The notes beneath the pieces are model-generated. The model saw nothing but the letters and a program-made list of their open reading frames with translations. It made no database searches and had not been told where the DNA came from. From an uncultured Spirochaetaceae bacterium (GTDB taxonomy: Bacteria > Spirochaetota > Spirochaetia > Sphaerochaetales > Sphaerochaetaceae): DNA of 64,000 nucleotides. The stretch lies in assembly GCA_945910645.1 (NCBI GenBank), contig CAMDZB010000001.1, positions 1 to 64,000 of the forward strand, in the 5' to 3' direction. Of this stretch, positions 1-64,000 are shown piece after piece. Numbering within the stretch: the stretch's first letter is position 1; each line of letters starts with the position of its first letter. The position numbers were made by a program, and so were the translations under genes.

Positions 1-666
1 AACGCTATTTCGGGAGTATCCTGCCCTTGCTTTACTTCCGAGAACATTGAATATGTTCCGATGATGGATTTGATACCATCTGGGCAAATTGATGGCAACA
101 AAAGCGGAAATGAACTCAAAGACATTCTGCTTTCAAACCTTGAGAAGACTGGAGCCGACATTTCAATGTGCGAATCGTTTATAGCCTATAATTATCTGAC
201 TGATTTTCTTATTTCAAACACAGACAGGCACTTGAATAATTTCGGAATCCTCAGAAATGCTGACACGATGAAATTTGTCTCATTTGCTCCTGTGTTTGAC
301 AGCGGGAACTCAATGCTTTTCAGAGGGGCGGATGGCTATTTCAGCCCTGATTTCAGAAAATTCAAGAGCAGGATTTGCGGAATATATTCAAATGATGAAA
401 AAATCATTACGGGATGCAAAAAGCATTTGGAAGATATAGACCTTTCTCTGCTCCCGTCTCCCGATGAAATATATCATCTCTACAAGGACAATCTTTTTTA
501 TTACACGACCCAGAATGCAGAGTTTATTGCAAGAGCCTATAACTATAAGGTGCAGACATTCAAGCTCGTTCGCGAAAATGTTCCTCTTTACAATATTTCT
601 TCAGGGAAAGTCCACATACCAGAATGGGTCTTTGATGCTAGTTCTGATGAAAACAGGAATCGTTGA
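1..666 (+). CDS. HipA-like kinase C-terminal fragment (5' end outside window)
   Basis: Reading frame is open to base 1; protein has ISNTDRHLNNFGILRN and VFDSGNS motifs typical of HipA-type kinase C-lobes. Confidence 0.6.
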   Translation, partial: NAISGVSCPCFTSENIEYVPMMDLIPSGQIDGNKSGNELKDILLSNLEKTGADISMCESFIAYNYLTDFLISNTDRHLNNFGILRNADTMKFVSFAPVFDSGNSMLFRGADGYFSPDFRKFKSRICGIYSNDEKIITGCKKHLEDIDLSLLPSPDEIYHLYKDNLFYYTTQNAEFIARAYNYKVQTFKLVRENVPLYNISSGKVHIPEWVFDASSDENRNR

Positions 667-678
667 ATATTTGAAATA

Positions 679-880
679 ATCAACACCATTTGACAAGTCT
701 CTTTTCATCAAACTCCATCTGTTTTTATCAACAAGATTTGACAAATTTATCAACAACATTTAACAAATTCATCAACATGATTTGACAAAATCATCAACTA
801 CATTTAGCACAAATATCAACAACAATTGACAAAAATATCAACAGTATTTGACAATTTTATCAACAACATTTAGCAAAAAG
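679..880. repeat. Degenerate 22-bp tandem repeat, 7 in-phase units (727-880) plus 2 out-of-phase diverged units (679-726)
   Basis: ATCAAC starts at 727, 749, 771, 793, 815, 837 and 859, exactly 22 bp apart; unit approx. ATCAACAACATTTGACAAAATT. Confidence 0.9.
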
Positions 881-888
881 GTAAACGT

Positions 889-1518
889 ATGGAAAAGATA
901 CATATGAATGAGAAGAAGCCGTCTCTATTCCAGGTGTGCTTCCTCTTCTTCTACATGGGACTTACCACATTCGGCGGAGCTGCAAGCATGCTGGTATGCC
1001 TCACTCGTGAACTTGTGGATAAGCGCGGATGGCTCACGGAAGACGAACTTTACGATGAGGTTGCTGTAGCCCAGTGTTCCCCTGGCATAATTATGGTTAA
1101 CACAGCAACACTCTTTGGAATGCAAACATACGGCCTCTTTGGGGCGATTCTCACCACGCTTTCACTCCTTATAGCTCCCTTTACATGTATCTGTCTTTTA
1201 ACTCTCATTCTGCGTTACCTTTCGCTTGACAATGAGCTACTTTCGTGCATTTACTCAGGAATCCGTGCAGGTCTCTGCGGCATCTCTATCAATGCTGTGG
1301 TGCGCCTTGCAAAGAAGAACATCTCTGATCTCTTCACATCCATTGTTGCTGTGGTGGCTTTTGTGGCAATCGTGGTGTTCAACATCAAAACGGTGCTTGT
1401 GATACTTATAGGGATAATCCTTGGGCTTCTCGGCAGCCATGTTAAAGCTAGGCTTTCGCGTAATGACGGAGGCAGAAACAATAGTGATGCTTCAAATAAC
1501 AACGGGGTGACAAAATGA
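889..1518 (+). CDS. Chromate transporter, N-terminal half-type
   Basis: FYMGLTTFGGAASML and VAVAQCSPGIIMVNTATLFG motifs of the ChrA family; overlaps the next CDS by 4 bp. Confidence 0.85.
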   Translation: MEKIHMNEKKPSLFQVCFLFFYMGLTTFGGAASMLVCLTRELVDKRGWLTEDELYDEVAVAQCSPGIIMVNTATLFGMQTYGLFGAILTTLSLLIAPFTCICLLTLILRYLSLDNELLSCIYSGIRAGLCGISINAVVRLAKKNISDLFTSIVAVVAFVAIVVFNIKTVLVILIGIILGLLGSHVKARLSRNDGGRNNSDASNNNGVTK

Positions 1519-2072
1519 GTTACACCCTTCTTCACTTAATGATTGAATTTTTACTCATCGGTACATTCTCATTTGGCGGTGGAATGGCAACAATACCGTT
1601 CCTCTTTAACCTTGCGGATAAGTACACCTGGTTCACTCGTAATGAGCTTGTAGACATGATTGCCATAAGCGAGGTCACTCCCGGGCCAATCGGCGTTAAC
1701 ATGGCAACGTATGTTGGCATGAAGAGCAGAGGGGTACTTGGAAGCCTTGTGAGCATACTTTCACTCACGTTTCCTGCGATAATCGTGATGATGTTTGCAT
1801 ACAAGTATCTCTTGAAAAACAGATCGCTTATTGTAGATAAGGCGTTTTATGGACTCAAACCTGTGGTGCTCGCCCTCTTTGCATCAGGTCTTTACAGCGT
1901 GATGAAGGAAACGCTATTTACGCTTGATGGCGGCTTTCATCTCAATCTGTTTGAAGACGTATTATTTATTGTGATATTTGCAGTGTCGATGAAGTTCAAA
2001 AAGATTCACCCTACGCTTCTTATATTAGCATCAGGCGCAATTGGCGCTCTAAAGTATTTCATTATGCGTTGA
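1515..2072 (+). CDS. Chromate transporter, second half-type subunit
   Basis: GTFSFGGGMATIPFL and AISEVTPGPIGVNMATYVG motifs of the ChrA family. Confidence 0.85.
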   Translation: MSYTLLHLMIEFLLIGTFSFGGGMATIPFLFNLADKYTWFTRNELVDMIAISEVTPGPIGVNMATYVGMKSRGVLGSLVSILSLTFPAIIVMMFAYKYLLKNRSLIVDKAFYGLKPVVLALFASGLYSVMKETLFTLDGGFHLNLFEDVLFIVIFAVSMKFKKIHPTLLILASGAIGALKYFIMR

Positions 2073-2107
2073 AACGTTAGCTAATGAGTACAATTAGTGC
2101 TAATGCG

Positions 2108-2461
2108 TTAGAGTGAACAGCCCTTGTAATACGTGATTTTACTCCCGTTCCGAAACGCAACGTCAAAGCGTACATCTTTATATGGAAGCAAGCTGTTTTC
2201 GATAAAGTAAAGCGCCACTTTTCTGATTTTGTCACGCTTAAGATTATTCACAAGATGGGCGATATTAGACTCATCCCAACCCTTATTTGCAACGCTCTTC
2301 ACCTCCACAAATACAAGCGTACCCTCATCGTAGGCTATTATGTCCACCTCATAGCTATGAAACGGTGAAAAGCTGTGAAGTATCACCCTGCACCCTTGAG
2401 ATGCAAGGTAATCGATCACGCTGTATTCGTTTGTTGTTCCGATTGATCGTTTGCTTGCCAC
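2108..2461 (-). CDS. YraN/UPF0102 family endonuclease-like protein
   Basis: Size and EVDIIAYDEGTLVFVEVKS motif. Confidence 0.8.
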   Translation of the reverse strand: MASKRSIGTTNEYSVIDYLASQGCRVILHSFSPFHSYEVDIIAYDEGTLVFVEVKSVANKGWDESNIAHLVNNLKRDKIRKVALYFIENSLLPYKDVRFDVAFRNGSKITYYKGCSL

Positions 2462-2524
2462 TTAGATTAACCCGTATCTCATGAGGTAACATTCATCTCT
2501 AAGGGCTCGAAGTCCGCCTAAATA

Positions 2525-2580
2525 ATACAAAAAACACCTCCGTTGTCTTATTCAAATCTAAATATAAACAACAGAGGTGT
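2525..2580 (-). terminator. Rho-independent terminator downstream of yedE-yedF
   Basis: ACACCTCcGTTGT (2534-2546) pairs with ACAACaGAGGTGT (2568-2580); T-run follows on the minus strand. Confidence 0.6.
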
Positions 2581-2617
2581 GAAAACCAAATTTTATTCGT
2601 ACAAAATGTACAAAGAT

Positions 2618-2833
2618 TTAAATTTTGTTGATTTTTAGGAGGTATTCGCCCTTCTTGTCTTCAACATTGATAGAGTAACCCGAGCGGTTAGCCAGGCGTG
2701 TGATGTTTTCAACAGCCACCTTCGAGTCTGCAAGCGCCTCAATTGAGGCCTCACCCTTATCTATCTGTTTCTTTACCAAAATTACAGGTTCTGGGCAGTT
2801 TAGCCCTCTTACATCTACATTTGTCATAATCAA
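2618..2833 (-). CDS. yedF: TusA/YedF-like sulfurtransferase, selenium-associated
   Basis: VDVRGLNCPEPVILVKKQID is the TusA-family CPxP motif; 4-bp overlap with yedE. Confidence 0.8.
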   Translation of the reverse strand: MIMTNVDVRGLNCPEPVILVKKQIDKGEASIEALADSKVAVENITRLANRSGYSINVEDKKGEYLLKINKI

Positions 2834-3918
2834 GCCTCCTTACGGTTCTTTGACGAAATAAAATATGCGATGAATAGCAATACAACTATTGAAAGGATCA
2901 CAACAATCTTACCGCCAGTTGTGGCACCACCGTTGTTACCAGCAACGCCTGCAAACTTAAAGTTATGAGAGATTGCAGCACCTGTGAACATACCAAGCAC
3001 TGTGATAAATGAATCGCCGTTGCCTTCCCCTGCAAGTATAAGCTGACGAAGTGGGCATCCACCAAGGAGCACAGATCCAAATCCTACTGCAACAAATGAT
3101 AGCAAGTTCCATAGGTGATCAGGATGAGCAATAGGCTGATTCAAGAATCCAAACTTGAAGTTACCAGACGCAAGGTTGATGATGAGAAGCACCACAAATG
3201 TTGTGAGTGGCCCTAAGAACAATGTGATGTCCTTTGTGAGGAACAAGTCACGAATTCCACCTGCTGTACACATTCTTGATAGCTCTGCAAGTGCACCGAT
3301 AACCAACGCGACTAAAAGAGATGCAATAATTGGAGCCCTCATGCTGCCAGGTCCTGATGCTGAGAATGCAAGGAGCGATGGAACTGCGATCAATAGAATA
3401 AGAAGGATAACCTGAATAGATGGTGCAATGCCACCTTCGATTACAGATTTCTTCTCAGCTCTTCCTAACGAGAAGCCTCTCTTTAGGAAGAGAGTTCCAA
3501 CAAAAATACCGCCTACAAAGCCAATGAGTGCAATAAAGGCGTTCATATCACCACCTGCAAGGCGGATGATCATTCTTAAAGGACATCCTAAGAATACAAG
3601 TGCGCACATCATCACGATGGCACCAAGTACAAAACGAATTACCGGGCTTGATCCGCTTCTTGGTTTAAAATCACCTCTGATTAGAGCCATAATGAAGCTA
3701 CCAAGCACTAACCCCATGATTTCAGGGCGTACATATTGAACTACTTCAGCATTATGAAAACGCATTCCACCTGCAATATCACGAATAAAACACGCAATAC
3801 AAAAACCCATGTTCTTTGGGTTGCCAAGATGCGTAAGAAGCGCCGTCCCTGCTGCGATTACGGCACCTGTGATTATAATCAGCACCTGTTCTTTTGATAG
3901 TTTCCTTTTTTCTATCAT
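2830..3918 (-). CDS. yedE: YedE-type putative selenium/sulfur transporter
   Basis: Duplicated YeeE/YedE motifs (GCPLRMIIRLAGGD, GGCPLRQLILAGEG); paired with yedF. Confidence 0.85.
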   Translation of the reverse strand: MIEKRKLSKEQVLIIITGAVIAAGTALLTHLGNPKNMGFCIACFIRDIAGGMRFHNAEVVQYVRPEIMGLVLGSFIMALIRGDFKPRSGSSPVIRFVLGAIVMMCALVFLGCPLRMIIRLAGGDMNAFIALIGFVGGIFVGTLFLKRGFSLGRAEKKSVIEGGIAPSIQVILLILLIAVPSLLAFSASGPGSMRAPIIASLLVALVIGALAELSRMCTAGGIRDLFLTKDITLFLGPLTTFVVLLIINLASGNFKFGFLNQPIAHPDHLWNLLSFVAVGFGSVLLGGCPLRQLILAGEGNGDSFITVLGMFTGAAISHNFKFAGVAGNNGGATTGGKIVVILSIVVLLFIAYFISSKNRKEA

Positions 3919-4041
3919 AAATTCTCCTTTACACCATTATATTATTTAATATACAATGACATACTTATATACTATCACAAAACAAATAATTTGTGCTATG
4001 ATAGTAAAGAAATTAACAAAAAAACTAAGGAGAGACACACA

Positions 4042-4956
4042 ATGTACAGATATACATATATTTCTGGTAAAAAAGAAGGTCAAATAGGATACGATAAACT
4101 CCCATCAATGACAAAATATCCATCCATTGAACAAACTGAAGACGGCGAAATATTCTTTGAGAACATAAGCGAACCACTCAAGCTGTACATTTTTGGTGCA
4201 GGCCACGTATCAAAGGCAGTATACAATCAGGCTGAACTTTTAGACATACGCACCGTTGTGGTGGACGACAGAGCTGAATTCCTCACGCCAGAGCGCTTTA
4301 AAAACGCCACAAGAGTATGCACAGAAGACTACGCGGCAACCATAGCCTCCTTTGACTTTAAAAAGAGCGACGCTGTTGTGATTATGACGCGTGGACACAA
4401 AGACGACTATCTCGTGCTCAAATACACACTGCTTAAAGAAGGCGAACACCCAGACTACATCGGCATGATCGGAAGCAAAACAAAGGTTGCCCACGTGTAT
4501 GATAAACTCAGAACAATAGACGGCATCAGCGACGATGTATTAGAGAGCGTCCACTCACCAATCGGGCTTCCATTCGACACAGAGACACCTGAGGAAATCG
4601 CACTTTCTATTCTTGCAGAAATCTATACATTCCGCCATCCAAAGGGCATGAGCATAGTTGAGGAAAACACGCTTAAAGCATTAAGAAATGAAAAGAACTT
4701 CATCGAGGTGATCATCATTAAAAAGAATGGCTCAGGCCCACGCAACGTAGGTTCAAGAATGATAGTTAAAGAAGATGATGTGATTGGAACAATAGGCGGT
4801 GGCGCTGTAGAGAATGCCTGCATCCTTGATGCGCGCGAAATGCTAAAAACATCAAAGATCACAATGCAAAAGGACTACTCCCTTGAAAGCACCACAGCCG
4901 CAAACCTTGGGATGGTCTGCGGTGGGCATTTCCGCGTTGCCTTTGTCAGACATTAA
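4042..4956 (+). CDS. XdhC family protein with Rossmann domain N-terminal to the XdhC_CoxI domain
   Basis: LYIFGAGHVSKA...VVVDDR..., then GSGPRNVGSRMIV...GTIGGGAVE; AGGAGA RBS supports start at 4042 rather than 3991. Confidence 0.8.
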   Translation: MYRYTYISGKKEGQIGYDKLPSMTKYPSIEQTEDGEIFFENISEPLKLYIFGAGHVSKAVYNQAELLDIRTVVVDDRAEFLTPERFKNATRVCTEDYAATIASFDFKKSDAVVIMTRGHKDDYLVLKYTLLKEGEHPDYIGMIGSKTKVAHVYDKLRTIDGISDDVLESVHSPIGLPFDTETPEEIALSILAEIYTFRHPKGMSIVEENTLKALRNEKNFIEVIIIKKNGSGPRNVGSRMIVKEDDVIGTIGGGAVENACILDAREMLKTSKITMQKDYSLESTTAANLGMVCGGHFRVAFVRH

Positions 4957-5627
4957 TCTGAAACTAGCGGATAGATTTTTTTCTTTGCAATTCTGAAGAA
5001 CGGATGCGCAAAGAGCGTTAACAAGAACTTTAGCACGTATGTAGACACCAGGATGCTTATAAACACCGACGTCTCATACGTGCCATAGAATGCAACTGAG
5101 CAGAATATCAGCGTGTCTATAAGCTGCGACAGAAGCGTTGAAAACAGGTTTCTGATGGCAAGTGACGACTGATATTTATTCTTCCAGAACTCAAAGGCTT
5201 GCACATCGTGTAGGTTAGAAATCAAATACGCAATCAATGACCCAACAGTGATTCTCAAAAACGGCGTAAAGAGCGTTCTTAGGGCTGCCTCTGTCTCTTC
5301 ACCCTCAAGCTTTAATGAGAGCGTGAGTGCCATAATCATAAGCACAAAGAGCGAGGATGCAAACCCAAGGTAGACAGCCTTTTTAGCCTCTTTCTTTGAG
5401 TAGCACTCGCTGATGATGTCCGTGGCAAGGTACCCTGATGCATAGAGGGCGTTGCCATGCGTTATCACTATGCCAAAGAGGTTAATAGTCTGCGTGACAA
5501 GGATGTTTGCAAGCACCACAGAGATGGCGATGAATGAATATAGTCCCTTTTCGCCAAAGAGGCGAAAAAAGACTAAAAGAACTAAGAATGTCAAAAGCGT
5601 TGATAAAAGCAATATTACTATATTCAC
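4953..5627 (-). CDS. yhhQ: VUT-family queuosine precursor transporter
   Basis: Multi-TM protein with ILVTQTINLFGIVITHGNALYASGYLATDIISECYSKKEAKKAVYLGF. Confidence 0.85.
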   Translation of the reverse strand: MNIVILLLSTLLTFLVLLVFFRLFGEKGLYSFIAISVVLANILVTQTINLFGIVITHGNALYASGYLATDIISECYSKKEAKKAVYLGFASSLFVLMIMALTLSLKLEGEETEAALRTLFTPFLRITVGSLIAYLISNLHDVQAFEFWKNKYQSSLAIRNLFSTLLSQLIDTLIFCSVAFYGTYETSVFISILVSTYVLKFLLTLFAHPFFRIAKKKIYPLVSD

Positions 5628-5638
5628 AATCTAACCTA

Positions 5639-8600
5639 TTAGCTCACCTTCGTATAAGTACCATTACCTGTTCCTTTAATATCATAAGACGCATCTGTAC
5701 AGATGAGCCTAATAGTATTAGAATTACCACTTTTCCAATCTGTTTTTGAAATGGCTGACCATTGTGCAAATGTTCCCTTAAAGTTGATTGTCTCTATTCC
5801 CGAGCGTTCAAATAGCCATGACCCAAGATGTGTTAATCCTGGGTAGAGAGTAATCCTCTTTAAGTTTCGGGTATTATTAAATGCACTTCCCCCTATCCAC
5901 GTAAGTGTTGGTGGGAGCTCTATGTACTCAAGCTGGGTATACATAAAGGCGGCATCATCAATTGTTGTAACTCCTTCGCCAATTTGCACATACTTAATAG
6001 GTGTAAGACTTGACGCCGTACCCTTAAACGCATCCGCTCCAATTGTTGTTACTCTTGGAAACTTTGAGGTGGGACCAAAGGTGTATAATACATCAGGGTC
6101 GATGGCACTCTTGTTACCGTTAACTGTGTTTCCATATATGTTTGCGACGGCTTTGTTATTCGCCTCACTCGCCACTTCGATTGCTTTGACGTATACTAAT
6201 TGTTCAATATATGTTGTAGCACCAGTTTCACTATAACCTTTTATCCATGTTGCTGGGATTTTTACGTTAAGATCATAATTAGTTTTTGGTGTGAAAGAAA
6301 AATTATTGGCTGTCCCTTTCAGTTTTAATGTAATTGAGTTAGCCGATTTTGTTATCTCATAGACACAACCGTTTATTGTATATGGCGAAGTTATCTTAGT
6401 CGTGTCAAACTGCAAGCCATAGCCATTCTTTAGCGTAAATGTTACAGTTGGCATAGTCTGTGTTGTATCCAGCTTACCATTTACTATAGGAAGAACCATT
6501 CGATTTGATTCACTTGTGAGTCTTGGATCAACCTTTTCAACTGCCTCATCTAAGGAGCTTACTTGGTATTTGATCCAGGTAATGCGTTTTCGGGTACCGG
6601 CATTCTCTATGTTTGCTTTCATTTTTTCTTCTGCTGGTGCACGCAGAGTAGAAATACTAGTATCAACTCTTGTAAACGTGCCTGTAAACTTAACCGCAAG
6701 TGTAGTATCTGAATAGGAAGTAACTTCAAGCGTGGCATCCTTGAGGTTTGTATCAGTAGGCTTACCCCATTTTTCGTCAGCAAAGAGATTATCACCAACT
6801 GAAATATCCTTGAACTTAGCAAGTGTTGTTGAGTAAATATTAGAAGCAGCTTTCAGAAGTTCAATCGTGAATGTTACAGTGGTAGGCACATCCTGAACTG
6901 CCCTGATATAATCAGCATAGCCTGAGCTGTCTTTATAATGTGCGACAGAGATTTGATAATTTTCCACCCAGACAGCATAGAGGGTTTCTTCAGGCTGCGT
7001 CGGTTTGTAAGTAGTGCCAACATCACCAACATAGCCACCTGCAACAGGTTGTCCATCTGCAGGCTTAACGTCATTTTCTTTAAGGCTCCAGCCAACATGT
7101 GTAAGACCAGGACCGCCTGTGATTGTCGGAAGAGTAATATCGTTTGCTGTCCACTTTGCCTTGGCTGGAATCACGCCTGTGAGTGTGACGTTTTCTATTG
7201 GATCCTTACCGCCTTGATCGTTATACACTTCATACCTGTAATTGTAAGTTGTCTTGTTCTTGACGTTGTCCCAGGTGTTGTCTAGCTTGAGGATTGGGTT
7301 TCTAAGTCTAAGGCTGTTCACCCATGTTGCGCCATTCAAGGAGATGCTTCCACCCATATCCATAAGAAGATAATCACCGTCACCATCAACGATGTTATAA
7401 TAATTGTCCTTGTCTTGTACAGGATATCCCTTCTCATCGGCTTCTGCAACAAGACCCTCATAGAATACTGAACTTGTATCAGCTTTATTTGTGATCCATG
7501 GAGCATTGTCGTTTTCAAAGAGGCTCTTTGAGAGGTAGTAGCCGAGGAACTTTGTTTCGGCTTCTAATGTACCAGTATATGAACTGTCATGCTGTGATTT
7601 TAATGTAACCACATATTTGCTGCTCTCAGGATATGGCATAACCATATCTGTGTTATGAATTAGAGTCTTCTTTGGATCTTCAGTAGTGGCTATTCTATCC
7701 ATGACCATAAGCTTATCGTCAAACACCTGCTCTACAGGATCATAAATATCCCAGCTCCAGCCGCTCGTGGTTGAGTACCTGATGATTGGGAGTCCCTTCG
7801 TTACAACGTTCTCATGATTATATGCATCATCAAATGGGGCACGTGATGCAAGAGGTGGCTCATTACCTTCAAACTTGAGGTTAAAGCCGTCATAAGCGCC
7901 TCTCTCACCCTCCTTGTTTGCATCAAGGAGGAATATATACTCCCTCTGGAGTATCCACTTGCCGTATAGCTTTGTATTAAAGTAGTACTTGCCACCATAC
8001 TCGACAACGGTACTTCCAAAGCTATCATCAGATGGCATGTATGATGCGCTTGATACAGTCGGGGATGAATCGTCATCGTACCCAACCTGACTGCTGTTAT
8101 TAGTCGCAGTCCAGCCTTCTGACGTCCATGAATCAAAAGAAATACCGATTGGGCCTGAATAGTTATCACGATTAAGTACATCTGAGAGCTGATCCTGTGT
8201 AAGCACCTGATTACTATGAGTTTCAGCCAAATGACCTGTTATTGCAGAAGTATCTGGCTTAATATCAGCATACGGAGGATTTGTTGTAATATGAAGCTGA
8301 GGAGATGATGGAAGTCTAAACCCGTTATCACCAATGCCCCAGGATGCCTTGATAGCAATTTCCTCATCACCCTTCCTTGGCGTGTATATACTGCCGTTCT
8401 GATCGAGGAACGTGAAGTCCATGTTCTCATCAAACACTTCGTATTCAACATTATTAATTGTGGTCTTGTACCCTTCAAACTTACGCGTAAGCAGCTGGCT
8501 GTTGACCTTTGTGTAGTAGTCGTCTGACGCGCTAGTAGCGTTAACAGTATGTGAAATTGTAGTGCCATCACGATTAGTGATGGTCATTGTGGCTTCAGTC

Positions 8601-11600
8601 TGGTTGTTATGATTCATTGCAAGGTTGAAGTTAGTCTCAAACTCAATGAGATCCACACGTGATGGAAGCTGTGAGTTACCTGGCTTTTGGGCAGTCTCTG
8701 AGCCGCCATATCGGTTGATGAGTCCTGGATGGTCGCTAAGCGATGCTTCTATATACTTGTTCGTATCGCCTGCGTTAACATTAATCAAGCCGCGTCCCGG
8801 TTCTGTACTTGGAACCTCTCCTACATACCACTTTCCTGTACTCAAACGGTAAGAGAACGTCTTGATGTAATCGCCAGTATAAGTACCATTACTATTAATC
8901 GTTGCTGTAAGCTGTTTATTTGTTCCAATAAGTTCAAGATCAGTTATATCACTAACGCCTTTCTCAATAAATCCGCGGTTGATGTCAAGAGTCATCTTGA
9001 TACTTGTTGTGTCTTCAATCACTGGGTTGAGAGTAAGCTGTTTTGATGTAAGTGTGATCTTGGCATCTTCAGAAAGTGTGGATGCAACCGGATACAAGCC
9101 CTTTGTTGCAAGCGTTTCATAGTTAGCAGTATTAGAATCTATCTCTGCCATATCTTTCCAAGTTGAGGCATTGCCATCTGCTTTCCAGCCATAGAAGTAG
9201 TACTCTTTTTTCGCATCCGGGGCATCATCGGCGGTTAGGAAGCCTTCCTGGAAAATCATTTGACTTTCAAATGTTATTCCACCTATTGGCGCAGGTATTG
9301 CTACCTTTTCCCTTGGTTTAAATATTGGATAGATGTATGTCACCTTAGATGGCGTGAGCTTTTCACCACCACCTTCGCCTGCAATCAGCGCCTTCATGCG
9401 TTTTGTGGCAACATCTGCTTTAAATACACCTTTGTCATCAATCCATGATTCTATAACTTGTGTTTTACCCTCATTTGATGCAGGATCATATGTTGGACTC
9501 TGGCTAAAGTACCTAAACTCCTTATATGGTGCAACACTATAGATAGGATTTGGCGGTTCAATTTTATACGATCCAGTGGCGAAGTAGACTGAGTATCTAC
9601 TTGAAGGTACCTGCATTACGGTAAAGTATGCATCCGAGATAGTTGGGTCTGTGTACCACTTTTCATCCGCTTCTTTATAGTAGAGCGTGATGTTCATGTC
9701 TGATGTCACAAGCGCTGTTGTTGATAACGTTGAGCCATCCTCGTATCCTGTGGTTGAGAGCTTCACGCGGTATATCCTCGTGCTTGACCAGACTGCATAG
9801 AGTGTAACGGTCTTTGTTCCATCAGCTGCTGTTACAACCTTACTCCAGTCTGACGCCCTTTCACCGAGCGTGAATTTATCTGTGAATATCTCTTTTACCG
9901 TTCCTCCGCCTTCAACCTGATACGAGCCGTCTCTGTAGAACGACCATCCGAGGAACTCATAGTCTGTGAGGGTATAGCCTGATGTAAGGAGTACTGTGTC
10001 TGCATTACCCCACTGCGCTGTGGCTGTAGCCTCCCTCTTATCACCTTCATACCATGATGTTGCTAAAAGGTTACCAACATCTGAGATGTAGTCTCTCTTT
10101 GGACTTACAGTTGTGTCACTGTAGCCTAGGAAGCGCCTCTTTACACCTTCTGATTCCTTGTGATTAAGAGGAATTGATGGGGTTGCACCCGTTGCTGAGT
10201 TCAAGTCGTATTTAATCGTAATGTCGCATGTTGGAGCTGTGACTGCGTATTGTCCTACCTTAATAAGTTGAGCATTTGGATTGACAGCAGGATCCGGATC
10301 AATATTATACCAACCCTTACCAACCCAATAATACATCGCAGTTACGTTACTCTTGCTTGTAGCTCCAGTTGAGTCAAGATTGAGCGTATTTATGTGATTT
10401 CTTTCCCATTGAGCGTAAAGTGTGATCTTTCCGTTTTCGCTTGCTTCAAGCTTTTCAATAAGCTTTTGAACAAGAGCAACACTTGGATCAAAGTAGTACG
10501 TAGTACCAGCCTTAAATATATCAGCATCCAATGAATTAGGTGTTAAGCCCCAACCTATAAGTTTGTATCCTGGACGTGTGATGTTGTCTGGCATTTTGAT
10601 ACTCTCTGGTATATCCCACTCTGCTATGGCTGTTTCATCTATTGATGTATCCTTACGTAAGTAATTTATAAGAGTAGCTTTGTCTTCATTCGCATTTATC
10701 AAGCCGTCTTTATCAACAACTAGGAATGGAGCTTGACTTGGGTCTTGTTTGTTCTTTAATGTATATCCTTTAAATGTTGATCTTAGCGCTATTGGATCTT
10801 CACTCCTGACGCCCTCATCGGCTGCATCTCCACTATCAAACTCAAATGTCCAGATCTTCTCAGGAAGAGCTATGCGGTCAACATCGCTCTGCTTATCAGC
10901 TGTGAGGTACCACTTGTCTTCCCCTGTTGCATAGTAGAGTTTATTCTGTAGCGCCTTTGTGGCTCCGTTTGAATTGAGCGTGATGCCCTTAAGTCCAATA
11001 TCTCTCCAGCGTGCATAGAGCGTGATGTACTTTGTCTGATTAACCTCATTCTCTTGAACAAACGGCCTCATGTGATTGTCTGGATTATCAGGATCAGCAT
11101 ACGCAAGATCATAAATCGTCTTTGTATCGCCATCAAATGGGCGGTATGGGTTTGCAACAAGAGGTGCACTCTGTGATGGCGTCTCTGTCCATCCGTCGAA
11201 TGACCATCGATCTGTACTGAGAGACGAACCATTATTAAGATCTTCAGCATTTCCGTTACCATCCGTAACGCGTACTGTGTCCCAAATTGCCTTTACAGTC
11301 CTGTCTGTTGTGATTCCTAATGCTGGAACAGCATATAGTTCCAGATGTTTTGTTCCGCTATCATCAACATATTGTTCTGTTACAAGTGCCTCGTATCCTG
11401 CAAACGACCACTCAAGTGAGCCATTAAGTGTTGCCTCAACTCCTACAACGCGTTCATCTTCAGGAATGCCATATGTAGGATCTGTTGTCCATGTGGTGTT
11501 GTAGTTGATGAGCCACTTCTTCTCAGGAATACGTACATAAGATATTGCATTGCCTTCGCCGTTTGCGTTGCCGTACCACTTCTTTGTCTGTGGTTTGTAG

Positions 11601-14600
11601 TAGATCTCTGTGGTGTGGCTTAGCGATGTTGATCCATTTCCTTCAAGCGTGAGTTTGAATATGCGCTCATCATACCATACGCCGTAGAGTTTTACGTTTC
11701 CAGTACCTGCCCCAACTTGATATAAATCATAATACTTCTCGTATTCTGGAATGAATGCAGCTCCACCCGACGTGATATTATCCTTATCATCCTGATTCAT
11801 ATTATCGCTATCTTCAATACCACCTACCTTTGGCGTCCATCCGATAAAGCGATAGTTCTCTTTTGTCAGTGCAGGAAGCGTGATTGGATCGTTATCCCTC
11901 CAATACACCGCTGCATATATTTCCTTTTGTTTTGGCTCACCTTCAGGAACACTAGTAATGTAATTGCTTGGGAGTTTAGCCTCTGTTGTGCCACCATTTA
12001 CAATTGCAGTCACGCTTGTATCAGGATCACTTGTGCCGTCTTTTACCGGGTAAATACCGCCAAATGTAGACTCTGACGCAATCTGCGTTGGGTTATCAAC
12101 TCCAAGTAGGTTACTCTCAAAGCTGATGTACCAAATCCTCTGTGGAATGATTATTTTCGTTATACTGTTCTTAAGCGATATTATATTGCCATCGGCGTCT
12201 TTCTCAGCATCCTTGTACCAGCCGTCACCTACTCTGTAATAGAGCTCCTCGTATCCCTTACTTGTGGCTGTAGGATCTGCAATCTTAATGATACGAATAG
12301 CGTTCTCTTCCCAGTTGCCGTAAAGAGTAATCTTGTTGTTTACTATGTATTTTGGATCGATTGAACTGATGTCAATAGTAGAACCTTCCCTATATCTCTT
12401 ACTCTCATCAGTTTCGCCCTTTTCAAAGCTCCATCCGAGGAAGTTATAGCCCTTCCTATTTGTTGATGGAACTGTAATTGTATTTGATAATCCGTTTGTC
12501 CATTTAGCCTTCCATTTAGTGCTGTTTTCATCCGTTGGTCTATCTGTTGTAAACTCACCGTTGCTCTGAACGTATTGTACGCTATCTTGAGCGCCATAGT
12601 AGCCTTCGAATGTGAAGATCACCTTTGCTGTGTTCACACTCTCTGCACCTTCAAGGTTCACATCGTATCTTACTTCCCACGACTTCTCAGGCTTACGAAT
12701 TGAGCTTATTGTGCTCTCGTCGTTTATTGTAGCGTGATAGCCGTTTGTCTTTTCCCTATATAATATAGTCTCTTTTGTTGTTCCGTTGTCCGGATCAAGC
12801 TCGATTGTCAAGTACTTTTCGCTCGACCATACGCCTTCAAGCGTGATCTCCTCACCCTTGTTGTTCTCATCAACATAGCCGTATTTATCGTTCCAGGCTG
12901 GGGCAAAGATGTTTGGAAGTACTGTATCTTGACCTGATAGCCTCCATCCTATAAACGTGAAGCCTTCTGCCGTTAATGCTTTCTTGTTCAAGTCTATGCC
13001 ATCAACTGTATCGTCATACATTGCAACTGCCGTTGTGGACTTTGTAACATTATCGTTTTCAATCTCACCCTTCTCGTTGATAAAGAGCGTTGCACCTATC
13101 ATGTATCCCTTGAACTTCCATGTGAGATACTCCTCTGCAAGCTCCTTAAACGACTCGTCTGTTGGGTGATTCGTGACAAAGTTGACCTTTACGCTCCTCT
13201 CTGCAACAATGCCGTCAGATACCATGTTCTGCTTTTGTTCGTCTGTGTACCAAACGCCGTTTGATGGATTCTTATAAAGTACATCCTTGCCGTTTTCGCC
13301 CTTCTTACCCTTGTTGTGATTGAGGGTTACCACTATATCTGCTTGATCTTTCCATCGAGCATAAAGCTTGATGTCCTTCTTTGTTGTTGTGTATTCTCCT
13401 GATATCAATGTGTTAGGATCTTCCTTTGTACTCCAGCCGAGGAATAGGTATAATGGATTGCCTTTATCATCCTTTTCTGCTGAGGTAAGCGATGGAAGAG
13501 CGACAGGTTTATAATCGCCCCAGATTGCGAGAATCTCTGTGTCTGATGAGATCACATAGCCGTCTTGTATCGTACCGTCTTCTTTGATATTAGGCGCAAT
13601 ACTTCCACTTCTTGAACCATACCCCTTGAACTCAGATGGTACGTATATCGTAGTGTTAATGTCCGTTTCTATGTTCTTTCCAGGCTCAAGAGTGATCATC
13701 CTCTCCCTTCGTGGAAGTGGAGACACTTTTGTAAGCTCAGAGCCCTTGACTGTGTAAATAGGGTTTCCGTCTGCATCTGTTCCAACCTCTTCTCTTACGC
13801 CATACCAGCCGTCGTTAACCCTGTAGTATATCTCCTGAGTGAGCTTCGAGTAGTTGGAGTCATTTTGTTCATCCATCGTTGCTGTTGATGCAAGTATAAG
13901 CTTGTATACCTTCTCGTAAGCCCAGTCAAGATACAGCGTGATCTTACCATTCTTAACATCAGACTCTGTGGCTGTGTCTTTGAACGTCCAAGCGTTTTCT
14001 TTGATTACCTCGCCATCAAGCGACTTCTTCCATCCGTTTATGATGTAACCGGGAATCGTGGTAAGATCCACACGTACTGCATCACTATCCTCTGCCCATA
14101 CTGCAACTAGGTTTGTTTCTTTAGTAATAGCCTTTAGAGCTGGATCTATAGCGCCGTTTGCATCTATATATAATGTACCCGTCTCTGCATCCTTATAACC
14201 CATGAATCTCCACTCAACGTCCTTTGGACCAAGTGGGGTGGATGGAAGTTCATTAATTCCATTTCTGTTAAATTCAAGTGAGTATACTTTCTTTGGTAAG
14301 AGAGTTGGTTGAAGACTTGTAATCACCTTTCCGCTCTCGAGTATCTGATGATCCCTCGCTCTTACGTAAAGTGTGTTCTGACTAACGCTCGTTGCTCCCT
14401 CTGCTTTCAGGTAAACCGGGTATACTGTGTTGTCCTGCCATACACTCTCAAATGCAACTTCGCCTCTCGTCTCTGATGATTTGACCATGTATTCATTAAC
14501 GATATCCGATGACGTGTCATCCTGTGCGCTTACCTTCTCCCTCCATCCGATGAACGTGCTATTTTCCCTGTCCTTTAATATTGGGAGTTCAAGTCTCATC

Positions 14601-17353
14601 TCTGTTGGGCTCTGCCATGACGCATCTACCCACTTGTTATTTTCATCTTTTGTAACTGTTGCTCCAGTTACGATCTGACCACTCTTATCTATGTATCCTG
14701 AGTAGCCACTAAATGGATAACTTACTGTGTATCCGCTTGTAATATTCTCATCACTCCACTGCTTCTTGTCTGTTATAACATCGTTTGTTTCAATGCCTTC
14801 AAGCGTTACCTTTACAGTCCTTGTTGGCGCCTTGAAGTCAGCGCTTTTATATAGTGTCTTTACCCATGCGCTTGCGTCGCTATCATATTCATACTTTGTG
14901 TACCAAGAGCCGTCTGCAATGCTGTAGTAAATCTGCCTTGTGGCTCCACTCCAGTTTACTGTTGTATCCTTGCTCTCATCCTTTGCACCAAGGTTTACAA
15001 CATACGTTGTGTTATTCGTCCACGCTCCGTGTAGGTCTATGTCGTTGTTATCAGGAATGAACTCCGAAGGAAGCACTTCAGTTCCGCTCTTTGATTTCTT
15101 CCATCCTACAAAGGCGATCTCGTTGTTGACGTTTCCACCCTCTTCGACATACATGCCACCATTCTCTAGCGTTGGAAGTGTTATTGCACCATCCGTTGTG
15201 TACTTTGAATCTTCTGTGTTAATTGAATACTTAGGTCTCTCAAATGTTGGCACGACTATCATGTCCTTTGAAAGACTTACATCGCCTTTAATCTCACCAT
15301 TTTCATTGACATATTCGCCGTATTCCTTAAATACAAATTCGTACGTTTCGCTCGTCTTGTTATCTCTCATCCTGATATTCTCAAGAGATGGTGTGTATTT
15401 GATAGTCCATACCCTTTTTGGTTTTGCAATTGTAACACCGCCTTCCTGACCCTCAACCTTTAGCGGCGTACTTAAGTTCTGATCTTTATACCACTGCTTC
15501 TTACCGTATGAATACCAGATCTCTGAAACATCGCTTCCTGTCTCACCACCCACGTTCTCTTTCTTAAGTTCAAGCTTGTACTTTCTTGAGTCTCTCCATA
15601 CGCCATAGAGCGTCACGTTGTCTTTTGTTGGCGTGAATCCTGTCTTTCCGTTTAAATAAAGATTAAAGCCTGTTGGTATAACTTCGCCCTCTGTAAAGAC
15701 CTTTCCTGTCTCACTCCAGCCAAGGAATTCAACGCCTTTCCCCTCTTCAGGCCAGGATATCGTATTGTTCATGTAGTACGACTCTTCTATCCACTCTGCA
15801 ACCGCATGGGATGCCTCAGTAAGCGCACTTGCTGTGATGTTTCCACTTGAGTCAATCACTGTATTTGATGTGATACCATCAAGCTTATATCCTGCAAACT
15901 TCTGGCTGTATATGTCGCTCTTCTTTGCTATAGTTGCGCCTTGCCAGTTTGCATTGAAGTTGATCGTCCACTCCTTCTTTGGAACGCTGATTCGTGTGAT
16001 CTGCTTGTCCGTTTCTCCATCCTGTACAAACCAGCTGCTGCCGCGTGAGAGGATCCTTCTGACATCAGCTCCGCTTGTGGCGCCGTTTGGATCAAGCGTG
16101 AGCACTTTTGCATTGCTTGCCACCCACTGAGCATAGAATGTTATGGTCTGACTTGATCCTTCTTCCCAATCTTCTTGCTCGAATATTTTTGGCGAAGCCT
16201 GATCATTTGGATTTGCATAAACCTCAACTGTTCCATCAGCCTTTGTACGTTTCCAGCCTTCAAAATTATAGCCGTCGCGAGTTGGGATGTATATGTAATC
16301 GCCGTTTGTGTCCTTCTGGTTGAAGTTTATCGCCTTTGGCGCGTTGTATGTTGCAACCACCGTAATTTGATTGCCGCTTTCTTTATCAGCCTCAATTTGA
16401 GCAGCTTCAAGCTTCTGCAAATAACCGTTTTCATCTGTGTATGCAACATCACCCTTCTTGTAACCTGCAAATGCCCATGTGAGATCCTCAGTCTTGTTCC
16501 CATCCACATTTGGAAGAGTGCCACCAAACGTGCTAAATATTATGGTCTGCCTACGAGGAGTGTATTCAATTTTGTTCTTGATATTGCTGTTGAGCTCTTC
16601 TGTTTCCCTCCAGGTGGCGTCTTGGTGGATGTAGTATGCAATGTTTCCTGTGGGGGCACCTTCGTATGCTTTGAACATCACAGTTGTTGCTTCAGAGCTT
16701 ACTGAATGCACAAGAAGATACGTCACCTCGTCTGTCAACATAACTTGTATAAGGTTATCCGAGCCCATCTCTTGACGTATGACTTTCGGATCTGTAGATT
16801 CGTATTTGTTTTCACCTAGTTTCTTAACAACTTCGTATGAGCTAAATACTCTACCAGTTTCCATAGTTGGAACAGACAGTTTACCTACGTATGAAGCCTC
16901 TTTCCATATTGCATCATAAGTGCTTGCTGTTGGCGCTTTTTTTGTAAATGTTCCGTCTTCCCTTATTATGTCTCCATATCCGCTGAATGTCCTTGATGCG
17001 TCTGTAGTACCGGCTGTTGCTCCTCCTTTTTCTTGCCCGTTTGAGGTGATTGCATAATCGTCTTCTTTGTATGTACCGTCATCTTTTTTAGTAACCTTTA
17101 CGACGCTGTACTTCCACTCAGGAATCTGAATCTTGTCGATTCTGACTGTACATGAGGCATCCTCATACCACTTTCCATCCTGGTAGTAGACCTTCATGGT
17201 GCCTGGGTTCTTCACTCCTCCTGCATTAAGCGTCACCTCATGCGTCTCTTGAAGCGCGCTAGCTTTACACGAGACTGTAAAGCCTAGGCTTGCAATAACA
17301 AGGATTGCTGCTGCAACTGTTGCTTTTAATGCTTTGCTTTTGAAGTTTCTCAT
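5639..17353 (-). CDS. Giant (3904 aa) surface/exported protein: tandem InlB B-repeat/Flg_new-like modules with C-terminal BspA-like LRR
   Basis: Uninterrupted ORF; signal peptide MRNFKSKALKATVAAAILVIASLGFTVSC; recurring F.GW...LYA.W and YY....WY motifs; C-term VTTIGADAFKG...YVQIGEGVTTIDDAAF. Confidence 0.9.
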   Translation of the reverse strand: MRNFKSKALKATVAAAILVIASLGFTVSCKASALQETHEVTLNAGGVKNPGTMKVYYQDGKWYEDASCTVRIDKIQIPEWKYSVVKVTKKDDGTYKEDDYAITSNGQEKGGATAGTTDASRTFSGYGDIIREDGTFTKKAPTASTYDAIWKEASYVGKLSVPTMETGRVFSSYEVVKKLGENKYESTDPKVIRQEMGSDNLIQVMLTDEVTYLLVHSVSSEATTVMFKAYEGAPTGNIAYYIHQDATWRETEELNSNIKNKIEYTPRRQTIIFSTFGGTLPNVDGNKTEDLTWAFAGYKKGDVAYTDENGYLQKLEAAQIEADKESGNQITVVATYNAPKAINFNQKDTNGDYIYIPTRDGYNFEGWKRTKADGTVEVYANPNDQASPKIFEQEDWEEGSSQTITFYAQWVASNAKVLTLDPNGATSGADVRRILSRGSSWFVQDGETDKQITRISVPKKEWTINFNANWQGATIAKKSDIYSQKFAGYKLDGITSNTVIDSSGNITASALTEASHAVAEWIEESYYMNNTISWPEEGKGVEFLGWSETGKVFTEGEVIPTGFNLYLNGKTGFTPTKDNVTLYGVWRDSRKYKLELKKENVGGETGSDVSEIWYSYGKKQWYKDQNLSTPLKVEGQEGGVTIAKPKRVWTIKYTPSLENIRMRDNKTSETYEFVFKEYGEYVNENGEIKGDVSLSKDMIVVPTFERPKYSINTEDSKYTTDGAITLPTLENGGMYVEEGGNVNNEIAFVGWKKSKSGTEVLPSEFIPDNNDIDLHGAWTNNTTYVVNLGAKDESKDTTVNWSGATRQIYYSIADGSWYTKYEYDSDASAWVKTLYKSADFKAPTRTVKVTLEGIETNDVITDKKQWSDENITSGYTVSYPFSGYSGYIDKSGQIVTGATVTKDENNKWVDASWQSPTEMRLELPILKDRENSTFIGWREKVSAQDDTSSDIVNEYMVKSSETRGEVAFESVWQDNTVYPVYLKAEGATSVSQNTLYVRARDHQILESGKVITSLQPTLLPKKVYSLEFNRNGINELPSTPLGPKDVEWRFMGYKDAETGTLYIDANGAIDPALKAITKETNLVAVWAEDSDAVRVDLTTIPGYIINGWKKSLDGEVIKENAWTFKDTATESDVKNGKITLYLDWAYEKVYKLILASTATMDEQNDSNYSKLTQEIYYRVNDGWYGVREEVGTDADGNPIYTVKGSELTKVSPLPRRERMITLEPGKNIETDINTTIYVPSEFKGYGSRSGSIAPNIKEDGTIQDGYVISSDTEILAIWGDYKPVALPSLTSAEKDDKGNPLYLFLGWSTKEDPNTLISGEYTTTKKDIKLYARWKDQADIVVTLNHNKGKKGENGKDVLYKNPSNGVWYTDEQKQNMVSDGIVAERSVKVNFVTNHPTDESFKELAEEYLTWKFKGYMIGATLFINEKGEIENDNVTKSTTAVAMYDDTVDGIDLNKKALTAEGFTFIGWRLSGQDTVLPNIFAPAWNDKYGYVDENNKGEEITLEGVWSSEKYLTIELDPDNGTTKETILYREKTNGYHATINDESTISSIRKPEKSWEVRYDVNLEGAESVNTAKVIFTFEGYYGAQDSVQYVQSNGEFTTDRPTDENSTKWKAKWTNGLSNTITVPSTNRKGYNFLGWSFEKGETDESKRYREGSTIDISSIDPKYIVNNKITLYGNWEENAIRIIKIADPTATSKGYEELYYRVGDGWYKDAEKDADGNIISLKNSITKIIIPQRIWYISFESNLLGVDNPTQIASESTFGGIYPVKDGTSDPDTSVTAIVNGGTTEAKLPSNYITSVPEGEPKQKEIYAAVYWRDNDPITLPALTKENYRFIGWTPKVGGIEDSDNMNQDDKDNITSGGAAFIPEYEKYYDLYQVGAGTGNVKLYGVWYDERIFKLTLEGNGSTSLSHTTEIYYKPQTKKWYGNANGEGNAISYVRIPEKKWLINYNTTWTTDPTYGIPEDERVVGVEATLNGSLEWSFAGYEALVTEQYVDDSGTKHLELYAVPALGITTDRTVKAIWDTVRVTDGNGNAEDLNNGSSLSTDRWSFDGWTETPSQSAPLVANPYRPFDGDTKTIYDLAYADPDNPDNHMRPFVQENEVNQTKYITLYARWRDIGLKGITLNSNGATKALQNKLYYATGEDKWYLTADKQSDVDRIALPEKIWTFEFDSGDAADEGVRSEDPIALRSTFKGYTLKNKQDPSQAPFLVVDKDGLINANEDKATLINYLRKDTSIDETAIAEWDIPESIKMPDNITRPGYKLIGWGLTPNSLDADIFKAGTTYYFDPSVALVQKLIEKLEASENGKITLYAQWERNHINTLNLDSTGATSKSNVTAMYYWVGKGWYNIDPDPAVNPNAQLIKVGQYAVTAPTCDITIKYDLNSATGATPSIPLNHKESEGVKRRFLGYSDTTVSPKRDYISDVGNLLATSWYEGDKREATATAQWGNADTVLLTSGYTLTDYEFLGWSFYRDGSYQVEGGGTVKEIFTDKFTLGERASDWSKVVTAADGTKTVTLYAVWSSTRIYRVKLSTTGYEDGSTLSTTALVTSDMNITLYYKEADEKWYTDPTISDAYFTVMQVPSSRYSVYFATGSYKIEPPNPIYSVAPYKEFRYFSQSPTYDPASNEGKTQVIESWIDDKGVFKADVATKRMKALIAGEGGGEKLTPSKVTYIYPIFKPREKVAIPAPIGGITFESQMIFQEGFLTADDAPDAKKEYYFYGWKADGNASTWKDMAEIDSNTANYETLATKGLYPVASTLSEDAKITLTSKQLTLNPVIEDTTSIKMTLDINRGFIEKGVSDITDLELIGTNKQLTATINSNGTYTGDYIKTFSYRLSTGKWYVGEVPSTEPGRGLINVNAGDTNKYIEASLSDHPGLINRYGGSETAQKPGNSQLPSRVDLIEFETNFNLAMNHNNQTEATMTITNRDGTTISHTVNATSASDDYYTKVNSQLLTRKFEGYKTTINNVEYEVFDENMDFTFLDQNGSIYTPRKGDEEIAIKASWGIGDNGFRLPSSPQLHITTNPPYADIKPDTSAITGHLAETHSNQVLTQDQLSDVLNRDNYSGPIGISFDSWTSEGWTATNNSSQVGYDDDSSPTVSSASYMPSDDSFGSTVVEYGGKYYFNTKLYGKWILQREYIFLLDANKEGERGAYDGFNLKFEGNEPPLASRAPFDDAYNHENVVTKGLPIIRYSTTSGWSWDIYDPVEQVFDDKLMVMDRIATTEDPKKTLIHNTDMVMPYPESSKYVVTLKSQHDSSYTGTLEAETKFLGYYLSKSLFENDNAPWITNKADTSSVFYEGLVAEADEKGYPVQDKDNYYNIVDGDGDYLLMDMGGSISLNGATWVNSLRLRNPILKLDNTWDNVKNKTTYNYRYEVYNDQGGKDPIENVTLTGVIPAKAKWTANDITLPTITGGPGLTHVGWSLKENDVKPADGQPVAGGYVGDVGTTYKPTQPEETLYAVWVENYQISVAHYKDSSGYADYIRAVQDVPTTVTFTIELLKAASNIYSTTLAKFKDISVGDNLFADEKWGKPTDTNLKDATLEVTSYSDTTLAVKFTGTFTRVDTSISTLRAPAEEKMKANIENAGTRKRITWIKYQVSSLDEAVEKVDPRLTSESNRMVLPIVNGKLDTTQTMPTVTFTLKNGYGLQFDTTKITSPYTINGCVYEITKSANSITLKLKGTANNFSFTPKTNYDLNVKIPATWIKGYSETGATTYIEQLVYVKAIEVASEANNKAVANIYGNTVNGNKSAIDPDVLYTFGPTSKFPRVTTIGADAFKGTASSLTPIKYVQIGEGVTTIDDAAFMYTQLEYIELPPTLTWIGGSAFNNTRNLKRITLYPGLTHLGSWLFERSGIETINFKGTFAQWSAISKTDWKSGNSNTIRLICTDASYDIKGTGNGTYTKVS
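5640..6090 (-). other. C-terminal BspA/LRR_5-like domain of the giant protein
   Basis: TIGADAFKG / IGEGVTTIDDAAFMYTQLEYIELPPTLTWIGGSAFNNTRNLKRITLYPGLTHLGSWLFERSGIETINFKG. Confidence 0.8.
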
Positions 17354-17540
17354 ACATTCATCTCCGATTTTTACGCATCAAGCTACGGGCATAGCTCGAG
17401 CGGGTATTATTATTAATATAATAACAAGTATATGGAAATCGGGTTAGGAAGGCAAGAAATAATGAGCGTATTTTAACAAAAATTATCAAAAATTTGCGGT
17501 TAAACCTAAACAAATGTGTAGATATTTAGCAGGTAACCAA

Positions 17541-18326
17541 TTAGACCTGAAGAAGCGTGTTAAAATTTCTAATCACCGTATCCTCAAGTGTGGCACTGTC
17601 TATATTAAGCTCTTTAGCTATGGATGAGTACACAAGTTTTACATTCATCGGCGTGTTAACAGTCCCTCGGTAAGGCTCAGGAGGAAGATAGGGGCTGTCT
17701 GTTTCAACAAGCAATCTATCAAGCGGAATGTAGTGAAGGATTTCCCTTAAATTCCTGCTGTTCTTATATGTGACAGGGCCTGCAATCGAGATGTAGTAAC
17801 CGTTATCCAACGCTGACTTTAAAAGCATATCTGATGCGGAAAAGCAATGGATAATACCGCCTCTATTCACCTTATGACTCTTAATGATGTTAGACGTCTG
17901 CTCTATCGCCTCCCTTGAATGTACTATTATAGGAAGGTTATTGTCGTTTGCAATGTCTATCTGTGATATAAAGAGTTCCTCCTGCTCTGCCTTACTTCCG
18001 TATTCAGGATAATGGTTGTCGAGTCCTATTTCGCCAACAAATGAAATACAATCCTTATATAACACTTGTAATTTATTGATTTTATCAAGATTTACAGCTG
18101 TTTTATTACCCGTTGGCAATAATCCCCATGGCCCTACCCCTATAGAGAGCCTGATTGACGGATATGCCTTATGGTATTTCACGCGCTCTATGATGTCGTC
18201 TGCCTCCACAGCAACGTCTATGCCACCCTCAAAACCGTCTTTATAGAGACCATCAAGGAGGCTATCCACCTCTACTCCCTTTTCCTTCATTGCGAGAATA
18301 TGAAAATGCGTATCTATAAATCTCAT
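17541..18326 (-). CDS. TatD family hydrolase
   Basis: MRFIDTHFHI, GEIGLD, HSREA, HCFS and LVETDSPYLPPEPYRG motifs; internal start at codon 13 of the ORF preferred. Confidence 0.9.
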   Translation of the reverse strand: MRFIDTHFHILAMKEKGVEVDSLLDGLYKDGFEGGIDVAVEADDIIERVKYHKAYPSIRLSIGVGPWGLLPTGNKTAVNLDKINKLQVLYKDCISFVGEIGLDNHYPEYGSKAEQEELFISQIDIANDNNLPIIVHSREAIEQTSNIIKSHKVNRGGIIHCFSASDMLLKSALDNGYYISIAGPVTYKNSRNLREILHYIPLDRLLVETDSPYLPPEPYRGTVNTPMNVKLVYSSIAKELNIDSATLEDTVIRNFNTLLQV

Positions 18327-18432
18327 GCTTTTAAATATACAAGAATTGCCTCTCAACTTCAAATCAATTGAAAAATTCGCGCACGTATATTATAATATAA
18401 AGTTATCACGAAAAAAATTAGGGGTAAGTCAA

Positions 18433-21111
18433 ATGAACAAAGCAGAATTGTTTGAGATTTTAGACAAAGAAAAGGTCACACAGAACAACATATTTGACCA
18501 TCAGGTTGCAGAGTACGAGAACATCTACACTTATTTAAAAGAGCTAAACGAGACTGAAAAGGCTTCTGACATCAAGGAGATTACAGAAAAGGCTGTGGTT
18601 ACACCAAACAAGCCAATCTCTGAATTTGTAATCGCACTTGTCACATACTTTGAGAACACGGAGAAAAGCACAGCTATTGAGAACCTCACGAAGAAGGCCG
18701 TTGCTATGTCAAAATGGCAGTATGTGCTATTCTTCACACGTGTACTACTCGAGAAGAATCCTCATGACCTTGTGGCTTCTGCGCTCAAGATACAGGCTTT
18801 GGAGAAGATCGGCACTGATACTGAGGAGCTTAAGAACGAGATCAGACACTTTACCACAGTAAAGGAAGATGAGGTTAAGATGCTTCTCTACCTTGTTGAC
18901 ATGTTCGACAAAGAAAACGACTCTGAAACAGCAATTTACCACCTAAAAAGAGCCCTTGCACGAGCAATCAAGATCAAGTCAATCAAAGATGTAAAAGACG
19001 TGTCTGAGAAGTTCCTAAAGCGCAAAGATGTTGAACTTTCACAGATTGTCAACATGTTTGACACACCGTCTGCAAAGTCGCTTGGTGAGAAATTTGACAC
19101 ATGCTTCCAGGATGTATACAAGGCTGTTCAGAAGTCAGGAAACACTGAATTACTAGTACATGCAATCAAGCTCATCATTACAAGTTCAACAAAGAATACA
19201 AAGTATAAGAGCGACATTGTAAACGCTTACAAGGAGCTTTACAAGGACTCATCACGCCTTGAGGAATGCCTAAATCAGTCAGGACTCACAACGGATTATC
19301 ACCTCGACCTTAAGGATGCAATTCAGCAGTTCGAGAAGGACATTTCCATCGATAAAGGCACGTTTGTATATCACAACAGCTACGGAATTGGACGCGTTAC
19401 AAACATCGACAGCGACGGAATTTCCATAGACTTCATCAAAAAGCGTGGACATAGGATGTCTCACAGCATGGCTCTTTCAAGCCTCACAGTGCTTGAGAAA
19501 AACCACATTTGGGTGCTCAAAACCTTCGTTTCTAAGGAAAAACTTGCTAAAAAGTTCAACGAAGACACACGTTGGGGACTCGAAACGCTAATTAAGAGCG
19601 GCGACAATTCATTCAAGCTCATGAAGAAGGAGATTGTGCCGTCAATCCTCAGTGAATCTGAATGGTCTCTGTTCAACCAGAAGGCAAAGAAGATCATCAA
19701 GACTGACTCATACATCTATGCACTTCCAAACGCTGTGGATACATACGAGATCAGCGCAACCCCAATCTCAAACAACGATAAGATCTACTCAGAATTCCGC
19801 CACACTCCAGATGTGTTCGGACGCATAGCACTTGTGAGAAAGGCACTCGAGCTTGGCGTACAGTACGACAGCGAATGTTTCCAATACATGTTAAAGTCTT
19901 TTGGTACCGAGCTTGCATCGCCAAACATCACAGAAGAGTACCTTATCGCACATCTATTCCTCTCAACGCTTGCAAACGGAAGGAACAAGATTGTGGATGC
20001 AAAGGCATACCTCAGAAAGAGCGACTATGAAGTTCTTGTACGCATTCCAAGTTCAAAACTCCCTGACTTCTTCTCAAGAATCGAGGATACTGAACTCAGA
20101 AAATACATGGTGGACAAGATCAATAAGTTCCTTCCAAACTGGCAGGAGGTACTCACCGAATGTTACACTCTCTCGCCTGATCAGAGCATCGAAAAGGTGA
20201 TGGCAAAGCGCTCAATTGACACATTCAAAGTGGACATGATGAAAAAATCATTCTTCATCATCAAACAGAATCCAACTCTATTCCTCTATCTCTTCAAGAA
20301 GTACGCTGCAACTCCTGAGGAATGGAACGAGGCTGGAAAGTCAACGTACGACCTCATCCTTGCACAGCTTGACGTGTACAACACATTCCCTAACTCAGAT
20401 AAGTCACGCTCTATGTACACATCTCTATTCGACAGCAGAAGGATTTACTCATTCATCGAGAATACAAACGATGATCTTATCCTTTCTAACCTCGAGAAAA
20501 ACATCTCGCTCTCTCCAACACTCGATGAACTCAAAAAGCAGGAAATCAAGCACATTGTTGGACTCAAACTTGAGAAGAGCGGTGCAAAACTCGACAATCA
20601 GGATGCAAAGAAGAGCTTAAGAAAGCCTCTACCTTCCGGAATACTCTGTCTCGCATCATCGCTTGAAAATGCAAAGAAAGAACTCGAGCACCTCATCAAC
20701 GTGGAAATTCCTGCAAACGCTAAGGACATCGGGGATGCACGTGAGCTTGGAGACCTCAGAGAGAACGCCGAATACCAGTATGCAAAGGATAAGCAGAGAC
20801 TCCTTACAAATCAGATGAAGAAACTCGAGAGCGACATTAAGGATGCAAAGGTTGTTACTTCGGATTCATTTGATACAAGTTCAGTTGGATTTGGTACAGT
20901 TGTCACCATCAAAGATGAGCTTGAAAACAAGGAGTTCACATACACTATTCTTGGCCAGTGGGAAAGCGATCCTGATAAGAACATCATCTCTATCAACGCT
21001 CCTGCAATCAAGGAAATCTACGGTGCAGCTAAGGGCGAATGCAGAGAGTTTACCATCAACGGCGATAAGAAAAAGTGGACAATTAAAGACATCACAAAAT
21101 ATACAAACTAA
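18433..21111 (+). CDS. greA: Long-form transcription elongation factor GreA, ~892 aa
   Basis: C-terminal GreA domain IGDARELGDLRENAEYQYAKDKQRLL; long helical N-terminal region; RBS-like sequence before ATG at 18433. Confidence 0.85.
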   Translation: MNKAELFEILDKEKVTQNNIFDHQVAEYENIYTYLKELNETEKASDIKEITEKAVVTPNKPISEFVIALVTYFENTEKSTAIENLTKKAVAMSKWQYVLFFTRVLLEKNPHDLVASALKIQALEKIGTDTEELKNEIRHFTTVKEDEVKMLLYLVDMFDKENDSETAIYHLKRALARAIKIKSIKDVKDVSEKFLKRKDVELSQIVNMFDTPSAKSLGEKFDTCFQDVYKAVQKSGNTELLVHAIKLIITSSTKNTKYKSDIVNAYKELYKDSSRLEECLNQSGLTTDYHLDLKDAIQQFEKDISIDKGTFVYHNSYGIGRVTNIDSDGISIDFIKKRGHRMSHSMALSSLTVLEKNHIWVLKTFVSKEKLAKKFNEDTRWGLETLIKSGDNSFKLMKKEIVPSILSESEWSLFNQKAKKIIKTDSYIYALPNAVDTYEISATPISNNDKIYSEFRHTPDVFGRIALVRKALELGVQYDSECFQYMLKSFGTELASPNITEEYLIAHLFLSTLANGRNKIVDAKAYLRKSDYEVLVRIPSSKLPDFFSRIEDTELRKYMVDKINKFLPNWQEVLTECYTLSPDQSIEKVMAKRSIDTFKVDMMKKSFFIIKQNPTLFLYLFKKYAATPEEWNEAGKSTYDLILAQLDVYNTFPNSDKSRSMYTSLFDSRRIYSFIENTNDDLILSNLEKNISLSPTLDELKKQEIKHIVGLKLEKSGAKLDNQDAKKSLRKPLPSGILCLASSLENAKKELEHLINVEIPANAKDIGDARELGDLRENAEYQYAKDKQRLLTNQMKKLESDIKDAKVVTSDSFDTSSVGFGTVVTIKDELENKEFTYTILGQWESDPDKNIISINAPAIKEIYGAAKGECREFTINGDKKKWTIKDITKYTN

Positions 21112-22286
21112 TGAAAAAATATCTAATTCGTTTAGGTGAAATTTCACTCAAGGGCTTGAACAGGACATCCTTTCAGGCCCGTCTTTGTAATAACATCAAG
21201 GAAAAGCTACTTCCGCACCACGTTAAGATCCAAAGCCAAAAAGGCCGCCTGTTTTTGTATACAGAAGACGACGTTCCACGCGATCTTGTATTCAAGGTAT
21301 TAAACACCACATTCGGGCTTGATGGCTACTCAGAATGTCATTCAACTGAGGATAAAACTGTAGACGGATTGTTTGCACTTGTTGATAAAGTAATCTCTGA
21401 TAATTTTGATGATGGCATCACAACTTTTAAGGTTGACGCAAGACGTGAGGATAAACGTTTCCCTCTCTCTAGCTATCAAATTGAGTGCCAAATCGGTGGA
21501 AAGATACTCGAAAAATATCCTAAACTCAAAGTGGATGTAAAGAAGCCTGAACGCGTATTATACGTGGAAATCAGAAAGGATATCTTTGTGTATTCATCAC
21601 GCATTAAGGGTAGGCGTGGACTTCCTGTTGGTACTGCAGGCAAAGGTCTTTCTCTTCTTTCCGGCGGCATTGATTCACCAGTCTCATCGTACCTCATTGC
21701 ATCACGTGGAGTTAAACTTGAACTCCTATATTTCCATGCGTATCCGTATACCACAGATGAGGCTAAAGAGAAGGTGATCACGCTTGCTCGTACCATAGCG
21801 CCATACCTTCAGGGGACTGTGTTACACATCGTGAGCTTTACGGAACTTGAAAAGGTAATCGCTAAGAACGGCTATGAAAACGAGAAGACTCTAATGCTTA
21901 GAGCTGGCATGGTAAAAGCTGCAGAAAAGCTTGCTAAGATAAGAAGATGTGAATGTATCGTCACAGGTGAGGCTCTTTCACAGGTTGCCTCCCAGACGCT
22001 CAAGGCGCTTGATTTTACATCGTCGCTCACCACGTACAATATACTTCGCCCACTTGTAGGACTCGACAAAGCTGAGATCATAGAGCGTGCCAAGGAGATT
22101 GGAACATATGAGACTTCCATCCTTCCATACGCCGACTGCTGTGTACTCTTCTCTCCAAAGCATCCAAAGACTAAACCTCAGAAGGATAAGCTTACCAAGG
22201 GATACGAGGCGCTAAATCTTGATGATGTGATTGAAAAGGCTGTGAATGAACGTGAGGTTGTTTATATCAAGCCAGAATGTTGTTAA
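21111..22286 (+). CDS. thiI: tRNA 4-thiouridine synthetase ThiI
   Basis: GLSLLSGGIDSPVSSYL PP-loop and THUMP domain; start overlaps greA stop (TAATG). Confidence 0.9.
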   Translation: MKKYLIRLGEISLKGLNRTSFQARLCNNIKEKLLPHHVKIQSQKGRLFLYTEDDVPRDLVFKVLNTTFGLDGYSECHSTEDKTVDGLFALVDKVISDNFDDGITTFKVDARREDKRFPLSSYQIECQIGGKILEKYPKLKVDVKKPERVLYVEIRKDIFVYSSRIKGRRGLPVGTAGKGLSLLSGGIDSPVSSYLIASRGVKLELLYFHAYPYTTDEAKEKVITLARTIAPYLQGTVLHIVSFTELEKVIAKNGYENEKTLMLRAGMVKAAEKLAKIRRCECIVTGEALSQVASQTLKALDFTSSLTTYNILRPLVGLDKAEIIERAKEIGTYETSILPYADCCVLFSPKHPKTKPQKDKLTKGYEALNLDDVIEKAVNEREVVYIKPECC

Positions 22287-22716
22287 TCATCTCAAAGAAC
22301 AACACGTTGCCATCCTGAAGTTCAACAGCGTAGGTGCATTCCCTAAACATTTTTACAAATCGTGATGCTTCCCTAATTGCCTTAATATCGCCCGTTTGAG
22401 CCTTAAAATGATAGCTCCTTGCGTACGCACGCGATACTTTGAATACGCGCTTTATATCGCTCTCTTTGAATGAGCCTGAGGTCTTTACAAACGGTTCTGA
22501 ACTCTTTCGTTTAATTGTGAATCCAAGAAGATTCATTTCCTCTTTTTCAAAGTCCTCGTAGTAGTATGTGTCGCCTATTTTAAAGAGGAATATGCCGTGT
22601 TCTAGTGGTTTTTTAGACGGAAGATAACAGGAGAGAGCAAAAGTTCTATCCGTTATCTTTCCGTTATATCGTTCTTCGAGATCTTTAAGAAGTCCGACTG
22701 TTTGTTTTTCTTCCAT
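22267..22716 (-). CDS. Conserved hypothetical protein, 149 aa
   Basis: Full ORF translationally coupled (TAATG) behind alaS; no family recognised. Confidence 0.6.
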   Translation of the reverse strand: MEEKQTVGLLKDLEERYNGKITDRTFALSCYLPSKKPLEHGIFLFKIGDTYYYEDFEKEEMNLLGFTIKRKSSEPFVKTSGSFKESDIKRVFKVSRAYARSYHFKAQTGDIKAIREASRFVKMFRECTYAVELQDGNVLFFEMINNILA

Positions 22717-24500
22717 TACTCAAGTATTGCCTTAATTCGTCTTACGCCGTGTGATGAAGACTGCTCTTTTACAATCTTAAAGTGGCCGAGGGTTCCAAGA
22801 TGTTCAACGTGTGGTCCTCCACAGACCTCTTTTGAGAAGTCACCGACTGTGTATACCTTCACTTTTTCGCCGTACTTTGCGTTGAACTCAGCAATTGCGC
22901 CCTGAGCCTTTGCCTCCTCAAGCGTCATCACCTCAACCTTTACAGGTAGATCTTTCTTGATCTGCTCATTCACGAGATCCTCAACAGCCTTGATCTCCTC
23001 AGGTGTGAGTGGCTTATCGTGATTGAAGTCGAATCGTAGACGCTCTGCTGTGATGTTAGAGCCTAGCTGTTTGATGTATTCGCCGAGCACTACCGCAAGC
23101 GCCTTGTGCAGTAGGTGCGTGGCTGTATGAAGCGCTGTGGTCTTTTCACTGTGATCTGCAAGCCCGCCTTTAAATACGCCTTCTGTTGCAGAACGTGAGA
23201 GCTCCTGATGCTTCTTAAACGCCTCATCAAAACCGTCCTTATCCACAACAAGCCCGTGTTCCTTTGCAAGCTCTGTTGTAAGCTCAAGTGGATATCCGTA
23301 CGTGTCGTAAAGCTTAAATGCGATGCGTCCTGGAATCTTCTTGTCGTTGCCTTTTAGGATGTTTGGAAGCACCTTTTCGAATTCTTTCTCGCCCTTTACG
23401 AGCGTTTCTGAGAACTTTTTTTCTTCCTTCGAGAGATTATCAAAGACAAACTCCTTGTTCTGTTCGATCTCAGGGTATGCGTCTTTGTAGAGATCAATCA
23501 CGACCACGGCAAGCTTTGACAGGAACTCATCGTTGATTCCAAGCTTGTATCCATGGCGTACTGCTCTTCTGATTAGGCGGCGTAGGATGTATCCCTGTCC
23601 TACATTTGATGGAGCGATGCCATTTTGGTCACCAAGGATAAATACGCTTGTTCTGATATGGTCTGCAATAATTCTGATTGATGTGTCGAGCGTCTCATCG
23701 TCTTTATACTTCTTTCCTGAAAGCTTCTCGATCTCCTTTATGATCTGTTGGAATGATTCGATGTCGTAAACGCTGTTTTTACCTGTGAGGATTGCAACAG
23801 TTCTCTCAATGCCCATTCCCGTATCAATACAAGGGCGACGAAGCTTTTCGAACTTGCCATCCTCAGTTTTATTGTATTGCATGAATACGTCGTTCCAAAT
23901 TTCAAAGTACTTACCGCATGAGCAGCCTGGTTTGCAATCAGGTGAACACTTAGGACGTCCTGTATCAATGAACATTTCGCTATCAGGTCCGCATGGTCCT
24001 GTGGTTCCAGCAGGGCCCCACCAGTTATCTTCGCGGCCCATAAAGTAGATGCGCTCTCTTGGAATTCCTACCTTTTCCCATGCTTCTGCAGCTTCATCGT
24101 CGCGTGGAACTTCATCATCCCCGCCGAACACTGTCACAGAAAGCTTCTCAGGGTCTATGTGGAGCTCCTTTGTTAAGAATTCGTATGAAAATGCAATCAT
24201 CTCTTTTTTAAAGTAGTCGCCAAGTGACCAGTTGCCGAGCATTTCAAAGAACGTAAGGTGATGCGGATCGCCTACGCTGTCGATATCACCCGTGCGGATA
24301 CATTTTTGATAGTCACAGAGGCGCTTGCCAGATGGATGTTCCTGAGCGCCCATGAGGTATGGTACAAGCGGATGCATTCCTGCTGTTGTGAATAGTACAG
24401 TTGGGTCGTTCTCTGGGATGAGAGATGCGCCACTTATTTGCTTATGTCCTTTTGAGACGAAAAAATCGATATATTTTTTTCTAAGTTCATTTGAATCCAT
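22716..24500 (-). CDS. alaS: Alanyl-tRNA synthetase, short form (~594 aa)
   Basis: MDSNELRKKYIDFFVSKGHK, TTAGMHPLVPYLMG, HTATHLLHKAL and CGGPHVEHLG motifs. Confidence 0.92.
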   Translation of the reverse strand: MDSNELRKKYIDFFVSKGHKQISGASLIPENDPTVLFTTAGMHPLVPYLMGAQEHPSGKRLCDYQKCIRTGDIDSVGDPHHLTFFEMLGNWSLGDYFKKEMIAFSYEFLTKELHIDPEKLSVTVFGGDDEVPRDDEAAEAWEKVGIPRERIYFMGREDNWWGPAGTTGPCGPDSEMFIDTGRPKCSPDCKPGCSCGKYFEIWNDVFMQYNKTEDGKFEKLRRPCIDTGMGIERTVAILTGKNSVYDIESFQQIIKEIEKLSGKKYKDDETLDTSIRIIADHIRTSVFILGDQNGIAPSNVGQGYILRRLIRRAVRHGYKLGINDEFLSKLAVVVIDLYKDAYPEIEQNKEFVFDNLSKEEKKFSETLVKGEKEFEKVLPNILKGNDKKIPGRIAFKLYDTYGYPLELTTELAKEHGLVVDKDGFDEAFKKHQELSRSATEGVFKGGLADHSEKTTALHTATHLLHKALAVVLGEYIKQLGSNITAERLRFDFNHDKPLTPEEIKAVEDLVNEQIKKDLPVKVEVMTLEEAKAQGAIAEFNAKYGEKVKVYTVGDFSKEVCGGPHVEHLGTLGHFKIVKEQSSSHGVRRIKAILE

Positions 24501-24562
24501 AGTGATTATGATTATAGTACATTCCACACTTTTTTTAAATGTTTTATGTTATAATTCAAGGC

Positions 24563-25219
24563 ATGAAGATTAAGAGCATCCACACGATTACAAAAGGCGT
24601 GTTTAATGAGAACACCTACATTGTTGAATACGAGGACAGGTCGTGTATCCTCATAGACCCAGGGCTTGATGGAGATGGCATCCTAAAGTTCATCAAAGAC
24701 AATGGTCTTACGCTTAAAGGCACTGTTCTTACTCACAACCACTTTGACCACATCGCCGCAATCAATAAGGAGATACTTGAAGGTAAGATTTACATGTCTC
24801 TGACTGACAAAGCCGATCTATTGGATCCATCCTACACCACGCTCATGTACAACACATACGGGCATTACCTAATCGAAAACGAGGATGACTTTAAGTCATT
24901 CTACTCCCTCATCTTGAACCAAAAGGACAACATAATCGAGGTAAAAGATGCTGGCATTATACTGGATGCGTTCAAGGTGATGTTCACACCTGGTCACACC
25001 AAAGGATCAATCTGCCTACTCGATGATGATAACAATGTTATCTTTACAGGTGACACTCTATTCAAGGACGGATACGGGCGTTACGACCTCCCCGGCGGAG
25101 ATTATAAAACACTGATGGGCTCCCTTGATGCACTCCTAAAACTTCCCGAACACCTCAAGGTATACTCAGGGCATGGAGGCGTTACCACCATCGAGAATGA
25201 GAGAAAACACTTCTTCTGA
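24563..25219 (+). CDS. MBL-fold metallohydrolase (glyoxalase II-like)
   Basis: VLTHNHFDHIAAI, FTPGHTKGS and FTGDTLFKDGYGRYDLPGGD motifs. Confidence 0.85.
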   Translation: MKIKSIHTITKGVFNENTYIVEYEDRSCILIDPGLDGDGILKFIKDNGLTLKGTVLTHNHFDHIAAINKEILEGKIYMSLTDKADLLDPSYTTLMYNTYGHYLIENEDDFKSFYSLILNQKDNIIEVKDAGIILDAFKVMFTPGHTKGSICLLDDDNNVIFTGDTLFKDGYGRYDLPGGDYKTLMGSLDALLKLPEHLKVYSGHGGVTTIENERKHFF

Positions 25220-25292
25220 TTAGGGACATTTTAGATACAATCAGCCACCTTATGCGATACAAGATGCCACTCTGTAACGCCACCTTAAAATA

Positions 25293-26327
25293 TTGAATAA
25301 AACAATAGTTTGTTGTACTCTAAAACCTATGGCTATTAAAAAAAGAAAAGATGCACATTTGTGCTACGACGTGCCAATTTACAATCACATTTGGCCGTAC
25401 TTACTGCAGAGCAGATGCGACTCTCTCGTTTTTTACGATACGGAATTCGACGTTACAAACACAATGAGATTTGTGCGTGAATGGAATAAAAGTCATCCAA
25501 ACCTTAAAACACGCTTATCAACAGTACTACTTGCAGCTATAATCAGAACTATTGCACTCAGACCTAAAGTAAACAGGTTCATAGCAAATAAAACATTCTG
25601 GGAAAGAGATGATCTCTCGCTATCATTTGTGGTAAAGAAGGATCTTACCGAGGACAGCCCTGAAACATCCACACCGCTCTACTTCGACCGCCTTGGAACC
25701 TTTGAAGAGACCATAAGCATCATCGAAAAATACGTTGAAGACACCAAAAATCAGGAGCCTACAGCAGAAATAAACAAAACAGATTACACCATCGCAACGC
25801 TCTTTAAATTTCTCCCAAAATGGCTCATTCAGGCTGTAGTAAACTACTACGGACGAAAGGACAGAAAAGGCAAAGGTTGTCCTAAATGGGTGCGCGATGC
25901 AGATGGACTTCACGTTTCAATCTTTGTTGCTAACATCGGCTCACTTGGAATGAAGAACGCACACCACCACCATCACCTCTATGAATGGGGTACGACAAGC
26001 CTCTTCTGCGTAATCGAGGATGTGTCTAAGCGCATTCAGAAGGACGATGATGGCAAGGTTGTTTCTTCAAAAGACATAATGAAGTGTTCATTCACGCTTG
26101 ATGAGAGAATCTGTGACGGTCTCTACTTTATGCAGACCATCGCGCTTCTTTCTAAGATTCTAAAAGAGCCTGAAACGCTTCTTATTCCACTTAAGAGTTC
26201 GGATCTTCCGCATTTTGTAACGCGTGAGGAATACCAAACCAACATGAAAATGACAAAACTTGCACTCAAGGAAGCAAAGAAAAAGGAAAAACTTGCAAAA
26301 AAAGAGGCTAAAAAACTCTCAAAATAA
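25293..26327 (+). CDS. Stand-alone 2-oxoacid dehydrogenase E2 acyltransferase-like protein
   Basis: E2/CAT-fold-like sequence; LDERICDGLYF aligns with the DHRxxDG motif; no lipoyl domain; start could be 25329. Confidence 0.65.
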   Translation: MNKTIVCCTLKPMAIKKRKDAHLCYDVPIYNHIWPYLLQSRCDSLVFYDTEFDVTNTMRFVREWNKSHPNLKTRLSTVLLAAIIRTIALRPKVNRFIANKTFWERDDLSLSFVVKKDLTEDSPETSTPLYFDRLGTFEETISIIEKYVEDTKNQEPTAEINKTDYTIATLFKFLPKWLIQAVVNYYGRKDRKGKGCPKWVRDADGLHVSIFVANIGSLGMKNAHHHHHLYEWGTTSLFCVIEDVSKRIQKDDDGKVVSSKDIMKCSFTLDERICDGLYFMQTIALLSKILKEPETLLIPLKSSDLPHFVTREEYQTNMKMTKLALKEAKKKEKLAKKEAKKLSK

Positions 26328-26328
26328 A

Positions 26329-28194
26329 CTAGTTAGTGTTTTTCTTCTTTCCGAGCAATACGGAGAGCAAAGCAATATCAGAAGCCCTAAGCCCTGAAAT
26401 ACGCGACGCCTGCGCAAGAGTAAGGGGCTTTATTCTTTTAAGCTTTTCCCTACTCTCAAACGATAGGGCTGTTGCAGAATCGTAGTTAAAATCCTGTGGG
26501 ATCTTCATAGCTTCCATTCGCTTTAAACGCCTCACGAGTACTTCTTCACGCTTCAAATACGGCTCGTATTTTACATCCAAAGCCGCGGTGGTGATTGATC
26601 TATCTTTGTATCCCTTAAGCTCGTCAAATTGGGCTTTTAGGTCGTCTGCATCGATTATATCAGTCTGTAGCGCAGTAGATAGTGGCATCTTCTCATATCG
26701 TGATGAGCGAAGGATTTCTTTAATCTCTTCTATCTCCTTGCGTTTTCTGTTAAACAGCGTGAGTTTTTCATCGCTTGCTATCCCTATGTTGATGCTGTAC
26801 GGTGTGAGCCTCATATCCGCACTGTCTGCCCTCAGGTTAAGCCTGTACTCTGCACGCGATGTAAACATTCTATACGGTTCATCAACGCCCTTTGTCACAA
26901 GGTCATCGATGAGCACTCCAAGATACGCCTCGTCTCGTGATAGCACGAGTGGATCCTTCCTCTCGAGTTTAAGGTACGCGTTGATTCCTGCCATGAGCCC
27001 CTGCCCTGCAGCTTCCTCATAGCCTGATGTTCCGTTGGTCTGACCTGCAATAAAGAGGTTCTCAAGCACCTTCGACTCAAGCGATGGATAGAGATCAAGC
27101 GGCGATGAATAGTCGTATTCAACTGCGTAGGCATACTTTATAATGCCAGTCTTTTCATCAGTTGCAATCACGGCATCCTCAAGTCCTTTAATCGAATGGA
27201 TGAACGCATCTTGTACGTCCTTTGGAAGCGATGAGGAGAGTCCGTTTAAGTACATCTCCCTACTTCCTCTGCCCTCAGGTTCAATGAATATCTGATGGCG
27301 ATCTCGCGTTTTAAAGCGCATCACCTTATCCTCAATCGAAGGGCAGTAGCGTGGCCCTCGTCCCACGATCTTACCGCCATAAAGCGGGGAACGGTGGATG
27401 TTATCAAGTATGATTTTATGCGTACTTTCGTTTGTGTAGGTGACATAACAGGGCTCTTGGATAACATCAATGCTGTCTTTTTCAAAGCTGTATGGAACTA
27501 CTTTTTCATCTCCATCCTGCTTCTCGAGTATATCAAAGTTAATGCTGTCTCTGATTATACGAGCAGGAGTTCCTGTTTTAAGGCGCCCCATGTTGAATCC
27601 CATTTCACGCATCTTGTAGCCAAGGCCTTTTGCAGCATCCTCTCCGATTCGTCCTTCCTCTTTATCCTCATCGCCCACGAAGGTTTTACCCTCCATAAAC
27701 GTGCCTGTAGTGAGCACAACAGCGCCAGAGTAGTACTCTTTGCCGCTCCTTGTTACAACGCCAATTATAGATCGTTTACCGCTTTTATCAGCCTCGATGA
27801 AGTCTGTAACTGTGTCTTCTCTCACCGTTAAGTTATCCTGATGGGTTACTGTGTAAACCGCGTTTTGATTGTAGAGGTACTTGTCTTCCTGAGAGCGAGG
27901 AGAGCGAACAGCAGCGCCCCGTCTTTTATTCAGGATTCTGAACTGTAACATTGCAGAATCGGCAAGGCGTCCCATCTCGCCACCGAGTGCATCAATCTCT
28001 TCCACTATGTTACCCTTTGCAAGTCCACCTATGGATGGATTACAGCTCATCCTGCCTATTGCGTCGATCTTCTGTGTTATGAGTAATGTTTGCTTTCCTA
28101 AACGGGCAAGGGCAAGGCATGCTTCGATTCCTGCGTGTCCCCCACCAATTACTATTGCGTCGTAGTCTAGATTATGTGTTGCTGTGCTTTTCAT
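26329..28194 (-). CDS. mnmG: tRNA uridine-5-carboxymethylaminomethyl modification enzyme MnmG (GidA)
   Basis: YDAIVIGGGHAGIEACLALARLG, CNPSIGGLAKG and GQTNGTSGYEEAAGQGLMAGINA motifs. Confidence 0.95.
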   Translation of the reverse strand: MKSTATHNLDYDAIVIGGGHAGIEACLALARLGKQTLLITQKIDAIGRMSCNPSIGGLAKGNIVEEIDALGGEMGRLADSAMLQFRILNKRRGAAVRSPRSQEDKYLYNQNAVYTVTHQDNLTVREDTVTDFIEADKSGKRSIIGVVTRSGKEYYSGAVVLTTGTFMEGKTFVGDEDKEEGRIGEDAAKGLGYKMREMGFNMGRLKTGTPARIIRDSINFDILEKQDGDEKVVPYSFEKDSIDVIQEPCYVTYTNESTHKIILDNIHRSPLYGGKIVGRGPRYCPSIEDKVMRFKTRDRHQIFIEPEGRGSREMYLNGLSSSLPKDVQDAFIHSIKGLEDAVIATDEKTGIIKYAYAVEYDYSSPLDLYPSLESKVLENLFIAGQTNGTSGYEEAAGQGLMAGINAYLKLERKDPLVLSRDEAYLGVLIDDLVTKGVDEPYRMFTSRAEYRLNLRADSADMRLTPYSINIGIASDEKLTLFNRKRKEIEEIKEILRSSRYEKMPLSTALQTDIIDADDLKAQFDELKGYKDRSITTAALDVKYEPYLKREEVLVRRLKRMEAMKIPQDFNYDSATALSFESREKLKRIKPLTLAQASRISGLRASDIALLSVLLGKKKNTN

Positions 28195-28322
28195 CGATCC
28201 ATTTATTTTATATCAAAAGATGGCAATAATTGAATATTTTTGTATAAATATTATAATTAATTGTATGCGATAAACATATTGTTTGATATGTTTCTAAAGC
28301 GCATAAGGAGAACACTTTCACT

Positions 28323-29342
28323 ATTGATAATTATCAGATAGCGTCATATACGATTGCTGCTGTATTTTTTATAATATCTGCATTTTTCTGTAGCATTGAG
28401 CTAGCTTTTTCGTCTTGTTCAGAGTTAAAAATGACGGCTCTAAGCGACAAGGGCGATAAACAGGCTGCAAGAGTCTTACGCCTTTTAAAATCCTTCGACA
28501 AGTCTCTTACTGGAATTCTTGTTTGGATTAACATCCTAAACATGGCATTCACAACTATTATTTCCGTGGTTGTGGCAAAGTACCATGGCGCAAGTGCAAC
28601 CTTTATTGCAATGATTATCTCAACAATACTCATATCTGTTATGGGTGAAATCATACCAAAGATGATTGTTACAAATAACCCTGATTCATTCATCAGGCAT
28701 ACATCCCTGTTCCTAAGCACTATGCTTAAGATCATACATCCGCTGACTATTTTATTCTCATCAGTATCCCTATACTTTGCCCGACCATTCCTTAAAAACA
28801 AGAGGAGCGATAGCGAGCTTGAGGAGGACGACATTGAGGATATCACAAAGGAAGTTGCGCGTTCAGGAGAGATAGAAAAGGATACGGAACAGCTGGTGCT
28901 TGATGCCATCGATTTTGATGAGAAAACCGTGTTTAAATGCATGCAAAACTGGAAGGATGTCGAAACCGTAAACGAGGACGACACACCAGAGGCTATCTTT
29001 AATGCGATCAAGTCATCCCCATTCTCACGCCTGCCTGTGCTTGATAAAAACGGCGATGTAACAGGCGTATTAAATGTCACATTATTCCTAAGGCGCTACT
29101 ACATCTCTGGCGAAAACGCAAACGTACAGAATGCCATCACCCGTCCATTTTTTGTAAAGAGCGATGAAAAACTCGACGACCTTATGCCACTTATGAACGA
29201 AAACAAGATCCACCTTGCCGTTGTACACGACTTTAGCGAAATAGACGGCAAAAGATGCTACCTTGGCATAATTACGCTTGAGGATATTCTTGAGGAGCTT
29301 GTGGGTGAAATCTACGACGAAAGGGATGTAATAAAGGTATGA
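28323..29342 (+). CDS. CNNM/CorC (HlyC-like) transporter-associated protein; proposed ATT start
   Basis: DUF21 and tandem CBS domains; frame runs upstream of ATG 28431 with no ATG/GTG/TTG, giving IDNYQIASYTIAAVFFIISAFFCSIELAFSSCSELK. Confidence 0.75.
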   Translation: MDNYQIASYTIAAVFFIISAFFCSIELAFSSCSELKMTALSDKGDKQAARVLRLLKSFDKSLTGILVWINILNMAFTTIISVVVAKYHGASATFIAMIISTILISVMGEIIPKMIVTNNPDSFIRHTSLFLSTMLKIIHPLTILFSSVSLYFARPFLKNKRSDSELEEDDIEDITKEVARSGEIEKDTEQLVLDAIDFDEKTVFKCMQNWKDVETVNEDDTPEAIFNAIKSSPFSRLPVLDKNGDVTGVLNVTLFLRRYYISGENANVQNAITRPFFVKSDEKLDDLMPLMNENKIHLAVVHDFSEIDGKRCYLGIITLEDILEELVGEIYDERDVIKV

Positions 29343-30628
29343 CGCTATACATAATACTAATTATCCTACTATCTGCAGCCTCGGCCTTTTTCTCAGGAAC
29401 AGAATCATCCTACGCCACACTCAACACCCTACGCTTACGCCGTCATATAGAGGACAATGCGAATATAAAGAACAAGCGCTACATCAGAGGGAGAAAAAGA
29501 GCGCTTAGCATCAAGGAACACTTTGACTATTACCTCATCACGATTTTGATTGGCAACAATGCTGTTAACCTGTTTATATCAAACATTCTCACAATACTCG
29601 TGATATCAACATTAGGGTCAGAGTACTCCTTTGTTTCAACAATAATAAGCGTAACCCTACTCTTAGTCTGCGGTGAAATTACACCCAAGCTAATCGGTGC
29701 AAAACAGGGTGAAAGCTGGGCTGTAAGGAGTGCTGTCCCTCTCAAGATAATTTCGTACATTTTGTACATTATCGCCTACCCACTTTACGCTGTCACTAAG
29801 AGCATCACCAAAAACTCAAAAAAGAAAATATTAACTCAGGAGGAGCTTGAAGCCGCAGTTGAAAAGAGCGAGAGCGAAGGCGTGATTGACGAGGACAAAA
29901 TGGAGCTTCTACAGAACGCAATCCGCTTTGATGAAAACTGCGCATACGAGGTCTGCACGCCCCGAATCGACGTAAAAGGCATAGATATTGAAGATGAGAG
30001 CGACGAATGGGTGAACACAGCAGTCTCCACAGAATTCTCACGCCTTCCCGTGTTTGAAGGCAGCCTTGATACTCCCCTTGGCGTTCTATACGTCAACGAC
30101 TTTTTGGGGTGGATTATAGAGCACCGAAACGCTACACACGACAAGATCAAAGCAACGCTTCTTAGTATGCTTTCAGAACCGCTATTTGTACACCACACAA
30201 TGAAGGTTGATGACGTGTACAAGTTCCTAAACAAGAAGAAGTCACACCTTGCGTTTGTGAGCGACGAATGGGGCGGGACTCAGGGGATTATCACAATGGA
30301 TGACGCCCTTGAAGAGCTCGTTGGTGAGATCTACGATGAGGATGATGAGATCAACGAAGACTTTGAGATGAACGAGGATGGCTCATTTGAGGTTGGAGGA
30401 AACACAACGCTCAAAGACCTGTTTGCAGAGCTCGACCTCGACATTGATGAGGATGAATTTGAAAGCGTCACCGTTGGAGGGCTTGCCATTGAGATACTAA
30501 ACAAGTTCCCGCACAAAGGGGATGAGTTCGACTGCAAAAATATTCATTTTGTGATTAAAGAAGTGGACAAACGCCGTGTGACTCACTTACATGGTGTCCT
30601 TGTAGACACTAAGCCCTTTAGCGAGTAA
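29339..30628 (+). CDS. CNNM/CorC family protein, second copy
   Basis: DUF21 (SAASAFFSGTESSYATLNTLRLRR), CBS pair and CorC C-terminal domain; 4-bp overlap with preceding paralogue. Confidence 0.9.
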   Translation: MTLYIILIILLSAASAFFSGTESSYATLNTLRLRRHIEDNANIKNKRYIRGRKRALSIKEHFDYYLITILIGNNAVNLFISNILTILVISTLGSEYSFVSTIISVTLLLVCGEITPKLIGAKQGESWAVRSAVPLKIISYILYIIAYPLYAVTKSITKNSKKKILTQEELEAAVEKSESEGVIDEDKMELLQNAIRFDENCAYEVCTPRIDVKGIDIEDESDEWVNTAVSTEFSRLPVFEGSLDTPLGVLYVNDFLGWIIEHRNATHDKIKATLLSMLSEPLFVHHTMKVDDVYKFLNKKKSHLAFVSDEWGGTQGIITMDDALEELVGEIYDEDDEINEDFEMNEDGSFEVGGNTTLKDLFAELDLDIDEDEFESVTVGGLAIEILNKFPHKGDEFDCKNIHFVIKEVDKRRVTHLHGVLVDTKPFSE

Positions 30629-31786
30629 TTCAACAGCTCTGATTAGATCCTTCTCGTTGAGTACTGCAGCAAGACGAATTTCATTCTTTCCTTTGCCCTT
30701 TGACGCATAGAAGTTCTCGGCAGGCGAAAACATCATCGTTTCCTTGTTGTCTTCGAAATCCGTAAGCATAAACTTTTGGAAGTCCTCAACGTCCTTGATT
30801 GGTAGGGTTGCCATGATGTAGAATGCGCCCTTTGGTGGGGACACGTGAACGCCCTTGATCTTGTTAAGCTCCCTCACCACAACTTCTACTCTCTTTTTGT
30901 ACTCGTTTCTGATGCCTCTGAAGTAGTCTGCGGATGTTGAGTTGTAGAGCGCTGCTGCTCCAATCTGGTTGATTGTTGATACAGAAAGACGTGCCTGAGC
31001 GAACTTTGTGGCGCTCTCTATGATCTTCTCGTTCTTTGAGATAAGTGCGCCAATTCTTGCACCACAGCATGAGAATCGCTTTGACACAGAGTCGATTACT
31101 ATCACGTTCTCACGTGCATTCTTGTACTTAAGAATTGATGTGATTTTATCGTCTGTAAAACAGATTTCACGGTATACCTCGTCGCAGATTATATAGAGGT
31201 TATTCTTGAGCGCAAAGTTAATTACAGTGCACATGTCGTTGTCGTTAAGGATTGTGCCTGTTGGGTTGTTTGGGTTGGTGATGAGAATAGCCTTTGTGTT
31301 CTTCCTCATCGCGCTTTCAAGCTGTTTTTCGGTTGCGTACGTGTAGTTGTCTTTTGGGAAGGTTCGAAGCGGCGTCACCTCGCCTCCTACCGATTTAATT
31401 ATGGTGTGGTAGTTTGGATAGAACGGCTCTGGAATAATCACTCTGTCGCCACTGTTGAGGATTGCGTATGCCGCCATAAGGATAGCTTCACTTCCGCCTG
31501 TTGTAACTACAATGTCACTTGCTTTAACATCAAGGTTCATGCGGTTGTAGTACCCCTCCATTGCTTTTAATAGCTCTGGGCGTCCAAGCGATGGGGCGTA
31601 TGCGTCTGTTTTGAATTCGATTCCCTTAACCGCGTTGAAATACGAATTGTCAGTTGGGATATCAGGCTGTCCGATATTCATGGCGTAAATTTTTACTCCT
31701 TTTTTCGTCGCAGCTTCTGCATACGGATAAAACTTTCTAATTGGCGATAAGTGTGATTCCTCTGCTTTTTTTGATATCTCTAACAT
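30587..31786 (-). CDS. PLP-dependent aminotransferase class I/II
   Basis: MNIGQPDIPT, NPNNPTGTI, DEVYRE and SVSKRFSCCGARIG motifs. Confidence 0.9.
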   Translation of the reverse strand: MLEISKKAEESHLSPIRKFYPYAEAATKKGVKIYAMNIGQPDIPTDNSYFNAVKGIEFKTDAYAPSLGRPELLKAMEGYYNRMNLDVKASDIVVTTGGSEAILMAAYAILNSGDRVIIPEPFYPNYHTIIKSVGGEVTPLRTFPKDNYTYATEKQLESAMRKNTKAILITNPNNPTGTILNDNDMCTVINFALKNNLYIICDEVYREICFTDDKITSILKYKNARENVIVIDSVSKRFSCCGARIGALISKNEKIIESATKFAQARLSVSTINQIGAAALYNSTSADYFRGIRNEYKKRVEVVVRELNKIKGVHVSPPKGAFYIMATLPIKDVEDFQKFMLTDFEDNKETMMFSPAENFYASKGKGKNEIRLAAVLNEKDLIRAVELLAKGLSVYKDTM

Positions 31787-31906
31787 AGCGTATATTTTAT
31801 ATTGTTAATAAAAAAATTTTCAACAAAATTTTATCTAAATTTTAAAGAGCTCATGCATATTGTATGGTATAATAAAAGATAAGTATCTTAACTTAGGAGA
31901 TTTAAA

Positions 31907-33253
31907 ATGGAGAAGTTTTTCAAACTTAAGAAGCATGGAACTAACGTCCAAACCGAGACAATGGCAGGACTTACAACGTTCCTCACGATGATTTACATCC
32001 TTGTTGTGAATCCTAGCATTCTTAGCGCAAGCGGTATGGATTGGGGTTCAGTGTTCACAGCAACATGTCTTTCTGCAGCTATTGCAACGCTCGTAATGGG
32101 ACTCTGGGGCAATCTTCCATTTGCACTTGCACCTGGAATGGGACTCAACGCATTTCTCACATACACAGTAGTGCTTGGAATGGGTCACACATGGCAATTC
32201 GCTCTTGCTGCAATATTTGTTGAAGGTATTATCTTCCTTCTACTCACAGGCTTTAACATTCGTGAAGCTATTGTCGCATCGATTCCTGATAACCTCAAAA
32301 AGGCAATTTCTGTTGGTATCGGATTGTTTATCGCATTCATCGGTATGCAGAACGCAGGTATTATCGCTCCAAATCCTAGCACGGCTGTAGAACTACATCT
32401 TATCCATGGTGCATCAGGTTCATTTGCTCCAGCTGTGGCTTTCATAGGTTTGATTATCACATCAATTCTCGTTGTGCTTAAGGTTCCTGCAAGTCTTCTA
32501 ATCGGCATAATTCTTACAACACTAATTGGCATTCCATTTGGCGTTACAGTTTGGAATCCAGCTAGCTTAAAGTTCGTTCCACCATCAATGGCTCCTACCT
32601 TCCTTGGATGTTTTGAAGGATTTGCTGAAATCGGCGGAAGTAAAGGCGTGTTTGACTTTATCATCGTTATGTTCACTTTCCTATTTGTTGACATGTTTGA
32701 TACAGTTGGTACGCTCGTAGGATGTGCTCTAAACGGCAATATGACAATCAAAGATAAGCACGGTAACACAACAGTTCCTAACTGTAAGCAGGCTCTCTTT
32801 GCAGATGCTATCGGTACTACAGTTGGCGCATTGTTCGGAACATCAACAGTTACAACATTCGTTGAGAGTTCATCGGGCGTAGTTGCAGGCGGACGCACAG
32901 GACTTACAGCCGTTACAACAGCAGTTCTATTCATCCTCTCACTATTCCTTGCACCACTATTCTCATCAGTTCCATCTGCAGCAACAGCTCCAATCCTTAT
33001 CATCGTTGGACTTTATATGTGTTCACAGATCAACACGATCGACTTTACACATGACTACACAGAAGCTATTCCTGCATTCCTCACGGTTGCATTTATGCCA
33101 CTTGCATATTCAATCGCAGACGGCATCATGTTTGGTGTGCTTTCATATGTAATCCTCAAGGCTGTTAAGAGGGACTGGAAGGCTATTTCACCAGCAACTT
33201 GGGCGTTGTTTGCTCTGTTTGTTGCAAAGATTATTGTCAACCAGATAGCATAA
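31907..33253 (+). CDS. NCS2/AzgA-type purine permease
   Basis: ETMAGLTTFLTMIYILVVNPSIL, LAPGMGLNAFLTYTVV and TVTTFVESSSGVVAGGRTGLTAV motifs. Confidence 0.92.
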   Translation: MEKFFKLKKHGTNVQTETMAGLTTFLTMIYILVVNPSILSASGMDWGSVFTATCLSAAIATLVMGLWGNLPFALAPGMGLNAFLTYTVVLGMGHTWQFALAAIFVEGIIFLLLTGFNIREAIVASIPDNLKKAISVGIGLFIAFIGMQNAGIIAPNPSTAVELHLIHGASGSFAPAVAFIGLIITSILVVLKVPASLLIGIILTTLIGIPFGVTVWNPASLKFVPPSMAPTFLGCFEGFAEIGGSKGVFDFIIVMFTFLFVDMFDTVGTLVGCALNGNMTIKDKHGNTTVPNCKQALFADAIGTTVGALFGTSTVTTFVESSSGVVAGGRTGLTAVTTAVLFILSLFLAPLFSSVPSAATAPILIIVGLYMCSQINTIDFTHDYTEAIPAFLTVAFMPLAYSIADGIMFGVLSYVILKAVKRDWKAISPATWALFALFVAKIIVNQIA

Positions 33254-33267
33254 GACGTAAATAATAA

Positions 33268-33300
33268 AAAAAAGGGGGGCAGCATTGCCCCCTTTTTTTA
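33268..33300 (+). terminator. Strong Rho-independent terminator, possibly bidirectional
   Basis: A8 - GGGGGGCA GCAT TGCCCCC - T7. Confidence 0.92.
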
Positions 33301-33305
33301 TTTGC

Positions 33306-33450
33306 TCTCGTTTGATCTCGGGTGATTAGCTTTGTCAGGCTGGCGGTAAGCCCACTTGGCCTACCACAAAGGTATGTCCTGCGTTAGGGCTACCTTGCCT
33401 TTCGCGCTCCTCATCCCGATTATCAAACTCGCAACAAGTGCCATCTAATA
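33306..33450 (+). repeat. Dispersed repeat copy A with attC-like core 33324-33389
   Basis: CTCGTTTGATCTCGGG...CCCACTTGGCCTACCACAAAGGTATGTCCTGCGTTAGGGCT also present on the minus strand at 56.4 and 57.95 kb. Confidence 0.85.
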
Positions 33451-33505
33451 CGTTATGTCCTGCGCTAGCCTTGCCTTGTTTCCTAGTAGCTCATCTCAAT
33501 ATGGA

Positions 33506-33648
33506 TTTGCTGATGAAATCAGTGTCCACGAAATTTTCTCTTGAACAAGTACATCAAAGATGTTTTGTTTAATGGTACTAAGAGGCTATTACATCCCAGA
33601 GTCGCTAATAGAATAATTTCTTATATGGACACAGTGATTTCAAGCAAA
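33506..33648. mobile_element. MITE-like non-coding element with ~23-bp imperfect terminal inverted repeats
   Basis: TTTGCTGATGAAATCAGTGTCCA (33506-33528) versus TGGACACAGTGATTTCAAGCAAA (33626-33648); splits a dispersed-repeat copy. Confidence 0.5.
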
Positions 33649-33659
33649 TTTAAAAAATT

Positions 33660-33790
33660 GTTTTTAACTACTCCTCATCCCGAATATCAAACTCGCAACA
33701 AGTGCCATCCAGGAACAATCTCAAACTCGCTTATGTTAGGTTGATCTTAGGTATCTAACTTTGTCAGACTGCACCCGCCTAACTTCGGGG
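33660..33790 (+). repeat. Dispersed repeat distal part (copy A')
   Basis: CATCCCGAATATCAAACTCGC..GTGCCATCCAGGAACAATCTCAAACTCGC...ATCTAACTTTGTCAGACTGCACC matches the 56-58 kb copies. Confidence 0.8.
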
Positions 33791-33793
33791 AAA

Positions 33794-34645
33794 TCAACCC
33801 TCCGTTGTCTCATCAAGTACCTTAGCGTCTATCTTTGCAGTAGTTGGTTCTGAGAGGATCAACGTGTTAACACATGGTGCTTTGATTACACCGCTTGTTG
33901 GATTCTTAACACTGTCGATAGTTGATGTGATCTCAGCATCGATGTTCTTACTGTACTCAAACGAAAGCGTTGTATTAAGGGTGCGGCAGTTGATCATCTT
34001 AAGTCCATCCACGTAGCAAAGTCCCTGTAGGCTCTCTATAGTACAGTTGATGAACGTAATGTTCTTTGCGTTCCATGCAAGGTACTCACCCACAATGTAT
34101 GAATTCTCAACCACCACGTTTTCTGTATTCCAAAATGCGTCTTTTGAGAGGAGGCGCGCATTTTTTATCGTCATGTTCTTAACGTTGTCAAAGGAATAGT
34201 CGCCGATCACCTCAATGTTGTTGATAGTCATATTTGACGAGTTCATTGCAAAGTAATTGCCGTTAACCTTTACGTTCTCAAGAGTTACGTTGTTGCAGTT
34301 CCACATGGTCTCTGACGCATCGTAGAACGTTACGTTCTCAAGGCGCACCTTATCGCATCGTCTGAATGCCTTTGGAGCCTTAATCACAAAGTTTTTAGCC
34401 GTTAAATTCTCGGTATACCAAATTCCTGCACGTGCAGTATCGAGCATGTAGCAGTTCTCAATCTCAACGTTTTTTGTATACCAGAGTGGGTACTTCCACT
34501 TGAATGACGTTTCATATAATTTAACGTTTCTGCTTTCCTTAAGCGGTGACTCACCATTTTGAAAAGTACAGTATGCGATATCTACATCTTTTGCTTTAAA
34601 GAGTGCTCTCTCGCCCTCGTATATTCCATATCTATATTTGTCCAT
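33794..34645 (-). CDS. DUF3737-type right-handed beta-helix protein
   Basis: Repeating beta-helix strands (NVEIENCYML, NVTFYDASETMWNCNNVTLENV); family resemblance recalled. Confidence 0.75.
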   Translation of the reverse strand: MDKYRYGIYEGERALFKAKDVDIAYCTFQNGESPLKESRNVKLYETSFKWKYPLWYTKNVEIENCYMLDTARAGIWYTENLTAKNFVIKAPKAFRRCDKVRLENVTFYDASETMWNCNNVTLENVKVNGNYFAMNSSNMTINNIEVIGDYSFDNVKNMTIKNARLLSKDAFWNTENVVVENSYIVGEYLAWNAKNITFINCTIESLQGLCYVDGLKMINCRTLNTTLSFEYSKNIDAEITSTIDSVKNPTSGVIKAPCVNTLILSEPTTAKIDAKVLDETTEG

Positions 34646-34687
34646 AAGTCTAAGACTAATATAATAGTTTTTCAGTAAAACGTAAAG

Positions 34688-36520
34688 CTATTTAGACTTA
34701 TTGTTGTCTTTCCTGTTGTAAAGGAAACGTTTGATTTTCTGAGTTGGGGTGCGCTTGAATGGCTCCTCCTGAAGTTCAACATCGTCTATCTGGCTTGATC
34801 TCTGAAGGTCCTTATTTACTGATTCACGAAGCGACTTTAGGTACTTTACAGCCTCTTTTTTAACATCTTCGATGCTCATTTTGGCATCTTTCACGTCCAT
34901 AGCTATGTTTTCCTTAAAACTTTCGAGGTTAAGCCTAATCATAGCAACGAGTCCGCCGTTATCAGGAACAACAAGCGTCTCTTCTACAAAATCTAGGTTG
35001 TTGAACTTCGCCTCGATTGATTCAGGATAGATATTCTCGCCCGATGCGCCAAGGATCATCGTTTTGCTTCGTCCTTTGATGGCAAGCTTCTTTTTCTTGT
35101 TGAAATATCCAAGATCGCCTGTTTTAAAGTAACCATCATCCGTGAATACCTCTTTGGTGAGCTCCTCATTCTTGTAGTACCCTACCATCACGTTTGGACC
35201 CTTAACCTCGATTTCACCAACGCCATCTTGATTCACATCGCTGAGGCGTACACTCTCGTGAGGCACTACCCTGCCGATAAAGCCTACCTTATGATTCTTA
35301 GGGCCACATCCTGCAACAAGTGGGGATGTCTCTGTAAGTCCATATCCGATTGCGTATGGGAACTTTGCATCGTAAAGGAATTTCTCAACATCGCTATCAA
35401 GAGGTGCACCTCCGATTCCGTAGAACTTCACTTTTCCACCCATCGTGGTCTTAAGTTTACGCCCTACAGCCCTCATAATCATGCTGCGAGTGGGTTTAAA
35501 ACGCAGCCAAAACTTGATTTTCGAGTTGTTCTTGAGCTTTGGCATAATGGAGCTTTTGTATATTTTTTCCATCAAGAGTGGCACTGTATTGATAACCTCT
35601 GGGCGCACTATCTTAAACGCCTGCATTAATATGCTTGCAGCAGGTGGTTTTACAAGGTAGTTGATCTCGCATCCGCATAGCATAGTAAGAATCTGGTCGA
35701 TTGTGAATGAGTAAACGTGACTCATCGGCAAAATCGAGAGCACTCTATACCCCTTCTTGAGCTTAACGTAGTTATCCGTGGACTCATCTGCGTTCCATAC
35801 TATATTTTTATGGGTGAGCATCACCCCCTTTGGAGTGCCTGTAGTTCCGCTTGTGTAGATTATGCTTGCGATGTCATCCTCACCTGGCGCCCTTTCTTTT
35901 AAGTCTTTGTGGAGGAATGTTTCACTCTTTCTTTTCTTATCCTTCTTAGACTTCTTTATAGTACCTGCTGTGACTTCCTTTTGATACTTATGAGATGCAT
36001 CTACCCCTGCAAGCTCCGTGAACTCCTTTGGGTTTGTAAGCTTTTGAAATTCATCGTTTGGAATATGGAAAAGATCATCGGCTCTGAATACCACATGATC
36101 GTCCTTCCCAAACTCCATTGTCCTTTCCACGTATTTTGAGCTTACAACAATCGCCTTAGACTCGGAGTGAATTAAGATGTCATTTATTTCTTTTTCTGAA
36201 AAATCAGGAAGGATTGGCACAGCTATGCATCCCACCGTGGTGATTCCAAAATATGCGATTAGCCATTGTGGGCGGTTCTCAGAAAGGATGGCAATCTTGT
36301 CTCCTTTCTCAAACCCTTTGTTGATAAGATACATGGCAAATGAATCCACCATAGACTTCATGTTAGCAAATGTTATTTCCGTGGTGTCATCATCGTATAT
36401 CTTAAGTGCAATGTAGTTCTTATATTTTCTTGCAGTGTCCTCAACTACACTGCGCATTGTATATTCATTTACTCGTTTCTTTTTGAGAAGAAGCTCTTTA
36501 TTTTCTTTTGTTTTCATCAA
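34688..36520 (-). CDS. AMP-dependent synthetase/long-chain acyl-CoA ligase
   Basis: IIYTSGTTGTPKGVMLTHKN, GYGLTETSPL and YFKTGDLG motifs. Confidence 0.92.
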   Translation of the reverse strand: MMKTKENKELLLKKKRVNEYTMRSVVEDTARKYKNYIALKIYDDDTTEITFANMKSMVDSFAMYLINKGFEKGDKIAILSENRPQWLIAYFGITTVGCIAVPILPDFSEKEINDILIHSESKAIVVSSKYVERTMEFGKDDHVVFRADDLFHIPNDEFQKLTNPKEFTELAGVDASHKYQKEVTAGTIKKSKKDKKRKSETFLHKDLKERAPGEDDIASIIYTSGTTGTPKGVMLTHKNIVWNADESTDNYVKLKKGYRVLSILPMSHVYSFTIDQILTMLCGCEINYLVKPPAASILMQAFKIVRPEVINTVPLLMEKIYKSSIMPKLKNNSKIKFWLRFKPTRSMIMRAVGRKLKTTMGGKVKFYGIGGAPLDSDVEKFLYDAKFPYAIGYGLTETSPLVAGCGPKNHKVGFIGRVVPHESVRLSDVNQDGVGEIEVKGPNVMVGYYKNEELTKEVFTDDGYFKTGDLGYFNKKKKLAIKGRSKTMILGASGENIYPESIEAKFNNLDFVEETLVVPDNGGLVAMIRLNLESFKENIAMDVKDAKMSIEDVKKEAVKYLKSLRESVNKDLQRSSQIDDVELQEEPFKRTPTQKIKRFLYNRKDNNKSK

Positions 36521-36550
36521 GAATAACTCTATTCAAAAGAGGCTATAAAA

Positions 36551-36769
36551 TCAACGTGGAAGGATTACAGGGTCTGGGCCTTCCTTGGCCTCTCCTATCT
36601 GAGGTTTGTATGAAAGGAACTCCTCTTCGCTTGAAAAGTGAATTAGGTAATTGCCGTTATTTTCACCCACGTTTACTTGAGGAGGTGAAGACGGTTTGCC
36701 CTCTTCTGTTGCACACGATGAGCACACAAGAAGAAGACAAACCAAAGTGTTAATTAGTTTTCTCTTCAT
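36551..36769 (-). CDS. Small predicted lipoprotein (72 aa)
   Basis: MKRKLINTLVCLLLVCSSC lipobox; 4-bp overlap with upstream peptidase gene. Confidence 0.65.
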   Translation of the reverse strand: MKRKLINTLVCLLLVCSSCATEEGKPSSPPQVNVGENNGNYLIHFSSEEEFLSYKPQIGEAKEGPDPVILPR

Positions 36770-39360
36770 TCTTTTGGCACTATTACAACCTGATATTCAA
36801 CTGACCCTGGGTCAAACGTGCTAGGAAGTGAATTTTCACCACCTCTTACAGAGTCACTGATTTTTGCAAACTGTACGCTGTATGGATACAATGCAAGACC
36901 GTCATAAGTTTTAAAACCATACGAATCCTTTGTTCCGTACACTCTATACTGCCAGAGGTTTACACTGCCAACAGAGAGACCTCCAATATCGTACCATCCT
37001 TTCTTGTTATATCCATATGGAGCGCTGATGCCACCACCATTCCCGTTAACCCTTGAAAGAAGCATTGCAGCACCATAGTCCTTGAGGAACTGCTCCATTG
37101 AATAATTGCTGTCGCCTTTGAGCTCCCTAATGACATCAAGAACTGTGTTTATAGTATCAATGCCCTTGTTGTAGTATGTCGATGAGGTATATTTCTTAAA
37201 GAATTCCCTTCCGTAGTTTACAACAAGATAGTGCGCAAGAGCTGCATCCTTACCGTAATCATACAAACTGTTACACCATGTATTGATACTATTCATGGCA
37301 CCATTATATCCTGCATTGGAGTTGAACACAGATAGCGCATAAGGCCCTCTCCCGTTAATAGTAGCTGTCGTATAAGCGGGATCAAGATAACCTTTGTCGT
37401 TTCCGTTATAACCAACATAGAATGGGCCTGGAACGCTTTGCGATGTTAAGTCGCTGAGAAATTTAGCTGTTAATATTTCTGATGCTGTTGAAAATGTCTC
37501 TGTTATAAACGAGTTGTTGATAGCTCTATTAGTATAGCATGCATCAAGGTTGGCATTGTAATATTGGTCGTGAACTAAATGCTGGAACTCATGAGCAATA
37601 GTTGTTAGCGATGATGCAAAGTAATCACCACCTGCAGTATAAGCGTGCATATAGAACATTGGGCGCTCATTAGAACGGATTATGTTTCCATATTGATCTT
37701 TTACCTTTCCGTCAATAATGTAATCTGCAGAACTGTAATAACCTGCTGTATACGTTTTGCCTGGTGCTGGTTCACCAGCGCCATCGATATCTATATACAA
37801 AATGTTGATAGTATCAACATCACTTGTTGTTAAATATTGTAAGCTTGGATCACCACCTCGTCCGTTATAAAGGCCGATGTCCGAGCCAAAGGTGCCTGTA
37901 ACTACATCATAGATATCATTGTTGAAGCCTTCCTTGAGGAATGCATCAGCAATTTTTTGATATTCTTCATTAGAAGGAACAGATGATGACGTTTTAAGTG
38001 TTGTATCTGCCCAAACTAGTATTGAACGTGTGGTGCCATCCGCAACTGTTACATTCTCATTCATTCCCTTAAGGCTTGCAGTTATTTGACTATTCTCCAC
38101 CCAGAAAGTTTCTTCCTCATTAAGACGATGTGATGCACGGGCAACTGATGTTGACATGGCACGGGTTACTGACTTCTCTTTAACACCCGTTGTGCTAAGA
38201 AGTGCATCTTCATCGATAATCACAGGCTGGTATGGGCGATGAATCTTATATGGTCCATTGCTCGTTGGTTCAACATCTTTTGCACTAAGGAGCATCTTAT
38301 CGCCTTCACTCATCATCTGAAGATTAGCAAGCGAAGGTTTTGTCATCTCTTTCTCCGTTGGGTTTACAAGAACAGCCCATGCCTCTGCACCTTCAAGGCT
38401 TGGATCCACGTTGTATGATGTTGATCCTTCATCAATTTGAGGAAGATACTTGTTAGCAACATACTCTGTGACATTGATTGTAATCGTACCTACATCAAGT
38501 GCAATTGCTTGACTACTCATAAAGTCAGCCTTTGGAATATTCATGGTTAGTGTAATTGTTCCTAATTCTACAATCAATCCTTTTATGGTAAATGTGACTG
38601 ACTTTGCAGGTGCCGTTGTCGGAGTCATGTTTATCTCGATTCCTTCTTGTAAGCTTGGATTAAACCAACCCTTAACAACTTCAGAGTTTATAGCTGATTT
38701 AAAATAGCCTGCACTAAGTGCTACAGTAATTGATTGAGGTGAAAAAGATATACCTTTTTTTGCATTAATTGTTTTTGATATTTTGTCTTCTATTGCAGGT
38801 ACTGGTGTATAATCTGTAAGATTAGTTTTAAACCCTTCTATTGAGTATGTGTCTTTTACTTTATACCCCTTATCTGCTATGATATATCCACCTGGTAAAG
38901 TTATTCTTTGTATAGCACCTTTGTTATCAGTTGGTGTACCATATTCTTCAAGTTCAATACCAATAGCTCTACCATTCTCATAAATAGCATCAACGTAGTA
39001 GCATTTAAGACCACCAAGATTTGCCTCTACATACTCTTTATATTGATTAGGATCTGCCTTCGTAGGCTCTGCAAATCGTTCTCCTTTTCCGATTTCCCAA
39101 TCTAAGCCGTCTTCGACTTTCTTTACGAGTGCTCCGTCAGAATTAATATTAAATATGCCATTTTCAAGAATTATTTTAAATCTGAAGGCATCTTTTTGAG
39201 AAATTATCTCTTTTTCATTTGTGATCACCGTCCTATTTGAGTCACTTGCTACTGTTTTTGCAGCAACTTCCTTCTGTTGAGGAGCAGGTGCACTTGGATT
39301 ACAAGAAAATAGAGTAAGCAGTAGAGCGATGCTCACAAAACACTTAAAAAATCTCTTCAT
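36766..39360 (-). CDS. Predicted lipoprotein zinc metallopeptidase, M30 (hyicolysin)-like
   Basis: MKRFFKCFVSIALLLTLFSC lipobox; TTIAHEFQHLVHDQYYN (HExxH) with downstream ITETFSTASEI. Confidence 0.75.
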   Translation of the reverse strand: MKRFFKCFVSIALLLTLFSCNPSAPAPQQKEVAAKTVASDSNRTVITNEKEIISQKDAFRFKIILENGIFNINSDGALVKKVEDGLDWEIGKGERFAEPTKADPNQYKEYVEANLGGLKCYYVDAIYENGRAIGIELEEYGTPTDNKGAIQRITLPGGYIIADKGYKVKDTYSIEGFKTNLTDYTPVPAIEDKISKTINAKKGISFSPQSITVALSAGYFKSAINSEVVKGWFNPSLQEGIEINMTPTTAPAKSVTFTIKGLIVELGTITLTMNIPKADFMSSQAIALDVGTITINVTEYVANKYLPQIDEGSTSYNVDPSLEGAEAWAVLVNPTEKEMTKPSLANLQMMSEGDKMLLSAKDVEPTSNGPYKIHRPYQPVIIDEDALLSTTGVKEKSVTRAMSTSVARASHRLNEEETFWVENSQITASLKGMNENVTVADGTTRSILVWADTTLKTSSSVPSNEEYQKIADAFLKEGFNNDIYDVVTGTFGSDIGLYNGRGGDPSLQYLTTSDVDTINILYIDIDGAGEPAPGKTYTAGYYSSADYIIDGKVKDQYGNIIRSNERPMFYMHAYTAGGDYFASSLTTIAHEFQHLVHDQYYNANLDACYTNRAINNSFITETFSTASEILTAKFLSDLTSQSVPGPFYVGYNGNDKGYLDPAYTTATINGRGPYALSVFNSNAGYNGAMNSINTWCNSLYDYGKDAALAHYLVVNYGREFFKKYTSSTYYNKGIDTINTVLDVIRELKGDSNYSMEQFLKDYGAAMLLSRVNGNGGGISAPYGYNKKGWYDIGGLSVGSVNLWQYRVYGTKDSYGFKTYDGLALYPYSVQFAKISDSVRGGENSLPSTFDPGSVEYQVVIVPKE

Positions 39361-39438
39361 TGGCTATCCTTTGATATAGATAATACTATAAATATTGTAC
39401 ACTTTGTAAGCTATTTTATATCAATAATTAAGGCACCA

Positions 39439-40794
39439 CTAAATGTGCAAAACAATTCTGCAAACTCCGATGTAAACCACAAGCGATAGTGTATCCATAA
39501 TGGTGGTGATAAGAGGAGATGCCATAAGTGCAGGGTCAACCTTCACTATGCGCGCAAGGAACGGAAATATACATCCAAGCAGTTTTGCGATGATCACAGT
39601 GAAAATCAGGGCTATAGACACAGCAAGCGCCACTTCTGCATTGCCATACTGAAGTATCATGCGCACAAAGTTAAACGCAGCAAGCACCACCCCGGCAACC
39701 ATCCCAATGCGTGCCTCCTTCCAGAATACGCGTAAAAAGTCCTTGCCGCTTATCTCATGCGTGGCAATTGAACGGATGATTGTGGCACTCGATTGACTTC
39801 CTGCGTTACCCGCTGCATCCGTAAGCATTGGAATAAACGCGATTAGAAGCGGAATTGCGCTGAATACCTCATTATTTTTGGTGAGTACAAAGCTTGAGAA
39901 TATTGATGAGAACATCAGTAATACAAGCCAGATTATACGGTTCTTGGCAAGGTGGAACACCCCAGCCTCAAGGTATGGCTTATCGGATGGAGTCACTGCT
40001 GCCATCTTCTCCATATCCTCTGTTACCTCTTCCTCGATAACATCAAAGATATCATCAACAGTAACGATACCCACAAGTCTGTTCTCTGCATCTACAACTG
40101 GAATTGCAAGAAGGTCGTACTTTGAGAATAGCTCTGTTACTGCCTCCTGATCCTCGGATGTGGTTGTGGAGATCGGGTTGTCCGTCATGATGTCGCCAAT
40201 GAGCATATCATCCTTTGCAAGTATTAGGTCACGGAGGGACACCACGCCTTCAAGATGGCGCGACTCATCCATAACGTAACAGATGTAGATCTGCTCGCTC
40301 TCTGATGCTGCCCTCTTTATCATCTCCATTGCGGCAAGCACAGTCATGCTCTTCTTAAGGGCGATGAACTCAGCCGTCATGATTGAGCCTACTGTGTTTT
40401 CCTTGTACTGTAGGAACTTATTAATGGTAGCTCTGGTCTCAGGTGACACGTATGTGAGTAACTTTGCAACAACGTTTGCAGGGAGCTCCTCAAGTGCATC
40501 AACAGCATCGTCAACCATCAGCTCTTCAAGAAGATCGCCAACTTCCTTGTCCGTTGCACCTCTGAGGATCACACCCTGCTCTTTGGGTTCAAGATTTGCA
40601 AAAAGGTCTGCTGCGAAGTCTTTTGGGAGAGATCTAAACACAAGCGTCGTCACCTCAGGTGAAATTTCCTTGATGATGTCAGCCGCATCCATTTCGTTAA
40701 GTTCTTTAAGAAGGTTAGCAATTGCCTTCCATTTATGACCCTGTTCCAAAATGTGAACTTGATTTATCAGTTCTTCTCTCTCTTCTTCGCTCAT
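39439..40794 (-). CDS. mgtE: Magnesium transporter MgtE
   Basis: MgtE_N repeats, CBS pair and PMLTDAAGNAGSQSSATIIR membrane motif. Confidence 0.93.
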   Translation of the reverse strand: MSEEEREELINQVHILEQGHKWKAIANLLKELNEMDAADIIKEISPEVTTLVFRSLPKDFAADLFANLEPKEQGVILRGATDKEVGDLLEELMVDDAVDALEELPANVVAKLLTYVSPETRATINKFLQYKENTVGSIMTAEFIALKKSMTVLAAMEMIKRAASESEQIYICYVMDESRHLEGVVSLRDLILAKDDMLIGDIMTDNPISTTTSEDQEAVTELFSKYDLLAIPVVDAENRLVGIVTVDDIFDVIEEEVTEDMEKMAAVTPSDKPYLEAGVFHLAKNRIIWLVLLMFSSIFSSFVLTKNNEVFSAIPLLIAFIPMLTDAAGNAGSQSSATIIRSIATHEISGKDFLRVFWKEARIGMVAGVVLAAFNFVRMILQYGNAEVALAVSIALIFTVIIAKLLGCIFPFLARIVKVDPALMASPLITTIMDTLSLVVYIGVCRIVLHI

Positions 40795-40799
40795 TTAAG

Positions 40800-42509
40800 T
40801 TACCCTTTGACTTCCCTTAAAATATCTGCGTTAAACTCAGCTGTGGTCACAGGAACCTCAATTCCCCAGTTTGTGAGCACTTCAGGATGTATCTCACCAA
40901 ACACGCCTACAGCCTTACCTTTTACCTCTACAGTTGCGCATCTTCCTTTAATAAAACGTGGATCTTCAAGAGGCTTAAGAGTATGCTCGATGCCTAAGAA
41001 GTATAAAACCGTGCTTACTGCGCTTGATACGCTGTTGTAGTTTTCACCTTCCCCAGCACTCATGAACGCAAAGGTGTTATCCGTGCGTGTGCCACCAGAT
41101 GCACTGCTATCTAGGACTGCTGTTTTTCCAAGTTCAAACGCCTTATGAGGATATGGTGCGTGGCTTGATAGCCCCTCTGTTTTTAATAGTGATGGAATGA
41201 TTGATGGGCGTACGAGTGCAAACTTTTCGCTCATCGGGTTGAGAATGTGAATCATCCCTTCATCGCTAAGTCTCATGTTTGTGGCGTACTCCTTTACGGA
41301 TGAAAGGTAGTTGTACATCATCTCCTGGTACCCTAAGCCGACCATTATGCCCCTAAGCTTTCTTGAGAACCTCTCTGATGGCTGTAGACGGCCGATAGTA
41401 AAATCAGAAAGTGATGATTTTCCGATGGAATCGAGCCCGCGTGCGATAGCTATATCTTCAATCACATCAACTGACGAGATGAGGTCGTTTCTGTAGCTTG
41501 GTGGATAGGCTGTGATCTTGCCCTTCTCTGATACTGTGGCGGTGATTCCCATCTCTGAGAGGAGTTTTACCACCTCTTTTGCCTTGAGAGTAACGCCAAG
41601 GAGCTTCTCTGCTTCCTCAATCGTAGTCTCTGTCTTTTCCTGGAAGTAATATGGCACTGTGATTGTCTGACCGAACTCCGTTTTGTATGGAAACTTCACC
41701 TTTACAGGTAGGATCTCAAAGCCTAAATCAGCCATGTCTGCTGCAACTATATTTGCAGCAAGAAGCAACATCTTGAGGTTAGGACCCGACATCTCGACAA
41801 ACAGGTTCTTATCACCCACTTCTACGGCTCCAACCGTGTTCGAATTGATGATAGGAGGCATTGAAAGAGCCTCACCCTTATCGTCAAAGAGGAATGGGAA
41901 ACGTAGCTCGTTTTCGATGATTGCGCCATATTCCTTGCCCTTCTGAACCTCTTTTAGTATCTCACGAAGCGTCATATTTCTATCCTCGTGAAGAGGTACG
42001 AACATGGTTTTATCCGGGTCTGCAGAACCGTAGTGAACAGGATACGTGATTGAGTCACTCTTGTAGATACCCATTGCGATTAGCTTACGCTTACGGCCGT
42101 AGTTCATGCAGATTTTTTCCTGCGTTTGAATAAGCGCCTTGAGTACATCCTCGCTGATTGGCTTTCCTGAGGCCGCAAATGCTATCGAGTACTGTCTGTA
42201 TCGTGGATAATTTTCGTCAACTATGAATTGACGTTTTCCGCTGTCCTTTGTGTCGCCTTTGGATGAAAGATATGTGTATTTCTTAACCTTTTTGCCTGTT
42301 GCGAGGCGTAGAGATCGTGCAACTCCGCTTGCGCTCCAGAGGTCTGGGCGTGCCGTATCGTTAAGCTCAATCTTTAACACTCCCTCGTCTTTATTGTAGT
42401 CGTCAAGCTCAGCCTTTGCCTTTGGAAAGATCTCCTCAAGTTCATCAGACGTGTATTCACGTCCTAAACATTTAAAAAAGAATTTATCGTTTACTTCTAT
42501 CTTAGGCAT
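40800..42509 (-). CDS. pheT: Phenylalanyl-tRNA synthetase beta subunit, archaeal/spirochaetal type
   Basis: B3/B4 and B5 domains, ~569 aa length, paired with 514-aa alpha subunit. Confidence 0.92.
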   Translation of the reverse strand: MPKIEVNDKFFFKCLGREYTSDELEEIFPKAKAELDDYNKDEGVLKIELNDTARPDLWSASGVARSLRLATGKKVKKYTYLSSKGDTKDSGKRQFIVDENYPRYRQYSIAFAASGKPISEDVLKALIQTQEKICMNYGRKRKLIAMGIYKSDSITYPVHYGSADPDKTMFVPLHEDRNMTLREILKEVQKGKEYGAIIENELRFPFLFDDKGEALSMPPIINSNTVGAVEVGDKNLFVEMSGPNLKMLLLAANIVAADMADLGFEILPVKVKFPYKTEFGQTITVPYYFQEKTETTIEEAEKLLGVTLKAKEVVKLLSEMGITATVSEKGKITAYPPSYRNDLISSVDVIEDIAIARGLDSIGKSSLSDFTIGRLQPSERFSRKLRGIMVGLGYQEMMYNYLSSVKEYATNMRLSDEGMIHILNPMSEKFALVRPSIIPSLLKTEGLSSHAPYPHKAFELGKTAVLDSSASGGTRTDNTFAFMSAGEGENYNSVSSAVSTVLYFLGIEHTLKPLEDPRFIKGRCATVEVKGKAVGVFGEIHPEVLTNWGIEVPVTTAEFNADILREVKG

Positions 42510-44046
42510 TTGTGTTTCTCCTCATTCTTACTTTCTCAAGGTCGTTGTCGAATAGATCGCGTAGGTCATTAAGTCCAAGGTGCATCAGTGCCATTCGGTC
42601 GATTCCTATTCCCCATGCAAGCACAGGTACATCTATTCCAAGTGGGCGTGTTACCTCTGGGCGGAATATACCCGATCCTCCAAGCTCGAACCATCCAAGC
42701 ACTGGGTGTTTGATATGCACCTCAACAGATGGCTCTGTGAACGGGAAGTATCCTGGAACGTATTTTACATCAGTTGCTCCTGCAATCTCTGTTGCAAACA
42801 TCTCAAGCATTCCAAGAAGCGTTTTGAGATTAGCATCCTTTGAAATCACAATACCCTCGGTCTGATAGAAGTCTGCACCGTGTGTTGCGTCCACCTGATC
42901 ATATCTGAAACATCTTACAACGCCAAAGTACTTTCCTGGAATCTTAGCCTTAGTAAGCGTATGTGCAGAGAGCACCGTTCCCTGGCTTCTTAAGAGTTGA
43001 CGGCGTGAAAAGTTAGGGTCGAACTTGTACTCCCAGCCTCTTGAGTTATAACCGCCACCGTTTTCGTGTACTGCCTTTACGTTGTTAAGCCACTTCTCAT
43101 CGATATCATCTGTATACTCTGGCTCTTTGACGTAGTAAACGTCGTGAATGTCTCTTGCTGAGTGGAACTGTGGCATGAATAGCGCATCCCCATTCCAGAA
43201 TTCGTTCTCTACAAGTGGACCGTCGAACTCTTCAAATCCCATTGCAACAAGCTTATCCTTTACTGTGGTGATAAACTCACTGTATGGATTGATTCTGCCC
43301 GGAAATAGTCGTGTAAGTGGTGCGTTGAGGGCGTACTCTCTAAATGGCGTGTCTCTCCATTTTCCTGATGTGATAATCTCTTTTGTATTCTCACCAAGCT
43401 CCTCACCTGTAATGTGCATCTTCTCAATCTGCTCCTTTGCAGAGAGACCCTCTTTTGTGAGTGAGTATGTGACTAGGTTCTTCTCAACTTCTCTGAATAT
43501 TGAGTCAGATCCACGTTTTCTTGATATTTTTGATATGGCTTTCTTTTCATTCTCGTTCAATGCGGATTCATCAAGCGGCGTATGCTCAGCTCTATCCAAA
43601 AGTTCACGCTGAGTCTTAACCTCCTGGTTTTCGGTGTATGGCTCTTTGATGCATGCTTTTTTCTCGCTGTCCATGGTAAGAGTACCCGATGAACGCAGTA
43701 AGCCAAAGCTTGATCCAACATCGCTACTTTCGACCTCGAGTGCCTTTGTAATCTCAGGCAGAGTCATTGCACCCTTCTCTTTTAGTAGAGTTACGATGCG
43801 CTCTGCAACAAGTCCGTTCTTGAGTGCAAATTGACCGTTTGGAGTAAGCTCGTAGGATATCACGGTGGATTTTTCCTTCTCTTCGATCAATCCCTTTGCA
43901 AATAGCCACGAGAGAGCCTGATTTGCGTGTCCTACGCTAAACGAGAGGTTCTTCTCGAGAAAATCCATGTTAAGCTCTGTTTTTTCGTCTGAAACTCTTA
44001 AAACTTTAATTTCTAATGGATGTAAACTTTTAATATCGATAGGCAT
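42502..44046 (-). CDS. pheS: Phenylalanyl-tRNA synthetase alpha subunit, archaeal-type with N-terminal winged-helix domains
   Basis: FDPNFSRRQLLRSQGTVLSAHTL, YFGVVRCFRYDQVDATH and GIGIDRMALMHLGLNDLRDLF. Confidence 0.92.
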   Translation of the reverse strand: MPIDIKSLHPLEIKVLRVSDEKTELNMDFLEKNLSFSVGHANQALSWLFAKGLIEEKEKSTVISYELTPNGQFALKNGLVAERIVTLLKEKGAMTLPEITKALEVESSDVGSSFGLLRSSGTLTMDSEKKACIKEPYTENQEVKTQRELLDRAEHTPLDESALNENEKKAISKISRKRGSDSIFREVEKNLVTYSLTKEGLSAKEQIEKMHITGEELGENTKEIITSGKWRDTPFREYALNAPLTRLFPGRINPYSEFITTVKDKLVAMGFEEFDGPLVENEFWNGDALFMPQFHSARDIHDVYYVKEPEYTDDIDEKWLNNVKAVHENGGGYNSRGWEYKFDPNFSRRQLLRSQGTVLSAHTLTKAKIPGKYFGVVRCFRYDQVDATHGADFYQTEGIVISKDANLKTLLGMLEMFATEIAGATDVKYVPGYFPFTEPSVEVHIKHPVLGWFELGGSGIFRPEVTRPLGIDVPVLAWGIGIDRMALMHLGLNDLRDLFDNDLEKVRMRRNTNA

Positions 44047-44215
44047 TGAAATTCCTCATGCGTTAAAATTTTATCTTGATATTATATTGCAAATGTAAGA
44101 AAAATAAAACAGTCGACATCTCCAATTATGAACCTCGTGCGGGTAAACCAAAAAGATGCTATAAATGTTGAGTGCAATGTATATAAAAAAGAAATTTCAG
44201 ATGCATTGTATTTTT

Positions 44216-44545
44216 TTATACACTTAATGCTGCCATTGTGAATATTGAAGAAAACATAAATATTACAGCTATTACTATTCCGCCCAAAATTACAGAAATA
44301 AGGGACAAAACAAAACCTGCTGTACTTGATGAATTGTTACAGCCAAGTTTTTTTGCTTTATTTGCCTGAACAAGCCCAATTATTCCAAGCACAAACGGAA
44401 TAAGCCCCGTAAAGCCGAGCACAGCACCTATTATTCCAAGTACCAAACTTGCGGTTGCGTTGGATTCACCAGGCTGCTTAACTGTTTCCTGCTTTTGTAC
44501 ATCAATGTTTTTTTGCTGTTGTTCATTCTCGTTATTATTTTCCAT
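44216..44545 (-). CDS. DUF4190-like two-TM membrane protein
   Basis: ATASLVLGIIGAVLGFTGLIPFVLGIIGLVQANKAKK. Confidence 0.6.
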   Translation of the reverse strand: MENNNENEQQQKNIDVQKQETVKQPGESNATASLVLGIIGAVLGFTGLIPFVLGIIGLVQANKAKKLGCNNSSSTAGFVLSLISVILGGIVIAVIFMFSSIFTMAALSV

Positions 44546-44736
44546 ATACTCTCCTATGTGTTTTTATTACATGATAATATATAATAATTATATAGCATGT
44601 TTTAAATAACTACACATCCATTAATTCTTTTAATAAGTTTTTTCTATTTTTTTTCGTTTGTAATTAATATGGTCTTTAAACATTTTTTTATAATATTGTA
44701 AACAAAACAAAAATATCCTTATAATAATTATTACAA

Positions 44737-46167
44737 ATGCAACACTTTCTTAAGAAATTATCCGTAACAGCTATTTTATCAACTACTCTACTCACAAACG
44801 CCTTTGGATTTGGCACGGCAAGAAGGGCTTTTACTGCCACGTCCCTTGTGGACAAAAGCGAGGATCCAATCGCAATCACAATGGATAATCTTGAGAACAT
44901 GTACCGCTTTGCAGAGCGTAACTACCTTTACGACATTGACACAGACAAGGTATACGAGGCAATGGCTGGGGCAATGCTTGATGCATTCGGCGATGAATGG
45001 ACTATGTTTATTCCATCAGAAGAGAGCACATCGTATCGCAACCACAGAATCGGTAACTACAGCGGAATTGGCATCTACATGACAAAGCTATCCCCAAATA
45101 TGCAGGTTGAGGGTGATCCATCCACAATGTACATCACTATCACAAGCTGTTTCTCAGGAGGGCCTGCAGAACGCGCAGGACTGAGAAGCAAGGACATGAT
45201 CACTCACATAAACGGCGAGAGCGTGATAAATAAAAATGCATTAGAATGCGCAGAACTACTAAAAGGTGAAACCGGATCCATACTCTCACTTACGATCCTT
45301 AGAGGTTCAAAAACATTCGACATCGACATCGAGCGTGAAATAGTAAATGTACCTACAGCTCAAAGCACCGTGCTTGATGACCACATTGGATACATTAAAA
45401 TCAGCGAGTTCTCATCAATCACAGCCACACAGGTTAAGGAAAAGCTCGCTCCTCTTTCACGCATGAGGGATCTAAAAGCGCTGATCATCGACCTTAGAAA
45501 CAACGGAGGCGGAGACGTTAAAGCAAGCGTCGATATTGCAGACTATCTCATCCCTGGGCACAAAGTAATCGTATCTGCAGTCGGCAAGAACTCTAGCCGT
45601 AACGAGACACAGATGACCAACGAAAAGAGCGAAAAGTTCAACACAGACTGCCCTATCATAGTGCTGATCAACTCAGGAACCGCATCGGCATCCGAAATAC
45701 TCTCTGGAGCCCTCCAGGACAACAAAAGAGCCATAATTATGGGCGAAAAGAGCTTTGGAAAGGGTGTAATGCAGGTATCCGCTCCATTTGGCAACGGCTA
45801 TGTAAATGTGACGTCTCAGGAATACAAGACGCCAAACGGCAACAAAGTGAACAAGGTTGGAATCACTCCTGATGTTGTTGTTAAGAATCGAACTGTTGAG
45901 AACGAAAATGTTGATGAACTCAACCGCATAGCAAACAATAAAGTTGCAGAAAAGTACGTAGACCTACACAAGGAATTTACGGATAAAAACATCGAAAACT
46001 TTGTAAAAGCAAATAAATTTGAATATGCAATAAGCGATTATCTACTCTCAATCATCGTGCTAAACGAGTACCTCTCCAGGATGGACAGTACAGACAGGCC
46101 TGTGGCATTTCCGAAGTACGACAATGTGTTATCAGAAGCAATTGCTTATATACAAAAGAATTATTAA
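44737..46167 (+). CDS. S41 (C-terminal processing) peptidase with PDZ domain
   Basis: Signal peptide; PDZ GGPAERAGLRSKDMITHING; IDLRNNGGGD, GTASASEILSGALQDNKRA and GEKSFGKGVMQ. Confidence 0.9.
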   Translation: MQHFLKKLSVTAILSTTLLTNAFGFGTARRAFTATSLVDKSEDPIAITMDNLENMYRFAERNYLYDIDTDKVYEAMAGAMLDAFGDEWTMFIPSEESTSYRNHRIGNYSGIGIYMTKLSPNMQVEGDPSTMYITITSCFSGGPAERAGLRSKDMITHINGESVINKNALECAELLKGETGSILSLTILRGSKTFDIDIEREIVNVPTAQSTVLDDHIGYIKISEFSSITATQVKEKLAPLSRMRDLKALIIDLRNNGGGDVKASVDIADYLIPGHKVIVSAVGKNSSRNETQMTNEKSEKFNTDCPIIVLINSGTASASEILSGALQDNKRAIIMGEKSFGKGVMQVSAPFGNGYVNVTSQEYKTPNGNKVNKVGITPDVVVKNRTVENENVDELNRIANNKVAEKYVDLHKEFTDKNIENFVKANKFEYAISDYLLSIIVLNEYLSRMDSTDRPVAFPKYDNVLSEAIAYIQKNY

Positions 46168-46451
46168 GAGTTATATACAGCTGTGGATAACTTTTAATAT
46201 TTTTGCAATAGAAACAACAAAAACTAACATAAAAGTTATATAACTTTTTACATAAAACATATCGGTTTTATTAACGGTTTGAAAATCGCCGTAAATCTTT
46301 GAAATTCAACAACTTAGAGAGGTTAAAAACGAGTGAATTTTGTCGCGTTTTTAACAGTTTTAAAAATCAGTATTTTGGAATTAAAAAAGGTTATCCACAA
46401 ACCTGTGGATAACCTGTGGATAAATCTGTGTATAAAGTGTTTATAAGATGT
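46168..46451. promoter_or_regulatory. DnaA-box cluster in AT-rich intergenic region (candidate oriC or DnaA-regulatory locus)
   Basis: TTATCCACA/TGTGGATAA at 46182-46190, 46391-46399, 46404-46412 and 46415-46423; TGTGTATAA 46427-46435; weak TGTTTATAA 46438-46446; palindrome 46231-46248. Confidence 0.6.
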
Positions 46452-47111
46452 TTATTTACGCTTTTCCTCAAGAATTATCGCCTTAGCTCCAGCCTGACCG
46501 CATCCTAACCTTGATGCTCCTGCCGATAGCATTGCATTGGCGTCTTTAAGCGTTTTAATACCACCCGATGCCTTAACTTCTACACCCTTACGGACAGTCT
46601 CTCTCATAAGTGCAACGTCTTCTACTTTCGCCCCACCTGTACTAAAGCCAGTGGAGGTCTTTACAAAGTCTGCACCTGCTGATTCCGCAAGCTGACAAGC
46701 AGTTACTTTTTCTGCATCTGTGAGTAGGCATGTTTCGATAATCACTTTGAGGATCTTGTCCCCTATTGCCTTCTTAACGGCGGCAATATCACGGCGTACA
46801 ACTGCATTTTGCTTGTCTTTAACTGCTGCGATGTTGATTACCATGTCGATTTCATCAGCGCCTTTACTCACAGCCCACTTTGCTTCTTTTGCCTTAATAC
46901 TGTAGTGCATAGCCCCAAGTGGAAATCCCACAACTGAACAGACTTTGACCTTTGAGTCCTTTAATAAGTCGTAGCATTTTGGAACATTTACACTGTTAAC
47001 GCAAACAGAAGCACAGCCGAATTCTTCTGCTTCTTTACACAAAGTCTCTATTTCTTTTGAAGTGGCATCTGCCTTCAAAAGCGTATAGTCTATATATTTT
47101 GCTATCCCCAA
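46452..47111 (-). CDS. deoC: Deoxyribose-phosphate aldolase
   Basis: DYTLLKADAT, VVGFPLGAM, KVIIETCLL and FVKTSTGF motifs. Confidence 0.95.
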   Translation of the reverse strand: MGIAKYIDYTLLKADATSKEIETLCKEAEEFGCASVCVNSVNVPKCYDLLKDSKVKVCSVVGFPLGAMHYSIKAKEAKWAVSKGADEIDMVINIAAVKDKQNAVVRRDIAAVKKAIGDKILKVIIETCLLTDAEKVTACQLAESAGADFVKTSTGFSTGGAKVEDVALMRETVRKGVEVKASGGIKTLKDANAMLSAGASRLGCGQAGAKAIILEEKRK

Positions 47112-47206
47112 AATTGCCTCCTTTGGTCGATTGCTAATTATCTATTATTATAACACAAAACTAGCTCTGTATACAATAAAATCAAAAACTGTGGTATACT
47201 CACAAT

Positions 47207-47494
47207 ATGACAAAAGACATCGCTCTAAACGACATTGTAGAAACGCTTAAAGGCCTCGATAACAGTGAGGTTATGGCGTTTTTATCGGAGCTTTTAACAC
47301 CATCTGAACTCAAAGACATCGCTGTACGCTGGGCCATCCTTAACGACCTTGCAACGGCCACGGCGCAGAGAAAAATATGCGACACTTATCAGACTAGCCT
47401 CTGTAAGGTTAACAAGTGCTCTTCCATCCTTAAAAATAAAAACGGCGTCATTTCAAACATATTAAAGAATAGATACGACGAGACGTCAATTTAA
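47207..47494 (+). CDS. TrpR-like YerC/YecD family regulator
   Basis: LLTPSELKDIAVRWAILNDLATATAQRKICDTYQTSLCKVNKCSSIL. Confidence 0.85.
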   Translation: MTKDIALNDIVETLKGLDNSEVMAFLSELLTPSELKDIAVRWAILNDLATATAQRKICDTYQTSLCKVNKCSSILKNKNGVISNILKNRYDETSI

Positions 47495-47536
47495 TCATTT
47501 GCTGTAGTTATTTAAATCATTTTAAATACTTCTGAG

Positions 47537-48922
47537 TTACTTACCCACGCAGAAACGCGAGAAGAGCGAATCTAGTATCTCCTCGGTTGGGTTTTCTTTA
47601 CCAAGCAGTGTTCCGATCTCATAAATGGCTTCCCTTACGGCGTTTGTACTCGCTTCAATCGGCGTGTGTTCATCAAGCGTTTTGATGGCATTATACGCCT
47701 TCTCTACGGCGTTTTCTGTTGTTGTGCTCACCATGAGTAGTTCGCCGTCGAGGTTTGTATTCGTAAGGGTTTTTATTGCATCCTTTAGTGCATTAAGCAA
47801 TTGATCAAAGCCTGACTTTGTAACGTCGCTGTAGAAGATTGCATTCTCGTTACTGAGCGCTTTTTTGCATCCATCTGCGATTTTTATATCAAGGTCATCC
47901 TTGGTGATTATAGTGATCACTGTAGCTGCAGTGTCATTTAGCGTTAATCCGTTTGAGCTACAGATTGTATTCACCTCGTCTTTTGGAATTAGGTGGAGTA
48001 CTATGTTCGCCTTGTCTTTGATGTCGTGAGTTCTGTCAATCCCAATCTTTTCGATTCCGGATGCCTCGTCATTCAATCCTGCGGTATCGTAGAGGTTAAT
48101 GAGCGTGCCGTCTATCTCAATGCTCTCTTTGATGAAGTCACGAGTGGTCCCTTTCTCTGAACTCACTATTGATCGGTTCGCCTTAAGAAGCGTATTGAAG
48201 AGCGTACTCTTTCCAGCGTTGGTATTGCCGACAAGTGCAACGTTTATGCCCCCCTTTAGCACTGTGCTTACCTTATGGTTGCTTTTAAGGTATCCAAGGA
48301 TACTTAGGATGTCATCAACCTCATCCTGAGGGAAAGACACATCCTCATCGTATTCATCCTCGCTATAATCCACCTGAAGCTCAAGAAAGCCAGAGAGGTC
48401 AACAAGTTTTTCATATACCTCTTTAATCTTATAATCAAGGTTACCCTCCCTGCTTTTAAGGGCAATTGCGCGGCTTTTATCGCTTGTGGACTCTATTATA
48501 TCAAGAACAGCTTCTGCCTCAGTGAGGCTGAGCGCACCGTTTCTGAACGCACGAAATGAGAATTCACCACCTTCTGCCTTACGAAATCCTGCCTTTTCGA
48601 GCACCCTTGACATCTTATTTATCACAGCAAGGCTTCCATGAGTGCTGATTTCAACAGCCTCCTCCCGTGTGTATCCGTGCCCCTCCTTGAACACAGAAAG
48701 CACAACTTCATCCACTTTTTCGCCGTTTTCACTATCTATGATATAGCCGTAAACTAGCCCCGTTTTTGTAACACTTTCGAGCTTCTTATTATTCGAAAAC
48801 ACCTTTTTTATATTCTCGATTGTGCCGTCTCCTGACGTTCTGAATACAGCAATTGCAGACTTGCCGTATGGGGTTGCAAGCGCATAGATTGGGGAAAAAT
48901 CAAAGTAGGATGTTGATGTCAT
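47537..48922 (-). CDS. mnmE: tRNA modification GTPase MnmE
   Basis: IYALATPYGKSAIAVFRTSG, GNTNAGKSTLFN, DTAGLND and C-terminal FCVGK. Confidence 0.95.
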   Translation of the reverse strand: MTSTSYFDFSPIYALATPYGKSAIAVFRTSGDGTIENIKKVFSNNKKLESVTKTGLVYGYIIDSENGEKVDEVVLSVFKEGHGYTREEAVEISTHGSLAVINKMSRVLEKAGFRKAEGGEFSFRAFRNGALSLTEAEAVLDIIESTSDKSRAIALKSREGNLDYKIKEVYEKLVDLSGFLELQVDYSEDEYDEDVSFPQDEVDDILSILGYLKSNHKVSTVLKGGINVALVGNTNAGKSTLFNTLLKANRSIVSSEKGTTRDFIKESIEIDGTLINLYDTAGLNDEASGIEKIGIDRTHDIKDKANIVLHLIPKDEVNTICSSNGLTLNDTAATVITIITKDDLDIKIADGCKKALSNENAIFYSDVTKSGFDQLLNALKDAIKTLTNTNLDGELLMVSTTTENAVEKAYNAIKTLDEHTPIEASTNAVREAIYEIGTLLGKENPTEEILDSLFSRFCVGK

Positions 48923-48975
48923 ATTTCAATTATATCGTATTCTAGAAAAATTTTAAGTGTGCTATAATCATTAGC

Positions 48976-50031
48976 ATGAGCAAAGAAGAAATAATGAAAG
49001 CAAGACCTCTGTTCAATCCGCAGGGGGATACTGAAATAAACAAGCGTTATATGCTTTTTGGCAACACAACAAATCTTAACGATTTTAACAACATGAAGTA
49101 CAAGTGGGTTTCAGACTGGTACAGACAGGCTATGAACAACTTCTGGGTACCTGAAGAGATCAACCTTGCCCAGGACTTTAAGGACTATCCTCACCTTCCA
49201 AAGCCTGAGAGAAAGGCCTACGACAGGGTTCTATCGTTCCTTATCTTCCTTGACAGCCTACAGAGCTCAAACATTCCACGTGTAAGCGATTACATCACAG
49301 CAAATGAGGTGAATCTATGCCTACACATTCAGACATACCAGGAATGTATCCACTCGCAGTCTTACTCATACATGCTTGATACAATCTGCTCTCCAACAGA
49401 GCGTGACAACATACTATTCCTATATAAAGACGATGAACACCTGCTCAGACGAAACACATTCATCGGCAACATCTACAACGACTTTAGCACAGAAAAGACG
49501 CTTAAGAACTTTATGAGAGTTGTGATTGCCAACTACATTCTCGAGGGCATCTATTTCTACTCGGGCTTTATGTTCTTCTATAACCTTGCACGCAACGGTA
49601 AGATGCCAGGATCCGCAAGTGAAATCAGATACATCAACCGTGATGAAAACACCCACCTTTGGCTATTCAGAAACATCGTACTTGAGCTTAAAAAGGAACA
49701 CAAGGAGCTATTCACAAAAGAGTATGTCGACATGTACAGAGAGATGATTATGGAAGGCACCAAGCAGGAAGCCGAATGGGGTGAATACGTGATTGGAAAC
49801 GACATTGCAGGTCTTACAAGCAAGATGGTGAGCGACTACATCTACTACCTTGGCAACCTAAGATGGAAGGAACTTGGATTTACAGACGTGCTCTACGAAG
49901 GCCACGAGGAAGAGCCACAGGATATGGCTTGGGTAAACCAGTACTCAAATGCTAACATGGTTAAGACTGACTTCTTTGAGGCACGAAGCACAGCTTACGC
50001 AAAGGCTACAGCACTCGTTGATGACCTTTAA
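48976..50031 (+). CDS. nrdB: Ribonucleotide reductase beta subunit
   Basis: ECIHSQSYSYML (EXXH plus radical Tyr), EGIYFYSGF and DENTHLWLF motifs. Confidence 0.92.
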   Translation: MSKEEIMKARPLFNPQGDTEINKRYMLFGNTTNLNDFNNMKYKWVSDWYRQAMNNFWVPEEINLAQDFKDYPHLPKPERKAYDRVLSFLIFLDSLQSSNIPRVSDYITANEVNLCLHIQTYQECIHSQSYSYMLDTICSPTERDNILFLYKDDEHLLRRNTFIGNIYNDFSTEKTLKNFMRVVIANYILEGIYFYSGFMFFYNLARNGKMPGSASEIRYINRDENTHLWLFRNIVLELKKEHKELFTKEYVDMYREMIMEGTKQEAEWGEYVIGNDIAGLTSKMVSDYIYYLGNLRWKELGFTDVLYEGHEEEPQDMAWVNQYSNANMVKTDFFEARSTAYAKATALVDDL

Positions 50032-50040
50032 TAAGGTTAG

Positions 50041-52035
50041 CTAAAGAAGATCCATGGGGTCGATGTCCACCTTGATTCTAACGTTGGATGGCTTTTTGAC
50101 CCCTTCAAGTGCATTTTTAATCGCGTAATCTATCAGAGACACGCTTTGAGATGAAACTACAGTGTGATACCTAAAATCATCCTGTAGTTTTTTTATTGGG
50201 CACTCGCCCTGAGTTACAATACGGAGCTCCTTTGTACCCGTTTTGCCCTCCATTTTGAGAATTTTGTACGTCTCGTTGATACTACGGGCAATGTACGAGC
50301 TTAAGAGGCGTGCATTCTCCTCCTTCTTCGAGCGTACTACCACGCGGGCATAATGAGTAAACGGTGGAAGCTCCATCATCCTCCTGTATTCAAGAGAATC
50401 TTTGAGGAACTTTTCAATATCCCCGCTTCTCACAGCCACAACAGGAGGCGATGTCGGGTCATCCGTCTGAATCACAACCTTGCTTTTATCAAGAAAGCGT
50501 CCGGCACGCCCTGCAACCTGAAATAGTAACGAGCATAGCTTTTCATCCGATCTAAAGTCGCTTGATGTGTATCCCGTCATTGCGTTTACAACACCCACAA
50601 GATTGACATTCGGAAAATTAAGCCCTTTTGCTATCATCTGCGTGCCGATGAGTATGTCGCTCTTGCCGTTATAAAAGTCTGTGATGATCTTCTCGTACGT
50701 CTTTTTACCCTTGATTGTGATATCCCTGTCTATACGAGTAACATTTGCGAATGGAAACAGTGATTTTACCTCATCCTCCACAAGCTCGGTGCCGTACGAC
50801 TGGTATAGTACGTTGTTTGCGCCACAGTTCTCGCATGTTACCCTCACCTTGTATCCTCGTCCGCATTCGTGGCAGAACATCATATTTGTATCCTTATGAT
50901 ACGTGAGTGGTACAGAGCAGTGTTCGCATACGGCAACGTGTCCGCATTCCGGGCAGACAAGGCGGTGTAAATAACCACGCTTGTTAAGGAACAGAATGGC
51001 TTGTTTTCCTTCATCGAGCGTCTTTTGTAGTTCAAATCTGAGCTTGTCAGAGATAATTGTGTTACCCTTGTTTATACAGACCTCAATCTCGCTTACTGAA
51101 CTTGTCTCCACAGCCCTATGAGGGAGTCTAATCAGTTCCACCTGGCCGCTTGAGAACGCTTTGTAGCCCTCAAGAGACGGAGTTGCGCTTCCGAGGATAA
51201 AAAGTGCATCGTTCATCTTTGCGCGCTTTGTAGCCACATTTCGTGCGTGGTAGCACACGAAGGAATCGCTTTTATACGATGAGTCGTGCTCTTCATCCAT
51301 TATAATCAGCCCGAGGTTTGGTAAGGGAGCAAACATTGCAGAACGAGCGCCCACTACTATGTCTACATCACCTTTGATAATACGCGTCCATTCGCCAAGC
51401 CTTTCGCTTGCGGTAAGCTTTGAGTGTAGTACTGCGATGTTGTTGTTAGGAAGCTTAGCTTTTATGTACTGAATAAGCTGATACGTAAGCCCCACCTCAG
51501 GGACAAGGTAGATTACGGTTTTACCCTTTGAAATCACATCCTTTGCAACCTCAAGGTACACCTCGGTTTTACCAGATCCTGTTACGCCCCATAGGTAAAC
51601 GGTTTTTGATGATGTGTTTTTGATCGTTTCGATTGCCTTTTCCTGGTCATGCGTGAGTTTTTTCACATCGTTTTGTACCTCATCATCGAGGGTTAACATC
51701 TTAGGAAGCTTTGCATTTTTAAAAGAAACTATGGAATAAATCACCTCAGAAAGCGAGGACACGTAGTACTCACTCACCCACTTTGAGAGCTCAAAAAGTT
51801 CATCTGTAAAGATTGGCGTCTCTCCGTCGATCACACGTATGATGTCCTTAGTGCTGTATGATGGAGTATTGGTATGGGTGTTCACAATCAGCGCAACTAT
51901 CACCTTGCCACGAAGGTCAACCTCCGCTCTCTTTCCAACAGCAACCTTATCCTCATCCTCTTCTTTTACAGAGTACGTAAACACGCCTGTTACGCCAAGC
52001 GGAGTTCTTATCATTACATCTACATACTTATTCAC
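50041..52035 (-). CDS. priA: Primosomal protein N' (PriA helicase)
   Basis: LWGVTGSGKTEVYLE, DEEHDSSYKSD, paired CxxC zinc motifs and GTQMIAKGLNFPNV. Confidence 0.95.
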   Translation of the reverse strand: MNKYVDVMIRTPLGVTGVFTYSVKEEDEDKVAVGKRAEVDLRGKVIVALIVNTHTNTPSYSTKDIIRVIDGETPIFTDELFELSKWVSEYYVSSLSEVIYSIVSFKNAKLPKMLTLDDEVQNDVKKLTHDQEKAIETIKNTSSKTVYLWGVTGSGKTEVYLEVAKDVISKGKTVIYLVPEVGLTYQLIQYIKAKLPNNNIAVLHSKLTASERLGEWTRIIKGDVDIVVGARSAMFAPLPNLGLIIMDEEHDSSYKSDSFVCYHARNVATKRAKMNDALFILGSATPSLEGYKAFSSGQVELIRLPHRAVETSSVSEIEVCINKGNTIISDKLRFELQKTLDEGKQAILFLNKRGYLHRLVCPECGHVAVCEHCSVPLTYHKDTNMMFCHECGRGYKVRVTCENCGANNVLYQSYGTELVEDEVKSLFPFANVTRIDRDITIKGKKTYEKIITDFYNGKSDILIGTQMIAKGLNFPNVNLVGVVNAMTGYTSSDFRSDEKLCSLLFQVAGRAGRFLDKSKVVIQTDDPTSPPVVAVRSGDIEKFLKDSLEYRRMMELPPFTHYARVVVRSKKEENARLLSSYIARSINETYKILKMEGKTGTKELRIVTQGECPIKKLQDDFRYHTVVSSQSVSLIDYAIKNALEGVKKPSNVRIKVDIDPMDLL

Positions 52036-52037
52036 TT

Positions 52038-52742
52038 TTACAACCTTGGTAAATTCAAAAATACGGCAAGCTTCTTAAACGACTCCCACACCTTACGCTT
52101 TGCATCAACGTTATCTTTAAGTTCAAATGGCATTCTTGTGTAGATAAATGCACAGTGCTTATACTCGCCGTTCTCCTTAAGGCTCCTGAGGAAGTTGGAT
52201 GCTCTCACGCCAAATCCGATTGCAGCAAGCGGTGAATAAAGCGTAAATTGCATCTTTAAAAACTTTGAGCACTCGTTAAAATGCTCATCGCTCACATTAC
52301 CCTTGTTTTTACACTTTAAAAGCGATGTGATGTACGTGTTGCTCTCAGGGTTGAGGTGAATCGCCTTAAGGATAATATCAAGATATTCCCTTTCGCTATC
52401 GCCAAGCACTGTATCTGTGATCACTATCACCTGCGGATGGACTTCTACGCCTTCTCCGAGCACCCTCTCAATTGTTGAAAACGGGCATGATGAACACGTG
52501 AGGAACTGTCTCTTTAGGCTTGTTGGAGTGACAGGGTGATCCTTTGCCTCTGCTATATCAACACCCCTTGTAGGCATAGAAGGCATAGAAGACATAGAGG
52601 GTGCCTTGATGTCATCTGAAGTTAAACTCTGGCTCTGAACAGAAAACACCTCTTTTGAAAGCACATCACCACTATTCGCCTTAAGGCTGTTTATGAGAAA
52701 AAGATACTCGTTTATGGCGTTAAAATACTTCTCTTCAGTCAT
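52038..52742 (-). CDS. Divergent uracil-DNA glycosylase-superfamily-like protein
   Basis: CSSCPFSTIERVLGEG, NTYITSLLKCKNKGNVSDEHFNECSKFLKMQFTLYSPLAAIGFGVRASNFL resemble family 4/5 UDG. Confidence 0.6.
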   Translation of the reverse strand: MTEEKYFNAINEYLFLINSLKANSGDVLSKEVFSVQSQSLTSDDIKAPSMSSMPSMPTRGVDIAEAKDHPVTPTSLKRQFLTCSSCPFSTIERVLGEGVEVHPQVIVITDTVLGDSEREYLDIILKAIHLNPESNTYITSLLKCKNKGNVSDEHFNECSKFLKMQFTLYSPLAAIGFGVRASNFLRSLKENGEYKHCAFIYTRMPFELKDNVDAKRKVWESFKKLAVFLNLPRL

Positions 52743-53580
52743 GGTTTTCTATATCTTTTGAGAGCTCCTTCCACTCCTCTTCGCTATACACTGTCCTATA
52801 AAAATATAACCCATACGGAGGTGCTGTAAAAATAGCATTTGATCGTTTTTTTTGATTTATTATTGCATCAAACGCAGCTTTTGCCTTTTGAATGTCCTTC
52901 TCTTTAAGGGCAACCTTTATAATCGTTCCGACAATTGATCGCACCTGATGATATAAAAATGCGTTTCCAACAATTCTATAAACAATGTAATCGCCGCTTT
53001 TGTAAAACTCTGATTTATAGATGTCCCTAAATGTGCTTTTACCCTCATCCTCCTTAAGAGACAAAAAGGCAAAATCCTTCTCTCCAAGAAGCATTTTAGC
53101 AAGCGCATTAAGTAAATCAATATCGCTCAAGCCTTTTATCCCCCACACTCTGTTCTCATCAAACACCGTGCAGTTATCCCTCTCTTTAAGGTAATACCTG
53201 TACTCACGTGCAAGTGATGAAAAACGCGCATGAAAGAATCCGTCAGCCTCGTGGCTTTCCATAATCTTTACACCCTCAGGCAAGTGAGCATTAATGGCGT
53301 ATTTCATTCTCTCTGCAGGAATTGTTGATGATGTGTCGAAGGAGCAAGTCTGCGAAAGAGCATGAACGCCACTGTCTGTTCTCCCTGATGCAAAGAGGTG
53401 CACCGTTTCGCCCGTACAGTTTAAAATAGCCTCTTCAACCTTATCTTGAACCGCACTTTTATCTTCTTGAGCCTGCCAGCCGTTAAACAGCATCCCGTTG
53501 TACGATACTGAGAGTACAATGCGCCTTTTACCCTCTTCTAAGGTGTTCTCTTGCTCCTTTCGGTGCCAGTCCTTTCTCAT
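52735..53580 (-). CDS. truA: tRNA pseudouridine synthase A
   Basis: VSYNGMLFNGWQAQ, ASGRTDSGVHALSQ and FLYHQVRSIVGT. Confidence 0.95.
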   Translation of the reverse strand: MRKDWHRKEQENTLEEGKRRIVLSVSYNGMLFNGWQAQEDKSAVQDKVEEAILNCTGETVHLFASGRTDSGVHALSQTCSFDTSSTIPAERMKYAINAHLPEGVKIMESHEADGFFHARFSSLAREYRYYLKERDNCTVFDENRVWGIKGLSDIDLLNALAKMLLGEKDFAFLSLKEDEGKSTFRDIYKSEFYKSGDYIVYRIVGNAFLYHQVRSIVGTIIKVALKEKDIQKAKAAFDAIINQKKRSNAIFTAPPYGLYFYRTVYSEEEWKELSKDIENHD

Positions 53581-53957
53581 TAGCTCTCCAAAACAGCGTA
53601 AGCAATCGAGTAGGCATCCTCATGCGAAAGTGAGATATGAAACTTAAATTTGTCAACGCCAAAACGCTCTTTAATCATTGCGGTGATCTTATCAGAGCAG
53701 ACCACATACGGAGATCCGTCTGATCTTTTTTCAATCACAACAGCATCGCCATTTAGCATAAAAACCGGTATTCTTGATGCCTTTGCAAGTGCCTCACGCA
53801 TGGCAAATCGAGACCCGAAGAACTCAGCCTTATTCGTCTTACAAATCCCTTCTGACTCCTTAAGTTCCTCTTTTGAGAATATACGTGATATCACATCGTG
53901 TTCTTGCGTTGTAAACCTTGAATTTTCTACTATATCACACCCAACGCCGAGTATCAT
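53580..53957 (-). CDS. acpS: Holo-ACP synthase
   Basis: GVGCDIVENSRF, FFGSRFAMREALAKA and SLSHEDAYSIAYAV. Confidence 0.93.
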   Translation of the reverse strand: MILGVGCDIVENSRFTTQEHDVISRIFSKEELKESEGICKTNKAEFFGSRFAMREALAKASRIPVFMLNGDAVVIEKRSDGSPYVVCSDKITAMIKERFGVDKFKFHISLSHEDAYSIAYAVLES

Positions 53958-54367
53958 TATAAGCCCTTTTTCTGGAATGCAATTCGTGCAGAATGTGGAT
54001 GTGGTACAATCTGAATCACGTCTTTCTGAAGCACTCCAAGGTTGTATTCAAGCTCGATTGGCGCTGAGAACACCCCTTGAGCGTTCACAAATGAAAAGTC
54101 GATTCTAGCCTCGATTAGCAATGGATCAATCATATATTTTGCGTCTCCAGAGGCGTGAATTGCGATGTCAACGCTATCTGGAACATTTGAGAATGGCTCG
54201 TAGTCTTCGGGAAGAATCACGGTTGCTGGAATCCTTATTGTTCGTGGCGTGTTGATTGCGTAGTATGCAAGAGCGTACACAAAGATTGCAACTATAAGCG
54301 ATATTATTTTAACCTGCCAGTTTTTAAGAAGTCGCCCAAGTAGTGAATATGATTTTATGCTCTTCAT
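53957..54367 (-). CDS. YbbR-like protein (CdaA regulator-type)
   Basis: N-terminal TM segment plus single YbbR-like domain; immediately downstream of cdaA. Confidence 0.7.
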   Translation of the reverse strand: MKSIKSYSLLGRLLKNWQVKIISLIVAIFVYALAYYAINTPRTIRIPATVILPEDYEPFSNVPDSVDIAIHASGDAKYMIDPLLIEARIDFSFVNAQGVFSAPIELEYNLGVLQKDVIQIVPHPHSARIAFQKKGL

Positions 54368-55188
54368 TTGTTACTCCAGTTGTCTGTATCATCACTTGTG
54401 GGACTGAATGATGGCATACCCTCGTTTCTAAACATCATGCATTGCTTGATGGTACGCATACATTCCTCTCTCGAAAGGTCGTATTTGATTTCACCGTTGA
54501 AGCATACCGATACCTTTTTGGTCTCTTCACTTGCAACGATGATTAGGGCATCGCTCACTTCGCTAAGTCCCAATGCTGCTCTATGTCTTGTTCCTAAAGT
54601 CTGGCTGATATTAGTCTGCTCCGATAGAGGTAAGAAGCATGCGGCTGCAACGATTCTGTCCTCCCTCACTACGATTGCGCCGTCGTGGAATGGCGTGTCG
54701 TGGTCGAATATCGTGAGTATCATGTTGCTTGAAAGCATGGCGTCGATCTGAGTTCCAGAGTCGATAATTTTCTTAAGTTCGATGTTACGAGGAATCACAA
54801 TCAGTGCGCCTCTCTTCATGCCTGCAAGAGTGTACACAGCATCAAGGATTGTATCGATGTTATCCGATGAAATGTAACCGCCGTTTTTATACTTACGTGT
54901 GCGGTTGATGGTATTTGCATTAAATCCGTGTTTGAGCTCGTCTCTGTATAGCACCACAAGGAATATTATTATCGGCGTGAAGAACAGCTGGATAAAGTAT
55001 GAGAGTATATCCAACTTGCACACCTGAACGATAAACAGCACAACAAATAGAACAATCAGTATCTTCACCATCACAAATGCCGACGATGACGATGTAATCA
55101 TGTAGAGCTTATAGAAGAGCCATGCAAGCGCTAACACCTGCACAATCACCTTTATCACATCTAATACTGTTGGAGTTATGCTGAACAT
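54364..55188 (-). CDS. cdaA: Diadenylate cyclase CdaA/DacA
   Basis: FHDGAIVVREDRIVAAACFLPLS and GTRHRAALGLSEVSDALIIVASEE DAC motifs. Confidence 0.93.
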   Translation of the reverse strand: MFSITPTVLDVIKVIVQVLALAWLFYKLYMITSSSSAFVMVKILIVLFVVLFIVQVCKLDILSYFIQLFFTPIIIFLVVLYRDELKHGFNANTINRTRKYKNGGYISSDNIDTILDAVYTLAGMKRGALIVIPRNIELKKIIDSGTQIDAMLSSNMILTIFDHDTPFHDGAIVVREDRIVAAACFLPLSEQTNISQTLGTRHRAALGLSEVSDALIIVASEETKKVSVCFNGEIKYDLSREECMRTIKQCMMFRNEGMPSFSPTSDDTDNWSNK

Positions 55189-56136
55189 TTATTTTTCTCG
55201 CTCCCATAGCCGATCAGGATATACTCCTTTGTCGATCAGCGATAAAATCTCGTTGTGTACCGTATCTCTATCTTTTGGATATGTCATTCCAAACCACTTT
55301 CCGTCGGTTTTGAGCACTTTTACCCTCGATTTTCCTTCACTTAGCATCTCTCCAACCGCGTTTGGAAGAATACACTCTTTCTTTGGATCCGATGCGTAAG
55401 AGCCTAAAAAAGACGCCCAGTATTTGTCAAGAAACGAAAGGAAGTCTATGTTAAAGCCGAAGAAGTTCATTGATGCTGTCTCATCCCCTTTTAGCGTTAA
55501 TTCATCCCCATTTTCGTTCTGAGCTTTAACCTTTCCGCTTTCAAGGCGAATGTTGAATGTCTCCTTAAGACCCGAGAGGTACCCGCCATCAACCTTGCAT
55601 AGTCCTCTTGTGACTCCTCCCTCAGGCGAGAGTGTATTTGATAGTCTGTATCCTACAAGCATATTTTCATCTGTTGCACTAAAATGCTTAACTGCCACGT
55701 CAAAGGCATCTCTGCCGTAAAAGTCGTCGCTATTGAGCGTCACAAAGCTGTTATCAAGATACTTTGCAGCGGCAAGCACGCATTGAACTGTGCCCCACGG
55801 CTTTTGTCTGTTGTCTGCAAGCGAGATGTACTTCTGTGGAATCAGTGTGGTTTTTTCTTGAAAGACATAGTCTGCATCAGTGTTAAGTGCGATGCGATCA
55901 AATAGGCGTTCTCTGAAGTCCTTTTCGATGTCTTTTCTGATTACAAATACGACTTTGCCAAAACCTGCGTTGACTGCATCATAAATGCTGTAGTCAAGCA
56001 GCGCTTCGTTGTTCTTACCAACTGCGGCTATCTGTTTAACGCCACCATAGCGAGATCCGACTCCTGCAGCCATCACTAATAATGTTGGTTTTGTTGTGTT
56101 TTTCATTGTTGCCCTGCTTTGTCCTTTTGATCTCAA
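55189..56136 (-). CDS. Sugar-phosphate nucleotidyltransferase-like protein
   Basis: LLVMAAGVGSRYGGVKQIAAVGKNNEALLDYSIYDA. Confidence 0.8.
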   Translation of the reverse strand: MRSKGQSRATMKNTTKPTLLVMAAGVGSRYGGVKQIAAVGKNNEALLDYSIYDAVNAGFGKVVFVIRKDIEKDFRERLFDRIALNTDADYVFQEKTTLIPQKYISLADNRQKPWGTVQCVLAAAKYLDNSFVTLNSDDFYGRDAFDVAVKHFSATDENMLVGYRLSNTLSPEGGVTRGLCKVDGGYLSGLKETFNIRLESGKVKAQNENGDELTLKGDETASMNFFGFNIDFLSFLDKYWASFLGSYASDPKKECILPNAVGEMLSEGKSRVKVLKTDGKWFGMTYPKDRDTVHNEILSLIDKGVYPDRLWEREK

Positions 56137-56221
56137 TAAGACGCATTATATTATTTTTTATTATTATAACCCTGTTTTGTTTTACCCGTCAACATTTACC
56201 CACGTTTCGTATCAACGCAAG

Positions 56222-56484
56222 TTATAATAAATTTACGTCACTTTTTACAAAAATTTCTTATAGTTGGCCGTCAAAGTTAGACGCCCCGCAGATTCGGGCG
56301 AGTCCCTAGCGAGTTTGAGATTCTTCCTGGATGGCACCGCGAGTTTGATATTCGGGCTGTATAACGCGAAACCAAACCTAGCCCTAACGCAGGACATACC
56401 TTTGTGGTAGGCCAAGTGGGCTATGGTGCATGTGACAAAGTTAGACGCCCGAGATCAAACGAGCCCGCAGATCAAACGAGCCCC
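56222..56484 (-). repeat. Dispersed repeat copy B, ~263 bp, attC-like core 56381-56446
   Basis: Direct repeat of 57779-58041; shares TTATAATAAATTTACGTCACTTTTTACAAAAATTT and ACGCAGGACATACC...GTGACAAAGTTAGACGCCCGAGATCAAACGAG. Confidence 0.9.
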
Positions 56485-57758
56485 AAGAGGAAGTGTTCAA
56501 CACCAATAAAGTATATCCCTGTACCATCTTGGCGAGGCACAATATCGTCCCTAACAACAACAATCTTCTTAAATGAATCTTTAGTTTTGGTAAGACTGCG
56601 TGTTTCCTGGAGAAGCTTTTCCTTATTAGGAAGGGAGTAGGCGGATTGAATATATAATTTCTCGTTACCTTTGTTGCATACGAAGTCGATCTCAAGTTGC
56701 TTTCTTATCTGTTTACCTTGATCGTGAGTGGTAACATCTACAACGCCTACATCCACGTTATAACCACGGGAGCGAAGAAAGTTGTAAATGATGTTTTCCA
56801 TTATGTGATTTTCTTCAATTTCTGCAAAATTTAGGCGTGCGTTTCTCAGTCCAAGATCGGTAAAGTAGTACTTCTGTGGTGACTCTATGTAGTGCTTGCC
56901 CTTAACGCTATACCTCTTTGCTTTTTCAATCAAGAAAGAGTCTTCAAGATAGCCAATGTACCTTTCGATTGTTTGAGAATGAATGGGTAACTTTTTTACG
57001 GTTTTGAATGTGTTTGATAGCTTCAGAGGGTTTGTTAGAGACCCAACTAATGATGAAATGATGTTCAAAAGATCGTTAAGTACACTCTCGTCCCTTCTGA
57101 TGTCGTTGCTCTCCATGATGTCCTTGATGTAGATCTCCTCAAACAGGTTTTTAAGGTAGTTTGCCTTATCGGAATAATCGGGAATTGTTGTGACAAATGG
57201 CATTCCGCCGTAGGTTAGATACTCATTCCATGCGTGGGTTTTATCGCCATCCTTAGCATCGTAGAATTCCTTGTATGAGAGCGGAGAGACGTGTATCTGG
57301 TCACACTTGCCTCGGAATTTTGAAAGTATGTTCTTTGAGAGCATCTCTGAGTTGCTACCAGTTATATACACATCTACGCCAGGCATCTTTACAAGGCCAA
57401 GCACAACGTCTGTAAATCCAACCGTGCTCCCCTCTAAATATGGATTCTTTACATCCTTAACAAGTTGGATTTCATCAATAAAGACATAGTTTGTATTGCC
57501 ATCGTTGATGATTTTACTTCTGATATACTCATTAAGTTCATTCGGGTTCCAATATCGCTGGTATTGGATGTCATCAAGTGCAATCGAGATAATATGATCC
57601 TTATCGACGCTGGCGCTAAGAAGGTAATCCCTGAAGATATGAAACAAGAGATATGATTTTCCGCATCGCCTGAGGCCTGTGATAACCTTCACAAGTCCGT
57701 TCTCTTTCTTCCTGATGAGTTCATTAAGGTATGTGTCACGTCTAATCGTTTTGCTCAT
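56472..57758 (-). CDS. AAA ATPase with DUF4143-like C-terminal region
   Basis: VITGLRRCGKSYLLF Walker A, YVFIDEIQLVKD Walker B, VYITGSNSEMLS; C-terminal nuclease-like ELEIDFV. Confidence 0.88.
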   Translation of the reverse strand: MSKTIRRDTYLNELIRKKENGLVKVITGLRRCGKSYLLFHIFRDYLLSASVDKDHIISIALDDIQYQRYWNPNELNEYIRSKIINDGNTNYVFIDEIQLVKDVKNPYLEGSTVGFTDVVLGLVKMPGVDVYITGSNSEMLSKNILSKFRGKCDQIHVSPLSYKEFYDAKDGDKTHAWNEYLTYGGMPFVTTIPDYSDKANYLKNLFEEIYIKDIMESNDIRRDESVLNDLLNIISSLVGSLTNPLKLSNTFKTVKKLPIHSQTIERYIGYLEDSFLIEKAKRYSVKGKHYIESPQKYYFTDLGLRNARLNFAEIEENHIMENIIYNFLRSRGYNVDVGVVDVTTHDQGKQIRKQLEIDFVCNKGNEKLYIQSAYSLPNKEKLLQETRSLTKTKDSFKKIVVVRDDIVPRQDGTGIYFIGVEHFLLGLV

Positions 57759-57778
57759 TTCGCCCTCTTTTAACTATA

Positions 57779-58041
57779 TTATAATAAATTTACGTCACTT
57801 TTTACAAAAATTTATTATAGTTTGCTGACAAAGAGATAACCCGCAGATCAAACGAGCCCCTAGCGAGTTTGAGATTCTTACTGGCTGGCACTGCGAGTTT
57901 GAGATTCGGGATGGATAACGAGGAACCAAACCTAGCCAAAACGCAGGACATACCTTTTGGTAGGCCAAGTGGGCTATGGTGCAGGTGACAAAGTTAGACG
58001 CCCGAGATCAAACGAGAGCCCGCAGATTCGGGCGATACCCC
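57779..58041 (-). repeat. Dispersed repeat copy C, attC-like core 57935-57999
   Basis: Direct repeat of 56222-56484 at offset 1557 bp. Confidence 0.9.
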
Positions 58042-58081
58042 ACCCATGAGTTGAATATGCGAGTGTCATATCGAAGTCGAA

Positions 58082-58137
58082 ACCACTCAATTGCGAAGCG
58101 AGCATACTTTGTGTATGTGAGTGAGCATTGAGGTGGT
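58082..58137. terminator. Hairpin overlapping the 3' end of miaA (possible terminator or structured element)
   Basis: ACCACTCAAT...ATTGAgGTGGT with inner GCATAC/GTATGT. Confidence 0.35.
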
Positions 58138-59055
58138 AGAGACAAAGAGATGACCCGCAGATTCAACGAGTTCTTCTGTCGTGAGAAATTGGACAAGAGG
58201 ACCCAACGACCGCGCAAACGTAGCTTGACGTTTAGCGTAGTGAACAGTATCAAGAAAGATATTTTGCTTTACTCGCTCGCGGTCGTATGGCTCGGGGGTG
58301 AAGAATTCGCGGTATCCAATGCCCTTCATACTCTGCATGTCTGCAGTGGCGCCCTCTGACTTTAAACGTGCAACCTCATCCTCTAAGCCCATGGCGAACA
58401 TCTTATCGATACGCGCTTTGATTCGCTCACGTAAAATATCCCTCTCCATGTCTATGGAATAAATTGCGTAAGAGTACTTATCACGGATGGTGTTATTGAG
58501 AGGAAAGTCGCTCACTCTTTTTCCGCTTGAGAGGCAAATTTCAAGCCCTCTTGTGATGCGCTGTGAGTCATTTTTTGAGATTTTTGATGCATAAACGGGG
58601 TCTAACTCCGAAAGCTCTTTGTAGAGCGCATCAAGGCCTAATTTATCCCTTTTACGGTTGATTTCATCCCTCACATCCGCATTCGACTCGGGTGATGGCG
58701 GAAGGCCGTAGAGAAAGTTTTTGACGTAAAAAAAAGTGCCTCCTGAGATCACAGGGACACTTCCTCGTTTATGAATATCGAGAACAAGTTCATCTGCGCT
58801 GTTTACAAAGTCGCCTACTGAAAATGTCTCGTCAAAATTTTTGATGTCTACAAGGTGATGCTTAAACTCGCTAAGCTCATCCTTATCGGGTTTAGCGCTT
58901 CCAATATCCAAGCCCTTGTATACCTGAATACTATCTGCGGATATCAGTTCAATATTAGCTCTTTTAGAAAGAGTGCGAACGACATCGCTTTTTCCACTAG
59001 CCGTACATCCTAAGATTATCAGAACTAGTGGCTTTGAATCAGATGACTTTTTCAC
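58087..59055 (-). CDS. miaA: tRNA dimethylallyltransferase MiaA, GTG start preferred
   Basis: ILGCTASGKSDVV, ISADSIQVYKGLDIGSAKP and YAKRQATFAR; GTG at 59055 preceded by AAGGA. Confidence 0.9.
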   Translation of the reverse strand: MKKSSDSKPLVLIILGCTASGKSDVVRTLSKRANIELISADSIQVYKGLDIGSAKPDKDELSEFKHHLVDIKNFDETFSVGDFVNSADELVLDIHKRGSVPVISGGTFFYVKNFLYGLPPSPESNADVRDEINRKRDKLGLDALYKELSELDPVYASKISKNDSQRITRGLEICLSSGKRVSDFPLNNTIRDKYSYAIYSIDMERDILRERIKARIDKMFAMGLEDEVARLKSEGATADMQSMKGIGYREFFTPEPYDRERVKQNIFLDTVHYAKRQATFARSLGPLVQFLTTEELVESAGHLFVSTTSMLTHIHKVCSLRN

Positions 59056-59263
59056 CCTCGTCCTTGTAGCGGTATTCAACCTCGTTGTGGAACACCTCAT
59101 CGAGTGCAACTGATACTAAAGAACGTCCTGAGAACTGGCGTTCTGCAATTGAGTCGTTATCTGCAGCAAGTGCCTGAGCGTCTTTCATTGCAACTGTAGC
59201 GAGTTCATACACGTTTTTATCTGAGTCTACAAGTAAATCGATTGGGATTCTTCTATCTGACAT
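59039..59263 (-). CDS. rpoZ: RNA polymerase omega subunit-like protein
   Basis: RIPIDLLVDSDKNVYELATVAMKDAQALA...SLVSVALDEVFHNEVEY; between cmk and miaA. Confidence 0.75.
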   Translation of the reverse strand: MSDRRIPIDLLVDSDKNVYELATVAMKDAQALAADNDSIAERQFSGRSLVSVALDEVFHNEVEYRYKDEGEKVI

Positions 59264-59265
59264 AC

Positions 59266-59787
59266 TTACCTCCTGTTATCCTTAATGTAAGTATAGATTT
59301 TATTAGCCACCTCATCAGCTGTTAGATTGTCGGTGTTGATCACCAAGTCTGCAAAGTCGTACGACGAGTTATCGATAGAATAGATCTTTAAGTATCGCTT
59401 GTGATCTTCCTCGTCTCGCCTCTTTGTCCTTGCCGACTGCTCTTCTAAAGTTCCACCCTCACGCTTTTGTATGCGCTTTGCTCTTACCGAATCGCTGGCC
59501 TCTAAAAATATTTTGTAATCTGCGTCTTTCAACATCCAAATCGCAAGGCGTGATGCAAGTATTGAGTTTTCATGCTGCATCGCCATAGCAACCTGACGGT
59601 TATCAAGCTCTCTATCTACGTTGTCGTCTTCCTTTGCAAGCTTACACATTTCATCAAAACTAAGCCCCTTTTCTTCCGCAAGGTTCTTAAATGTAAAGTT
59701 GATCAATGGGAAGCCCAGCATTTCTGCAAGCGCTGTGCTTGTTGAGGTGTTACCGCATCCAGAAAGACCAGATATTGCTATTCTCAC
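59266..59787 (-). CDS. cmk: Cytidylate kinase-like protein (archaeal-type size), GTG start
   Basis: MRIAISGLSGCGNTSTSTALAEMLG...GSRLAIWMLK-like SRLAIWMLKDADYKIFLEAS. Confidence 0.75.
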   Translation of the reverse strand: MRIAISGLSGCGNTSTSTALAEMLGFPLINFTFKNLAEEKGLSFDEMCKLAKEDDNVDRELDNRQVAMAMQHENSILASRLAIWMLKDADYKIFLEASDSVRAKRIQKREGGTLEEQSARTKRRDEEDHKRYLKIYSIDNSSYDFADLVINTDNLTADEVANKIYTYIKDNRR

Positions 59788-59789
59788 AA

Positions 59790-59966
59790 TTACGATGCTT
59801 TCTTGTTCTTAAGTGTTGCGTTACAAGTTTTGCAGATCATCTGCTTTTCTTCGCCCTCTCCAACTTCGTAGAGAAGCTTAATTCCAGTACGTCCACATTT
59901 TGGACACTTACCTCTGCCCTGTGATACAAGTTCTCTTGTTCCACGGCCTCTGTGTGTTTTTGCCAT
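59790..59966 (-). CDS. 58-aa zinc-ribbon protein, not in the supplied ORF list
   Basis: Translates to MAKTHRGRGTRELVSQGRGKCPKCGRTGIKLLYEVGEGEEKQMICKTCNATLKNKKAS with two CxxC pairs; AAGGAAAA upstream. Confidence 0.85.
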   Translation of the reverse strand: MAKTHRGRGTRELVSQGRGKCPKCGRTGIKLLYEVGEGEEKQMICKTCNATLKNKKAS

Positions 59967-60041
59967 AATTTTTCCTTTTATAATTTTTGTGTTTAGTAAT
60001 TATAATAATTTTTATTTATGCAAATCAAGATAGAAAACCCC

Positions 60042-62096
<2,055 letters not shown>

Positions 62097-62100
<4 letters not shown>

Positions 62101-64000
62101 TTTCTGTCTCCTCTTTCGTTTTCAATCTCTTTTCTTATTAATTTCAGCATATTCGCATCAAGGTTGAGGTCTGCAAATTTCATTGTACTCATACCGCTCT
62201 GCTTTGTGCCAAGAAGGTCCCCAACGCCCCTGATTGCGGCATCCTTTTCGGCAAGGTAGAATCCGTCTGTTGAATCCTTCATGGCTTTAAGGCGCATTGC
62301 AGCATCCTCTGAAATCGGGTCGTTAAACACTAAAAAGCACCAGCTCTGTAGTTCACTTCGTCCAACACGCCCCCTCAGCTGATGCAATGTTGCAAGTCCG
62401 AACAGATCTGCCCTCTCAATCACCATAACCGTGGCGTTAGGATTATCAAGTCCAACCTCTACAACGCTTGTTGCAATGATGTACTTAAGCGTCCCGTTTG
62501 CAAAGTCCTCGAGTATCTTAAGCTTGTCTTTCTCCATAACTTTTGAGTGAATCACGCCGTATGGAATGCCACCGTAGACGTCTCTGAGCTCCACCTCTAG
62601 GTCGTAAACGTCTCTGATTGATTCATCGCTACTGTCTATGCGTGGTGCCACAAAGTATGCCTGATGCCCTCGCTCGAACTCCTTTTTAATGTATAGGTAC
62701 ATCTCCTTACGCTTATGCTGACTTGCAACGTAGGTGACCACAGGGAGTCGCCCTTTGGGATTCTCAGAAATCGTACTTACGTTTGCACTACCGCACATGG
62801 CCTCTGCAAGCGAACGCGGTATTGGGGTTGCACTCATAGTAAGCACGTTCATATTACTGGCCTTCTTGGTAAGTGCCTCACGCTGTTCAACGCCGAACTT
62901 ATGCTCCTCATCGATAATCACATACGTAAGCGACGAGCTGTATTCAACAGTCTGACTTATTAGCGCCTGCGTGCCGATAATCAAATCGATGTCTTTATTC
63001 TTGATCTTTAAAAGCAACTCATCACGGCTTTTCTGATTAAGTCCGCTCTTAAGAAGTCCCACCTTTACAAAACTTGATGCAAAAAACTTTTCTGCACTCT
63101 CAAAGTGCTGTACACTAAGAAGCTCAGTTGGAACCATAAACGCAACCTGATTGCCCTTTTCAATCTCATGAAGCGCACTGATTAGGGCAACCACGGTCTT
63201 TCCTGATCCCACATCGCCCTGTAAGAGGCGTTTCATCGGGAATGGTGAGTCAAGATCTGCGATGATGTCGTCAACTGCACTCTCCTGCGACGAGGTAAGC
63301 GTAAAGGGCAGATTTGAGATAAAACGCTTCTCCGTATCCGTTCGCTCCTTATGAGTGATAACAGCGTCGTCCCTACGCCCACCGAATGATCCTCGTTCCA
63401 AAATGAGCTTATATAACTCATTAAACGCAAATGTACGCCTTGCCTTCTCTGCACTCTCAAGCGTGCGTGGAAAATGAAGCTCTTTAAGCGCCGTTTTAAT
63501 GTCGTAAAGACCGTATTTTTGATACACATCCGCGCCAAGATCGTCTCTTATCTCATTTGAGTAAAGCTCTATTGCATTTGAAATTGCAAGCCGTAACCCC
63601 TTCTGTGTAAGCTCATCGTTAAGCGGATAAATCGGCAGGATCTTTCCAAAGCCAAAATCCTCCGCTGCAGTGATTGGATGAAGCTCAAACGATCCCATAT
63701 CCACAACGGTTGTAAACTTACGCTCAGCAGTTCCCGTAAGGTAATACTTCATGCCAACCTTCACATAGCGAGCCATAAAGTTTCTATTAAAACACAAAAG
63801 GTTGATCCTGTTCTCTACAAACTTAGTCTCATCAGGCTGAATGTAGCACTCCTTGAGCGTAATTTTAAGGATACGCTTGTTGATAGCGCCAAAGTAGCTT
63901 GTGCTCACAACCTCGGCGAATGTGTTAATGTTACCCTTATCAATGATCTCGTACGCCCTCACCATCTTGCTTTTATCGTCGTATCGGCGGGGCTTGTAGA
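62097..64000 (-). CDS. recG: ATP-dependent DNA helicase RecG (N-terminus outside window)
   Basis: LQGDVGSGKTVVA, IDEEHKFGVEQRE, MSATPIPRSLAE and GVGDLLGTKQSG; frame open upstream of the first Met (YKPRRYDDKSKM). Confidence 0.95.

Follow-up and report, generated by a model that had tools for sequence, protein, structure and literature searches.

Here we report a compact cluster of DnaA boxes in a 284-bp intergenic gap of an uncultured Spirochaetaceae genome, analysed within a window that comprises the first 64,000 nucleotides of a 153-kb contig. We estimate at about 0.62 the probability that this gap is a conserved, cis-acting DnaA-binding locus separate from the origin, comparable to datA of E. 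coli or to the DnaA-box clusters of B. subtilis and acting by titration or inactivation of DnaA. The cluster, its conservation, its gene neighbourhood, the covariation of its box spelling with that of oriC and its distance from the origin are computational observations. To our knowledge, little is established about how bacteria of the spirochaete type confine replication to one round per cycle, and a search of the open-licence literature by title and abstract turned up no DnaA site for replication control described outside oriC in these organisms.

DnaA boxes between convergent genes

The gap separates the 3' ends of a ctpA-like gene, which ends at 46167, and of deoC, which ends at 46452 (Table 1). 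Because these genes converge, the gap is not a promoter region; a promoter role was ruled out on this ground, and the placement fits that of a site. Four perfect TTATCCACA boxes lie in the gap, as the sequence-only reading had stated, although that reading had missed both the convergent gene context and the terminator hairpin described below. The whole genome (1.15 Mb, 33 contigs) contains 18 such boxes, 4 of them within these 284 bp, which is far above chance: under a Poisson model the probability of at least three perfect boxes per 284-bp window is ∼1e-8, and of at least four ∼2e-11, with ∼4,000 windows in the genome. Several DnaA boxes thus occur above chance in a short stretch of non-coding DNA away from oriC, as in other extra-oriC clusters, and the combination of a box cluster with an AT-rich region, which is also a feature of oriC, is present. 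The boxes form two lobes, one of a single box and one an array, 222-233 bp apart around a spacer that is AT-rich, with 25% GC against 41% for the whole contig.

Table 1. Features of the gap and its flanking genes (positions in the window)
Feature	Position	Strand	Remarks
Whole element	46168..46451	.	Convergent intergenic gap, ctpA-like S41 peptidase gene / deoC; basis: ORFs, Pfam, conservation in G001
Lobe A: perfect DnaA box TTATCCACA	46182..46190	-	Kept in G001
AT-rich spacer between lobes	46191..46390	.	25% GC; relatives' spacers similarly AT-rich
Lobe B: inverted perfect DnaA box	46391..46399	+	13 bp ahead of head-to-tail pair
Lobe B: perfect DnaA box, first of head-to-tail pair	46404..46412	-	
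Lobe B: other perfect DnaA box of this pair	46415..46423	-	11-bp step
Lobe B: TTATACACA, third ladder step	46427..46435	-	12-bp step; 1 mismatch
Possible very weak fourth step TTATAAACA	46438..46446	-	2 mismatches; P ∼0.01 by shuffling
18-bp palindrome AAAAGTTATATAACTTTT	46231..46248	.	Exact; absent from G001
ctpA-like S41 peptidase with PDZ domain	44737..46167	+	Marker of conserved neighbourhood
deoC (deoxyribose-phosphate aldolase)	46452..47111	-	
Intrinsic terminator of deoC	46382..46415	-	12-bp stem, 4-nt loop, T6; MFE -19.9, z -3.6

With steps of 11 and 12 bp, boxes in head-to-tail order put DnaA protomers on a single face of the helix, as at oriC arrays. A ladder of five such steps with decreasing affinity had been proposed for lobe B, and mismatches to the box do rise along it (0, 0, 1, 2 and 4). 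The first three steps stand and the fourth is marginal. The fifth is at chance level (P ∼0.24), overlaps the stop codon of deoC and was rejected. Helical phasing likewise holds for the first steps of 11 and 12 bp; the register recurs in the sister species G001 and in other genomes of the family, a degenerate third step occurring in identical register in G001 and in the genomes of genus g16. The 13/11 geometry of lobe B recurs in G067 and G111 (loci L159 and L178). Both the 18-bp palindrome and a 10-bp inverted repeat (46322-46331/46346-46355) picked out earlier are exact, but neither is kept in G001, whereas the boxes are, and we discarded both as conserved parts. A check of the gap against Rfam for an RNA gene matched no family.

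The boxes at 46391 and 46404 are not independent of each other, since both are arms of a single terminator hairpin, GGTTATCCACA-AACC-TGTGGATAACC. Its stem-loop followed by a U-run at the 3' end of deoC is the arrangement of an intrinsic terminator, and it accounts for two boxes only. The lobe A box also falls within a weak hairpin downstream of ctpA. An equivalent inverted box pair stands ahead of an A-run in G001 as well; given this pair and the stem built from DnaA boxes, box and terminator share sequence in the window genus. The closest named matches to deoC are Spirochaetales/Sphaerochaeta records at ∼64% identity, and a deoC-based scan of named genomes retrieved no locus with the two-lobed pattern.

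Elsewhere in the window, a 3,904-aa open reading frame at 5639-17353 on the minus strand contains BspA-type leucine-rich and Listeria-Bacteroides repeats and probably encodes a giant surface protein. Immediately ahead of two chromate-transporter genes (889-2069), a 22-bp tandem array at 724-879 (unit TTTATCAACAACATTTGACAAA, ∼7 copies) repeats TTATCAACA, a 9-mer present three times in the genome's own oriC.

Position relative to the chromosomal origin

The gap is not the chromosomal oriC, which had been the first suggestion of the sequence-only reading. The dnaA gene (C1:94786-96168), with dnaN and recF adjoining, lies 48 kb away, with xerC- and parB-like genes (named by eye) on its opposite side, and the dnaA-dnaN region has its own cluster of six or seven imperfect boxes. 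The GC-skew check that had been proposed points away from the gap: along the 153-kb contig, cumulative skew is lowest at 94.5 kb, inside the dnaA-dnaN region, and shows no inflection at 46 kb. An oriC in the gap was rejected on the skew and on the position of dnaA. Skew is -0.057 to the left of the element, -0.081 between the element and dnaA, and +0.072 past dnaA. Coding orientation tracks the skew along the contig, and neither switches at 46 kb, in agreement with the lack of a coding-strand switch that had already been conceded. In four relatives (G070, G004, G023 and G064) skew is lowest at dnaA or within ∼10 kb of it, and the element is 15-30 kb from dnaA. In the complete genomes G162 and G164 the sign of the skew changes close to dnaA and not at the element, which is 146 and 113 kb off, respectively.

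The element is nevertheless origin-proximal, as datA is, its 48 kb from dnaA amounting to 4% of the 1.15-Mb genome. Among the complete genomes read with a murA-linked element the distance to dnaA is ∼0.4-4% of the chromosome; it ranges from ∼9 to 150 kb or more, and because it varies in this way a role in precise timing is not implied. Two unusually rich oriC arrays lie near dnaA in genus g18, one of 11 boxes in less than 300 bp (G019 locus L193, 9832-10108) and one of seven tandem box pairs in ∼250 bp (G050:C291:3423-3675).

Conservation of the element in the family and class

The sequence-only reading had named conservation of the box ladder between relatives as a check, and the result is favourable. 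In G001, whose ctpA is 50% identical, the cluster is kept in the ctpA/deoC gap: lobe A has two boxes, lobe B has an inverted pair, and a degenerate ladder follows the 11/12-bp register, while the remainder of the gap has diverged. Across the family, ∼17 of the genomes read have a cluster of at least three boxes beside murA, rsmE, ctpA or lgt. Most of these clusters lie on the dnaN side of dnaA at a distance of 9-16 kb, against 30 kb in G023 and 48 kb in the window; clusters of this size appeared in 0 of 120 Markov-simulated counterparts of these regions. The lobes of 14 loci in genus g16, TGTGGAAAACYTGTGGAAAA, are near-invariant and mostly 230 bp apart within an aligned region of 54% mean pairwise identity and AT-rich middle; on this comparison the box lobes are a phylogenetic footprint. 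The element in genus g8 (L206 and L210), beside rsmE/ctpA, is spelled TTATGCACA and TTTTACACA, and the dnaA-dnaN gap there is almost devoid of canonical boxes, which hints that DnaA-box specificity has shifted in this genus.

In class and family alike, two groups of boxes flank an AT-rich spacer at a separation of ∼203-238 bp, within a ctpA-rsmE-(pspA)-element-murA block that spans ∼14 families, its gene names checked by NCBIfam on representatives. A search for TGTGGAWAA-N210-240-TGTGGAWAA was positive in 68 of the 198 class genomes, against 4 matches for a reversed control pattern. Gaps of 245-275 bp were found in 21 of the 198, and control gaps of 175-205 bp in 66, partly from families with 203-214 bp spacing; since this shorter range is also rich in matches, lobe spacing is preferred within ∼200-240 bp rather than unique to it. 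Spacings of 215-218 fall between two search patterns and are therefore outside these counts. The strict pattern is present in about a third of class genomes and lacking in many others, Borrelia-like small genomes included, and the two-lobed spacing is shared by certain oriC regions and certain unlinked sites. When gene context was read for 40 loci, picked by hand from the match lists, 3 were oriC, and 20 of the other 37 lay within ∼8 kb of murA, rsmE, ctpA or pspA; murA alone would be expected in <1% of random 20-kb stretches. The boxes face the same way relative to murA in all 17 class loci where murA was in view, and in every family locus but one (G061). Relative to the replication fork their orientation varies, G162 and G164 being opposite to the window. 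Vertical descent of one locus predicts such a combination. In family f26 (G163, G223, G233 and G243; L256-L259) a two-lobed pair with 224-245 bp spacing, in G163 330 kb from dnaA, occurs in a different gene context and is possibly a second or relocated copy.

Helical phasing of the lobes with respect to each other is suggestive only. Its probability by chance was <0.0002 in a hand-picked genus set and ∼0.02-0.03 over all tested periods in a context-defined set (≤0.0008 at 10.5 bp), but ∼0.10 when all matches were taken unselected, and strict one-turn quantisation of the spacing was rejected on the latter value.

The spelling of the boxes connects the element to the initiator. Position 3 is A or T (TTATCCACA or TTTTCCACA) and covaries between each element and the oriC of the same genome, with a Spearman coefficient of 0.92 across 14 genomes and 0.89 across 9 genera (P 0.001), the element and oriC intervals having been delimited by hand. 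A binder common to both sites is the simplest cause of this covariation, and oriC is known to be read by DnaA; we infer that DnaA binds the element boxes. The DnaA-binding, regulatory half of the sequence-only reading thus gains support from the spelling covariation and the conservation of the boxes in sister species, family and class. The only Bac_DnaA match in the assembly (96% complete) is DnaA itself, so that no Hda was found, nor was YabA. The apparent absence of these two brakes, the best known of those acting in trans, leaves room for cis-acting control.

Candidate roles of the locus

It is very unlikely that the element is just an intrinsic terminator working in both directions for the convergent genes, with an incidental match to TTATCCACA. 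The 12-bp hairpin followed by T6 serves deoC, lobe A can fold too, and G001 has a like inverted pair ahead of its A-run. However, a terminator needs complementarity and not this particular 9-mer, the third and fourth boxes lie outside the hairpin, G004, G070 and G023 keep head-to-tail boxes that have no hairpin partner, and neither the two lobes ∼200-240 bp apart nor the covariation with oriC boxes would be explained. An origin, or a second active origin, is more improbable still: an AT-rich spacer between DnaA boxes and the similar two-lobed pattern at some class oriC regions would suit one, but skew minimum and strand switch coincide with dnaA-dnaN, which carries its own boxes, as they do in six relatives. 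We give equally little credence to a role in the transcription of a neighbouring gene under DnaA control. At some loci DnaA does act as a transcription factor (PMC4447404), but the element sits between convergent 3' ends in its own genus and in murA/rsmE-flanked relatives, and stays in place while its neighbours vary (deoC, murA, a Fur-like gene, pspA).

More weight is due to a DARS-like site for DnaA reactivation, or a site for chromosome organisation or segregation, in place of a negative regulator, although this too is unlikely. The DARS loci of E. coli are short arrays of clustered DnaA boxes outside oriC (PMC4585315) that act in cis, and the mixture of inverted and direct boxes and the conserved synteny in the origin region would be compatible with such a function. 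Unlike the mostly origin-proximal element, DARS1 and DARS2 are far from oriC, at relative distances of 0.33 and 0.21 (PMC5010248). DARS2 requires IHF and Fis, and DARS activity consists in nucleotide exchange on ADP-DnaA. Sequence does not distinguish between titration, DDAH-like inactivation, DARS-like reactivation and architectural roles; a negative, DnaA-consuming role seems the most likely.

Deletion of datA leads to over-initiation, and its copy number matters (PMC5295017, PMC5010248, PMC4585315). Like the element, datA is a non-coding multi-box cluster outside yet near oriC in which site spacing is important (PMC4585315, PMC5010248); unlike it, datA has five boxes and an IHF site over ∼1 kb rather than two lobes 203-238 bp apart. 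The IHF site of datA lies between particular DnaA boxes and is needed for its function, which is to promote hydrolysis of DnaA-ATP (DDAH). The likeness is one of layout between different phyla, and no sequence homology is claimed. B. subtilis has six DnaA-box clusters outside oriC, removal of all six causing early initiation (PMC5295017); these are redundant, whereas here a single dominant cluster keeps to one two-lobed layout and is syntenic with murA across the class. Bipartite origins of the B. subtilis type also have two groups of boxes and can loop (PMC5295017), but dnaA does not lie between the lobes of the element and GC skew does not switch there.

For a DnaA-consuming locus, DnaA molecules would line up side by side on the 11-12-bp ladder and form an oligomer, and the two lobes might be joined in a looped complex permitted by the AT-rich, presumably flexible spacer. 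Being close to oriC, the site would double soon after initiation and could then take up DnaA or promote its inactivation, which, with the negative sign supposed here, would damp re-initiation. A bolder version, which we put forward tentatively and regard as doubtful, is a class-wide, vertically inherited 'decoy origin' whose lobes, ∼20-22 helical turns apart, build a DnaA complex that is looped and resembles an origin, and that ties up or inactivates DnaA but does not start replication. It would have stayed locked beside murA throughout the history of the class and serve as a main brake on initiation in genomes that lack Hda or YabA.

A conserved, precisely placed cis element that shares its gene neighbourhood across many families makes the control of initiation in spirochaete-type bacteria testable. 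If the datA-like reading is true, control of this kind arose or persisted well beyond the proteobacteria and firmicutes.
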